Shown here piece after piece: positions 1-42,982 of a stretch of 42,982 bases of DNA (its first letter is position 1; every line of letters starts with the position of its first letter). The DNA comes from a virus. Both the position numbers and the translations under genes were made by a program. The notes beneath the pieces were generated by a model. That model was given only the letters and a program-made list of their open reading frames with translations. It was not told the origin of the DNA and searched no databases. The DNA lies in IMG/VR virus record IMGVR_UViG_3300018079_000018, positions 1 through 42,982 of that record, one strand, 5' to 3'.

Positions 1-231
1 AAGGAGATTGCAGCGATCTTGAACGTCTCGCCTACCAAAGCCGGTCAGAGCCTCGACCCGGCGATGCACAAAATCGCGAAACTGTACCGCGTGGACCCCA
101 TCCGCACCACCCAGGCCATCTTAACGGCGATCGAGGAGCTCGAGGCGATGAGCGAGGAAGAGCTGGCGGCGCGGGAGGCCATGCTCAACGGACGAATGGA
201 CCGTCGCCTCATCCATCCGCGAGGCACTTGA
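1..231 (+). CDS. Small HTH-like protein, 3' part (gene continues from the right edge)
   Basis: The frame is open from base 1 and stops at 231, so the gene begins outside the left edge. The first residues, KEIAAILNVSPTKAGQS, look like a helix-turn-helix, and the rest is charged and helical (EELEAMSEEELAAREAM). The last 33 bases of the window (42950-42982) form an ATG-started, in-frame beginning with a good Shine-Dalgarno. If the sequence is circular, the whole protein is 87 residues. It would be the third gene of the early rightward operon, after the excisionase-like gene, and probably regulatory. The TTG at 19 is unlikely to be the true start because it would cut through the HTH-like part. 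Confidence 0.6.
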   Translation, partial: KEIAAILNVSPTKAGQSLDPAMHKIAKLYRVDPIRTTQAILTAIEELEAMSEEELAAREAMLNGRMDRRLIHPRGT

Positions 232-458
232 CCCGCGAAGAAGCCTATCGCGTAAGAATTCCACCACCGGGCCGCGCCCACGTCCGCGCCGAAGACGCCG
301 CGGCCCCCTCCGAACACATACCGCTCTGCCTCTTCGGGCCGGGCGGCGATTATCGAATTTCATTCGGTCCTACATCCTCCGGCGACAAGACGGCGCCCAA
401 GCGGCGGAGCCTGGGCGCCGTCCTCGCTGGGTGGTTGAAAATGCTTTTTGGATGGTGA
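228..458 (+). CDS. Hypothetical small early protein
   Basis: A 76-residue frame starts at TTG 228, overlapping the stop of the previous gene by TTGA, which suggests translational coupling. The product is proline-rich and basic, with a short hydrophobic C-terminal end (LGAVLAGWLKMLFGW) that could touch a membrane. No family is recognised. Support comes only from the tight overlap and the absence of a competing frame. Confidence 0.4.
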   Translation: MTREEAYRVRIPPPGRAHVRAEDAAAPSEHIPLCLFGPGGDYRISFGPTSSGDKTAPKRRSLGAVLAGWLKMLFGW

Positions 459-459
459 C

Positions 460-531
460 ATGCCGTGCAGTGAAGACATGGCGAAGCGAAACGCGGAAAC
501 GGTTCGACGAGCGAATCTGCGGGATGAATGA
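460..531 (+). CDS. Possible 23-residue peptide
   Basis: An ATG one base after the preceding stop opens a 23-residue, highly charged frame (MPCSEDMAKRNAETVRRANL...). It fills the gap before the first heptamer hairpin. It has no recognisable family and may be chance. Confidence 0.2.
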   Translation: MPCSEDMAKRNAETVRRANLRDE

Positions 532-541
532 CAGCTTACGA

Positions 542-605
542 GCTAAAGGCTATAGCCCATAGGCCGTAGGCGAAGACCTACAGCCTTCAGCCTACAGCCT
601 ACAGG
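542..605. repeat. Heptamer hairpin element H1
   Basis: The left arm is built of GGCTATA/GGCCGTA heptamers, the loop is CGAAGA, and the right arm is CCTACAGCCTTCAGCCTACA. It lies between 531 and the gene at 618. Its loop and left flank reappear as the reverse complement at 40927-41012, so this is an inverted distant copy of H21. Confidence 0.85.
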
Positions 606-617
606 ACGCGGTGATTG

Positions 618-827
618 ATGGCGGTGACGATACAGGCCATTAACGAATCGGAGACGCCGCGCCGCGTGTTCGCCGAGTGGTGTTGTATCAGGAATTGCTC
701 CAAGAAGGCTGAGTTTGTGGGCACACGGCACGCGCGAAGGGAGACGTATTGTGACGAACACGCTAAGGCGTTCGCGATCGTCAATCGGATCGGATTTCCG
801 CAAGGCGTTGAGACTGCGAGGACGTGA
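618..827 (+). CDS. Small putative zinc-binding early protein
   Basis: The protein has 69 residues from ATG 618; a TTG lies just before it. A pair of Cys-rich parts, CCIRNC near residue 23 and YCDEHAKAF near residue 45, has the spacing of a small treble-clef or zinc-finger fold. The function is unknown; such small phage zinc proteins often bind DNA or host factors. Its end overlaps the next gene's GTG start by four bases, which suggests one operon. Confidence 0.5.
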   Translation: MAVTIQAINESETPRRVFAEWCCIRNCSKKAEFVGTRHARRETYCDEHAKAFAIVNRIGFPQGVETART

Positions 828-1051
828 ACCAGGACGAGGATTATCGGTTCGCCAAGATCATCCGGGCCGTGGCACGGGAACGGAAGATTGGATTGATGGA
901 AGCGTGCGAGGCTTTTTTGCGGGAACACCGGGAATACGGCGAGGAGGACCGGGCGGCGTGTCGAAGGACGGCGAAAGCGATGATTCGAAACGCCGAAACG
1001 CGAAACCAGTATGACCGAGGAACAGACCCAAGCGTTGCGCGAACTGAATGA
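824..1051 (+). CDS. Hypothetical small charged early protein
   Basis: A 75-residue protein starts at GTG 824, overlapping the previous stop. It is helical and charged (RAVARERKIGLMEACEAFLR). The family is not recognised. The tight overlap on both sides with neighbouring frames is the main support. Confidence 0.45.
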   Translation: MNQDEDYRFAKIIRAVARERKIGLMEACEAFLREHREYGEEDRAACRRTAKAMIRNAETRNQYDRGTDPSVARTE

Positions 1052-1292
1052 ATCCGAACCGCACTCGAGCGGGAGCCTCCGAGCCGCGGTGCGGCGGCGG
1101 ATAAGAATGTTGACGGCGCGGGTAGCGAAGGACGAACGAATCGTGTTGGACGTGCACGACGCCGCTTGGTTGTTGCATTTGCACGAGAGAACTTTCGGAA
1201 GGCGAATTGGCGCGGTCGTAACAGGGAGGTGCACGGGAGAGAGCCGGCCGCGGCGGACGACGCGACCGCCCGGTCACCGCCGCCGTTTTTAG
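1011..1292 (+). CDS. Hypothetical basic early protein
   Basis: A 93-residue frame from ATG 1011 overlaps the previous gene by 41 bases. The product is Arg-rich (RRRIRMLTARVAKDER; tail RRTTRPPGHRRRF), so it may bind nucleic acid. No family is recognised. The large overlap lowers confidence in the start. Confidence 0.4.
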   Translation: MTEEQTQALRELNESEPHSSGSLRAAVRRRIRMLTARVAKDERIVLDVHDAAWLLHLHERTFGRRIGAVVTGRCTGESRPRRTTRPPGHRRRF

Positions 1293-1302
1293 GGAGATGA
1301 AC

Positions 1303-1638
1303 GTGAAAAAGAAACTCGAATCCATCACGGCGTTGCTCAAGATTAACCGCGGCGTCGGGGCGATCATGGGACGGCAGGAGCTGGACCGTGTGATGCGCGA
1401 CTTGGAGGAACGGCCGACGCTGAAGAACGCCCGCACGCTGACCATGACCTTTACGTTCACGCCCCTGGCGGACCCCAAGGGCATCCTGGAAGAGGTGAAG
1501 TTGTCCATCGAGGCCAACAGCCGAACGCCGAAGATGAAGACGCGAGACTATTCGATGGGAGTAGAAGACGGGAAGTTGACGTTCAACGAGGAGAGCCCCG
1601 AGGACGTGAAGCAGGGAACATTGGATGAACTGCAATAG
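1303..1638 (+). CDS. Phage protein of unknown function, partner of the next gene
   Basis: The Shine-Dalgarno AGGGAG at 1291-1296 touches the ATG at 1297 but lies six bases from GTG 1303, so GTG is the better start (111 residues). The middle carries a clean beta-rich segment (TLTMTFTFTPLADPKGILEE) followed by an acidic tail. It sits just before the 1711 gene, with a heptamer hairpin between them. The function is not known. Confidence 0.6.
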   Translation: MKKKLESITALLKINRGVGAIMGRQELDRVMRDLEERPTLKNARTLTMTFTFTPLADPKGILEEVKLSIEANSRTPKMKTRDYSMGVEDGKLTFNEESPEDVKQGTLDELQ

Positions 1639-1692
1639 ACCGTAGCCCGTAGACCGTGGGTGCGTGGCCTACAGCCTACGGTCTGCAGCCTG
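1636..1692. repeat. Heptamer hairpin element H2
   Basis: The left arm has TAGACCGTAG copies, the loop is GGGTGCGTGGCC, and the right arm is TACAGCCTACGGTCTGCAG. It begins at the stop codon of the 1303 gene and ends 18 bases before the next start. The GGGTGCG loop matches H15. Confidence 0.8.
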
Positions 1693-1710
1693 ATTTTAAG
1701 GGAGCGAATC

Positions 1711-2505
1711 ATGCAGATGCTGGCAGAAGTGATTGAGTTCATCAGGGGAATGGCGGTCCGGGAGGCGGGCACGCTCGAAAAACATTTCGTGCTGCCGCCG
1801 GAGGGGACGGAGCCGGAATACGTTTATTTCCAGCGCAACGCGGCGGGCCTTCTGGAACGCAAGACGGCGGACATCGGCCCCCGCGCGTACACTGTGTATC
1901 GAGTAAAAGATTTTATCGCGGCCCTGGGCCGTTTGCCCGGCGGCGATCGTCTGGTGTGCGTTGGGAAGCAAAGCGTTACGGGGCTTTTGAGCGAAAAAGA
2001 GGACCGTCGTGAGCGCGCGGAGATGCCTTTGACCCACAGTGGACCGTTTAGGGAGCTACTCTGTCTGGCGGTCGAGCAAAAGAGTCTATCGCAGGATGCG
2101 TTCATTGATTTCCTGCGGATCAAGTTGGCCGGCTGTGTGGACAGCGACGTCGTGTCGCTGTTTAGGCAATTGAAATTCACCAACAACAGCAGTGGCGAGT
2201 CCAGTATCGAGACCGGCCGTCAGCAGATCAGCCGGAGCGTCCTAAAAGAGATGGTCGCCAACGGGCGGGAGATCCCCGACGAGATCGTGGTCAAGGTGTT
2301 GGTCTACGAGGAATTGTGGGGCGACATGCAGTCGATCACCTGGCCGGTGACCTGCGCCGTGGTGATCGATTTCGATCGCGGGAAGTTTACCTTGGTCCCT
2401 CTCGCCGGACAGTTGAACAAGGCCCGGATTATGACCTTGGAAAATCTCGCCGACACCATCGCCGCGGGCCTACCCGAGGCCCTGGTGGTGTGCGGGGAGC
2501 CGTGA
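1711..2505 (+). CDS. DUF2303-like phage protein (tentative)
   Basis: The protein has 264 residues. The ATG at 1711 is chosen because the Shine-Dalgarno AAGGGAG at 1699-1705 precedes it. Upstream extension would translate the H2 repeat. The soluble alpha/beta sequence has no membrane segment. Its general shape and place in an early operon resemble the DUF2303 (YfdQ) phage family, but I see no decisive motif. The function of that family is unknown. Confidence 0.5.
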   Translation: MQMLAEVIEFIRGMAVREAGTLEKHFVLPPEGTEPEYVYFQRNAAGLLERKTADIGPRAYTVYRVKDFIAALGRLPGGDRLVCVGKQSVTGLLSEKEDRRERAEMPLTHSGPFRELLCLAVEQKSLSQDAFIDFLRIKLAGCVDSDVVSLFRQLKFTNNSSGESSIETGRQQISRSVLKEMVANGREIPDEIVVKVLVYEELWGDMQSITWPVTCAVVIDFDRGKFTLVPLAGQLNKARIMTLENLADTIAAGLPEALVVCGEP

Positions 2506-2507
2506 TT

Positions 2508-2575
2508 AGGCTGTAGGCCGTAGACTGTAGACCGTAGGAAGAAACCAGCGCCTACAGCCTACAGCCTACGGTCTA
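2508..2575. repeat. Heptamer hairpin element H3
   Basis: The left arm runs GGCTGTAGGCCGTAGACTG, the loop is GGAAGAAACCAGCGCC, and the right arm is TACAGCCTACAGCCTACGGT. It lies three bases after the stop of the previous gene. The loop is nearly identical to those of H5 and H16. Confidence 0.85.
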
Positions 2576-2603
2576 ATTGTGGTGCGAAGGGCAGGCGCAC
2601 GAG

Positions 2604-3461
2604 ATGGAAACGCAAGTCGCAGGTTTGAAGAGCGAACAGAGCTGTCCGCCGCAGCGGCGATGGCATAATCATTTGCCCGGGTGGATCCTGGACGATCCGG
2701 GGTACAAAGGAGACGAAGTCATTAAGCCGCTCGATGGCATCGGACGACTTTTGCTCCAGACGATTGCGGACGCCTGTGATCGACCGACCCGCATGGGCGG
2801 CGATCTCGACGGGGCGTTTTGCGGGCTGGGAGAATTGGCGGAGCGCATCGGATGCAGTCGGCGGACCGTCCGGCGCAAAATCGAGACGCTCCTGGACCTG
2901 GGGTTCCTCGTACGCAAGTTGCGAGGGGGCGACGTCCGCATGGCCACAAGAGCCGGGACGCTTATGCTCACAAGTAGCTATCGCATCCCCGGAATCAAAC
3001 TTTTCGTCGACGTCGTGCCACAACCGGTGGCCAAATTGGCCACCGGGGGGGGACAGGTTGTCCCCCAGGGGGGACAGATTGTCCACCTACCATCTTATAA
3101 ACCATCCGTGATTTCATCCTTTGATAATAACACCATGAGGGATGATGTTGTTGGACAACGAAGACGGGCCAAAAAGCAATGGCATCTGCAGAAGGAATAC
3201 CTCGAAAACTGGCGGACGGTGGGAGCGTTGTACGGCGAGGCGAAGCGGCTCGGGCTGATCGGCGCCGCCGAAGTGGATGCGCTGTATTTCTTCACCGCCG
3301 CGGTTCACTCGCTTCGGATCGGGGCTCGTAACCCGTGCGGATTGTTTAATCTGATGGTCCGGCAGCGGGCGCAACGCTGGATGTTTATCACCCAGGCCGA
3401 CGAACGCCGTGGGGCGGAATGGCACAAGGCATGGAATGAAATGAGAGGCTACGGGCTTTAG
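2604..3461 (+). CDS. Winged-helix replication-initiator-like protein
   Basis: The protein has 285 residues from ATG 2604; the TTG at 2577 lies against the H3 repeat and is less likely. Residues about 40-125 form a helix-turn-helix/winged-helix region (LGELAERIGCSRRTVRRKIE). The middle is a low-complexity linker (GGGQVVPQGGQIV) coded by a series of palindromes, and a helical C-terminal domain follows. This plan, DNA-binding head, repeat-coded linker, helical tail, matches lambda O-type initiators that carry the origin inside their own gene. Known of the family: O binds iterons and recruits the helicase. Inferred here: the same role. No helicase loader is recognised. Confidence 0.6.
   Translation: METQVAGLKSEQSCPPQRRWHNHLPGWILDDPGYKGDEVIKPLDGIGRLLLQTIADACDRPTRMGGDLDGAFCGLGELAERIGCSRRTVRRKIETLLDLGFLVRKLRGGDVRMATRAGTLMLTSSYRIPGIKLFVDVVPQPVAKLATGGGQVVPQGGQIVHLPSYKPSVISSFDNNTMRDDVVGQRRRAKKQWHLQKEYLENWRTVGALYGEAKRLGLIGAAEVDALYFFTAAVHSLRIGARNPCGLFNLMVRQRAQRWMFITQADERRGAEWHKAWNEMRGYGL
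3024..3150. other. Candidate phage replication origin inside the initiator gene
   Basis: Three dyads stand in a row. The first is a perfect 11-1-11 palindrome at 3024-3046 (CCGGTGGCCAA and its complement). The second is a perfect 8-3-8 palindrome at 3048-3066 (GGGGGACA ... TGTCCCCC). The third is a related GGACA-GAT-TGTCC at 3072-3084. An A+T-rich stretch follows at 3088-3150 (CTTATAAACC, TTTGATAATAACACC). Iterons followed by an A+T-rich unwinding region inside an initiator gene is the lambda ori arrangement. The assignment is by analogy. Confidence 0.5.
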
Positions 3462-3534
3462 CCTTTGGCCTGTAGACTGTGGGTGTGGGTGTAAGTTCCT
3501 ACAGCCTACAGTCTACAGTCTACAGTCTACAGCC
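3462..3534. repeat. Heptamer hairpin element H4
   Basis: The right arm has four tandem CTACAGT/CTACAGC copies. The left arm is more degenerate (GGCCTGTAGACTGTGGGTGT). The element fills the space between the initiator stop and the Shine-Dalgarno of the 3551 gene. Confidence 0.8.
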
Positions 3535-3550
3535 CGGTAAGGAGAACAAG

Positions 3551-4495
3551 ATGGTCTGTATTTATTCTCTGCTGTTGTTGCTTGGGGCCCCATTGGATGA
3601 TCTGAAACTCATCAAGCCGCTTCCGGCGCCGACGTATTCATGGCCCATTCCGTCGGAGGTGCTCAAAGTCGATAACGCCGAGTTGGCCGAAATTACCAGG
3701 ATCACGGGCAGTATCGGCGTGTTTTTGGAGGCGAGAGCCGATCAACCGATCACAGCGTTAAAGATCGCAGCCGGCCACGGGGCGAAACTGGCGGTCATGT
3801 TCCGTCCGTGGTTCGAGCCCATCGTGAAAAACCCCCTGAGCAGCGAGGCGACGGGGGAATTTGGTTTGACCTGGCAACGATGGCGCGAAGGGACCGGGAG
3901 GGCGTTGGCGGCGTCGCCGTACAAACCCCCGATCGTCTGCCTTGTAGACGCGGAAACTTTCGACTGCCGCGCAGAACCAAACCGCAGCCGGTGCGCTGAG
4001 CTGTACGCCAGTTATGACGCTTTCATCCGTGCCGTGGCGGGCTGCAAGGAAGTGTTCTGGTATGGATTCGGGGAAGTCGCCGCGCCAGCGGAGCCCGGCG
4101 GGTATGCCTTCCAGCCTTGGGTGGCGCCGTTCGAGGGGATGAAGTCCGTCGGATGGGAAGCCTACAACGTCGGCGAGATCGCGGAGACGCGCGAAATGTC
4201 CCGCCGTGCCAAGGCGACGGCGGATTCTCTTGGTATCGGCGGGTCCGCATGGGTCAGTGTGGGCTGTGGTCAACGGTACAACTGGGAGCCGTTCAAGCAG
4301 TGGACCTGGAGCGGCGAGCAATCGTACAGCCGCGAGTTGGGCCGTGAGTTGTACGGAAAGTGGTATCGCGAAAGACCGTCGCGCTTCATGGTAGGACCCG
4401 GTGCGGTGATTTTCTATCCCTCGCTCTTGGACCTGCGGATGGTTGACCCCGAGTGGAAAAATCGGCTGGCTTTTCTGCGCGGAGCGACGGAATGA
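3551..4495 (+). CDS. Hypothetical, possibly secreted, TIM-barrel-like protein
   Basis: The protein has 314 residues; ATG 3551 is set by the Shine-Dalgarno AAGGAG at 3539-3544. A short hydrophobic start (IYSLLLLLGAP) could be a signal peptide or anchor. The body has features of a glycosidase-like barrel: many Trp residues, an acidic strand end in IVCLVDAETF near residue 133, and WYGFGEV near residue 171. A wall-degrading or surface sugar role is possible but unproven. It is flanked on both sides by heptamer hairpins, as if it were a separate cassette. Confidence 0.5.
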   Translation: MVCIYSLLLLLGAPLDDLKLIKPLPAPTYSWPIPSEVLKVDNAELAEITRITGSIGVFLEARADQPITALKIAAGHGAKLAVMFRPWFEPIVKNPLSSEATGEFGLTWQRWREGTGRALAASPYKPPIVCLVDAETFDCRAEPNRSRCAELYASYDAFIRAVAGCKEVFWYGFGEVAAPAEPGGYAFQPWVAPFEGMKSVGWEAYNVGEIAETREMSRRAKATADSLGIGGSAWVSVGCGQRYNWEPFKQWTWSGEQSYSRELGRELYGKWYRERPSRFMVGPGAVIFYPSLLDLRMVDPEWKNRLAFLRGATE

Positions 4496-4499
4496 CGCT

Positions 4500-4573
4500 A
4501 CGGCCTGGGCTATAGGCTATAGGCTGTAGGAAAAAACCAGCGCCTACAGTCTACAGCCTACGGCCTTTAGCCT
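4500..4573. repeat. Heptamer hairpin element H5
   Basis: The left arm is GGCTATAGGCTATAGGCTGT, the loop GGAAAAAACCAGCGCC, and the right arm TACAGTCTACAGCCTACGG. It fills the gap between the 3551 gene and the 4587 gene. It has the same loop class as H3 and H16. Confidence 0.85.
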
Positions 4574-4586
4574 CGATGGAGGCGAC

Positions 4587-5516
4587 GTGAGCACGACCAG
4601 CAAGATCGAATGGACCGATAAAACCTGGAACCCCGTGGTGGGTTGCACGCGAGTCTCTGCGGGCTGCGATCATTGCTACGCGGTGCGCATGAGCCATCGA
4701 CTGCGGCGTATGCCGGGATACGAGGACTTGACCGACGTCAACGAGCGCGGCGATCGGCATTTCAACGGCACGGTGCGGTGCCTGCCGGAACGGCTCATGG
4801 ATCCGCTGCGATGGCGCAAGCCGTGTAGGATTTTCGTCAACAGCATGAGCGACCTGTTCCATGAAAAGGTGCCGTTCGACTTCATTGACCAGGTGTTCGC
4901 TGCGATGGCGTTGTGCGATCAGCACACGTTCCAGATTCTCACGAAGCGCCCGGAACGAATGGCTGCGTATACGGCCCGAATCGCTGGGTCGTCACCGATG
5001 GCCGAGCATCTCGGTGAACTGGCCGAACGTCTGCGCCCCGATGATGGGGCGAGTAAGGGAATCTGGCAGGAATTTTTTTATCGCACGTACGCCCCCAACA
5101 TCTGGCTCGGCACATCGGTTGAGGATCAGAAGACGGCCGACGAGCGGGTCCCGCACCTTCTGCGTTGCCCGGCGGCGGTGCGGTTCTTGAGTTGTGAGCC
5201 TCTCTTGGGCCCCATCAATTTGAGTCAAAGTCGGCCCGTGGCAAAATTCGTAATTGGTGAACGGTTGCCGTGGCTTGATTGGGTCATCGCCGGCGGCGAG
5301 AGCGGGCCAGGGGCGAGGCCTATGGATCCACACTGGGTCCGCTCCATTCGTGACCAGTGCCACGCCGCCGGCGTGCCGTTCTTTTTCAAACAATGGGGCG
5401 AGTACATTCCGGTCGAGGACTTCAACAGCGAGAGGGGCTGGGATTACGTGCGCGTCGGCAAAGGCCGCGCCGGGGCGGAACTGGACGGGCGAGAATGGCG
5501 GCAGTACCCGACTTGA
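4587..5516 (+). CDS. DUF5131 / phage Gp37-Gp68 family protein
   Basis: The protein has 309 residues from GTG 4587, with a GGAGG Shine-Dalgarno at 4578-4582. The start carries the family signature WNPVVGC...SAGCDHCYA, with Cys20, Cys27 and Cys30 arranged like an iron-sulfur site of radical-SAM type. Further family signatures are FVNSMSDLFH near residue 94, FQILTKRPERM near residue 116, and WVIAGGESGPGARPM near the end. The family is common in phages and mobile elements; its reaction is not established. The gene overlaps the next one by 22 bases, which suggests they are co-translated. Confidence 0.85.
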   Translation: MSTTSKIEWTDKTWNPVVGCTRVSAGCDHCYAVRMSHRLRRMPGYEDLTDVNERGDRHFNGTVRCLPERLMDPLRWRKPCRIFVNSMSDLFHEKVPFDFIDQVFAAMALCDQHTFQILTKRPERMAAYTARIAGSSPMAEHLGELAERLRPDDGASKGIWQEFFYRTYAPNIWLGTSVEDQKTADERVPHLLRCPAAVRFLSCEPLLGPINLSQSRPVAKFVIGERLPWLDWVIAGGESGPGARPMDPHWVRSIRDQCHAAGVPFFFKQWGEYIPVEDFNSERGWDYVRVGKGRAGAELDGREWRQYPT

Positions 5517-7246
5517 AGAACCGTCAACTCCATCTTGGGACCGATGCGAAAGGGCGTCCGTTCAACGTCCCGATCAATCTAGTCACGCAAACACAAGCTA
5601 TCCTGGCCCGTAAAGGCGCGGGGAAAACTTACACGGGGTGTGTGGAGATTGAAGAACTGGTCGCCGCCGGAATGCCGGTGCTGTGTATCGACCGGATGGG
5701 GGTCATGTGGGGGCTGCGCACCGGGGCGACGTGCAAAGAAAAGGGATTGCCCATCGTACTTTTCGGCGGCGAGCACGCCGATCTGCCCCTCGGCGAGTTC
5801 GACGGCAAACGTATCGCGGAAGTGATCGTCGAAAAGCGGGTCTCCGCGGTACTTGATCTGAGCGAGCTGGAAACGACGGCCGGGCAACGGCGCTTTTTCA
5901 CTGATTTCGCCACCCGCCTCTTTGAGGTGAAGAACAAGGCGTCGTCGCGATACCCCATGCACATCATGGTCGATGAGGCCGATGTGTTTTGCCCGCAACA
6001 CGTGACCGGCCCGGATACGTTAATGGTCCGAGCCTTCGAGAACATCGTCCGCCGGGGACGTACCCGCGGACTCGGCGTCACCATGATCACGCAGCGGCCG
6101 GCCTCCTTAAATAAGGACGTGCTCACGCAGACTGAGATGCTCGTGTGTATGCAAATCACCGGGCCGCAGGATCGTAAGGCGGTCGAGGCGTGGGTACGGG
6201 CCCATGACACCGGCGACGTCGCTGAAGAGTTCTTGGAATCATTGGCCTCGCTGCCGGTCGGGACCGGTTGGGTATGGTCGCCGCAGTGGCTGAATTGTTT
6301 CGATAAGGTGAAATTCCGCCGCCGGCGAACGCTGGATACGTCCGCGACGCCGGATTTCAATGCCGCCGCTCCGAAAATAGGTCGATTGGCCCCGGTCGAC
6401 ATCGAAGCCTTGACACGTGAGTTGGGTCAGATTGTGGAACGAGAAAAAGCCGCCGATCCGACTGTGTTACGACGCCGAATCAATGAATTGGAAGGGCAGA
6501 TCCGCAAACTCGGCTCGCTAAAAGACGAAGTTAAGAAACATGTTCCCCCGCCTTCGTCCTGGCCGACTACGACGGCCATGAATAAATGGGTGGAACGGAT
6601 TCGCAACCGGCGTCTGGCGTTTGAACACGATGTCGACGTGCTCAAACAACTAGAGTCGGAGATGACGGCCAGCCCTGTGGGCATAGTTGCGTCTGCGAGA
6701 ACGGAAACGAGCGGGACGGGGACGCGAGTTAACGGCGGCATGAATGCGGCGTCGCATGGCGTCTGCGTGCCGTCCTCGAACGGGCAGGGCATGAAAGGGG
6801 AACGCATCATATTGCTCGCTGTGGCTCAATATCGTAACGGCGTCACTCGTCAACAATTGAGCGTTTTGACGGGCTACAAACGTTCGTCTCGCGATACATA
6901 CTTGCAGCGCCTGCGGTCACGAGGCCAGATCGAAACTCAGCATGATCGATATGTGGTCACTGCCGCTGGGGTTGCGGCCCTGGGACAGAATTTCGAAGCG
7001 CTGCCAACAGGCAGCGATCTTCGAGTTTATTGGCTTGAGCGGTTGTCCGGCGGCGAACGAATGATCTTGGATCAAATCTGTAGCGCGCATCCGCAGAGTG
7101 TTGATGTCGACCGGCTGAGTGAAATCAGTGGTTATAAGCGCTCCGCTCGAGATACGTTTTTGTCGCGACTGCTACGACGGGAATTGATCACCCGGACGGC
7201 GGACGGCTTCAAAGCCTCCGAAACATTATGCGATGGAGATGGCTGA
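5495..7246 (+). CDS. HerA/FtsK-like P-loop ATPase with two C-terminal winged helices
   Basis: The protein has 583 residues from ATG 5495, inside the end of the DUF5131 gene. Walker A is ARKGAGKTYT near residues 38-47 and Walker B is MVDEAD near residue 158. A conserved RRGRTRGLGVTMITQRP segment near residue 190 fits the HerA helicase/translocase group. A coiled-coil linker follows (residues about 305-400). Two repeated winged-helix units, both with LSxxxGYKRSxRDTxLxRL, occupy residues about 430-580. Known of the group: hexameric DNA pumping linked to end resection or segregation. Inferred here: phage DNA replication, recombination or processing, together with the RuvC-like neighbour. Confidence 0.75.
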   Translation: MAAVPDLKNRQLHLGTDAKGRPFNVPINLVTQTQAILARKGAGKTYTGCVEIEELVAAGMPVLCIDRMGVMWGLRTGATCKEKGLPIVLFGGEHADLPLGEFDGKRIAEVIVEKRVSAVLDLSELETTAGQRRFFTDFATRLFEVKNKASSRYPMHIMVDEADVFCPQHVTGPDTLMVRAFENIVRRGRTRGLGVTMITQRPASLNKDVLTQTEMLVCMQITGPQDRKAVEAWVRAHDTGDVAEEFLESLASLPVGTGWVWSPQWLNCFDKVKFRRRRTLDTSATPDFNAAAPKIGRLAPVDIEALTRELGQIVEREKAADPTVLRRRINELEGQIRKLGSLKDEVKKHVPPPSSWPTTTAMNKWVERIRNRRLAFEHDVDVLKQLESEMTASPVGIVASARTETSGTGTRVNGGMNAASHGVCVPSSNGQGMKGERIILLAVAQYRNGVTRQQLSVLTGYKRSSRDTYLQRLRSRGQIETQHDRYVVTAAGVAALGQNFEALPTGSDLRVYWLERLSGGERMILDQICSAHPQSVDVDRLSEISGYKRSARDTFLSRLLRRELITRTADGFKASETLCDGDG

Positions 7247-7251
7247 ATCAC

Positions 7252-7887
7252 ATGATGATCCTTGGGCTCGACCCATCCAGCACGCGAACGGGGTATGCCG
7301 TTGTCCTGTTCGGCGGGGCGACTAAAGTCATCGACGCGGGTTATCTCCGAGGTAGAACCAAAGATGAGGCGAAGACGCGCATCATGGCCATGCGTTTATC
7401 GCTATTAGAGCTGCTCCAAGAACATCTGCCGACCATGACGGTCGTGGAAATCCCATCTGGCAAGATCGGCGGCGGACAACGGCGCGGAGCATCGGCATCG
7501 TCCATGGCGATTTATGGACTGGCGGCTGGTGTGGTTCTGGGGGTCTGTTTATCGTCGCCCGGGACGGAAGTCGTGGCTGTGGATGAAAGGGTATGGACAA
7601 GCCGCGTTCCGAAGTCAATTCGCCAACGCCGAGTGGCGGCGGAGTTTCCGGCGTATCGCGATGTGATGAAAAGTGACGGCGGCGGTGATATTGCGGACGC
7701 CATCGGGTTGGCACTATGGGGGTTGGGAAGGAAAAGCTTAATGACATCATCGGGGTCCTCTCCCGAGCCCCACCCGCAACGTCCACGTCGTAGGATAGGT
7801 CGGGGTTTATGCGGGAAAGGGTCGAATATGGCGTTAAGTAAGAGCGTGTGTAGGGCTGAAAAACGAAGAAACGACGGCGAAGTCTGA
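7252..7887 (+). CDS. RuvC-like Holliday junction resolvase
   Basis: The protein has 211 residues from ATG 7252 (a second Met at 7255 is possible). The RNase H-fold acidic residues are placed as in RuvC: Asp7 in ILGLDPSSTRTGYAVV, Glu66 in TVVEIPSG, and Asp146/Asp149 in DIADAIGLALWG. The last about 50 residues are basic and disordered. Phage RuvC-like enzymes resolve branched DNA before packaging, and the packaging genes follow immediately. Together with the IS110-type domain gene at 8849, the neighbourhood contains both halves of an IS110-like enzyme, but as separate genes. Confidence 0.8.
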   Translation: MMILGLDPSSTRTGYAVVLFGGATKVIDAGYLRGRTKDEAKTRIMAMRLSLLELLQEHLPTMTVVEIPSGKIGGGQRRGASASSMAIYGLAAGVVLGVCLSSPGTEVVAVDERVWTSRVPKSIRQRRVAAEFPAYRDVMKSDGGGDIADAIGLALWGLGRKSLMTSSGSSPEPHPQRPRRRIGRGLCGKGSNMALSKSVCRAEKRRNDGEV

Positions 7888-7906
7888 CGGAAACCGAACG
7901 AAGTGC

Positions 7907-8626
7907 GTGAGAGGAAAACGACGAAAACGAACCCTGGCACCAAAAGCGGCGAACGAGTCAACGAGTTCGGTGGTGGCTCAGATCGCCGGCGAACAGGACC
8001 GGTTGGCCTACATCGCGGTGATGCAGGACCGCCGCGAGGGGCGGGAATCGACGCAGACCAAACTGCGCGGCGCGGCGCGCTTCGAGAAGGCCCGCACCCT
8101 CCAGACGGCGTTGGCCTTCGTACGGGCGGTAGAACGCAAATGGCTCCGCGAATGGTCGGGGATGCAGGACAAACTGCTCAACGACTCCTGCGAGCGATAC
8201 GGGGTGCCGGTCAAGGGGCCGGTGTGGAGCGTGCCGGAGTTGGTGCACTGGGTGTTTCGGTTTTTGGCCAAGTACGGGCGGTACATCTTCCGCGCCCAGA
8301 TCAACGGTCAGGCCGTCGAGGAGGGGCCGGATTCTCCGTGGTTGGAGGAACTGCGCAAGGAGCGCACGCTCATGGAGCGGATCAAACGCCGGGAGCTGGA
8401 GCGATCGCTCATTTCCACGCACGTCGTGCGGCAGGCGTGGCAGATCGCGGGCGCCGCGATGCGGGTCGGGTGCGAGCAGATGAAGCGCGAACGGTGGGAC
8501 CGGGCGGTGGAGATCTATGACGAGGCCCTGGACAATGCGGAGCGCAAACTCGAACAGTTCTTCGCCGACTTTGATCCCGCCGGCGAAGACGAACCCGAAC
8601 AGCAAACACAGGAAGAGCCAGCCTGA
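7907..8626 (+). CDS. Candidate small terminase subunit
   Basis: The protein has 239 residues from GTG 7907. It is strongly helical, with WSVPELVHWVFRFLAKYGRYIF near residues 106-127, a long charged helix (ERTLMERIKRRELERSL) in the middle, and an acidic C-terminal tail. I recognise no definite family. The call of small terminase rests on its place two genes before the large subunit and on its helical, oligomer-like build. Its last codons run straight into the first unit of the 36-bp array. The acidic tail itself (EPEQQTQEEPA) is encoded by decayed, array-like DNA. Confidence 0.45.
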   Translation: MRGKRRKRTLAPKAANESTSSVVAQIAGEQDRLAYIAVMQDRREGRESTQTKLRGAARFEKARTLQTALAFVRAVERKWLREWSGMQDKLLNDSCERYGVPVKGPVWSVPELVHWVFRFLAKYGRYIFRAQINGQAVEEGPDSPWLEELRKERTLMERIKRRELERSLISTHVVRQAWQIAGAAMRVGCEQMKRERWDRAVEIYDEALDNAERKLEQFFADFDPAGEDEPEQQTQEEPA

Positions 8627-8629
8627 AAA

Positions 8630-8834
8630 TGAAACCCAGGCAAGATTTGCGAGCCAGCAAAAGGATGAAACCCAGGCAAAAGTTGCGAGCATTTGCCGAT
8701 TGAAACCCAACGGCGGACTACGAGCCAGACCGCTGGTGAAACCCAACAACAACCTGCGAGTCATGGTGTGCGTGAAACCCAACATACGGTTGCGAGCCAA
8801 GCACGGCGTGAAACCCACAATAGTCATGCGTTTT
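8630..8834. repeat. 36-bp double-motif array 1, upstream of the IS110-type gene
   Basis: Six copies of motif A, TGAAACCCA, start at 8630, 8666, 8701, 8737, 8773 and 8809. Five copies of motif B, TGCGAGCCA (with small changes), start at 8648, 8684, 8719, 8755 and 8791. A and B alternate and are separated by nine variable bases each, so the full period is 36. One unit is 35 bases because one base is missing at its B motif. A sixth B is truncated at 8827 and runs into TTTTTTT. The variable parts share no sequence. The missing base shifts the reading frame, so this is not a coding repeat. It ends four bases before the Shine-Dalgarno of the next gene. Confidence 0.95.
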
Positions 8835-8848
8835 TTTAGGAGAAAACA

Positions 8849-9715
8849 GTGATCGACGTGAAACAAAGAGAATATCTGAAGTTAGTGGTGCGGCGGATGT
8901 ACGACGCCCAGAAACTGCGCATCCAGAGCGATCTGCGCATGCAGCGGCTGATCCGCGATGAGATCGTCCTGGAGGCCGAGGCCGAGGCGATGCTGGGCAA
9001 GGCCCAGAAGCTGGAGGCGGCCACGGAAACGGAATACGAAAGGATCATCCGCGACCTGATCCGGGACATTCCGGTGTACGACCAGTGGCTGGCCGGGGTG
9101 CGGGGGGTCGGCGTGCGCCTCTCCGGGTTGTGCATCGGTTTGATCGGGGACATCGGAAAGTTCGCCAACGTATCGAAGTTGTGGGCCTACGCCGGTCTGC
9201 ACGTCATCGACGGCAAGGCGGCGCGGCGGACCAAGGGCGAGAAGGCCAATTGGTCGGATGAATTGAAGATGACCTGCTGGAAGATTTCCGGCTCCTTCGT
9301 GAAATGCGGCGGCAAGTATCGCACGCTGCTCTATGAACCTTACAAGCAATATCTCGTGGTCAGGGAACTGAAAAACGGCAACGTGATCTGGAAGGGCAGC
9401 GCCGCCGCGGGCGACGGCGAAGAGATGCCCGGCGTAGAGATCAAGCCGGGGAAATACAAACCGGCGTTCGTGCCCAAGGAACTGTTGGGAACGGAACTGG
9501 TCGCTCCGCCCAAGCCGGAATGGACGCTGGCGCGGGTCAACAACATGGCCATGCGGCGCATGGCGAAAATCTTCCTCGCTCACCTGTGGCACGTCTGGCG
9601 GGAGATCGAAGGATTGCCGACCGCAGGGCCCTACGCGATGGACCGGTTGGGGCACGCCAGTTACCTCGATCCGTGGAAGATGATGGAGGACAAGGCGGCG
9701 GAAGAGGCGGCGTAG
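8849..9715 (+). CDS. Stand-alone IS110/IS116-type (Transposase_20) helix-hairpin-helix protein
   Basis: The protein has 288 residues; GTG 8849 follows the Shine-Dalgarno AGGAG at 8838-8842. After a helical, charged start (about residues 1-75) comes the IS110 C-terminal signature near residues 80-170: VRGVGVRLSGLCIGLIGDIG, KFANVSKLWAYAGL, and SDELKMTCWKISGSFVKCGG. The N-terminal DEDD RuvC-like catalytic domain of IS110 enzymes is missing. The usual Ser-Gly of the second domain, which carries the nucleophile, is not evident (HVIDGKA at that place). So it is probably a DNA- or RNA-binding relative, not an active transposase. It is bracketed by two 36-bp arrays and lies between the candidate small terminase gene and the large terminase. 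Confidence 0.75.
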   Translation: MIDVKQREYLKLVVRRMYDAQKLRIQSDLRMQRLIRDEIVLEAEAEAMLGKAQKLEAATETEYERIIRDLIRDIPVYDQWLAGVRGVGVRLSGLCIGLIGDIGKFANVSKLWAYAGLHVIDGKAARRTKGEKANWSDELKMTCWKISGSFVKCGGKYRTLLYEPYKQYLVVRELKNGNVIWKGSAAAGDGEEMPGVEIKPGKYKPAFVPKELLGTELVAPPKPEWTLARVNNMAMRRMAKIFLAHLWHVWREIEGLPTAGPYAMDRLGHASYLDPWKMMEDKAAEEAA

Positions 9716-9727
9716 CCATGCTCAAAA

Positions 9728-10021
9728 TGGAACCCAGAGGAGTCTTGCGAGCCAGGCCGCGGGTGAAACCCAGAATTCGGCTGCGAGCCACGAACGACCT
9801 GAAACCCACGGCGCAGTGCGAGCCAATCGTGACTGAAACCCACCGTCGCCGTGCGAGCCACATACGCCCTGAAACCCACACTCGCCGTGCGAGCCAATTC
9901 CGCACTGAAACCCAAAGACGACGTGCGAGCCATGCCCTCGCTGAAACCCATAAACAGCGTGCGAGCCAATAGCGGTTTGAAACCCAGAAATTCAGTGCGA
10001 GCCGATCGTGACTGAAACCCT
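9728..10021. repeat. 36-bp double-motif array 2, downstream of the IS110-type gene
   Basis: Nine A motifs (TGAAACCCA; first TGGAACCCA, last TGAAACCCT) start at 9728, 9764, 9800, 9834, 9870, 9906, 9942, 9978 and 10013. Eight B motifs (TGCGAGCCA) start at 9746, 9782, 9817, 9852, 9888, 9924, 9960 and 9996. Most variable spacers are nine bases; three are eight. The motifs hardly vary while the spacers do, except that ATCGTGAC occurs twice (9826 and 10005). The array begins 13 bases after the 8849 gene and ends inside the first codons of the large terminase. Several frames are open across it on both strands, but the eight-base spacers break them. Confidence 0.95.
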
Positions 10022-12227
10022 ACAAACGCCCTCGCGAAGCGAACCGGCGAAAGCCTTGGGCCATCATCATCGGGAGATGCTGCGGGGGTTCGTGCGCTCG
10101 GCGAGGGAGCCGCGGCGGCGCAGCCTGGCGGAGTTCGCGGAACAGGAAATCATCGTGCCCAAGGGTCCGGCGCCGGGGCGGTTCCGGATGGACCGCCAGC
10201 CGTTCGCCCGGCTGTTCTTCGCGGAGATCGAGAGCGGACGGTGGACGGAGATCAACGTGGTGGGTTGCGTGCAGAGCGGCAAGACGCTCATCGGTTTCGT
10301 GATCATCACTCTCTATCACCTCTTCGAGATCAAGGAGGCGGTGATCTGCGGGGTGCCCAAGGAGGACATCGCCAAGAGCAAATGGTTGGAGTACATCCGC
10401 CCGGTGATCGCGGGGAGCCGCTACGCGGCGCACATCCCGCTTTCCGGGGAGGGGAGCAAGGAGGGAGCGCGGGTGGTGAGCATCTATTTCGGCAATGGGG
10501 CGAGTCTGCGCTTCATGTCGGGCGGGGGCGGGGACGCGGCGCGGGCTTCGGAGACGGCGCGGGTGGTGGTCATCACCGAGACCAGCAAGATGGATGTGCG
10601 CGCCGCCACCTCTCAGGAATCCAACAAGGTTACGCAACTCAAGGCCCGCACCAAAGCGTTCGACGCCGCGGCGCGGGTGTACATGGAGTCGACGCCCACG
10701 GTAGACGAGGGGCTGGCGTGGCACAATCATCTCCAAGGCTCGCAATCCAAGATCTGTCTGCCCTGCCCGCATTGCAAGGCGTGGGTGGTTCCGACGGACA
10801 CGCCCGCGGACCGGGAGACGTTGGTTGGCTGGAAGGAGGCCAAGGACGCGATGGAGGCGAAGGATAATGGAACTTTCGCCTGCCCGCACTGCAAGACGGC
10901 CTGGACGGAGGAACAGAGGCGGCGGGCGAACCTCGCGGCGGTGCTGATTCATAAGGGACAGAAGATTGAGAAGGCTGTAGACCGTAGGCCGAAGGCTGAA
11001 GAGACGCCGGACCTACAGCCTACAGCCTCAACGCCTACAGCCTCGTCGGTGCCCATACCGGGCACCGAGTATGTGATCGTGGGGGCGATGCCGCGAACGA
11101 GGATGCTGGGCTTCCGTTGGTCGGCGATCAACAACATGCTGCGGAGCGCCGGGTCCATGGCCGCGGAAGAATGGTCGGCGGCGCAGGCGGTGGATGAAGA
11201 CGACGCCATGCGGGCCATCCATCAAAACCTCTGGACGTTGCCTTACAAGCCGGAAATGAGCGAAAGCGGAGCCTTGATCGCGGAGAACGTGCAACAGCGG
11301 GTGCGACGGCTTCCGCGGGGCGTGGCCGCGGACGAGACCACGGCGCTCAGTGTGGGGATCGACCTGGGTAAGTACCGGGCGTATTACGTCGTGCTCGGGA
11401 GGAGCACGACGGAGGCTGTAGACCAGCGGCTGAAGGCCGAAGGGAAATCCGTCCTACAGCCTACAGCCTACAGCCTACAGCCTGTTTCCTACCACGTCGT
11501 GGAATACGGCTGTCTGCACATCGCCTCGCCGGACCTGGGACTGGAAAAGGCCACGCTGACGGCGCTGCGGGAGTTTCGCGACCGCTGCGCGGCGGGATGG
11601 CCGAAGCCGTCGGGCGGGACCATTGTTCCGTTGCAGGTGTGGATCGACACCAACTACGCGGACAGCCGGCCGGCGGTGATACATTTCTGCAAGGAGACCA
11701 ACGCCGCGCGGCAGACGGCCAACGTCTTCCGCCCGCTGATCGGGCGGGGTGAGGGCCCGGAGGTGGCCCGCAAATACACGCAGCCGAGCAAGAGCGGCAA
11801 CCTGATCCATTTCGCGGGGCTCAACTATCACCTGGTATGGTTCCTCAAGGACCACCTCCACGTGGTGGAGTGCAACGTTGACTATTGGAAGAGTTGGGTG
11901 CACGACCGACTGAACACGCCTGCGGGCGAGGCGGAGGCGATCACGTTGTACGAAGGACTGCCGGCGGAGCACTTGACTTTCGCCAAGCACCTGACTTCGG
12001 AGCGGCGGGTGCAGGAATTCTCCCGGGAGAAGGGCGGAGTGGTGATGCGCTGGGAGCGGCTGCGGGCCAACAACCACTACTTCGACGCTGTCGTGTACGC
12101 GGCGGCGGCCAATCACTACGCGACTCTGTTTTTGGAAGGGATGAAGGCCCGGAGGCAGGAAGGCACGCAGGAACGAAGAGGGCAGACGACGCCGGACGGG
12201 CGGCCGTTTTTGGTGACGGCGAGATGA
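10008..12227 (+). CDS. Terminase large subunit, GpA (lambda A) type
   Basis: The protein has 739 residues. The ATPase domain has Walker A GCVQSGKT near residue 87 and a Walker B-like RVVVITETS near residue 185. Two CPHCK zinc-like pairs lie near residues 251 and 289. The nuclease domain has Asp in VGIDLGKYRAYYVV near residue 450, Asp in VWIDTNYADSRPAVIHF, and a final DAVVYAAAANHYA. It packages DNA into the prohead with the small subunit. It is about 100 residues longer than lambda gpA; about 49 of these come from two in-frame heptamer hairpins at residues about 322-346 and 469-493. The GTG start at 10008 lies inside the last 36-bp repeat unit; ATG 10078 is the alternative. Confidence 0.92.
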   Translation: MTETLQTPSRSEPAKALGHHHREMLRGFVRSAREPRRRSLAEFAEQEIIVPKGPAPGRFRMDRQPFARLFFAEIESGRWTEINVVGCVQSGKTLIGFVIITLYHLFEIKEAVICGVPKEDIAKSKWLEYIRPVIAGSRYAAHIPLSGEGSKEGARVVSIYFGNGASLRFMSGGGGDAARASETARVVVITETSKMDVRAATSQESNKVTQLKARTKAFDAAARVYMESTPTVDEGLAWHNHLQGSQSKICLPCPHCKAWVVPTDTPADRETLVGWKEAKDAMEAKDNGTFACPHCKTAWTEEQRRRANLAAVLIHKGQKIEKAVDRRPKAEETPDLQPTASTPTASSVPIPGTEYVIVGAMPRTRMLGFRWSAINNMLRSAGSMAAEEWSAAQAVDEDDAMRAIHQNLWTLPYKPEMSESGALIAENVQQRVRRLPRGVAADETTALSVGIDLGKYRAYYVVLGRSTTEAVDQRLKAEGKSVLQPTAYSLQPVSYHVVEYGCLHIASPDLGLEKATLTALREFRDRCAAGWPKPSGGTIVPLQVWIDTNYADSRPAVIHFCKETNAARQTANVFRPLIGRGEGPEVARKYTQPSKSGNLIHFAGLNYHLVWFLKDHLHVVECNVDYWKSWVHDRLNTPAGEAEAITLYEGLPAEHLTFAKHLTSERRVQEFSREKGGVVMRWERLRANNHYFDAVVYAAAANHYATLFLEGMKARRQEGTQERRGQTTPDGRPFLVTAR
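10971..11043. repeat. Heptamer hairpin element H6, in frame inside the terminase
   Basis: The left arm is AGGCTGTAGACCGTAGGCC, the loop AGAGACGCCGG, and the right arm CTACAGCCTACAGCCTC. The element keeps the terminase frame and is translated as AVDRRPKAEETPDLQPTAS. It falls between the second CPHCK pair and the nuclease domain. Confidence 0.85.
11413..11484. repeat. Heptamer hairpin element H7, in frame inside the terminase nuclease domain
   Basis: The left arm is GAGGCTGTAGACC, followed by degenerate units. The right arm has four CTACAGC copies in tandem, translated as LQPTAYSLQPTAYSLQP. It sits just after the first strand of the RNase H-fold (GIDLGKYRAYYVVLG), probably enlarging the turn before the next strand. 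Confidence 0.85.
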
Positions 12228-12298
12228 CGCACGAACGCGGCGAGATGTTCTCGTCGCAAAGAAGGATTCCGGGCATTGAAAAGTGAGGTCGTTTATGA

Positions 12299-12625
12299 AT
12301 GAGAAGTTCCGAACGAATGGGAGGATGGTGCCGTATCTTGTTCCGGGAACGCCTCCGGATCCCAGAGGAAGTCGAGCACAATTATCAATTAGAGGCTCAC
12401 TGCCATCAGGGGATTGTAGACTGGATGGTGATCTGCAAGAGCTTGTGTCGCGTGGGGGGACCCCGCGATCAAATTGGGAACGTCCTTGTTTCGTTACACG
12501 AAGCGAGAGTACTAACAGCACGGGTTATTCGGCTTCGAAGAAACTCGCGAAAAGTTATTGAAGAGATCCTCGATATGTATGAGGCTTATCGTGTATGGCG
12601 ATTCCGAAGGGATGGAACTATTTAG
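12299..12625 (+). CDS. Hypothetical helical protein
   Basis: The protein has 108 residues from ATG 12299. A Shine-Dalgarno-like GTGAGG lies at 12283-12288. The helical sequence (HCHQGIVDWMVICKSLCRVG; RRNSRKVIEEILDMYEAYRV) looks protein-like. The alternative frame 12283-12561 is lower quality. No family is recognised. It lies between the terminase and a gene whose start is built from repeats. Confidence 0.5.
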   Translation: MRSSERMGGWCRILFRERLRIPEEVEHNYQLEAHCHQGIVDWMVICKSLCRVGGPRDQIGNVLVSLHEARVLTARVIRLRRNSRKVIEEILDMYEAYRVWRFRRDGTI

Positions 12626-12673
12626 CAAGCATGGTGCATCGAACGGATTCAGAATCAGAAAGGACGGAACGGA

Positions 12674-13135
12674 TTGAATAAGGCTGAAGATCGTAGGCTG
12701 AAGGGCGTAGGACAGAAACCGGAGGCCGCCGGCGCCAACACCGGAACGCAGATCCTTCGCGGCACACAGGATGACAGGGGCGGCCCGGTGGGCGACGGCT
12801 CGAGCGGCAAACCGCCGGAAAAAAACACCGCTGACAAAGCAGTGGCACGCGGGACTGCTGACATATCACGGGCACATCCTACCGCGGATAAGGCGGCAGC
12901 GGGTGAATACAACGTCAACGGCACGCCGCGGACGTGGGTGACCATTCGCGTGCCGTTGGGACCCAACCTGGCGGGGGAACGGCCGACGGTGATCTGCGAC
13001 GTGCGCTACCGCGACGGCGGGCCGCAGGCGGTGGCCTTCAAGCGCATCAAGGCGGCCATCTGTCACTCACAGAACCAATCCGACCTGGAAGTCATCAAGT
13101 GGCTGCTGGGAGAGGTGGCGCGACAACTAGGCTGA
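12674..13135 (+). CDS. Hypothetical protein with a repeat-derived N-terminus
   Basis: The protein has 153 residues if it starts at TTG 12674. Residues 1-75 are low complexity and are encoded by a half heptamer element (12680-12713) and two small CACTG-type elements. The conserved-looking part begins near residue 78 (YNVNGTPRTWVTIRVPLGPN) and reads like a small beta-domain with a helical end. The true start may therefore lie further in, and the repeats may be leader DNA. No family is recognised. Confidence 0.45.
   Translation: MNKAEDRRLKGVGQKPEAAGANTGTQILRGTQDDRGGPVGDGSSGKPPEKNTADKAVARGTADISRAHPTADKAAAGEYNVNGTPRTWVTIRVPLGPNLAGERPTVICDVRYRDGGPQAVAFKRIKAAICHSQNQSDLEVIKWLLGEVARQLG
12680..12713. 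repeat. Heptamer element H8 (left arm only)
   Basis: Three degenerate units run as GGCTGAAGATCGTAGGCTGA. No right arm is present. It overlaps the predicted start of the 12674 gene. Confidence 0.6.
12828..12876. repeat. Small hairpin element, two copies in tandem
   Basis: Copy one is CCGCTGACAAAGCAGTGGCA at 12828-12847, with a six-pair stem CCGCTG/CAGTGG. Copy two, at 12855-12876, is degenerate (CTGCTGACATATCACGGGCA). Related copies lie at 14218, 18446, 18887 and 25868. Confidence 0.6.
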
Positions 13136-13195
13136 GAACTGAAGGCTGTAGGCTGTAGACTATAGGCCGTAGGCTGAAGGCTGTAGGCCGCAGGA
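13128..13195. repeat. Heptamer element H9 (left-arm units only)
   Basis: About nine units of GGCTGTA/GGCCGTA/GGCTGAA type run from just before the stop of the 12674 gene to the ParB-like gene. There is no right arm, so it cannot fold like the other elements. Confidence 0.75.
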
Positions 13196-13201
13196 CTGGA
13201 C

Positions 13202-13885
13202 ATGGCTAAAAAACAATTGATCGGGAGCGGGAAAAGTTCCTCATCGCCGATTCCAAGGCGTCCATTGAAGGCACGAAAAGTCAACGGTCGGAAATTGGCA
13301 ATCACGACGGGCGTCCTGCGCGTGGAACGAGTGGCGGTGAAGAAGATCAAAGCCGCGGCGTACAACCCGCGCAAGGACCTCCGACCCGGCGATCCGGAAT
13401 ACGAGAAGATCAAACGCTCCATCGCGGAGTTCGGCTACGTGGACACTCTGGTGTGGAACAAACGCAGCGGCAACCTGGTCGGCGGGCACCAGCGGCTCAA
13501 GGTCCTGCGCAACGAATTCGGGGTGAAGGCGGTGGACGTATCCGTGGTGGACCTCCCGCCGGCGAGGGAGAAGGCCCTCAACGTGGCCCTCAACAAGATC
13601 GCGGGGCAGTGGGACATCGCGGCTCTGGCGGACTTGTTGGGAGCGATGCAGGATGAGGGTGCGGACGCGACGCTGACCGGATTTGACGCCGCGGAGATCG
13701 ACGCCGCGATCGCCGAGGCGACGGCGGCGGGGAAGCCGGAAGACGAGGCCGCGGAGTCGCTCAACGAAGCCTCGATTTCCAACATTCCCGCGGTGCTGGT
13801 GATCTGCGAAAGCGTGAAGGACCAAAAGGCCACGGCCAAGGAACTCCAACGCCAGGGGCATCAGTGCAAGATGACGAGGGTGTGA
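13202..13885 (+). CDS. ParB-like nuclease domain protein
   Basis: The protein has 227 residues from ATG 13202. A basic start leads into a ParB/sulfiredoxin-fold domain (residues about 45-135) with YNPRKDLRPGDPEYEKIKRS and the active-site box GNLVGGHQRLKVL. A helical acidic region (ALADLLGAMQDEGADATLTG) follows. Such domains in phages usually accompany DNA methylases or act as small nucleases; there is no methylase here. A role in genome maintenance or packaging is inferred from position between the terminase and portal genes. Confidence 0.8.
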   Translation: MAKKQLIGSGKSSSSPIPRRPLKARKVNGRKLAITTGVLRVERVAVKKIKAAAYNPRKDLRPGDPEYEKIKRSIAEFGYVDTLVWNKRSGNLVGGHQRLKVLRNEFGVKAVDVSVVDLPPAREKALNVALNKIAGQWDIAALADLLGAMQDEGADATLTGFDAAEIDAAIAEATAAGKPEDEAAESLNEASISNIPAVLVICESVKDQKATAKELQRQGHQCKMTRV

Positions 13886-13936
13886 ACGAGTTACAAGTTA
13901 CGAGTTACGAATGACGAATGGGATGAATGACACATA

Positions 13937-14401
13937 ATGGCACTCGACAATCGACATTCGCCAATCGATATTCGTACCATCCCCATCCTCTCCGTCTGCC
14001 AGCCGTACGCGCATCTGATCGTGTACGGGCCCAAGCGCGTGGAAAACCGGACCTGGGCCACGGGCTACCGCGGGTGGATCGGGATTCACGCCGGCAAGGG
14101 GCGTGGCTACATGGACGACGTGGAACATTACCGCGAACTGATCGGCGATCCGAGCTGCCTGAAATTTGGGGCCATCATCGGGGTGGCGAATCTGGTGGCG
14201 TGCGTGCGAAAGGACGGCACTATTCACAAAGCAGTGACACACGACCCTCACCCCGGCCCTCTCCCGTGGGGAGAGGGGGACGATCTGCAATGGGCGTATG
14301 ACGATCCATGGTTCGAGGGGCCGGTGGGCTGGGTGCTGCTGGAAGCGAGGCCGATTCCAGTCATAGAATGCCGCGGGAAATCGGGACTGTTTAGGCTGTA
14401 G
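13937..14401 (+). CDS. ASCH domain protein
   Basis: The protein has 154 residues from ATG 13937. ILSVCQPYAHLIVYGPKRVENRTW and YRGWIGIHAG match the ASCH/PUA-like RNA-binding fold. The final strand is WVLLEARPIPVIECRG. ASCH proteins bind or cleave RNA or modified bases. Residues about 96-115 are encoded by two foreign-looking repeats: a CACTG-type element and a REP-like hairpin giving HDPHPGPLPWGEGD. The first 13 residues come from ATTCG-rich degenerate repeats, so the true start may be nearer 13979. The stop lies in heptamer element H10. Confidence 0.75.
   Translation: MALDNRHSPIDIRTIPILSVCQPYAHLIVYGPKRVENRTWATGYRGWIGIHAGKGRGYMDDVEHYRELIGDPSCLKFGAIIGVANLVACVRKDGTIHKAVTHDPHPGPLPWGEGDDLQWAYDDPWFEGPVGWVLLEARPIPVIECRGKSGLFRL
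14218..14242. repeat. Small hairpin element inside the ASCH gene
   Basis: CACT at 14218-14221 pairs with AGTG at 14232-14235, followed by the conserved ACACAC tail. It is translated in frame within the ASCH gene. Confidence 0.6.
14245..14279. repeat. REP-like palindrome inside the ASCH gene
   Basis: A perfect CCCTCTCCC-GTG-GGGAGAGGG hairpin (14257-14277) is preceded by CCCTCACCCCGG. It has the form of the common bacterial REP-like sequence whose translation reads PHPxPLPxGEG. Here it keeps the frame. Confidence 0.75.
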
Positions 14402-14446
14402 GCTGAAGGCTGTAGGCCATAGGCGCAGACCTACAGCCTTCGGACT
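14392..14446. repeat. Heptamer hairpin element H10
   Basis: The left arm has GGCTGTAGGCTGAAGGCTGT, the loop is GCGCAGA, and the right arm is CCTACAGCCTTCGG. It includes the ASCH stop codon. It is in the GCGCAGA loop class with H12 and H17. Confidence 0.8.
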
Positions 14447-14452
14447 AATCTC

Positions 14453-14704
14453 ATGGGCAATCACGCCATCACCGAGGCCTCGAGGGGTCTGGCCGCCGCG
14501 CGGGTCAAAATCGAATCCACCTGGAACGGTCACTGGATGATCTCGGTCTACACCGGAATGGAGTTCGAGCCGCTGATGATCGCCGCGGACCGGCCCTTGG
14601 CCGAACAATACGCCGCCCGGATCATCAGCGCCTTGCGAGATGCGGTGCTGTGCGATCGTAACCTGCCGGGCAATTATCGAAAACGCAAATTGCGAGCGGT
14701 GTGA
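14453..14704 (+). CDS. Hypothetical small protein
   Basis: The protein has 83 residues from ATG 14453. It is compact alpha/beta (HWMISVYTGMEFEPLMIAAD; AARIISALRDAVL) with a basic tail. No family is recognised. It is isolated between heptamer elements H10 and H11. Confidence 0.5.
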   Translation: MGNHAITEASRGLAAARVKIESTWNGHWMISVYTGMEFEPLMIAADRPLAEQYAARIISALRDAVLCDRNLPGNYRKRKLRAV

Positions 14705-14711
14705 AAGAATA

Positions 14712-14781
14712 AGCCTATAGACCGTAGACTATAGGCTGTAGGCTGTAGGAACTTGCGCCTGCAGCCTAAAGCCTGTAGTCT
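14712..14781. repeat. Heptamer hairpin element H11
   Basis: The left arm has six units ending GGCTGTAGGCTGTAGG, the loop is AACTTGCG, and the right arm is CCTGCAGCCTAAAGCCTGTA. The rest of the gap to 14908 holds G+C-rich DNA with no gene that I can support. Confidence 0.8.
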
Positions 14782-14908
14782 GATTGTTGTGCGGCTCGTC
14801 CGCCCGTCCGCCGGCTTTGCGCCGTGCGGCTCATCACCAAATCCGTAGCATCCGAACCATCCGACTTGTAGGTCTTTTCACGCCGCCCACAACCGGTAGC
14901 GTGCACCT

Positions 14909-15220
14909 ATGCCGCTGACTTCTTCCAGCACGCTTGCCGAAGTCAAAGCGGCCATGGAGGACAATGCCTCCTACGCGGTGCACAACTCGCTCTCCGAATG
15001 CGAAGCCTACATCGACGCGGTGAACCGCTTCATGGTCCGCGCCGCGGAGGGCCAGGTGCATGGCGGCAAGGGCGGCGGCGAAGAGCTGCGCCTGGGCAAG
15101 AACCTGGAAATCCTGGAACGCGCCTTGCGCACGGCGATTAACTGGCAGGCGGCGCAGGCCGGTACGGCGGGGGCCGCCGGCGGCGTGGTGTATGCCGATC
15201 TGAGCGGGCCGAGGAACTAG
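14909..15220 (+). CDS. Small head protein, positional analogue of lambda gpW
   Basis: The protein has 103 residues from ATG 14909. It has helical charged regions (CEAYIDAVNRFMVRAAEG; EELRLGKNLEILERALRTAI) and a Gly/Ala-rich end. It lies directly before the portal gene, the place of gpW-type head-tail connector proteins. The call is mainly positional; I see no diagnostic motif. Confidence 0.5.
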   Translation: MPLTSSSTLAEVKAAMEDNASYAVHNSLSECEAYIDAVNRFMVRAAEGQVHGGKGGGEELRLGKNLEILERALRTAINWQAAQAGTAGAAGGVVYADLSGPRN

Positions 15221-15274
15221 GTTATAGGCTGTAGACCGTAGGCGCAGACCTACAGCCTAGAGCCTACAGCCTGC
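15219..15274. repeat. Heptamer hairpin element H12
   Basis: The left arm is GGTTATAGGCTGTAGACCGT, the loop GCGCAGA, and the right arm CCTACAGCCTAGAGCCTACA. It starts at the stop of the 14909 gene and ends 17 bases before the portal start. Confidence 0.85.
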
Positions 15275-15290
15275 GGGCTTTGTTTGACCG

Positions 15291-16886
15291 ATGGGCCGTT
15301 ACGACGTCGACAACATCATGGAGGGGTTCGACAACCTTCGGGCGAGTTATCAACTCGGCGAAGAGAACCGCTTCATGTCCAGGTTGAAGGGCGTCAACCC
15401 CGCGGGGAGCGGCGCGGATTACCACTATCGCAATCAGGCGTTGTTTTTGAAGGGCATCGAACGGGCCCGCGAATTCGAGCGCTCCAACATGCTCATCGCC
15501 CAGGGCGTGAGCCGCCTGGTCGACAACGTGCTCCAGGACGGCATCGTGGCCGATCCCGCGACGGGCGATACGGGTGTGGACGCGGAGAACAAGGCCCGTT
15601 GGCTTGAATGGAGCACCAATCCGGCAGAGTGCGACGCCCGGGAAATTCTCACCTTCGAGCAGATGGGCAAACTCACCCTGCGGAGCATCGTTCGCGACGG
15701 CGATGTGCTGCATCTGCCCTTGCGGGACGAAGGGGCGTTGCAGCCCATCGAGGCCCACCGTCTGCTGACCCCCAATCAGCGGGTCAAGAACACCATTCAC
15801 GGCGTGCGCGTCGATCCGGACACCGGCCGCCCGATGGAATACATGGTGGTTCCCGAAGCGATGGGATCGATGGCGGCGCCCACCAAACTAAGCGAGGCCA
15901 AACGCTACTCGGCGCGGGATGAGGACGGCGAGCCCGCCGTCTTCCACGTGTTCAACCCCCAACGCTTCAGTCAGACGCGGGGGATCAGCGCCTTCAATCC
16001 GGTGACCTACGCCATTGGGATGCACGACGATTTGCAATTCGCCAACCTGGTGCGGGCTCAACTGTCCGCCTTTCATGCCCTGTTCCGAGAATTGCCCGTC
16101 GATTTCGCGGGCGGCGCCGCCCCCGCGGCTGGAGCGCAACACACGGAGGCGCAGGGCGACGGCACGGACCGGTTCTTCGAGGAGCTGGCCCCGGGCATGA
16201 TCCGCACTGGCCGGCCCGGCGAGAAGTTCAACTTCCAGGTAGCCAACGTGCCCAACCCGTCCTTCTTTGACCACGCCATGCTCACCCTGACCATTATCGC
16301 GGTGAACCTCGGTTTGCCGCTGGCGGTGATGTTGCTCGATCCGACCAAGACCAATTTCTCCGGCTGGCGCGGAGCGATCGACCAGGCGCGGATGGGATTC
16401 CGCGGACTGCAAAATCTGATGATCACGCAGTTTCACGCCCCGGTCTATCGCTGGAAGGTCCGGCAGTGGATCGCCGAGGACGTCACCCTGCGGCGGATGC
16501 AGGGCAAGGCGGGCGTCGATCTGCTGGGCGTGAAATGGCGCCGCCCCCGCTTCGCCTACATCGAACCCAAAAAGGACGCGGAGGCGGACGCCCTGCGCAT
16601 CGAGAAGGGGTTGACCTCGCCGCGTCGAGCGGCGGCGGAACGGGGCGAGGATTACGACGAAATCGTGGTGGAGCGGGTGGCCGATCAGGCGCAACTCTTC
16701 CGCGCCGCGATGACCGAAGCCCGCCAGATCAACAAGGAATACCCCGAGGCGGGTCTGAATTGGCGGGAACTGATCCACCTCGGCGATCAGATCCCCGACG
16801 CCGCCGCGGAAGCGCAGACCTTGACGGAGGACGATCCGGCGGCGGCGGCGGAACGGCTGGAATTTGAAAAGGAGGCGGCGGCTTGA
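15291..16886 (+). CDS. Portal protein, lambda gpB type
   Basis: The protein has 531 residues, close to lambda gpB in length. The family features are present in order: an N-terminal region with NIMEGFDNLRASYQLGEENR, the core with RSIVRDGDVLHLPL and RVDPDTGRPMEYMVV, an HVFNPQRFSQTRGISAF box, and a C-terminal VGI-type end with GLNWRELIHLGDQIPDA. It forms the twelve-fold channel at the head vertex and docks the terminase. The next gene starts at TTGA overlapping its stop. Confidence 0.9.
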   Translation: MGRYDVDNIMEGFDNLRASYQLGEENRFMSRLKGVNPAGSGADYHYRNQALFLKGIERAREFERSNMLIAQGVSRLVDNVLQDGIVADPATGDTGVDAENKARWLEWSTNPAECDAREILTFEQMGKLTLRSIVRDGDVLHLPLRDEGALQPIEAHRLLTPNQRVKNTIHGVRVDPDTGRPMEYMVVPEAMGSMAAPTKLSEAKRYSARDEDGEPAVFHVFNPQRFSQTRGISAFNPVTYAIGMHDDLQFANLVRAQLSAFHALFRELPVDFAGGAAPAAGAQHTEAQGDGTDRFFEELAPGMIRTGRPGEKFNFQVANVPNPSFFDHAMLTLTIIAVNLGLPLAVMLLDPTKTNFSGWRGAIDQARMGFRGLQNLMITQFHAPVYRWKVRQWIAEDVTLRRMQGKAGVDLLGVKWRRPRFAYIEPKKDAEADALRIEKGLTSPRRAAAERGEDYDEIVVERVADQAQLFRAAMTEARQINKEYPEAGLNWRELIHLGDQIPDAAAEAQTLTEDDPAAAAERLEFEKEAAA

Positions 16887-18403
16887 GCGACAACGCGGCT
16901 TCGATCAAGTTTAAACGAACGGACGATCAACGCCTGGCGGAAGTTAGCCGCCACGTGACGGGAACGCCCTCGGTCTACGGCGGCACGCGCGTGCCGCACT
17001 TCGAGCAATTCATGGACTTCTGGGCCATGCCCCAACAGCACTTCGATCAAATGGCGGCCATGATTAGCGCCGTCGACCCCGCCGTGCACCTCGCGGAGAC
17101 GCGGGCGGAACGGCGGGAACGGACCGAGGCGGGCCGGGCGGCCACCACCGTGCGCGACGATGCGGAGATGGACGCGGCTGGCTTTACGTTGCTTGCCGGC
17201 GGAGTCGCGGTGATCGACCTGGTGGGCGTGATGACCAAGTACGGCGGTTCGTTCTTCGCCATGCCCGGCGGTTTGATCGGTCTGCAACGCACGCTGCGCG
17301 GAGCCCTGGCGGAACCTCAGGTAACCAGCGCCGTGCTGCGCATCGACAGTCCCGGCGGAAACGTCGCCGGCACCGGGGACCTGACCGAGACCGTGCGTGC
17401 CTTTGGGCAAAAGAAACCGATCGTGGCCTTTATCGAGGACCTGGGGGCCAGCGCCGCCTATTACGCGGCCACCGGGGCGACGCAGATTATGGCCACCAAG
17501 GATTCGCTGATCGGTTCCATCGGCGTCTTCATGGTCATCGACGATTGGTCGGCGTTTTTCGCCCGCGAAGGCGTCAAACGGCGGGTCCTCAAATACGGAG
17601 AGCACAAAGGCGACGGCGTGCAGGGCACGGAGATCACCGAGAAGCAACTCAGCGATTTCCAACGCACGGTGGACGAAATCGGCGGTCAATTCGTCGCCGC
17701 GGTGGCCAAGGGCCGGAAGATGAGCACGGAACAGGCCGCGGGCCTCGCCGACGGAAGAATCCACATCGCGGAATCGGCGAAGGCGCTCGGTCTAATCGAT
17801 CAGGTGGGGACGCTGGAAGAGGCGATCGCGGCGGCGCGGAGCATGGTGGAAGCAAACGCTCAGACGCCCAAACGCGGGAACACCGGGACCACGAGAAACG
17901 CGGCCGGCGGGTCGCAGAGTTTAACCATGAAGGAGAAGAGTATGAGTGCGGAAACGGCGCCGGCGGAGAACGCGGCCACGTTGCAACAGTTGAAGAAAGC
18001 CATCCCGGACAGTACGCCGTCGTTTCGGGAAACGATGGTCCTCGGCGAGGCGACTCTTGCCGACGCCCAGGAGCACTGGGCGGAGGAACTTCGCAGGCAA
18101 GTGAAGGCCCAGGGCGAGGAAATCGAGAAGCTGAAGGCGGCCGCAGCCGCCGAGACGGAAAAGGCCAAGGCCGCGGCCAAGAAACCGGGGGTGGCCCCGG
18201 CGGGGGCCTCCACTACCTCGCACACCAGCGGCGATTCGATCGAGGAATGGAACGACGCGGTCGCGGCACAAATGAGCGCGGGCAAGATGACCCGCGACGT
18301 GGCCATCCGCGAAGTGAATCGCCGCCGGCCGGGTCTGCGCGAGGCCATGTTGAAGGAATACAACGTTAAACACGAACGCCCGCGGGCGGCGGCGAACATT
18401 TAG
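16883..18403 (+). CDS. S49-family capsid maturation protease with C-terminal scaffold
   Basis: The protein has 506 residues from TTG 16883, overlapping the portal stop. The protease domain covers residues about 100-315: LRIDSPGGNVAGTGDL, then the nucleophile Ser190 in EDLGASAAYYAATG, then a Lys near 237 in RRVLKYGEHK. This is the SppA/lambda gpC arrangement, a Ser-Lys protease that cuts scaffold and portal during head assembly. Residues about 354-506 are a helical, Lys/Ala/Glu-rich scaffold-like part with its own internal start at 17942. Confidence 0.88.
   Translation: MSDNAASIKFKRTDDQRLAEVSRHVTGTPSVYGGTRVPHFEQFMDFWAMPQQHFDQMAAMISAVDPAVHLAETRAERRERTEAGRAATTVRDDAEMDAAGFTLLAGGVAVIDLVGVMTKYGGSFFAMPGGLIGLQRTLRGALAEPQVTSAVLRIDSPGGNVAGTGDLTETVRAFGQKKPIVAFIEDLGASAAYYAATGATQIMATKDSLIGSIGVFMVIDDWSAFFAREGVKRRVLKYGEHKGDGVQGTEITEKQLSDFQRTVDEIGGQFVAAVAKGRKMSTEQAAGLADGRIHIAESAKALGLIDQVGTLEEAIAAARSMVEANAQTPKRGNTGTTRNAAGGSQSLTMKEKSMSAETAPAENAATLQQLKKAIPDSTPSFRETMVLGEATLADAQEHWAEELRRQVKAQGEEIEKLKAAAAAETEKAKAAAKKPGVAPAGASTTSHTSGDSIEEWNDAVAAQMSAGKMTRDVAIREVNRRRPGLREAMLKEYNVKHERPRAAANI
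17942..18403 (+). CDS. Nested scaffold protein (lambda Nu3-like), internal in-frame start
   Basis: An ATG at 17942, in the frame of the protease gene, follows a strong Shine-Dalgarno AAGGAG at 17930-17935 with six bases between. It would give a 153-residue coiled-coil-rich protein (EIEKLKAAAAAETEKAKAAA) ending like the protease. In lambda the scaffold Nu3 is made in the same way from inside gene C. The inference is strong but untested. Confidence 0.7.
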   Translation: MSAETAPAENAATLQQLKKAIPDSTPSFRETMVLGEATLADAQEHWAEELRRQVKAQGEEIEKLKAAAAAETEKAKAAAKKPGVAPAGASTTSHTSGDSIEEWNDAVAAQMSAGKMTRDVAIREVNRRRPGLREAMLKEYNVKHERPRAAANI

Positions 18404-18433
18404 GCTGAAGGCGGAAGGCTGAAGGCCGTAGGA
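18401..18433. repeat. Heptamer element H13 (left-arm units)
   Basis: Four degenerate GGCTGAA/GGCGGAA/GGCCGTA units begin in the protease stop codon. There is no right arm. Confidence 0.65.
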
Positions 18434-18445
18434 AGAAGAGAAACG

Positions 18446-18469
18446 ACTGTTGACGAGGCAGTGACACAC
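18446..18469 (+). promoter_or_regulatory. Small hairpin element before the decoration gene
   Basis: ACTG pairs with CAGT across TTGACGAGG, followed by GACACAC. It lies 14 bases before the decoration protein start and just ahead of its AAAGGAG Shine-Dalgarno. Similar copies precede the major capsid and major tail genes, so a role in expression is possible. Confidence 0.45.
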
Positions 18470-18483
18470 GCAAAGGAGAAACA

Positions 18484-18840
18484 ATGAGTCAATTCACCGA
18501 AGGACCGCTGAAGGCGTTCACCGCCGGGGCGGCGATCGAGGCCTTCGCCTTGGTCAAATTGAGCAGCGGCAAACTGGCCCTCGCGGCGCTGGGTGAGGAA
18601 TATCTCGGTCAGTTGTGGCAACAGGCCTTCGCCGACGGGGACATCTGCAACGTGCGGTTGCGCAGCGCGATGGGCACCAGCAAGTGCGTGGCGGCGGCGG
18701 CATTCTCGGCCGGGGCGATCGTTTATGGGCGGGCCTTGGGGCGAGTGGATGACATCTCCACGACCAGCGCCATCCGAGTGGGCATGGCCTTGGAGGCGGC
18801 CACCGCCGCCGGCGACATCATCGAGGTGCTGCCGGGCTAG
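18484..18840 (+). CDS. Head decoration protein, DUF2190-like
   Basis: The protein has 118 residues from ATG 18484 with Shine-Dalgarno AAAGGAGAAA. The sequence is rich in short beta strands and Ala (VKLSSGKLALAAL; CVAAAAFSAGAIVYGRALGRV; IRVGMALEAATAAGDIIEVLPG). This pattern of a DUF2190 capsid cement protein sits directly before the major capsid gene, as lambda D precedes E. It probably stabilises the expanded capsid. Confidence 0.85.
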   Translation: MSQFTEGPLKAFTAGAAIEAFALVKLSSGKLALAALGEEYLGQLWQQAFADGDICNVRLRSAMGTSKCVAAAAFSAGAIVYGRALGRVDDISTTSAIRVGMALEAATAAGDIIEVLPG

Positions 18841-18842
18841 AA

Positions 18843-18873
18843 GAGGCTGAAGGCTGTAGGCCGTAGGCCGAAG
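18843..18873. repeat. Heptamer element H14 (left-arm units)
   Basis: Four units GGCTGAAGGCTGTAGGCCGT follow the decoration gene stop. No right arm is present. Confidence 0.65.
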
Positions 18874-18886
18874 AATAAGTGAACCC

Positions 18887-18912
18887 CACTTGATGACACA
18901 GCAGTGGCACAA
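18887..18912 (+). promoter_or_regulatory. Small hairpin element before the major capsid gene
   Basis: CACT pairs with AGTG around TGATGACACAGC, followed by GCACAAC. It lies 71 bases before the major capsid start. The leader between holds an unused GAAAGGA site and then the true GAAAGGAAAA Shine-Dalgarno. Confidence 0.45.
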
Positions 18913-18983
18913 CAAGAAACGAAAGGAACCCAACGAACGATCCGAGGTAGGGCAGGGCCGAAGGATTTGAGAAAGGAAAATTT

Positions 18984-19958
18984 ATGAGCGTATCACCCTC
19001 TTCGGCTCTGGCGACGTTACGACCCGACCTGGGGAGCTTCGCGGAATTCAGTTACCAGGGCAACATTCTGGGGTCTATCGGCCTGGACGTGCTGGCCCCC
19101 ATCGAGGTCGGGAAACCGGCCGACAAATTCGGCAAGTTGAAACTCGCCGAGCTGCTCAAGATCGAGGACGATCTCCGTCAAAGCGACGGATCCTACAATC
19201 GCGGGACCTGGAAGTTCACCGACGATTCCTTCAGCACGGCGGACCGCGGCTGGGAACAGCGCATCGACGATCGCGACGCGCGGCGCTTCGCGGAGTATTT
19301 CGATCTAGAACAGGCCGCCACGCAACGCGCCCGTCACACGGTGTTGTTGAACTATGAGAAACGAGTGGCGGCGGCAGTGTTCAACACCAGCACCTGGACC
19401 GGCGCCGCCCTGACCACGGCCATCGGCAACAACTGGAACATCGCCACCGGAACGCCGCTCGCGGACATCACCGCGGCCAAGATCAAGGTGCGCAACAACT
19501 GCGGGGCCATGGCCAACGCGGTGATCATGGATTGGGAGTTGTTTGTCGGGTTGCTCCGCACCACGGAGATCATCGACTTGCTCAAGTACAACGGCTTGCA
19601 GGACGTGCGGGCCGCCATGATGACCGCCCAGGCCTTGGCCCAGGTGTTCAACGTGGACCGCGTGCTGGTCGCGGGCATGATGAAAAACACCGCCCTGGAA
19701 GGTCAAACCGCGGTGCTGGCGTCGACCTGGGACAAGACCATGTGCATGGTCTGCCGGACGAGTATGCCAGGCGCCGCCATCGAGGACTTGTGCATCGGAC
19801 GGACCATGCACTGGTCGGATGACGGCTCGCAGATCGGCGGCTTCGTGGAGACCTACCGCGACGACGTGCGGCGAGGCGACATCGCCCGCTGTCGTTTTGA
19901 GGTCGCGGAAAAGATCATCTATCCCGAGGCCGGCCATCTGCTGACCGCGGTGCTGTAA
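18984..19958 (+). CDS. Major capsid protein (lambda gpE-like in position and size)
   Basis: The protein has 324 residues from ATG 18984, with GAAAGGAAAA before the start. The acidic-basic N-arm and central beta/alpha core (WKFTDDSFSTADRGWEQRID; LNYEKRVAAAVFN; AVIMDWELFVGLLRTTEIID) and the ending FVETYRDDVRRGDIARCRFE are typical of HK97-fold coats. Its place after protease and decoration genes fixes the role. It should be the most abundant protein of the particle, consistent with its long, hairpin-bearing leader. Confidence 0.85.
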   Translation: MSVSPSSALATLRPDLGSFAEFSYQGNILGSIGLDVLAPIEVGKPADKFGKLKLAELLKIEDDLRQSDGSYNRGTWKFTDDSFSTADRGWEQRIDDRDARRFAEYFDLEQAATQRARHTVLLNYEKRVAAAVFNTSTWTGAALTTAIGNNWNIATGTPLADITAAKIKVRNNCGAMANAVIMDWELFVGLLRTTEIIDLLKYNGLQDVRAAMMTAQALAQVFNVDRVLVAGMMKNTALEGQTAVLASTWDKTMCMVCRTSMPGAAIEDLCIGRTMHWSDDGSQIGGFVETYRDDVRRGDIARCRFEVAEKIIYPEAGHLLTAVL

Positions 19959-20030
19959 GAAACACCACCTTGTCAAAGGCGCGAGCGGGTCGCCGCCGGC
20001 CCGCCGCGCCGCAAGGAGGAAAGAGGGCGA

Positions 20031-20600
20031 ATGCAAATCGCCATTCTATGCCCGGGGCCTTCGCTGGCGCGGCACGAGGCCGATGCGTGGAAGGCTTACG
20101 ACCTGACCATCGCGGTCAATCGGGCGGCGAGCGCTCATCCTTGTGATTGGTGGGTGTTCGGAGATGCCGAAGGCTTTCGACAGACGATGCCCAAGGGTCA
20201 TCCGAAAGTCTTTACCACAAAACAGTCATGGGCGGAGGTCAACCGCGGCGGGCTCGGAGGGGGTTGGTGGGCGCGGTTTTTTGAGGAAATGCACACCGAC
20301 ATCGTCCTGGAAACCAATTGGCGACGGCATTCCATGACCGCGGCGATGGTCCTGGGGTACCACTTGTTCGGCCTGAATCCAAGGAATCACGACGACTCGG
20401 GAGGCGCGATCGACATCTTCGGCTGCGATTGGGCAGTCGAAGCGGATTATTTCGACGGCGGAAAGGACACCATCGGCCATCACTCCAATCGTTTCGACCG
20501 TGAACGGCACGCTTATGGGCGGATCGTGGACCGCATCGCGAGCAAGGGAATCGAGGTCCGCCGGGCGAAGTTTGATTATGCCGGAATGGGGAACGAATGA
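20031..20600 (+). CDS. DUF115-like / putative sugar-transfer related protein
   Basis: The protein has 189 residues from ATG 20031, with AAGGAGGAAAGAGG before it. The start AILCPGPSLARHEADAW, followed by DLTIAVNRAASAHPCDWWVFGD, is the pattern of the phage and bacterial DUF115 group (a Rossmann-like fold tied to glycosylation). AIDIFGCDWAVEADYFDG closes the domain. It may modify virion or host surface sugars. Its place inside the head genes hints at capsid or tail glycosylation, which is inference. Confidence 0.6.
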   Translation: MQIAILCPGPSLARHEADAWKAYDLTIAVNRAASAHPCDWWVFGDAEGFRQTMPKGHPKVFTTKQSWAEVNRGGLGGGWWARFFEEMHTDIVLETNWRRHSMTAAMVLGYHLFGLNPRNHDDSGGAIDIFGCDWAVEADYFDGGKDTIGHHSNRFDRERHAYGRIVDRIASKGIEVRRAKFDYAGMGNE

Positions 20601-20740
20601 ACGTGCGGTGGCGGCGCGGGGCGACCTGCCCGGAAGCCCCCGCCGACCATCGCGTTGGAAAGCGGATGGAGGGACGCCTCCTCCAACCGTGGTCGGTCGG
20701 CGGGCGCGTCATGGAAGATGCGCCTGACGACTGCGAATGA
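20597..20740 (+). CDS. Possible 47-residue protein
   Basis: An ATG at 20597 overlaps the previous stop (ATGA). The frame runs 47 codons, ending six bases before the next start at 20747. It is basic in the first half and acidic at the end. The coupling on both sides is the only support, and no family is recognised. Confidence 0.4.
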   Translation: MNVRWRRGATCPEAPADHRVGKRMEGRLLQPWSVGGRVMEDAPDDCE

Positions 20741-20746
20741 GACGCG

Positions 20747-21130
20747 ATGCCCAGCAAATTCGATGAGATTTTCGGCGTCATGGCTGAGCCGGCGTTGCTG
20801 GATCAGATGGGCGAGGCGGCCACGTATCGGCCGGCGGCGGGCGGGACCGCCGCGGTGATCGCCATGGTTGGCGCGGAGGAGGCGGTGGACCGTACGGAGA
20901 CGGACGGCGATCGAAACATCGAACGGGTCCGGCCGGTGACGATCTCCACGGACCCGGCCGGCGCTTACGGCGGGGTGGCCAATCCCGGGGCCAACGACCA
21001 GATCGACGTGGGGGGCGTCACCTATGAGGTGCGATCTGTGACCAACAAAAGCGGGAATCTGGTCACTATGGAGTGCGTACGGCTGGGATCGATTGAAAAG
21101 GCCAGGCCGGGGTATCGAGGACGAAGGTAA
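20747..21130 (+). CDS. Head-tail joining protein, lambda gpFII-like
   Basis: The protein has 127 residues from ATG 20747. KFDEIFGVMAEPALLDQMGEAATYRPAAG at the start and IDVGGVTYEVRSVTNKSGNL at the end give the small beta-barrel pattern of the gpFII attachment protein. It should sit between the head connector and the tail terminator. The place after the coat gene agrees. Confidence 0.65.
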   Translation: MPSKFDEIFGVMAEPALLDQMGEAATYRPAAGGTAAVIAMVGAEEAVDRTETDGDRNIERVRPVTISTDPAGAYGGVANPGANDQIDVGGVTYEVRSVTNKSGNLVTMECVRLGSIEKARPGYRGRR

Positions 21131-21137
21131 CGCACGA

Positions 21138-21494
21138 ATGGGCAACGACAACGGGAGTGTCGCACTCACGCGGCTGGTGTGGTGGGCGATCGGGATCGGG
21201 GCCATCGTCGTTGTCGGAGCAGGGGCCTTTTTCGCCGCGATGACGATTCAAGGAATGAAGGATGACATCAATGGCCTTAGTGCATCCAAGGAACTCCACA
21301 GCGAGCGAATGAGCCTCCTCGAAGGGCGGATTTCGACGCTCGAAAACACGAGTTCGGCGTCCGTGCAAGCGATCAAGGAAAGTTTAGCGAAGATGGAGAC
21401 GTGGCAGGATCAGGTTCGGCAGGACATCGCAGACTTGAAGGCCAGGGCCACCGGGGAGTGGCGACCTAAGCCGGTGACGAAATCGGAACCGTGA
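21138..21494 (+). CDS. Membrane protein with coiled coil
   Basis: The protein has 118 residues from ATG 21138 (an earlier ATG at 21093 overlaps the joining gene). One transmembrane helix lies near residues 10-35 (VWWAIGIGAIVVVGAGAFFAAM), then a heptad-rich coiled coil (MSLLEGRISTLENTSSASVQ) and a basic proline-containing tail. The topology resembles an inner-membrane spanin or holin-associated protein. It is the first of the embedded membrane/secreted block. Confidence 0.55.
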   Translation: MGNDNGSVALTRLVWWAIGIGAIVVVGAGAFFAAMTIQGMKDDINGLSASKELHSERMSLLEGRISTLENTSSASVQAIKESLAKMETWQDQVRQDIADLKARATGEWRPKPVTKSEP

Positions 21495-21511
21495 TGCCCT
21501 TCGCCTTCGTC

Positions 21512-21589
21512 TTAGGCTGTAGACTGAAGGTCATAGACTGTGGGTGCGAGTTCCTACGGCCTATAGCCTACGAGCCTACAGCCTACAGC
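21512..21589. repeat. Heptamer hairpin element H15
   Basis: The left arm is GGCTGTAGACTGAAGG, the loop GGGTGCGAGTTCC, and the right arm has TACGGCCTATAGCCTACGAG and two more units. It lies between the 21138 and 21628 genes. Confidence 0.8.
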
Positions 21590-21627
21590 GTGGACCTGCG
21601 TGACGTGGCGACATTGACCGTGGCGCG

Positions 21628-22176
21628 ATGAAAGTAATCTTGTACGACAGTTCCCCCAACGGTGCCGTAGGCTGGTCGTGGGCCATTGGTTCGTTCCGTC
21701 CCGGCTGGACGCGCATCGGGGCGAAGTCGTGGGATGAAGCGGCGGAGGCGATAGGCTCGGCCATCTTCGAGGCCACAAGCAAATTGAATGGAATCGCCAA
21801 GCTCGCCACGCTCCAAATTTGGGGCCACGGACAACCGGGCGAGCCATTGCTCGCGGGGAAGCCCATGACACCGGCGTTCATGCGGCGCGTGCAAGTAGGC
21901 GTATCGCCGACCAGCCTTGTCTGGTTTCGCATGTGCAGCGTCTTTTTCGGAGCCAAGGGTCAAGCCTTCGCGGAGCGCACGGCGAATGAGTTGAATTGTC
22001 GGACCGCGGGGCACAGTCATGTCATCGGCCCGTGGCAGAGCGGACTCTATTCCTTGAAGCCCGGTCAAACGCCGTCATGGGACGTGGGCAACGGCGTCTG
22101 GCGAAGCGTCAAAAGCGGATGGCGAAAGCAGAGGACGGTGTTCTGTACCAACATGAGCTTTCCAGATGGCTGGTGA
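21628..22176 (+). CDS. Caspase/CHAT-like His-Cys protein (putative peptidase)
   Basis: The protein has 182 residues from ATG 21628. LQIWGHGQPGEPLL places His67 after a hydrophobic strand, and LVWFRMCSVFFG places Cys103 at the end of the next strand. A helix (AKGQAFAERTANELN) and then TAGHSHVIGP follow. This order, strand-His-Gly then strand-Cys, is that of the caspase/CHAT/DUF4347 fold. Catalytic function is inferred from the dyad alone. In this membrane-gene block it might serve in lysis or host interference. No signal peptide is visible. Confidence 0.5.
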   Translation: MKVILYDSSPNGAVGWSWAIGSFRPGWTRIGAKSWDEAAEAIGSAIFEATSKLNGIAKLATLQIWGHGQPGEPLLAGKPMTPAFMRRVQVGVSPTSLVWFRMCSVFFGAKGQAFAERTANELNCRTAGHSHVIGPWQSGLYSLKPGQTPSWDVGNGVWRSVKSGWRKQRTVFCTNMSFPDGW

Positions 22177-22402
22177 GGAGAACGGACAATCGACTATCAA
22201 GATCCCCACGGCGTGGCTGGGGCCGATCGCCAAGTGGGTGGTGTTGACGTTGCTGGGCGCGAATCTGTGGCAGACGACGACTTCAAAAACGGAGTTGGCC
22301 CGCGAACAGGCGGCTTGGGATACGGAGACGGCGGCCAAGGTTTTTAAGAAACTGGCATCGCTTGAGGATTTGCTGGCGGCAAGGGAGTCGGAAACGAGAT
22401 GA
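22166..22402 (+). CDS. Small single-pass membrane protein
   Basis: The protein has 78 residues from ATG 22166, overlapping the previous gene. One membrane helix lies near residues 14-31 (WLGPIAKWVVLTLLGANLW), followed by a charged helix (ELAREQAAWDTETAAKVFKK). The pattern suits a holin, antiholin or inner spanin. The next frame starts at ATGA over its stop. Confidence 0.5.
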   Translation: MAGEENGQSTIKIPTAWLGPIAKWVVLTLLGANLWQTTTSKTELAREQAAWDTETAAKVFKKLASLEDLLAARESETR

Positions 22403-22506
22403 TCCACTGGCCGGTGAGGCAATTGGTTTGGTTTAGGTTTAGTGAAATCGGCCCCTGTTCGATTTGGCGTATCAACAATGAACTTGGTCCTTACTGGGCG
22501 TGCTAA
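22399..22506 (+). CDS. Possible 35-residue peptide
   Basis: An ATG overlaps the previous stop and opens 35 codons rich in Trp and Phe. It may be a coupled small peptide or chance. The following 34 bases hold only the leader of the next gene. Confidence 0.25.
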   Translation: MIHWPVRQLVWFRFSEIGPCSIWRINNELGPYWAC

Positions 22507-22540
22507 TTGACCCCGGCTCAGCCGGAGATTGGAGTCTAGG

Positions 22541-22696
22541 ATGGGCGTTTTGTTTAATCAGTTGTTGGAGTCGGTGTGGGGATTCATAGCGAGCTTCCTC
22601 AACGGACTGGTGGTTGACGTGCTGACCCAACTTCTCGGAGTCTCGGTTTCTTTGGTCGTGGCCTGCTTAATACTGTCGGCGCTTGTCGGGGCTTGA
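22541..22696 (+). CDS. Small hydrophobic membrane protein, possible holin
   Basis: The protein has 51 residues from ATG 22541, with GGAG at 22531-22534. Almost the whole chain is hydrophobic (FIASFLNGLVVDVLTQLLGV; SLVVACLILSALVG), enough for one or two membrane passes. Its size and place beside a Pro-rich lipoprotein suggest a holin or other lysis peptide. No family is recognised. Confidence 0.45.
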   Translation: MGVLFNQLLESVWGFIASFLNGLVVDVLTQLLGVSVSLVVACLILSALVGA

Positions 22697-22785
22697 CGTG
22701 CCCGGCGTGGCTGACAGTTGGTGGTTGGATCAAAAAGGAAAAGGCAATCCGTACTATTACGGACAATGCCGGAAAGGTTGGCGAT

Positions 22786-23109
22786 ATGAGACAGCAAAAA
22801 TTCACTGCGAAGAGCGCGTTGTGGCTGACGATTGCGGGCGGGATCGTATTCATCGCGGGCTGCCTGGCGAACACGGGCTGTGTGGCCGAGGGAGATTGGA
22901 AGTACACCCTCACGACGCCCGTGGGTGATTGGTCGATCGCCGGCGACGCGACCCCGCCAAAACCGGAAGACAAAGCGACGGTGCTCACCTTCGACAATTG
23001 GTTCAAGAAATGGTGGGAGGCGTTGACCGAGATTTGGACCGCCGATCCGCCGCCTCCCCCCGCCGCGGCGACGACTACGATCACCGCGCCGCCGAAGAAA
23101 CCCGAGTAA
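22786..23109 (+). CDS. Lipoprotein with proline-rich tail, possible outer spanin
   Basis: The protein has 107 residues from ATG 22786; the frame opens further back at TTG 22693, but the lipoprotein signal fits the ATG. Residues 1-30 have a basic start, a hydrophobic core and lipobox-like Cys (IVFIAGC, ANTGC). The C-terminus is proline-rich (WTADPPPPPAAA). Small Pro-rich lipoproteins next to small membrane proteins are typical of Rz1-type spanins. The stop overlaps the next ATG. Confidence 0.55.
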   Translation: MRQQKFTAKSALWLTIAGGIVFIAGCLANTGCVAEGDWKYTLTTPVGDWSIAGDATPPKPEDKATVLTFDNWFKKWWEALTEIWTADPPPPPAAATTTITAPPKKPE

Positions 23110-23636
23110 TGAAAGTCCTGGTCACAGTCTGGCTCCTACTTTTCCTTCGGGGAGGAGGAATCGGGGACGATGTGGGTCGGGAAGTCGATTTCAAGTTTGA
23201 ATCGCTTCCCCTCGGCGCCAGTCCGCGCGCGGAATGGACGGTGCAAGGCGTCCGAATCGCGGCCATGGGCGTCGGCGGTGATCTGCAAGTCAAAACGCGG
23301 GACGAACTCAGCCCGCCGGACTTCGGCGACCGGTTTCTCACCATCGAAGACACGAAGGCCTCGCATCTTCGTTTGATGTTTTTTCCACCCATCGCCGGCT
23401 TCGATTATCTGGCGACGATGGACCGGATGGGAGAACAACCCGCCATGCGGGCGTATCTTTTCATCGGTGGAGATTACACTTTTCGATACCCGACTGCGGA
23501 TTTCGGGCCTCGTGTCAATGAACGGATTTTGAAGCCTGGGGAACTCTGGGGCGATTCATATTTCTATAAACCCACGGTGATTTACGCGATTGATTTGAAG
23601 GGGACGCGGTTGGGCATGATTCGGATTACGCCCTAA
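23109..23636 (+). CDS. Secreted hypothetical protein
   Basis: The protein has 175 residues from ATG 23109, overlapping the previous stop by one base. A signal peptide (MKVLVTVWLLLFLRGGG) leads into a beta-rich domain (FKFESLPLGASPRAEWTVQG; AYLFIGGDYTFRYPTADFGP; VIYAIDLKGTRLGMIRI). No family is recognised. It may act at the host envelope. Confidence 0.5.
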   Translation: MKVLVTVWLLLFLRGGGIGDDVGREVDFKFESLPLGASPRAEWTVQGVRIAAMGVGGDLQVKTRDELSPPDFGDRFLTIEDTKASHLRLMFFPPIAGFDYLATMDRMGEQPAMRAYLFIGGDYTFRYPTADFGPRVNERILKPGELWGDSYFYKPTVIYAIDLKGTRLGMIRITP

Positions 23637-23702
23637 TGCAAAGTGGACGGGAAGCCGCGGATGGCGGGCGGGACCGATGTCACCGGCTTCTTTTCCCTCT
23701 CC

Positions 23703-23740
23703 GGAGCGCCGCCGCCCACGACCCGATGCGGCGGCGCTCC
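23703..23740. terminator. Strong GC hairpin, possible terminator
   Basis: Perfect 13-base arms GGAGCGCCGCCGC and GCGGCGGCGCTCC enclose a 12-base loop, 67 bases after the previous stop. No T-run follows (ACTTTGCTCG), so it is not a classic intrinsic terminator. It may stall or protect transcripts. It is the only element of this sequence that I see in the window. Confidence 0.4.
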
Positions 23741-23781
23741 ACTTTGCTCGAATAGGCGGTCTGCGGGCTTGATGAAATGAA

Positions 23782-23991
23782 ATGGAAAATAGCCGCCCGG
23801 CGGTAATAAGCGAGTGGAACCGTTCGGAAAATACCTATGGGTGTGATTGCCCGAAGTGCGGAACGTGGCTGAAAGTGTCCGCCCGGCACGTAGATGAGAA
23901 AGGAATCACGGTCCGCGAGCTGATCTGCACCAATCGCCGATGCGATTGGCATGGACGGATTCATTTTGTGAACGCGAGGAGGAACGGATGA
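23782..23991 (+). CDS. Small zinc-ribbon protein
   Basis: The protein has 69 residues from ATG 23782. Two Cys pairs, CDCPKCG near residue 21 and CTNRRC near residue 49, form a four-Cys zinc ribbon. Such proteins often bind nucleic acid or partner proteins. The stop overlaps the ATG at 23988. Confidence 0.55.
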   Translation: MENSRPAVISEWNRSENTYGCDCPKCGTWLKVSARHVDEKGITVRELICTNRRCDWHGRIHFVNARRNG

Positions 23992-24434
23992 AGGCGCAAG
24001 TGCTGCGGAGTTTATGGTTAGGATTAGGCTGCACGTTGATGCAATGTGCCCTGTGGTGGTGTTCTGGGTGCGGGGTGGGGCCGGGGTATCTGTTGAGCGG
24101 CCTGGTGATCGAAGACTTCCTGGACCAACGTTCACGCCCCGACGATGGGATCGACTGTTTCGATCTGAACGCAAACGCAGAATGCGATGAGGACGAAGAC
24201 GTCAATGGGGATGGTGTCTGCGACGCCTTGGATTGCCGAGGGACTGATGGAACCGATGGGAACGCCGGCGAGTCCGGAGCGCAAGGGGTTCCCGGCATAC
24301 CCGGCCCCCAAGGCGAACCCGGCGAGACGACAGTCATCATCGTAGACGATGACGACGAGGATGAAGACGGAGCAGGTGCCCCGCCGTTCGGTCATGCCTA
24401 CGGTCATGATCAACCGCCGGGGGGGAAGCCGTGA
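23988..24434 (+). CDS. Lipoprotein with calcium-site and collagen-like segments
   Basis: The protein has 148 residues from ATG 23988 with Shine-Dalgarno GAGGAGG. The hydrophobic start carries several Cys (LGLGCTLMQCALWWCSGC), so it is probably a lipoprotein. Residues about 55-85 are Asp-rich (CDEDEDVNGDGVCDALDC), like thrombospondin type 3 or dockerin calcium loops. Residues about 87-112 are Gly-X-Y collagen-like (GVPGIPGPQGEPGE). An acidic DDDDEDEDG patch and a His/Gly-rich end follow. The function is unknown; surface display on the host or virion attachment is possible. Confidence 0.55.
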   Translation: MKAQVLRSLWLGLGCTLMQCALWWCSGCGVGPGYLLSGLVIEDFLDQRSRPDDGIDCFDLNANAECDEDEDVNGDGVCDALDCRGTDGTDGNAGESGAQGVPGIPGPQGEPGETTVIIVDDDDEDEDGAGAPPFGHAYGHDQPPGGKP

Positions 24435-24829
24435 CGAGTAGACTTGTCGTCGTCTGGCTGCTCGTCGCGTCATTGTTCGTCTTCGAGATGGGCTGCGGGA
24501 CTCTTCTGCGCTTGTTTTCGTCCGATCGAGAGCAGAACGTGGAGTCGGATCAAAAACCAGGCGCCGAGGCCTCGGGTGGATCGAGCATTTGGCAATTCAA
24601 CTTCCAAAACGTAGCGGGCAAGGGGGGATGGGCCCTATTGCCGTTTATTCTTGGCGCGTGGTTCGTGAGGAGCCGCCGTCTCCGCGGCGGGTTGGACACG
24701 GTCATTGAGTCGATTCGGGAGAAACAGTGCGAAGATTGCAAACGGTGCGTCGAATCCCGAAACAACGCCCTGGTCAACAAGCGCGTCCGGGTGTTGAAGA
24801 AGAAATGGAAAGTTGAAGCATGCCGCTGA
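24431..24829 (+). CDS. Lipoprotein/membrane protein of unknown function
   Basis: The protein has 132 residues from GTG 24431, overlapping the previous stop. A signal sequence with lipobox VFEMGC is followed by a variable region, a second hydrophobic stretch (GGWALLPFILGAWFV) and a basic tail with CEDCKRC. It closes the embedded membrane/secreted block; its end overlaps the first tail gene. Confidence 0.5.
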   Translation: MTSRLVVVWLLVASLFVFEMGCGTLLRLFSSDREQNVESDQKPGAEASGGSSIWQFNFQNVAGKGGWALLPFILGAWFVRSRRLRGGLDTVIESIREKQCEDCKRCVESRNNALVNKRVRVLKKKWKVEACR

Positions 24830-25341
24830 GCGCACCGCAAGGTTCGATCTCCAAGGCGGTGGACAATCTGCGGGTGACGCTCGCTGATTCCACGACTTTC
24901 CGAACTTGGGTCGGGGCGGTTGATCAAGCCACGGCCCTGGTCAAAATCAATTACGAAAGCCTTCCGCCGCCGGCGGACAAAAACGAGCACACCCTCGCCG
25001 AATTGACCGCCTATCGGCCCTACGCATTGCTTTGGACGTCGCCGGAAAACGGGTTCCGGTTGAGTCATTTCGACAACGAATCCGGGGTGATGATGCTTCG
25101 GTTTGTGCAAACGGTGGAGATCATCATCGCCGACGACGCCGCTGAAATCGCCCGACGTTTCTTGAACACCCTGGGGGCGATATTCGATGAGATCATGGCC
25201 CTTAATCGAGTGGGCGGCTATCTGGCGACGGAAGCGATCGAATTGGAGTCCGGCCCCTTTCGCGCCGATGCGGATGAGGCCGCTGCGCAAGGCGATTACA
25301 TCTTCGCGGACGCGAAGTTGACTTGGGGGGTCGCGGAGTGA
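24820..25341 (+). CDS. Putative tail terminator / head-tail adaptor
   Basis: The protein has 173 residues from ATG 24820. The start ISKAVDNLRVTLADSTTFRTWVG and later YRPYALLWTSPENGF follow the shape of small alpha/beta tail-terminator proteins that cap the tail before head joining. Evidence is mainly position: it follows the joining protein and precedes tail completion and major tail genes. Confidence 0.45.
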   Translation: MPLSAPQGSISKAVDNLRVTLADSTTFRTWVGAVDQATALVKINYESLPPPADKNEHTLAELTAYRPYALLWTSPENGFRLSHFDNESGVMMLRFVQTVEIIIADDAAEIARRFLNTLGAIFDEIMALNRVGGYLATEAIELESGPFRADADEAAAQGDYIFADAKLTWGVAE

Positions 25342-25811
25342 TTACGTTCACCATGAAATACAGCGGAGAAATAAGCAAAAGCAAATGGAAGCTGGCGCTC
25401 AAGGCGGTTTGGTACGCCGTCGCACTGGCATGGGATAAACGATTTAAGATGGAGCACTTCAAACACGCGGGGGCGTCGAAATACAATTATGAACCACGAA
25501 GTTGGAAATACACACGCCGGAAAAAACGAATGCCGCCGGGGTACGGATTACCTCTGGTGTGGTCCGGTGCGAGCCGCACACTGGCGCAAATCAGGGATGT
25601 GCGGGGCGATTCCAAGGGGGCGAGGGCGGCGATTCACGCCCGCGGACTCAAGCGCAAACCAAAGAACAAGAAAACGAGCATGAGGGAGGAAATGCTGCGG
25701 GTCACCGAAGATGAAATCCGGACGTTGAATGCGGTGGCCAACAAGACTTTCGATATCGAATTGCGCAAAGCGCAACGCGGCGGATTGAGAACGAAGCGGT
25801 TGAACAGGTAA
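25338..25811 (+). CDS. Tail completion / morphogenesis protein (HK97 gp10- or gpZ-like)
   Basis: The protein has 157 residues from GTG 25338, overlapping the previous stop (GTGA). The motif YEPRSWKYTRRKKRMPPG, followed by PLVWSGASRTLAQ, is the mark of a widespread phage morphogenesis group in which PRS-Y-RRK precedes a PLVxSG turn. It is highly basic overall. It is placed between the terminator and the major tail protein, as expected for tail completion. Confidence 0.55.
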   Translation: MITFTMKYSGEISKSKWKLALKAVWYAVALAWDKRFKMEHFKHAGASKYNYEPRSWKYTRRKKRMPPGYGLPLVWSGASRTLAQIRDVRGDSKGARAAIHARGLKRKPKNKKTSMREEMLRVTEDEIRTLNAVANKTFDIELRKAQRGGLRTKRLNR

Positions 25812-25867
25812 GATGAGATAGGGAACGCGATCGCCTGCGATTGGAAGAGGACTTGAGTTGAATAAAA

Positions 25868-25894
25868 CCACTGCTGACGCAACAGCGGCACACC
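25868..25894 (+). promoter_or_regulatory. Small hairpin element before the major tail gene
   Basis: CCACTG at 25868-25873 pairs with CAGCGG at 25883-25888 (one mismatch), followed by CACACC. It lies 16 bases before the start of the 25911 gene and directly ahead of its AAAAAGGAG Shine-Dalgarno. The layout is the same as at 18446. Confidence 0.45.
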
Positions 25895-25910
25895 AAAAAG
25901 GAGATAGGCC

Positions 25911-26843
25911 ATGGCGGTGACGAACCGATACGGTTTGTACGGCGTACAGGTGGAGACCACGCTGCTCGGCGGGATGACCCGGCAGGCGATTCGCTTCGGA
26001 TCCACGCTGCGCAACGAACCGCGCAGCGGAGAGGTCTATGCGCGGTTCCAATCGCTGGTCGCCCAGAAACCGGGGGCGACCTTCGCCACGGAACACGTCG
26101 GGGCGGCGCTCGACATCATTCCGCTGACCGGCTTCAATCTGGAAAACGGGGTGAATGGGCTCCATCTCTATTCCCAGAAATGGCAGTCGGGGGGCAGTCG
26201 CGATACGGGCGCGGTGCACATTCGCGATCAGATCAAGGTGGGAATTCTGGCCCTGCGGAGATTGTCCTGCGATCACCAGGGGGACGCCGTGCTCGAGCTG
26301 GAGGCGGTGGCGGGATGGAATGGCTCGGACGTGGATGGCCCCATTTTGCGAACCAACAACATCTCCGTCCCGACCGGGTTGACCACCGGCGAACGATTCA
26401 CTTTGGGAAAAATCACGGTGGGGGGCGTCGTGCTCACTCATTTCCGTAGTTTGGAATTTGATTTCGGATTGGAGATCGTCAGCGAGGGTTCGGAGTCGGA
26501 GATTTGGGACCGATTCGTGGCCGTCCGTTCCATCCAGCCGCGCATGACGGTGCGGGGGATCAATCTGCAATGGTTCCTGGCCACCGGGGCCATCCCCATG
26601 ATCGGCAAAGCGGGCATTCACGCCAATACCACCGTGTACCTACGAGAACGAAAGGCCGGCGGGACCTTCGAACTCGATGCGACGATCACCCACATTCAGA
26701 TCACCGGCGATGGTTACATCACGATTGACACGCCCATGGACGCCAGCGGCCTGGAGGCCGGCGAATGCACGTTGATGATGGATTTCCGTTATGACGGAAC
26801 AAACGCTCCGTTGTTGATCGATACCACGGCGGCGATTCCGTAG
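25911..26843 (+). CDS. Major tail protein (probable)
   Basis: The protein has 310 residues from ATG 25911 with AAAAAGGAG before it. It is beta-rich with regular strands (NRYGLYGVQVETTLLGGMTR; HFRSLEFDFGLEIVSEGSES; GTFELDATITHIQITGDGYI), no membrane segment and no coiled coil. It sits where the tail tube gene belongs, ahead of the chaperone pair and tape measure. Its leader holds a hairpin element also found before the coat gene, consistent with high expression. Confidence 0.7.
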   Translation: MAVTNRYGLYGVQVETTLLGGMTRQAIRFGSTLRNEPRSGEVYARFQSLVAQKPGATFATEHVGAALDIIPLTGFNLENGVNGLHLYSQKWQSGGSRDTGAVHIRDQIKVGILALRRLSCDHQGDAVLELEAVAGWNGSDVDGPILRTNNISVPTGLTTGERFTLGKITVGGVVLTHFRSLEFDFGLEIVSEGSESEIWDRFVAVRSIQPRMTVRGINLQWFLATGAIPMIGKAGIHANTTVYLRERKAGGTFELDATITHIQITGDGYITIDTPMDASGLEAGECTLMMDFRYDGTNAPLLIDTTAAIP

Positions 26844-26849
26844 AAGGGG

Positions 26850-26956
26850 GTTATGGGCTTTAGACCATAGGCTATAGGCCGAGGAACTAGGCTATAGGCT
26901 GTAGACCGTAGGAAGAAACCAGCACCTACAGCCTTCAGCCTACAGCCTACAGCCTA
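26850..26956. repeat. Heptamer hairpin element H16 (longest)
   Basis: An extra run of degenerate units (GGGCTTTAGACCATAGGCTA) precedes a complete element with left arm GGCTATAGGCTGTAGACCGT, loop GGAAGAAACCAGCACC, and right arm of four CTACAGC-type units. It may be two elements fused. Confidence 0.85.
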
Positions 26957-26962
26957 ATTCGT

Positions 26963-27718
26963 ATGAGCGGTTTTTTGTATTTCGTTTCAGGTATGGTGGA
27001 CCCGCCGGAGATCGATCGGCTGCGGTCCATGGGTCTGGGTCATGCCTTCGATCGTCCTCCAGCCTACCGGGCGATCAGCGGGCCGGGACCATCCGGCCGA
27101 CCAGGACTGTTGATGGGCGTGCACGCTTGGGCGAACGGGGAATCCATCGGCTATTATCCGGATCGGCAGACGTGGCGGTGCAACGTTGCAACGCCCGATC
27201 GCTGCAACGACGAAGTGTGGACCGGGCTGTGGAACGAACGCCGCCCGCGAGGCGAGGAATTGTTGCGCCGTGACGCCTTGAACGGCCATCGGGTGCGCCT
27301 CGGCGACGGGGCGGAATGGTTGATCCCCGTGGCCCGGAAGTTGGTGCAACAAAATGGGGAGACGCGTTTCTATAATGCTCTTCCGCACGCGATGGACCTG
27401 GACGGGGACGGGAGATGGACGCAGCGTCGCATCGTCGACGAATACGTCCGACTTTGGTTGATCGCCGCACGTTTCTGGGACGTGTATGTTGCGGCGGCGG
27501 ATGAAGAGAACGCGACCGATCGTCCGTCGATGAGCGATGAGGAGATTTATGTTGCCGCGACGGACGCCCTGACGGTCAATTACCATGTATCGGCGCATGA
27601 GGTGGCGATGCTGGGATTGTTGATCGACGTCCGGGCGGGGGAAATCCTCAAGGCGGTCATCGACGTTCCGGCGCTCCATGAATGGAGCAAAAAAAAAGCC
27701 GCCGCAGCGCCGACGTGA
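26963..27718 (+). CDS. Putative tail assembly chaperone, gpG-like
   Basis: The protein has 251 residues from ATG 26963. The N-terminal part is mixed, and the C-terminal half is helical (AHEVAMLGLLIDVRAGEILK). No family motif is plain. The call rests on place, between major tail and tape measure, and on the slippery run of nine A at 27689-27697 near its end, which can shift ribosomes by -1 into the 27715 frame, as in lambda G-GT. Confidence 0.55.
   Translation: MSGFLYFVSGMVDPPEIDRLRSMGLGHAFDRPPAYRAISGPGPSGRPGLLMGVHAWANGESIGYYPDRQTWRCNVATPDRCNDEVWTGLWNERRPRGEELLRRDALNGHRVRLGDGAEWLIPVARKLVQQNGETRFYNALPHAMDLDGDGRWTQRRIVDEYVRLWLIAARFWDVYVAAADEENATDRPSMSDEEIYVAATDALTVNYHVSAHEVAMLGLLIDVRAGEILKAVIDVPALHEWSKKKAAAAPT
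27689..27697 (+). promoter_or_regulatory. Probable -1 programmed frameshift site
   Basis: Nine A in frame as AAA AAA AAA follow AGC. Slipping back one base leads into AGC CGC CGC AGC GCC GAC GTG AGC, the same frame as the 27715-27840 ORF. The fused product would gain about 47 residues. No downstream pseudoknot was worked out. Confidence 0.55.
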
Positions 27719-27840
27719 GCAGCCGAACACTGCAATATCAGGCGTGGGCCATCGGCCGTGCCGCAACCTACGCCCCGACGATGGCCGATTGGTGGAGATT
27801 GAGTAACGAGTATGGCGCTAGCTACAAAACTTGCATTTGA
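27715..27840 (+). CDS. Frameshift extension of the tail chaperone (gpT-like part)
   Basis: It is open in the -1 frame relative to the 26963 gene from the slippery site to the stop at 27838-27840. GTG 27715 overlaps the upstream stop, so independent initiation is also possible (41 residues, including QAWAIGRAATYAPTMADWWR). It overlaps the tape measure start by 29 bases, as gpT-type extensions commonly do. Confidence 0.5.
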   Translation: MSSRTLQYQAWAIGRAATYAPTMADWWRLSNEYGASYKTCI

Positions 27841-29215
27841 AGTTGCGGGGGAAGACCGCTCCGCGGCCGTGTTCTTGAAATTACAGGCCCGCGTCCAGGA
27901 ACTTGAGGGCAAGCTGCGCAGCGCGGGGCGGACCGGCCAGGCGTCGGGGGACTCCATTTCCCAGGGGATGCGGGCGGCGACGCGGGAAGTCAGCAATCTC
28001 GTGGGCAGTTGGTTCACCTTGCAAGGCGGCGTTCAGGCGGTCAGTCAATCGTTGCAGACGTACATCCGTAATATGGAGGAGGCGTCCGCGGCGGGGGACA
28101 CGTTCGCGCGTGCGGCGCGGGGCTTTGCCTTCGAATCGGCGGGCGGGTCTCGCGCTCAACTGCAACATATCCTGGACACCGCCGCGATCCACGGGATCGA
28201 GAAGCCGGAGGTGGCCATCGACCTGGCCGACACGCTCCAGGATATGCTCGGCGGCGACTTCAAGGCCGCGATGCGTGAATTCGGGGAGCTGGCGAAACTC
28301 ACCGGGGCAGGCGTGCCCGCCGGGGGATTGAAAGATATCGCCGTCGCGGCACTGAGTCGGGGCCGGGACCCCGGTCAACTCGGTCGAGAAATCACAGAGG
28401 TTGGGGCGCGGACGGGGATAGGGGGGGAGAAATTAACCAATTTCATGCGCGGGATCGAACTCTTCCCGGATATGGGCGAGGGCCTGGCGACGGCCGCGAT
28501 GCTCATGCAACGGCTCGGCGAGCGTAAGACGCAAAGCGGACTCACCAGCATCGTCGACGCCATGAGTGATGGCGCCCCCAAGGAATTCCAACAGTTCATG
28601 CGCAAGAGTATGGGACTGGGCAAGGCGGCGACCTTCGCGGAGAAGATGGACGCCCTGGCCACGGCGGGGATCGACACCGTCGAGAAGCTGCAACACGCGG
28701 GGATCAAGGAGATCACCCAAGCGCAGGCGCTTTCCATCGCCATCGGACGGCGCGGAGAAATCACGGGACTGGCCGGGTCCCTGCCCGGGACGGCGACGGA
28801 AGCGAACCTATTGACGCGGATCGCGCGCGCTGAGGAAGAGAACCCGCAACTGCGCCTTGCACGGCAGAACGCGGCGCTGCGTGCTGGTCAGGCCAATCTG
28901 CAAATGCTGGAAGCGACGGGCATCGAGGGGCAACTCATCGAACAGCGCGGGCTCAAGGTTGGCATGACGCTCAGGCGGGCCGGCGTGGAGCAATTTGGCC
29001 CGATGGACGTGATCGATTCGTCGGGGCGGGCCACGACCGGAGCAAGGATCTTGAATCGCATCGACGAAGTAACGGGCGGCAGTTCTATAACTCGACAGAT
29101 GGATGCCGTCGATCGCTTCCTTCAACGCGCGGACAGCGCCTTCGAAAAACTTGAACGTGCGACGGAAAACCTCCGCGGAGGCGCGGCATTGGTGCCGGCG
29201 ACGGAGGACCGATAA
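27812..29215 (+). CDS. Tape measure protein (short)
   Basis: The protein has 467 residues from ATG 27812. The start is LAFEVAGEDRSAAVFLKLQARVQELEGKLR, a coiled-coil opening usual in tape measures. Long Ala/Gly-rich helices and LAGSLPGTATEANLLTRIAR follow, with a helical end (VDRFLQRADSAFEKLERATE). No clear membrane segment or hydrolase domain is seen. At the usual about 0.15 nm of tail per residue, the tail would be near 70 nm, shorter than lambda. It sets tail length and is ejected with the DNA. Confidence 0.7.
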   Translation: MALATKLAFEVAGEDRSAAVFLKLQARVQELEGKLRSAGRTGQASGDSISQGMRAATREVSNLVGSWFTLQGGVQAVSQSLQTYIRNMEEASAAGDTFARAARGFAFESAGGSRAQLQHILDTAAIHGIEKPEVAIDLADTLQDMLGGDFKAAMREFGELAKLTGAGVPAGGLKDIAVAALSRGRDPGQLGREITEVGARTGIGGEKLTNFMRGIELFPDMGEGLATAAMLMQRLGERKTQSGLTSIVDAMSDGAPKEFQQFMRKSMGLGKAATFAEKMDALATAGIDTVEKLQHAGIKEITQAQALSIAIGRRGEITGLAGSLPGTATEANLLTRIARAEEENPQLRLARQNAALRAGQANLQMLEATGIEGQLIEQRGLKVGMTLRRAGVEQFGPMDVIDSSGRATTGARILNRIDEVTGGSSITRQMDAVDRFLQRADSAFEKLERATENLRGGAALVPATEDR

Positions 29216-29216
29216 G

Positions 29217-29290
29217 ACTGAAGGCTATAGGCTATGGGCTATAGACCGTAGGCGCAGATCTACAGCCTATAGCCTACAGCCTACAGCCTG
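29217..29290. repeat. Heptamer hairpin element H17
   Basis: The left arm is GGCTATAGGCTATGGGCTAT, the loop GCGCAGA, and the right arm TCTACAGCCTATAGCCTACA plus one unit. It separates the tape measure from the next tail gene. Confidence 0.85.
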
Positions 29291-29299
29291 GAAACTACG

Positions 29300-29686
29300 A
29301 TGGCCACCGGCGTCAATGACAACCTGGGTCTCGACGTGGTCTGCGATTTGTTGCGCGGTCCTGCGCCGGCCCTCACCGAACAGGTGGAGACGTGGCGCGT
29401 GCCGGGCATCGACGGCATCGGCGCCCACAAGACCGGCAAGGCCGCGGAGATGTATAGTTTCCAGGCCATCGAATACGGCACCTCGGCGGAAGTGGAGACG
29501 TGGTATGCGAATCTTCAATTACAAGTGGGAAAAATCTGCACCGTGACGGACGATTGGGGAACGGCGGTGACCAACATCCTCATCACTCGCGTCACGCAAT
29601 TGAGCAAAATGGCGGCCAGATTGTCCGCCTCCGCGACCTCCATTGCCCGCGGGGAAGTGCGCATCGAGGGGCAGAAGACGAACTAG
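29300..29686 (+). CDS. Minor tail protein
   Basis: The protein has 128 residues from ATG 29300. It has beta strands (EMYSFQAIEYGTSAEVETWY; VTNILITRVTQLSK) without membrane segments. It is the first gene after the tape measure, the usual place of distal tail or small baseplate proteins. The family is not recognised. Confidence 0.5.
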   Translation: MATGVNDNLGLDVVCDLLRGPAPALTEQVETWRVPGIDGIGAHKTGKAAEMYSFQAIEYGTSAEVETWYANLQLQVGKICTVTDDWGTAVTNILITRVTQLSKMAARLSASATSIARGEVRIEGQKTN

Positions 29687-29743
29687 GCTGAAGACTAGGC
29701 TGTAGACTGTAGACTGTAGGCTGTAGGCCGTAGGGTGTAGGCG
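29685..29743. repeat. Heptamer element H18 (left-arm units only)
   Basis: About eight units (GGCTGTAGACTGTAGACTGT and more) run from the previous stop to the next ATG. No right arm is seen. Confidence 0.8.
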
Positions 29744-29744
29744 C

Positions 29745-30326
29745 ATGGCGATCACGAGCACGATGACAACGCGGATCGGACAAATCACTTTGGTGATCGT
29801 GACCAGTGGTCTGACACCGCCGGTGTACTTTCATTGGTATCTCGACGGGGCCTACATGGGTATGACCGGCGAGGGAAGTTTTTCCTTAGCCCTGAAGGAA
29901 GATGAGCAGGCGCGCGTCGAAGTGATTGACACCACGGACCCGGCGTTCGATCCGCTGGCCGCGCCGCCGGCATTCTTCCCGGCGCGGTTTACGATTCATT
30001 GGGTCCGAAGTCTGGCGACCGATGCGGCCGAATATCGCATCGAAGAGACCAACGACGGAGGAGCGTGGACGGCGGTGGGACGAGTGCCGCACGATGACGA
30101 AGTGTGGGATTATCGATTTCTCAGCGATCGATTGGTTGATTTGACGCTCTACGGCTGGCGCGTAGTTCCCGTCGACCGCGCTGGCAATGACGGCACACCG
30201 CTGGTTATCGGGGCGGTGGAAGTGTATTGGAATTATCTCCAAACGGTGGTGCGATCGCCTGATGCGCCGCGATGGAATTTTGCATGGAGTCCGGGAACAC
30301 AGCGGGTTACCTTCGCCGCCGCCTGA
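29745..30326 (+). CDS. Minor tail protein with fibronectin-III-like strands
   Basis: The protein has 193 residues from ATG 29745. PPVYFHWYLDGAYMGMTGEG and AEYRIEETNDGGAWTAVGRV read like two Ig/FN3-type beta sandwiches, the usual decoration domains of tail proteins. It probably takes part in host contact or tail-tip structure. The family call is by pattern only. Confidence 0.5.
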   Translation: MAITSTMTTRIGQITLVIVTSGLTPPVYFHWYLDGAYMGMTGEGSFSLALKEDEQARVEVIDTTDPAFDPLAAPPAFFPARFTIHWVRSLATDAAEYRIEETNDGGAWTAVGRVPHDDEVWDYRFLSDRLVDLTLYGWRVVPVDRAGNDGTPLVIGAVEVYWNYLQTVVRSPDAPRWNFAWSPGTQRVTFAAA

Positions 30327-30369
30327 CGGCTGTAGGCTGTGGGCTGTGGGCTGTAGACTGTAGGTTGTA
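30327..30369. repeat. Heptamer element H19 (left-arm units only)
   Basis: Five to six GGCTGTA/GGCTGTG units fill the gap between two tail genes. No right arm is present. Confidence 0.75.
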
Positions 30370-30374
30370 AAACG

Positions 30375-31055
30375 ATGCCGGCGTGGTACACCCAAGCGGA
30401 CGCCCTGAAGTTGCATCAAATCCCCCCCGCCGGTCCCGCCGCGGACATCCCTTTGATGGCGCCCATTCAGACCATTCCCGGCGTGATCCTCCTGGGGGCG
30501 AGTCACCGCAATATGCCTGGCAAAGGGGCCATTCGGAGTGAAGGAGAAGGCAATCGTTTGAGCTGGCGAGCGCCGGGATCGAGCACTTTCGGCCCGGCCT
30601 CTGAAGTGAATGTCGACTCCGATGTGCTTCTGAGAGACGGCGACGACGTGAACCGTTATTTGCGGGCGCGGGTCAAAACAGCGTATCTGCAGGGGCACGC
30701 CGCGGAACGAGCGGTGTATCTACAGCATTTGTGGAACGCATTGTTCTCCGACGTAACCGCGGCGGAGGCCTCAACGGGGGTCACGAAAGAGGTGCCCAAT
30801 ATCTTTCTGCGCAACGTCTCCGCGGGAACGATCTACAACATTCGAGCGTGGATCGAACCGGGAACGCCGTATTTGGAGATATCCCCCGACGGGGTGGCAT
30901 GGTCGGCGCCAACCACGGAGGCCACGGGATTGCAATTGGGAACTTTGCTGCCCTTGACGAACCGTGTTTTTCGTCAACGGAGCGTCATTCCTCCGGCGAC
31001 GGCGTACAATCCCAAGGTGCAGGCGTTGATTCATTTGCGCTTCGATGGAATCTGA
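30375..31055 (+). CDS. Minor tail protein
   Basis: The protein has 226 residues from ATG 30375. It is beta-rich with LGASHRNMPGKGAIRSEGEG and IRAWIEPGTPYLEISPDGVA. The second half looks like a carbohydrate-binding or tail-sheath type beta domain. No certain family. It belongs to the tail-tip operon. Confidence 0.5.
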   Translation: MPAWYTQADALKLHQIPPAGPAADIPLMAPIQTIPGVILLGASHRNMPGKGAIRSEGEGNRLSWRAPGSSTFGPASEVNVDSDVLLRDGDDVNRYLRARVKTAYLQGHAAERAVYLQHLWNALFSDVTAAEASTGVTKEVPNIFLRNVSAGTIYNIRAWIEPGTPYLEISPDGVAWSAPTTEATGLQLGTLLPLTNRVFRQRSVIPPATAYNPKVQALIHLRFDGI

Positions 31056-31061
31056 TGGACG

Positions 31062-31562
31062 ATGAATAGTTACACGCTTCGATTCAGACAATGGCCTTTT
31101 CCGGCGTTCGCCGGAGATCTACGGCCGGTCGCGGAAATCATCACCGCCCCTACCATCATCGGTGTATTTGTGCCTGGCTTTCGTGTGCGCGGCTTGAGCA
31201 TCGGTTGTCAAAGTCGGGCTCATTCAGATTTGACGGTGGTGATGTCGATGTGGGTCGGTAATCTCGCCGCCCCCATCGTGGACCAAGCCGCAAGCACCTC
31301 CTCCGATCCCGGGGGGATCCCCGGCGACATTCTCCGCTCGCTGAGGGCCGATAGTGCCGGCGGGGTCACCCAGCGGATTTTTATGGCCGGCTTTCATTGG
31401 AGAAGACGATTGCACGTTAGGTGGTCTCGACGTGACGCCCCACGATTCGGAATCGTGGCGAACAGCCTTGTGCTTCTGGCGGTTGCAAAAATTCCTCTCC
31501 CCCAGACGACACCCATTGCCGCGGATTTGAGCGGCACCGTGGAGATTGAACCCTTGAGATGA
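31062..31562 (+). CDS. Minor tail protein
   Basis: The protein has 166 residues from ATG 31062. It is beta-rich, with conserved-looking IIGVFVPGFRVRGLSIGCQS and ANSLVLLAVAKIPLP. The function is not recognised; context suggests a tail-tip component. Confidence 0.45.
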   Translation: MNSYTLRFRQWPFPAFAGDLRPVAEIITAPTIIGVFVPGFRVRGLSIGCQSRAHSDLTVVMSMWVGNLAAPIVDQAASTSSDPGGIPGDILRSLRADSAGGVTQRIFMAGFHWRRRLHVRWSRRDAPRFGIVANSLVLLAVAKIPLPQTTPIAADLSGTVEIEPLR

Positions 31563-31654
31563 CGCCTTGGGGCATCGGCCCCGGCAAAGCATCATTCATA
31601 CACCGAGGGCAGGCGGTGGTATTCGTGCAGGGATGCACAGGAAAGGATCCACCG

Positions 31655-32137
31655 ATGAAGTATAGTCTGCCGTTCGAGAACATTTCCACGAGTGCGGTGG
31701 CGGACACGGACAAGACCATCGCGGCCCTGATCGTGGCCAACACCGCGGGGCATCGGGCGAGAATTCGCAAACTGACCGTGGGATTCGCCGACGACGCCCC
31801 GGCGGACCGCAACGTGTGCATCACGTTGCACCGCACCAACAACGCCACCGCGGGAACGGCGGGCTCCCCCATTACCGCGGCGAATATGCCCAAGAAAGAC
31901 ACCGGGACCATCGACTCCTTGATGACCGGGGGGTTGAACTATTCCGTGGAGCCCACCACCTTCGACGCCAATCCGGTATGGGCCGAGGAGTTGAACGACC
32001 GTAATGGATTGATCGTGGAATGGGACGAGGAACAGGCCCCGAAAGTGATCCAGAATCAGACCTTTTGTTTGCGTGCTGCGCCCCGCGCGGCCTTCGCCAG
32101 CATCCTCACCGGGACCATCGAATTCGAATTGTACTAA
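31655..32137 (+). CDS. Minor tail protein, beta-sandwich
   Basis: The protein has 160 residues. ATG 31655 is preferred because AGGAAAGGA lies before it; an ATGA at 31559 overlapping the previous stop would add 32 poor residues. The body (IAALIVANTAGHRARIRKLT; ILTGTIEFELY) resembles small beta-sandwich tail proteins. No firm family. Confidence 0.5.
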   Translation: MKYSLPFENISTSAVADTDKTIAALIVANTAGHRARIRKLTVGFADDAPADRNVCITLHRTNNATAGTAGSPITAANMPKKDTGTIDSLMTGGLNYSVEPTTFDANPVWAEELNDRNGLIVEWDEEQAPKVIQNQTFCLRAAPRAAFASILTGTIEFELY

Positions 32138-32159
32138 AAGGAGGCTATGGTTTAACATC

Positions 32160-33062
32160 ATGGCTTGGCCGACGGAAGCGGGATGTTTGCGGCGGGCACA
32201 GGCGGCGCCCGCCGGCAGAGAACGCACCCAGGAAGTGCGCTCGCATTTGTTGCGCACAGTCCGCCGCCCGCCGGTGGGTCCGCCAGGCCAGCTTCATCCC
32301 CGCGGGCGCCGTCTCGGTTTTAACAAGAAGCGCCGCCGCAAGCGGCGTTCGGTCAGCGGGATACGCCAAAATTTCGCAAAGATCACGCTCACCACCTATT
32401 CCGTGGACGTGCGTGACAACTATCGCATCTTCAACGCCGCGGTGTATCGGTTCTACAAGAGCACCACCGGCCCGCCCTTGGAGACGGATTCGCCCTTCGC
32501 CAACAACGCCACGCTGCCATTCTCGCCTGCGGACACCTTCGGCAACGGAGTGCACTATCTCAGCGTGTCCTATTTCAACGGAGTCCTGGACAGCGGGTTC
32601 CTGCCTATCGGCCCCAACGGCGAAACGTATTTACGGCTCGACGTCGGCGGCGGGGTGCAAACCAACAATCCACCGGATGCGCCCCTCGACGTACGTTTGA
32701 TCCTCCGCCCCGCCGGAGTAGTCCGCGTCCAGGCCGTCTATGCACAATTGGGGACGCTGCGGGCTACGGAATGGGCCATCACTTACACCACCGACGGGAG
32801 CGCGCCGGGAACTCCGCCCGCGGTCAGCCCGACCGTCACCCAAGCGATCGCGGGGAGCAACGTGTCCATCCTGGAGTATGATCTCCCGGCTCAAGCCGAC
32901 GGCACGACAATCAAAGTGCGCTTGCAAGTGCGCAGAAATGACGGCGGCACCTGGGTTTATAGCGGCAATTCGATCGTCTTGACCGCGATCGCGGACGCCT
33001 TGGGGCCGGGCGCCCCGGAGGGGGCGGGAGTGTGGCGAGGCAACGCCCCGCAGGAGCTGTAA
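32160..33062 (+). CDS. Minor tail / fibre-like protein
   Basis: The protein has 300 residues from ATG 32160. A strong AAGGAGG lies at 32138-32144, but between it and the ATG is a three-codon ATG GTT TAA at 32147, an unusual leader that could modulate initiation. The first 60 residues are Arg-rich (GFNKKRRRKRRSVSGIRQNF). The rest is FN3-like (EWAITYTTDGSAPGTPPAVS; IKVRLQVRRNDGGTWVYSGN). The Arg-rich start could be an artefact of a wrong start. Confidence 0.5.
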   Translation: MAWPTEAGCLRRAQAAPAGRERTQEVRSHLLRTVRRPPVGPPGQLHPRGRRLGFNKKRRRKRRSVSGIRQNFAKITLTTYSVDVRDNYRIFNAAVYRFYKSTTGPPLETDSPFANNATLPFSPADTFGNGVHYLSVSYFNGVLDSGFLPIGPNGETYLRLDVGGGVQTNNPPDAPLDVRLILRPAGVVRVQAVYAQLGTLRATEWAITYTTDGSAPGTPPAVSPTVTQAIAGSNVSILEYDLPAQADGTTIKVRLQVRRNDGGTWVYSGNSIVLTAIADALGPGAPEGAGVWRGNAPQEL

Positions 33063-33065
33063 AAG

Positions 33066-35042
33066 ATGCCCATCACCATCATCGGGCCGAGCTCGACGCC
33101 GAGCGTGCGCATCGCGGGAACGCCGCTGGTGGAAATCAAACGTCTCTGGACCGACGATTGGGAAATCGAACCGGGGGTCCGCGTGATCAACGCCAAAAGC
33201 GCCAGCGCCGGGGCGGAGATCGGGACCTGCGAGCTGATCCGCCACTATGGCGAAGTGAAACTGCCGTATCAGAGCGCTTACGTGAACCCTCCCACACAGG
33301 GAATGGGGCCGGTGCCGTGGCTGGATCATTGGGTGCGGATCAAAGCCTTCACCGCGGCGGGGAGCGAAGTGATTTGGACGGGACGGATCGGCAGTGAGGT
33401 ACGCGAACCCTATGGGAGCGGCGACGCCCCGAGCGGGGTGCAGAACTTCGTGGCCTATGAAGCGGCGATGCTCCTGGAAAAAATCAGCGTCACGGATTCC
33501 ATCTGGCTGGTGGGCGGCTTCCAAAAACGGCTGGATTGGATCCCCGCCATGAACAGCCGGGACGGCCGCAACTTCGTGGTAGGCAACATGGTCGTCTCGG
33601 GCGAGCAGGACTTTTACGGCGGGACGGCGGTATGGACGCATCGGGCGGCGGTGGACTATCTGTTGGCCAATTTCGCCGATGCCAGCGCTGTCCAGGGACC
33701 GAGATGGTCGCTCACCGGGCAAAGCAATCTGCTCGAGACCTTGACCAAGAGCATTCGTTACGAGACCACGGAGACTCTGCTTTCTATCCTCCGAAGGATC
33801 ATCAATCCGCGGGAAGGAATCGATTTCAAGGTGGTCACCACGTCCGACGGGTTCGCCGTCGACGTCTTCGCCCTCTCCGCGCGCGAGCAGAGTTTCGCGG
33901 GCGTCACGCTGCCGACCAATCCGCGGACCGTGGAGATCAAACGATCGCAGGCCAGGGACATCACCGAAGTCAAGATCACGCGGAGCGGCGAACACGCCGT
34001 GGGGCGGGTGCGCGTGCTGGGAGCGAGATTGGTGGCGTGCCTTTCCTTATACGGTTTTGAGTTAGCCAAGAAATGGACCGCAGCCGCGGAGACGGCGTAC
34101 AACGCGGGGAGCGGAACGGCCGGCGACGACGCGGAGGAGCACGATAAGGCCCGCAAGGCGGATCATCTTCGGGATGTGTACCAGGCCTTCGGGGCCCCGG
34201 CCGATTGGAACCACAACGGGGGACTCACTGCCCCGCGGCAGGTCATTGATAACGGTCGACTGATTTTGAGCAATGAAAGCGCAGTGGACGCCCTCTATCA
34301 GAACCAAGCCCGCGCCACGCTGACCTTCTTGCCCTTCCGGGCCAACGTCGACTATTCGACGGATCCGCCGACGGACGGTTCCGCAGGCTTGGATAGCGAC
34401 TTATTGGCTCCGTTGGTTTGGCTTTGGGATGAAGAAGCCCAACGTTATGTCGCCGCCGACCAGGTGGGCATGGACGTATCGGCTCTGCTCGGGGATTGGG
34501 GCGTTTTCATCAATGCCTCGCCCAATCATCTATTGGCCAGGAATCAATTCGCCGGGGCGGCGGAGAGCGACACTGAGCCGGTATATAATTACGCGCGGAT
34601 GTTGATCACTTTCGCGTTTCGAACGGATCAACGCCTGGCACTGACTTTCGAGCGAGTGGGCGGCGTCCGTCCGCACGACGCCACGATGGACATCATGGAC
34701 GAAGACGCGGAGTTGTGGTTCGCCTGCCCGCAGACGACGTTTCAAATTGACCAAGACGGGGAACTCAAAAACACGCTCGGCGGCCAATATCTCATCCTCC
34801 GCAATGATTCGGACCGTCTTTTCGCCACCATGGCGGGGGCGATCTCGCGTTACTTCTATCCGCGGAGCCGGGCGGATTTGGCGTTCAAAGGTTTGTTCCC
34901 TTACAGCAATCTCATCGGACAGATCCTGACCGTCATCGAAGAGGGCGGCGACAGTCGGAGCATCCAGGCGCCGATCACGGCGGTCGAGTACGATCTCAGC
35001 GAGACGCCGCGAACCACGATCAAGGCGGGGTACGCGCGATGA
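33066..35042 (+). CDS. Tail hub / baseplate-like protein
   Basis: The protein has 658 residues from ATG 33066. It has large mixed domains: an N-terminal beta domain with IGTCELIRHYGEVKLPY and VRIKAFTAAGSEVIWTGRIG, which is the style of hub (gp27/Tal-like) proteins, then a helical region (LLETLTKSIRYETTETLLSI) and a further beta domain to the end. It would form the tail tip and lead the fibres. It is the largest tail protein here apart from the terminase-sized genes. Confidence 0.6.
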   Translation: MPITIIGPSSTPSVRIAGTPLVEIKRLWTDDWEIEPGVRVINAKSASAGAEIGTCELIRHYGEVKLPYQSAYVNPPTQGMGPVPWLDHWVRIKAFTAAGSEVIWTGRIGSEVREPYGSGDAPSGVQNFVAYEAAMLLEKISVTDSIWLVGGFQKRLDWIPAMNSRDGRNFVVGNMVVSGEQDFYGGTAVWTHRAAVDYLLANFADASAVQGPRWSLTGQSNLLETLTKSIRYETTETLLSILRRIINPREGIDFKVVTTSDGFAVDVFALSAREQSFAGVTLPTNPRTVEIKRSQARDITEVKITRSGEHAVGRVRVLGARLVACLSLYGFELAKKWTAAAETAYNAGSGTAGDDAEEHDKARKADHLRDVYQAFGAPADWNHNGGLTAPRQVIDNGRLILSNESAVDALYQNQARATLTFLPFRANVDYSTDPPTDGSAGLDSDLLAPLVWLWDEEAQRYVAADQVGMDVSALLGDWGVFINASPNHLLARNQFAGAAESDTEPVYNYARMLITFAFRTDQRLALTFERVGGVRPHDATMDIMDEDAELWFACPQTTFQIDQDGELKNTLGGQYLILRNDSDRLFATMAGAISRYFYPRSRADLAFKGLFPYSNLIGQILTVIEEGGDSRSIQAPITAVEYDLSETPRTTIKAGYAR

Positions 35043-36043
35043 AAATGATTGGTTTGGAGCTACACCCGACGCCGCGCAAGAGCCGGGAACTGGTGCGCAT
35101 CGGCAAACGCGCCGGAACGACGGGCGTCATCCTGCAACGGTTCCGGGTCAAGAACTTCAGCGACTACCCGGATTCGTTGATCTGCCGGGCCTACAATGCG
35201 GTGACCGGTGAGGAAGGAACGTCGGACGTTCACGTGGCCAAGCCGGAGCCATTGCGTCGGACGCCATACCACGGGCGGACGATCAACTCGATCGCATACA
35301 ATTTCAACGGCAATCTTCAACGAACGGCCCGGAAAGGCGTGGTCCTAGAGACCCAGATTATTATCCGCCCGTATTACGCCAATTGCATCATCCTGGCGGC
35401 GAAGGGCATCGCCGGCGGGACGGGGGTGAGAGTGCCCAATTCGAGCACGGCGTACATTGAATGGGAGGAAATATCGGCGCGGGAGTGGGCGGCGAAAGCC
35501 GAGGATTCGGTTTTGGCGGACAGCGCGACGGCGGGGATCCTGGTGGGGAACGTCCAGCACAATCTCGGAGCCGACAGAGACCCGACGACGGATGACGACG
35601 TTGGTTCCGGGTACTCGGCCACGTCGATGTGGGTCAACAATATCACCAACAAATTGTTCGGATGCACCAATCCGGCCGCCGGCGCGGCGGTGTGGAAACG
35701 ATTGGACGCCGCGAGACGTTCGCGGTTGTGCCGCATCGACACGCCGGCCGCGGAGGCGTTTCAGATCGTTCCTTTTCCCGAAGGCGTCACTCTGAAAAGC
35801 GTGCGGCATCAGGTCCAGGCGGCGACCAACGTGGTCTTCAACATCGAGAGCCGCGCGGAAGCCGCGCCCTTCACGGCGGGCACGGACGTTTGGACGGTTG
35901 ACAAAACAGCGACGACGACGAGCGCGGAAGTCACTGCCTTCGACAACCAACCGGGAGCCAATACATTGTTGACCGTCACGGTAACGAGTGTAAGCGGCAC
36001 ACCCGTTTCGCTCTTAATACAGATAGAATACGAGGTGAACTGA
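35039..36043 (+). CDS. Tail-tip protein, beta-rich
   Basis: The protein has 334 residues from ATG 35039, overlapping the hub stop. Beta strands dominate (LETQIIIRPYYANCIILAAK; LLTVTVTSVSGTPVSLLIQI), with an acidic central part. No family recognised. The tight overlap with the hub gene on one side and 36043 on the other marks one operon. Confidence 0.5.
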   Translation: MKMIGLELHPTPRKSRELVRIGKRAGTTGVILQRFRVKNFSDYPDSLICRAYNAVTGEEGTSDVHVAKPEPLRRTPYHGRTINSIAYNFNGNLQRTARKGVVLETQIIIRPYYANCIILAAKGIAGGTGVRVPNSSTAYIEWEEISAREWAAKAEDSVLADSATAGILVGNVQHNLGADRDPTTDDDVGSGYSATSMWVNNITNKLFGCTNPAAGAAVWKRLDAARRSRLCRIDTPAAEAFQIVPFPEGVTLKSVRHQVQAATNVVFNIESRAEAAPFTAGTDVWTVDKTATTTSAEVTAFDNQPGANTLLTVTVTSVSGTPVSLLIQIEYEVN

Positions 36044-36687
36044 TGACTGCGTTAACTTTGGACTGGCAAGATCGGCCTTATGGAGAAATCATGGCCGAGG
36101 CTGAGAGAATCGGGGCGATCATCGGTCCCAAAACGAATCATCAGATTTGGCATACGCCGCACCTCTGTAAACCCTACAGGTGCTCCCTTGTGCAGGCAAA
36201 AGAGGGCACGGAAATCCTGGTGACGGACACCAAGGGGAATGAAGTTGCGGTATGGTTCCGTAATACGGAAGTGGAAATGAGGACCACTAAAGTCATCCTC
36301 GCCTGTCGGTTCCATCAGGGATTCGCCGACGTAGAGGCGCATTCCGCCGCACTTCACGCGGAAGGTGAATTGTTGGCGGCCTTCCAAAGGGAGTACGTCG
36401 TCGCTTGTCCGACTGCCCTGCAATGGGCGTTCAACGATGTACAAGACGCGAGCACGGGCTTTGAACGGCTCATGGCGCACGTCAACGCGGGGACCAAGCC
36501 CACGGATGCGATTTATGACGGCATTGCCTCGAAGGGCTTCCGCAGGGGGCGGGAGTATGACTACTTCTTCGACGCTTCCCGTCGATTGATCGTGGAGGCC
36601 GGTTCGGCGCCACTAGAGGAAAAGAGCCTATTGATGGCGTCGGCGGTCCAGCCCCGCTTCGCCGGGAAAGTAATTGTGCGTGGCTAA
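36043..36687 (+). CDS. Hypothetical tail-region protein
   Basis: The protein has 214 residues from ATG 36043, overlapping the previous stop by one base. It is alpha/beta and less fibre-like than its neighbours (TNHQIWHTPHLCKPYRCSLV; AFQREYVVACPTALQWAFND). It could be an assembly helper. The family is not recognised. Confidence 0.45.
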   Translation: MTALTLDWQDRPYGEIMAEAERIGAIIGPKTNHQIWHTPHLCKPYRCSLVQAKEGTEILVTDTKGNEVAVWFRNTEVEMRTTKVILACRFHQGFADVEAHSAALHAEGELLAAFQREYVVACPTALQWAFNDVQDASTGFERLMAHVNAGTKPTDAIYDGIASKGFRRGREYDYFFDASRRLIVEAGSAPLEEKSLLMASAVQPRFAGKVIVRG

Positions 36688-37666
36688 AGCACTCATGGTC
36701 AACGGCAGCGCCTTGGGCATTTTTGTCGCCCGCAACGTCTCCCGGCGCGTTGTCACCGGAAACGCCGGGATGGTCATTGAGACCACTTTGGCGAATGCAC
36801 AGATCACGTGGAGAACGGCAGGTACGTTCACCAAACTCTACGTTCGGGTCATCACCAATACGATCGATACCGGCAATACGACTGTGACCCTGCGTTTCAA
36901 CAATGTCGCCAAAACCAACACCGTCACGATTGGACCGGGTGCGACCGGAGAATTCGAGACCGCAGCGCAAGCCGATGTCGTAGCCGTCGGGGACGAGGTG
37001 CATTATGAGATTATTACCGGAACGAGCAGCACTGTAGGACACGGGATTACCTTTTCCATTTTCGCCATTTTGTTTGAGCCCACGGCGACTACGGATACCG
37101 CCGTGCGTCACGTCGCGACCAACTTCTCTGATTTGTCGGACGGCAGTACGACCTATCATACTCTATCGGATGCGGTTTCCGGGGCATCGGTCACGGAAGC
37201 CTCGTCGGAGGTTCGATTGGCCGCGGCGGCGACCATGAAGAATATGTTTACCTATGTCTCCGCCAATGGTCCGGGCGCCACGATCAATCTGAGAAAAAAC
37301 GGGGTCAACGCGGGACCGAACATCGTTTATCTTACTGGTACAACCGGGATTTTGGAGGACATCGACAGTACGGCCGTCTACGCTGCAGCGGATGATGCGA
37401 ATTACTCCGTGGTCAGCAATATAGGGACTTCTTTTACGCTTGAAATCATCTCCATCGAGGAAGTCAGCACGGCCAAAAAATTCCACTCGACCTATGCCCG
37501 GCTTTCAGCGGGGATGGGCAGTCAGGCATTCAATACCGTAAAGTACGTTCCCATCGGCGGAGGCGGTCAGCAGGCCGGGCCGGAAGCCGATGTCAAGGCG
37601 GACATGAATATCGCGGCGACGGTTGCGAACCTGACTTGTTATCTCCTTACGGACACGATTACCTGA
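36680..37666 (+). CDS. Tail fibre-like protein with internal domain repeats
   Basis: The protein has 328 residues from GTG 36680 (GGAAAG lies before it). Two similar beta domains are seen: one with VTLRFNNVAKTNTVTIGPGA and one with INLRKNGVNAGPNIVYLTGT, each followed by a YxxxADxAxY-type turn. A third copy begins near residue 297 (EADVKADMNIAATVANLTCY) and is cut by the stop. Its continuation is found in the next gene. The role is probably receptor binding or virion decoration. Confidence 0.6.
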   Translation: MAKALMVNGSALGIFVARNVSRRVVTGNAGMVIETTLANAQITWRTAGTFTKLYVRVITNTIDTGNTTVTLRFNNVAKTNTVTIGPGATGEFETAAQADVVAVGDEVHYEIITGTSSTVGHGITFSIFAILFEPTATTDTAVRHVATNFSDLSDGSTTYHTLSDAVSGASVTEASSEVRLAAAATMKNMFTYVSANGPGATINLRKNGVNAGPNIVYLTGTTGILEDIDSTAVYAAADDANYSVVSNIGTSFTLEIISIEEVSTAKKFHSTYARLSAGMGSQAFNTVKYVPIGGGGQQAGPEADVKADMNIAATVANLTCYLLTDTIT

Positions 37667-37667
37667 T

Positions 37668-37952
37668 ATGGCTATCGTCGCAACGACAGTCCGAGTTCGG
37701 AAAAACGGGGTCAATGCGGGACCGCAAATCGAGATCATCAACCCGCAGACCGGCCAATTTGAAGATGCGGTGAATACCGCGTCGTTCGTCGCATCGGATG
37801 AGATCAATTACTCGAACACCACCGGAGGTACGGCGGGAGCGGTGGTTTTCGCACACATGAGCTGCATGATGGAGAACACCGAAGTCACCGGCCGTTTCGT
37901 GAGTCTCGGCGGGCATTTCAAAAAAGACGCCCGCGTGGTCTTGATCGGATGA
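37668..37952 (+). CDS. Tail fibre-like domain, continuation of the previous gene in another frame
   Basis: The protein has 94 residues from ATG 37668, one base after the previous stop. VRKNGVNAGPQIEIINPQTG closely matches RKNGVNAGPNIVYLTG of the upstream protein, so it completes the third domain repeat. Either a frameshift split one fibre gene or two coupled proteins evolved. The end VSLGGHFKKDARVVLIG repeats the upstream domain ending. Confidence 0.6.
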   Translation: MAIVATTVRVRKNGVNAGPQIEIINPQTGQFEDAVNTASFVASDEINYSNTTGGTAGAVVFAHMSCMMENTEVTGRFVSLGGHFKKDARVVLIG

Positions 37953-37960
37953 AGAACGGC

Positions 37961-38030
37961 GGACTGTAGACTGTAGGCTGTAGGCTCTAGGCGCTGTTCC
38001 TACAGCCTACAGTCTACAGCCTAAAGCCTG
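37961..38030. repeat. Heptamer hairpin element H20
   Basis: The left arm is GGACTGTAGACTGTAGGCTG plus two units, the loop GCGCTGTT, and the right arm CCTACAGCCTACAGTCTACA plus one. It separates the fibre genes from the next pair. Confidence 0.85.
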
Positions 38031-38037
38031 ATATCCC

Positions 38038-38514
38038 ATGAGCACACAGACGGACAGTTTCGACGGATCGCGGTTGGGGGCGTTCACCGAATCCGCGGTC
38101 CAGGCGAGAAATAGCCCGTGTAAACCTCGAGTGCTCGGGGCATCGATCACCAACTCAACCGACCCTGTTCGGCGGTGTTGGGAGCTTATACTGTTCCTTG
38201 GGACGAACCCTTTCCGGGCCGCGTGCCACACGCGGTGTGGATTCTGGCGGCTCATCGAATTGGGAGATTGTTACCCCGGCGGCTATCCATGGTATGGCGC
38301 CGGGTGCATCGACGAGAACGGGGTCTTGATCGGCTTGCCCGATGAGTTTTGCAGCGGCTTCCCGTATGACGGCTTCATGGAGCTGCAAATTGGGTGTTTG
38401 TCCGCGGATGAAACCGTAATCGAGTGGCCGGGTGAATGCCAGACGACCACCCCGGTTTTCGATTGCGCGGCGGCCGTGGCGAGCCCCGTCGTTATTCACC
38501 CGCAGGGCAAATGA
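38038..38514 (+). CDS. Cysteine-rich hypothetical protein
   Basis: The protein has 158 residues from ATG 38038, with about ten Cys (ACHTRCGF, GDCYPGGYPWYGAGC). The Cys and Gly/Tyr-rich sequence suits a disulfide-bonded extracellular protein. No signal peptide is seen, as usual for virion proteins. It may be a tail-tip adhesin. The stop overlaps the next start. Confidence 0.5.
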   Translation: MSTQTDSFDGSRLGAFTESAVQARNSPCKPRVLGASITNSTDPVRRCWELILFLGTNPFRAACHTRCGFWRLIELGDCYPGGYPWYGAGCIDENGVLIGLPDEFCSGFPYDGFMELQIGCLSADETVIEWPGECQTTTPVFDCAAAVASPVVIHPQGK

Positions 38515-39317
38515 ACACCTGCACGCACATGCCGTTTCTAACGACCGGGCTCGACGGCCACCGCGTTCTTTTCTATTGTCGGGCGAGCGTTCCGCCGCCG
38601 AACCGCGGGCGGGTCTGGAAATTGTGGGCGGCCGGCGTTGACGGCGATCGGCGATTGGAAACCGGATTCGGGGCGGAAGTCGTGGAGTGTTCCCCCGCGG
38701 GGTGGGAAGATGACGCTGGTTGGCACGTCAGTTTCATCGCCGGCGGGGCGAAGGAACATCCGCTTTTTCGTCTCTGGGCAATGCACGGACCGAGTCTGGA
38801 CAAACTCGGCAGACCGCGGATCATTCATGCTCCGACGCGAACCGGTTTCTTGTTACGCGATCGAATCGTCCACGCCGAACCGGAACGCTACATCCATATT
38901 CGGCGATCCGCGGGATTACTCACTTTGGAAATGCCCGATGTTATGATCCTGCGAGTCATCTACCGCGCGGATGCCGAAGAGAAATTACTGGTCAGCGTTC
39001 AACGGCCGAAAGAAAAAGAGCCGTTCACCATCGAATACAATCTGCTCAACGGCCGACAAGAGATCGTCGAATGCGATGGATTACCGGCCTACAAATGCGC
39101 CATCCTGAACGACGAAACGCTCTATACGCAACGGATTGGCGATGATTTTGAAAATCGACGGATCGTGCGCGGCACAATCGTAACGCGACGACCGATGGAT
39201 GGCCGCGGGTTTCGAAAAGTTCGGATGGACCACCGTGACGGAGAGTCATACCCGGCCGGCTGTCAGCCGGTGTCACCGATAACCAGGCGTGCCGCAAGTG
39301 CGCTAATCGCTCCATAA
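38511..39317 (+). CDS. Hypothetical virion-associated protein
   Basis: The protein has 268 residues from ATG 38511 (ATGA over the previous stop). It is beta-rich with many Trp and Arg (RVWKLWAAGVDGDRRLETGF; RYIHIRRSAGLLTLEMPDVM). It is the last rightward gene before the lysogeny module. Its end overlaps the converging minus-strand gene by 15 bases. The family is not recognised. Confidence 0.5.
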   Translation: MNTCTHMPFLTTGLDGHRVLFYCRASVPPPNRGRVWKLWAAGVDGDRRLETGFGAEVVECSPAGWEDDAGWHVSFIAGGAKEHPLFRLWAMHGPSLDKLGRPRIIHAPTRTGFLLRDRIVHAEPERYIHIRRSAGLLTLEMPDVMILRVIYRADAEEKLLVSVQRPKEKEPFTIEYNLLNGRQEIVECDGLPAYKCAILNDETLYTQRIGDDFENRRIVRGTIVTRRPMDGRGFRKVRMDHRDGESYPAGCQPVSPITRRAASALIAP

Positions 39318-39491
39318 CCACGCGACCAAGGCGGACAGAACGGCCCCCACCACGCCCACTCGGATCAGCGTCATGCCAAGCATCGAGGGCGGGTCCAGAC
39401 TGCCTTCGCGCCCGGCGGCGAGGTAGCCGCCGAGGCAAATGAGTCCGAGGAAGAAGAGCAAAATAAGTTTCAAAACACGTGCCAACCGCAT
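39303..39491 (-). CDS. Small two-helix membrane protein
   Basis: The protein has 62 residues from the ATG whose complement ends at 39491. Two membrane helices (LILLFFLGLICLGGYLA and VGVVGAVLSALVAWLW) are joined by a short polar loop. An upstream extension would translate the antisense of the tRNA fragment and is rejected. The topology suits a holin or a small lysogenic-conversion protein. Confidence 0.5.
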   Translation of the reverse strand: MRLARVLKLILLFFLGLICLGGYLAAGREGSLDPPSMLGMTLIRVGVVGAVLSALVAWLWSD

Positions 39492-39608
39492 GGCGGCATT
39501 GTATCGCCGCGGGTCTGCGCGGCAACGATAGGGGACAGGAGAGCGGACGCTTTTCGTCTGGCATTTGTAAGTCATGTAAGGACAAGTCTTTAGGAAATCG
39601 GTCGATCG

Positions 39609-39661
39609 ATTTAGGATCCAGTGTCCGAAAGGACGTGGAGGTTCGACTCCTCTCAGCCGCA
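39609..39661 (+). other. 3' fragment of a tRNA-Leu(UAG) gene, probable attP core
   Basis: The sequence folds as the 3' part of a class II tRNA. It has an anticodon loop TTTAGGA with TAG at 39612-39614, a variable arm GTCC-GAAA-GGAC, a T arm GGAGG-TTCGACT-CCTCT at 39637-39653, an acceptor strand CAGCCGC, and discriminator A at 39661. The 5' half of the tRNA is absent: the anticodon stem upstream does not pair properly. Integrases commonly use the anticodon loop-to-3' end of tRNA genes. The neighbouring integrase supports the att call. Confidence 0.75.
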
Positions 39662-39737
39662 ATGAGATTTTCAAGCTCTTTACGCCGTTCGCCGTGAATT
39701 TGACGTCCAATCGATAGATGCCCATTCCTGCTCGTAC

Positions 39738-40919
39738 CTACCCATTCCGGCGCTTACGGGGGGACACGGAGGGGGACACGATCGAAGGCATGGAATTGAC
39801 AATGCGGCGGACGGCGGTAAGACGCTCGTGGGCGTACCGCTGGGTCATTTGCGGGGTGCGATGACCCAGGAAATCCATCAGAGCACGGAAGGAATCGGCC
39901 CGCTCCCCGGCGATCGTCGCCGCGGTGTGCCGTAGGGCGTGGAAATCCACCCGCCCACGCCAATTGGAAAACTCGATCTTGGCTCGATCGAGGTCGAAAC
40001 GAAGCATCTGCGAGCTGCGAGCGGGAACGAGGAAGGCCGATTCCGACGCATTACGCCGCCGCCACAGCGATTGGAGTTCGCGGGCCGTGTTGCGAACCAA
40101 CGGAATCAACCTCGTGGTCCCGGCCTTGCGCCCGTACGCGGCGTGTGCCGTGACCAGCCGTTTGACCCAATCGAAGTCACCGACTCGTAGTCGTCCGATC
40201 TCACCACGGCGCAGCCCGGTCTCCAACGCGAAACGATAGAGCCAGTAACGGTCGGCGCCGCTGAAATCCCGCCAGGGCGGCCCGGCGCGGGTCATGCGCA
40301 ACAGGCGGAGGACCTCCTTGCCGGTCAGAGCCCGCCGCTCACGGACCAAAACGCCTTGGGTGGAGAGACGGCGAAGACCGGTCAACGGGTTGGCGGGCAG
40401 GCGTCGGGTGCGGACGCACCAATTGAGAAAGGTCTGAAGGGCGGTGAGGTAATGATTGAGGGTGCTGGGGGACATCCCCGTCTGCCGCTGATCGCGCTTT
40501 TGGCGCAGCCATTGATCCACGGCATCGGAGTCAATGCGCTCGAGTTGCGCGACGGCGAGATCGGTCAACAGAATGTGCACATGATGGATAGTCGGAGCGA
40601 TGTGATCGGGACCGCGCCCACGGGCGGTCAGATCGCCGCGGAAAGCCTCGATGTGTTCGGCGATGGAGCCGAGGCCGCCGGCGTCCAATACTCCGATAGC
40701 TACCAGGCGGCGACGCCTTGATGGGGGAAGCGCGGAGGCCCACTCGGCCAGGTCGACGGGCAACGGCGATCGGGCGGCGGCGTGTTCGACGAGACGAACG
40801 ATCCTGGAAGCGTAGAGTTCGGTGAGACGGCGGTCGCGAAAGCCAGACCAGCGGTGTTCGCGGCCGCGATGATCATGCCATTCGAACCACCAGGAACGCT
40901 TGCGACGATAGAGACGCAT
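39738..40919 (-). CDS. int: Tyrosine-family integrase
   Basis: The protein has 393 residues. An Arg/Trp-rich start (MRLYRRKRSWWFEWHDHRGR) leads to a SAM-like core-binding domain (LNHYLTALQTFLNWCVRTRR). The catalytic domain has Arg in LETGLRRGEIGRL, HALRHT (His-x-x-Arg), LGHRTPQMTQRYAH (His and the Tyr nucleophile). It recombines attP with the host tRNA-Leu gene. The N-terminal style is common in planctomycete integrases. It lies 76 bases from the tRNA fragment and is transcribed toward it. Confidence 0.93.
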   Translation of the reverse strand: MRLYRRKRSWWFEWHDHRGREHRWSGFRDRRLTELYASRIVRLVEHAAARSPLPVDLAEWASALPPSRRRRLVAIGVLDAGGLGSIAEHIEAFRGDLTARGRGPDHIAPTIHHVHILLTDLAVAQLERIDSDAVDQWLRQKRDQRQTGMSPSTLNHYLTALQTFLNWCVRTRRLPANPLTGLRRLSTQGVLVRERRALTGKEVLRLLRMTRAGPPWRDFSGADRYWLYRFALETGLRRGEIGRLRVGDFDWVKRLVTAHAAYGRKAGTTRLIPLVRNTARELQSLWRRRNASESAFLVPARSSQMLRFDLDRAKIEFSNWRGRVDFHALRHTAATIAGERADSFRALMDFLGHRTPQMTQRYAHERLTAVRRIVNSMPSIVSPSVSPRKRRNG

Positions 40920-40926
40920 GGGAAAA

Positions 40927-40994
40927 AGGCTGTAGGATGAAGGCTGAAGGCTGTAGGTCTTCGCCTACGGCTTACGGCCTATGGCCTTTAGCTC
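40927..40994. repeat. Heptamer hairpin element H21
   Basis: The left arm is GGCTGTAGGATGAAGGCTGA plus one unit, the loop TCTTCG, and the right arm CCTACGGCTTACGGCCTATG. Loop and outer flank are the reverse complement of H1, including CTCGTAACTTGTCATTCATC outside the arms. It lies just upstream of the integrase start. Confidence 0.85.
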
Positions 40995-41049
40995 GTAACT
41001 TGTCATTCATCACTGCTGCTGTCCGTCTGCACGCCGTAGGCAATAGGCA

Positions 41050-42057
41050 TTAAGGCATTGAGGCATTGAGCCTCGAAGTTTGCGGCTTGGAGGTATCAAG
41101 CACGGCGAACGGCCACGGTGAACCAAAGCAGGCTTGCAGGGAGGCATAGTCCTTCAGGTCGATCGTGCCGTCGGCGGTGATGTCGGCGTCGAGACAATCG
41201 ATCGTCTCGCGCTGGGTCGACGGAACGAAATCCATGCCCAACACTTCGAAGCCCAGATCCCATTGGAAGCCGAAACTTCGTTCGCCGGTGATCGGATGCA
41301 GGATCCAGAAGGCAATTGGTTCAGGAGCGTTGGGTGGGATGACGACCGGCTGGGTCCACTCGAAAAGTCGAGCTGTCCCCGGATCCCAGAACAACCCGCG
41401 AATGGGAGGCAGCGGGGCTCCCACCCAGTGGGCCTCGCCGGATGGATCGGTCAACAATTGGAAGGCGCCGTTGGGGCAGTCCGCATAACGCACGTAGAAA
41501 CCAGCCTGCGGATCAGCCTTACGCTCTACATAGGCGAGAGCGGTGGCATAGGGAGCGTTCCCATCTGTTCCGCAACCGCAACAATGAAGATCGACGGCTG
41601 GCGGCAAGGAATCTCGCGGGTCGAGAGCGATGATGTCACCGCTGTAATACAGCGCGTAGAGGAGCGGATCGCCGGGCCGAACGGTGAGATCGGCCCATCC
41701 GGAGGGACGTGGTTGCGTCCATTCGATCGAAACTTCTGTGTGACCATTGATGGGGTTGATTGAAGCCCAGGCGGCATCGGCGCCGTATGGCAACCCGTCG
41801 ACGTAAGCGAACAGGCGCCGATAGAATGAATGCCACGCCAGCGTGTAACCCCCGGTCAATTTCGGAATGCCATCGTCGCCCCAGAGCGGAGCGATCTCCT
41901 CAACTGTTCCATTCGTTTCGATACGGATGAGCTGCGCCCATCCGGTGACGCCGCCGAGCTGGTTGCGAACGGCGTAGAAAAAGCCGTCGGGAAACGGCGA
42001 GACCGGCCCCGCCAAAGAACAGAGGAACTGTCCAAGACCCCAAAGATAACGATTCAT
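41050..42057 (-). CDS. Cargo protein with planctomycete dockerin-like C-terminus
   Basis: The protein has 335 residues. The body has repeated strand patterns (GFFYAVRNQLGG; RLFAYVDGLPYGADAAWASI; LLYALYYSGDIIALDP) like a beta-propeller. The end carries DGTIDLKDYASLQACF, the single dockerin-like calcium repeat typical of secreted planctomycete proteins. No clear signal peptide is visible. It is not a structural phage protein in type, so it is probably a lysogenic cargo gene from the host. It is coupled to the gene at 42054 by an ATGA overlap. Confidence 0.6.
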   Translation of the reverse strand: MNRYLWGLGQFLCSLAGPVSPFPDGFFYAVRNQLGGVTGWAQLIRIETNGTVEEIAPLWGDDGIPKLTGGYTLAWHSFYRRLFAYVDGLPYGADAAWASINPINGHTEVSIEWTQPRPSGWADLTVRPGDPLLYALYYSGDIIALDPRDSLPPAVDLHCCGCGTDGNAPYATALAYVERKADPQAGFYVRYADCPNGAFQLLTDPSGEAHWVGAPLPPIRGLFWDPGTARLFEWTQPVVIPPNAPEPIAFWILHPITGERSFGFQWDLGFEVLGMDFVPSTQRETIDCLDADITADGTIDLKDYASLQACFGSPWPFAVLDTSKPQTSRLNASMP

Positions 42058-42368
42058 CGAGTTGCACCTTTCTTTGCCGGTCGCGTTTCTCTGTAGGTCG
42101 GAAGGTCGGCTTTTGCCTCTAACACGACCATTTCCGTTCCAGCGCTCTGTTCGATCAGATAACGCTCCGCCTGACGTAGAGAATCGTCAACCAGTTTCCA
42201 ATCCTGTTCCATCACCGCGTCACGAATCCTCAGCGGAAGATGCTGGAGGAGTTCTAGTGCCGCCGCGGCGGCACCGGCCTTGACATACTTTTTGGCGGCT
42301 GACCAATCGGAAAATCGTTTTACAACCTCGGCCGGTAAATCGGTTCCAAGAGATTTTCTTTCTGCCAT
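42054..42368 (-). CDS. Hypothetical small helical protein
   Basis: The protein has 104 residues, helical and Ala-rich (FSDWSAAKKYVKAGAAAAAL; IRDAVMEQDWKLVDDSLRQA). It is the first gene of the minus-strand pair next to the divergent control region. It could be a repressor-like or antitoxin-like factor, but no HTH is visible. Confidence 0.45.
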   Translation of the reverse strand: MAERKSLGTDLPAEVVKRFSDWSAAKKYVKAGAAAAALELLQHLPLRIRDAVMEQDWKLVDDSLRQAERYLIEQSAGTEMVVLEAKADLPTYRETRPAKKGATR

Positions 42369-42403
42369 AAGTATCAGCGTACAAATAGGTTACGCCTATA
42401 TCT

Positions 42404-42452
42404 ACATATGTTAGCATAGAAAACCATCAGAAACATCTTGACACGTATGTTA
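42404..42452. promoter_or_regulatory. Candidate operator pair in the divergent control region
   Basis: ACATATGTTA (42404-42413) and ACGTATGTTA (42443-42452) are near-identical direct repeats 39 bases apart. The second overlaps the -35/spacer of the rightward promoter. The first lies where a leftward promoter would be. The placement suggests lysogeny-switch operators. Confidence 0.45.
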
Positions 42453-42466
42453 TGGTGCGATAATCT
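42438..42466 (+). promoter_or_regulatory. Rightward sigma-70-type early promoter
   Basis: A perfect -35 TTGACA at 42438-42443 is followed by 17 bases and -10 TAATCT at 42461-42466. Transcription would start near 42473, which is the GTG start of the next gene, so the message is probably leaderless. Confidence 0.65.
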
Positions 42467-42472
42467 TCTAGC

Positions 42473-42727
42473 GTGTTGATTCAGGTGGCTTTGCATAGAG
42501 GAAGTCGCAACGGGAACTACGCGGACGTGGTCGACGTGGCGGACTACCTCGGCGAACTGGAGCTGGGCAACGCGGCCAACGCCCTGGCCCAGATGGCGAG
42601 AGACAGTGGAAAATTCAAGACGGCCATCTCCTCCAAGGGGTTCCGTGAGTGGAAGGCACGGCCCGGCGGCAAGAAAAACGGACGAGCGAAAGATATGCCG
42701 GCGGAGGAGGTTCACGGTGATTCGTGA
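42473..42727 (+). CDS. First early gene, small hypothetical protein
   Basis: The protein has 84 residues from GTG 42473, at the predicted transcription start. It has a helical middle (YLGELELGNAANALAQMARD) and a basic end (KARPGGKKNGRAKDM). No family recognised. It overlaps the excisionase-like gene by 11 bases. Confidence 0.5.
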   Translation: MLIQVALHRGSRNGNYADVVDVADYLGELELGNAANALAQMARDSGKFKTAISSKGFREWKARPGGKKNGRAKDMPAEEVHGDS

Positions 42728-42920
42728 ATCGCGCATGTTGACCTACGACCAAGTGGCCCTCGAGCTGGGCGTCGGCAAGAGCAAGGCCCGCGAACTCGTT
42801 CGTACCGGCCGCCTCACCGCCCGTCGGATGGGACACCGCACGGTGCGGATCACCCGTGAAAGCGTCGAACAGTTTTTGCGGCTGCGCTCGGATTTCCGAC
42901 TTAGAAAACGCACGGCGTAA
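42717..42920 (+). CDS. Excisionase/MerR-like HTH protein
   Basis: The protein has 67 residues; GTG 42717 follows GGAGGAGG at 42703-42710. TYDQVALELGVGKSKARELVRTGRLTARRMG followed by VRITRESVEQFLRL is the HTH_17 excisionase-type winged helix. It probably directs the integrase toward excision, or represses the lysogeny genes. It belongs to the rightward operon from 42438. Confidence 0.75.
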   Translation: MIRESRMLTYDQVALELGVGKSKARELVRTGRLTARRMGHRTVRITRESVEQFLRLRSDFRLRKRTA

Positions 42921-42949
42921 GAAAGTTAGTCCCAACAGGGAGGTTGTGG

Positions 42950-42982
42950 ATGGTGAATTCGCAGGGAAATGTAACCGGGACG
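42950..42982 (+). CDS. 5' part of the gene that continues at base 1
   Basis: ATG 42950 follows CAGGGAGG (42936-42943). The eleven codons to the window edge (MVNSQGNVTGT) join in frame to the open frame at base 1. The joined product places TKEIAAILNVS as a continuous HTH-like segment. This is the main evidence for a circular sequence. Confidence 0.6.
   Translation, partial: MVNSQGNVTGT

What the first reader, a model, noticed from the sequence alone, without database searches (positions are those of the whole stretch)
21138..24829. Membrane and secreted gene block between head and tail modules
Seen: at least seven short genes with membrane helices, signal peptides or lipoboxes (21138, 22166, 22541, 22786, 23109, 23988, 24431) plus a caspase-like and a zinc-ribbon gene, placed between the head-tail joining and tail terminator genes, with ATGA overlaps. 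No standard endolysin is recognised anywhere, so a new type of lysis system for the planctomycete envelope may be here.
Basis: partly seen in the sequence, partly recalled or inferred. Interest (0 to 1): 0.55.

Follow-up and report, generated by a model that had tools for sequence, protein, structure and literature searches.

The report
Likely phage lysis cassette, caspase-like enzyme
Between its head and tail genes this phage, a relative of phages found integrated in planctomycete bacteria, carries a cluster of small membrane and secreted proteins plus a caspase-like enzyme; several related phages carry membrane genes beside trypsin- or papain-like proteases, and no ordinary lysis enzyme was found in this phage, so the cluster may be an unusual way to break open the host cell.

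Summary
The block is real: nine ORFs (21138-24829) each score best in their own frame, and 4 of 9 pass an N-terminal hydrophobicity test against 1 of 40 other plus-strand genes. It lies between a Phage_attach gene and tail genes. In 17 of 19 relatives with the attachment gene identified the gap is 363 nt or less; a hydrophobic ORF lies in 7 of 7 gaps over 200 nt, window included, but an opposite-strand one lies in 4 of these 7. The caspase-like gene (21628-22176) is a divergent DUF4347 relative: its phage homologue passes the cut-off, the window protein does not. A planctomycete protein joins DUF4347 to a peptidoglycan-binding domain. Pfam found no endolysin among 61 window ORFs. Several relatives carry membrane genes beside trypsin-like or papain-like hydrolases; others do not. 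Best reading: a lysis cassette with a non-canonical peptidase, at 0.45. Nothing here measures lysis. Rivals: surface or exclusion genes, a toxin-type moron, release without lysis.

The parts
20747..21130 (+). head-tail attachment gene, left border of the block
   Evidence: PF05354 E 4.3e-7 over cut-off; same place in relatives
21138..21494 (+). 118 aa, one N-terminal transmembrane segment then coiled-coil-like tail (by eye); holin- or i-spanin-like candidate
   Evidence: hydrophobic segment 2.51, 0.002 of shuffles; weak PHROG hits, best phrog_33341 E 5.6e-6 (unknown function), Rz-like spanin phrog_739 E 0.004; short membrane ORFs at the same junction in some relatives
21628..22176 (+). 182 aa caspase-like putative cysteine peptidase, divergent DUF4347 relative, no hydrophobic N-terminus; conserved H67-G68 and C103
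   Evidence: L048 homologue 39 percent identical over the alignment passes the DUF4347 cut-off, window 10 bits E 0.015 below it; homologues in 5 of 392 genomes of the planctomycete phylum plus one weak frame-broken match
22166..22402 (+). 78 aa, weak single hydrophobic segment plus charged tail
   Evidence: hydrophobicity 1.59, 0.09 of shuffles; frame score 16.4, best of six
22541..22696 (+). 51 aa, hydrophobic throughout; small membrane protein, weakest gene call
   Evidence: hydrophobicity 2.93 but 0.31 of shuffles as high; frame score only 1.6
22786..23109 (+). 107 aa putative lipoprotein with proline-rich C-terminus; o-spanin-like by anatomy only
   Evidence: signal segment and IAGC lipobox
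23109..23636 (+). 175 aa putative secreted protein, no family
   Evidence: signal-like N-terminus 1.96, 0.06 of shuffles; frame score 30.6, best of six; no Pfam, PHROG or NCBIfam hit
23782..23991 (+). 69 aa, CxxC pairs, possible zinc ribbon
   Evidence: Ogr_Delta E 0.025 below cut-off
23988..24434 (+). 148 aa putative lipoprotein with collagen-like repeats and acidic tail
   Evidence: PF01391 E 1.7e-5, 25 bits against cut-off 27.2; G403 24266-24814, a collagen-like lipoprotein at the same junction, matched at 31 percent against the small window set only, not
24431..24829 (+). 132 aa, hydrophobic N-terminus with MGC motif and a second hydrophobic stretch by eye; spanin- or holin-like candidate
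   Evidence: hydrophobicity 2.99, 0 of 1000 shuffles
24820..25341 (+). putative tail terminator, right border of the block
   Evidence: homologues at this place in relatives; no Pfam hit

Best explanation
The block is an envelope-attack cassette, most likely the lysis module. Shown: a caspase-like DUF4347 relative sits among small membrane proteins and putative lipoproteins; no endolysin family was found in the window; several related phages have membrane genes beside a hydrolase. Inferred: the cytoplasmic caspase-like enzyme builds up and is released when the small membrane proteins (21138, 22166, 22541, perhaps 24431) open the inner membrane; it then cuts peptide bonds in or near the peptidoglycan layer or in envelope proteins; the lipoproteins (22786, 23988, 24431) act at the outer membrane as spanins would.
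For: Block in frame and enriched in hydrophobic N-termini. No endolysin family in 61 window ORFs; SLT and M15_3 0 of 15 records. A same-strand hydrophobic ORF lies in the junction of 8 of 25 distinct phages, window included, and in 7 of 7 with an identified attachment gene and a gap over 200 nt. Trypsin_2 passes its cut-off in the phage contig of G001 and in G394, G395 and G401 (4 of 16 handles) and is the most frequent family of one scan (5 of 143 sequences); membrane genes stand near these genes. G395 also has a Peptidase_C1 protein over cut-off; G404 and G408 have papain-like proteins (Q, C and NSWG shared). One membrane protein family stands beside YiiX/C39-like genes (names by eye) in L071 and G399 and beside trypsin-like genes in L121 and G401: similar cassette, different enzyme. 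A planctomycete protein fuses PG_binding_1 (E 7.3e-12) to DUF4347.
Against: No experiment. The window protein itself is below the DUF4347 cut-off, and no portal relative among the 80 loci has this gene. Its phage homologue in L048 has no membrane gene beside it that I could see. In the planctomycete sample 24 of 33 DUF4347 places lie in open frames over 600 aa, unlike this small gene; a peptidoglycan-binding fusion was seen at 2 loci only, one by Pfam, the other by eye and by a model built from the two; another homologue is the tip of an Rhs-type protein. The fold prediction failed (pLDDT 36), and a profile search of solved structures returned only glycosyltransferases, E 0.004, over part of the protein. 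No hydrolase was recognised in G397, G398, G403 and the G183, G050 and G391 prophages, and G396 and G407 were poorly covered. The place of the cassettes varies (before the terminase, after the capsid gene, or here). Opposite-strand hydrophobic ORFs occur in 4 of 25 gaps, all among the 7 with a same-strand one; of 5 phages without an identified attachment gene 1 has a same-strand one.
Confidence: 0.45

Rival explanations
1. Surface-modifying or superinfection-exclusion genes (morons) inserted at a permissive junction. The membrane proteins and lipoproteins change the envelope of the lysogen, and lysis is done by unrecognised genes.
For: The phage has an integrase family hit, so is probably temperate. 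In 17 of 19 relatives with the attachment gene identified the gap is 363 nt or less. A collagen-like lipoprotein and an Rhs-linked homologue suggest surface biology.
Against: Several relatives keep membrane plus hydrolase genes together on the strand of the late genes, and no other lysis genes were recognised in the window.
Confidence: 0.27
2. The caspase-like protein is a toxin- or conflict-type peptidase taken from the host; its neighbours are unrelated membrane genes.
For: The G070 homologue is the C-terminal tip of an Rhs-type protein. PMC3482391 (passages and section 11 read) describes caspase-like domains as processing peptidases and as toxin tips. PMC8262886 (one passage read) names a DUF4347 protein as a putative T6SS effector.
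Against: In G126 the homologue is a separate gene (the G141 copy is cut by a contig end), and DUF4347 is also joined to a peptidoglycan-binding domain.
Confidence: 0.18
3. The phage leaves the host without lysis and the block serves envelope passage or budding.
For: PMC10945688 (passages read) reports a planctomycete phage released without killing the host. No endolysin family was found in the window nor among the families shown for relatives (capped lists).
Against: That phage is small (21.9 kb) and extrachromosomal by its own report; kinship to this tailed phage was not tested here.
Confidence: 0.1

Closest known systems
Canonical holin-endolysin-spanin lysis cassette of tailed phages
   Same: cluster of small same-strand genes with single-pass membrane proteins, putative lipoproteins and one putative hydrolase
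   Different: no muramidase, amidase or endopeptidase family found; hydrolase is DUF4347-like here and trypsin- or papain-like in several relatives; holin and spanin roles only by anatomy
DUF4347 (PF14252)
   Same: conserved HG and C positions, and a phage homologue over the family cut-off
   Different: window protein scores 10 bits against a cut-off of 24.6; small separate gene without hydrophobic N-terminus, while 24 of 33 planctomycete DUF4347 places lie in open frames over 600 aa
Tox-Caspase and caspase-like processing peptidases of polymorphic toxins (PMC3482391)
   Same: a homologue forms the tip of an Rhs-type protein
   Different: here a free-standing phage gene among membrane genes; no secretion or immunity partner identified

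Membership tests
DUF4347 (PF14252) | score over the curated cut-off of 24.6 bits | tested here: not met
   window 10 bits, E 0.015; no hit by hmmscan at E 10
DUF4347 (PF14252) | close homologue that is a member | tested here: met
   L048 24.9 bits, 39 percent identical to the window protein; G070 47.9 bits
DUF4347 (PF14252) | conserved His-Gly and Cys at corresponding positions | tested here: met
   H67, G68 and C103 invariant in the four-sequence alignment; their catalytic role is recalled for caspase-like enzymes, not tested
caspase-like (clan CD) fold | predicted or solved fold match | tested here: inconclusive
   AlphaFold2 with two sequences pLDDT 36; PDB profile search gave only glycosyltransferases at E 0.004
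holin-endolysin-spanin lysis cassette | recognised peptidoglycan hydrolase | tested here: not met
   61 window ORFs by Pfam; SLT and M15_3 absent
holin-endolysin-spanin lysis cassette | recognised holin family | tested here: not met
   only weak hits for 21138 (XhlA E 0.096 below cut-off; spanin PHROG E 0.004)
holin-endolysin-spanin lysis cassette | same-strand cluster of single-pass membrane protein(s), lipoprotein(s) and hydrolase | tested here: inconclusive
   membrane segments and one lipobox by computation, two by eye; hydrolase activity and late expression not tested
holin-endolysin-spanin lysis cassette | causes cell lysis | not testable with these tools
   needs expression in a host

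The most novel reading that the evidence does not exclude
A large group of siphophages of planctomycetes lyses its hosts with exchangeable proteases (secreted trypsin-like, papain-like, C39-like, here caspase-like) and small membrane proteins instead of peptidoglycan-degrading endolysins: a protease-based lysis system fitted to the planctomycete envelope.
Probability: 0.25. Interest if true: 0.85.

Novelty: new variant of a known kind. Interest (0 to 1): 0.6.

Why it matters
[quoted passage not shown] the word planctomycete does not occur in its main text. My library searches (only the top listings seen) brought up one paper on how a planctomycete phage is released, PMC10945688. If the cassettes lyse, they would show that the lytic enzyme can be a general protease, would give genetic handles on the planctomycete envelope, and would allow annotation of lysis genes in phages where current models find none.

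Tried and rejected
Endolysin elsewhere in the window: Pfam on 61 ORFs gave none. The one other gene that passes the hydrophobic N-terminus test, 3551-4495, has no family, PDB, cultured-phage or viral-contig relative and homologues in 3 of 343 genomes of the phylum; it stays a possible lytic enzyme.

Block as a conserved cassette: rejected. Against 81 viral loci and L002, 8 of 9 block genes had no BLASTP match at E 1e-3 and the ninth, 21628, only L048, which had been fetched with it; the wider set gave the same. A match of 23988 to G403 appears only against the small window set (listing cut).

Structure of 21628: two-sequence AlphaFold model unusable, so no fold search was run. The PDB profile search gave glycosyltransferases at E 0.004, taken as chance because only part of the protein matches; not proved.

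Papain- or calpain-like reading of cassette proteins in G405 and G400: no Pfam or PDB support, by eye only. YiiX-, C39- and alpha/beta-hydrolase-like readings in L071, G399, G001, L003 and G354 are by eye; Pfam gave nothing of use, and the YiiX-like protein of G399 hit phrog_1128 (E 2.4e-13), whose name does not match.

Limits of the scans of relatives. Gene calling failed on G396 (antisense ORFs preferred), so its genes were not in the family scans. The first scan (133 sequences) took 131 of the 162 genes listed for seven phages plus two added; the second (143) took 139 of the 158 listed for seven phages and four prophages plus four added. All ten rows of G391 and nine others were dropped before it. 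The outputs list only 25 of 53, 25 of 54 and (PHROGs) 25 of 97 families, so weaker endolysin hits cannot be excluded. Which members gave Trypsin_2 is not shown.

Papers: PMC12596118, PMC10945688, PMC3482391, PMC4432640 and PMC8262886 by passages, with section 11 of PMC3482391; all others only in search listings.
Full report
What the window is. The 42,982-base window is a whole IMG/VR virus record, linear, and I found no end repeat. Pfam finds terminase GpA, lambda-type portal, S49 protease, cement protein, integrase, HerA-like and RuvC-like genes, so it is a tailed and probably temperate phage.

The observation. Block 21138-24829 holds nine same-strand ORFs, each scoring best in its own frame. 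Four of 9 (21138, 22786, 23109, 24431) pass an N-terminal hydrophobicity test against 1 of 40 other plus-strand genes (Fisher p 0.003); 22541 is hydrophobic throughout, 22166 and 23988 are weak. Overlapping starts are visible. The block lies between a Phage_attach gene and the tail genes.

Relatives and host. A MAG contig (G001 C44, 43,018 bases) shares terminase, portal, protease and capsid genes at 35-43 percent identity in the same order. Its attachment gene is followed 93 nt later by a 175-aa gene of the tail terminator's size without a match, and then by the 25338 homologue. A portal profile found 134 confirmed viral stretches, of which 80 were kept, and matches at E 1e-10 or better in 24 of 392 genomes of the phylum of G002, whose record is titled Planctomycetaceae bacterium. 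Five that I fetched lie in contigs of 6-8 Mb, so they look integrated; their ends were not mapped. The window's host is inferred from this, not shown.

The junction. Among 25 distinct phages with capsid and tail-terminator genes found, 19 relatives have the attachment gene identified; the gap is 363 nt or less in 17 of them and 934 and 1043 nt in G403 and G396, against 3690 in the window. A same-strand hydrophobic ORF lies in the gap in 8 of 25, window included. With an identified attachment gene and a gap above 200 nt it is 7 of 7, including the G354 prophage; of 5 phages without that gene identified it is 1. An opposite-strand hydrophobic ORF lies in 4 of 25, all among the 7. G399 and L084 have a short membrane-like ORF there which the automatic test missed (G399 by eye). 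G403 has a collagen-like lipoprotein in this gap, as the window has at 23988, but sequence similarity is weak (only).

The caspase-like gene. Pfam, PHROGs, NCBIfam and the cultured phages gave no match. Homologues exist in 5 of 392 genomes of the phylum, with one further weak, frame-broken match, and in one viral contig, L048, which is not a portal relative. DUF4347 covers the L048 homologue (24.9 bits, cut-off 24.6) and G070 (47.9), but not the window protein (10 bits). H67, G68 and C103 are invariant among four sequences. In G070 the domain is the tip of an Rhs-type protein; in G126 it is a separate gene. One planctomycete protein (L178, genome G141) joins PG_binding_1 (E 7.3e-12) to DUF4347 over its cut-off. 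L177 (genome G126) looks the same, judged by eye and by a model built from the two; no other DUF4347 locus held matched that model, though loci reach only about 1.5 kb to each side. In the phylum sample 26 of 392 genomes have DUF4347 at E 1e-5, 24 of 33 places in open frames over 600 aa. In L048 I saw no membrane genes beside the homologue.

No canonical endolysin found. None in 61 distinct window ORFs. Amidase_2 0 of 15 records (14 portal relatives and the L048 contig); SLT and M15_3 0 of 15 records including the window. In 133 and 143 proteins of relatives none of the families shown is an endolysin, but only 25 of 53 and 25 of 54 families are shown.

What relatives carry instead. Trypsin_2 passes its cut-off in the phage contig of G001 and in G394, G395 and G401 (4 of 16 handles) and is the most frequent family of the second scan (5 of 143). 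Related proteins are in L102 and G402 by BLAST, in L121 by a local model and in the G154 prophage by eye; G402, L102 and G154 were used to build that model. Two of these proteins, from G394 and L102, found no match in 50,697 phage records by tblastn at E 1e-3. G395 also has a Peptidase_C1 protein (E 1.5e-7, over cut-off) and two short membrane genes close by. G404 and G408 have papain-like proteins sharing Q, C and NSWG with it (G408 below cut-off). L071 and G399 share a cassette: C39-like, signal-anchored and membrane protein match by BLAST, their YiiX-like genes do not match each other (names by eye). Homologues of the membrane protein stand beside trypsin-like genes in L121 and G401. L003 has an alpha/beta-hydrolase-like gene followed by a lipoprotein that reads as a CAP domain; CAP is listed for one member of that scan. 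G354 has an alpha/beta-hydrolase-like gene and a lipoprotein, by eye. No hydrolase was recognised near membrane genes in G397, G398, G403 and the G183, G050 and G391 prophages; G396 and G407 were poorly covered; G400 and G405 have only by-eye candidates without support.

Reading. The cluster has the anatomy of a lysis module, and in several related phages the hydrolase among the membrane genes is a peptidase. I take the window's block as such a module with a DUF4347-like enzyme, at 0.45. Planctomycetes do have peptidoglycan, sensitive to lysozyme (PMC4432640, passages read), so cleavage of its peptides is possible; cleavage of envelope proteins is the bolder option. Results against: variable place, hydrolase not recognised in several relatives, no copy of this enzyme in the portal relatives, Rhs and long-protein contexts of DUF4347, failed fold, and a report of non-lytic release of a planctomycete phage (PMC10945688, passages read).

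Prior print. Searches for planctomycete phage lysis, DUF4347 and protease lysis cassettes showed no listing that describes such a cassette. I saw titles and starts of abstracts of the top rows only, and subscription papers and most preprints are outside the library.

Noticed in passing
window, for example 2506-2575, 13126-13195, 26853-26963, 29695-29749: Dispersed repeats with a 7-base rhythm (GGCTGTAG and CCTACAGC arms), 21 copies in one family, many between genes but also inside the terminase gene.
   Followed up: partly
window 8615-8830 and 9713-10011: Imperfect 36-base periodic arrays (TGAAACCCA and TGCGAGCCA alternating) on both sides of ORF 8849-9715, which reads by eye like the C-terminal part of an IS110-type transposase.
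   Followed up: no
window 3551-4495: Putative secreted 314 aa protein of unknown family in the early region, with homologues in 3 of 343 genomes of the planctomycete phylum; a possible alternative lytic enzyme.
   Followed up: partly
window 20031-20600: 189 aa gene between capsid and attachment genes with one viral homologue found (L096, 27 percent); glycosyltransferase-like by eye.
   Followed up: no
L003 3483-3935: Lipoprotein that reads as a CAP domain, next to an alpha/beta-hydrolase-like gene and upstream of the terminase in a planctomycete MAG contig.
   Followed up: partly
L178 1366-2337 and L177 1354-2550, minus strand: Planctomycete proteins joining a peptidoglycan-binding domain to DUF4347 (L177 not tested by Pfam), a fusion that may hint at the function of this uncharacterised domain.
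   Followed up: partly
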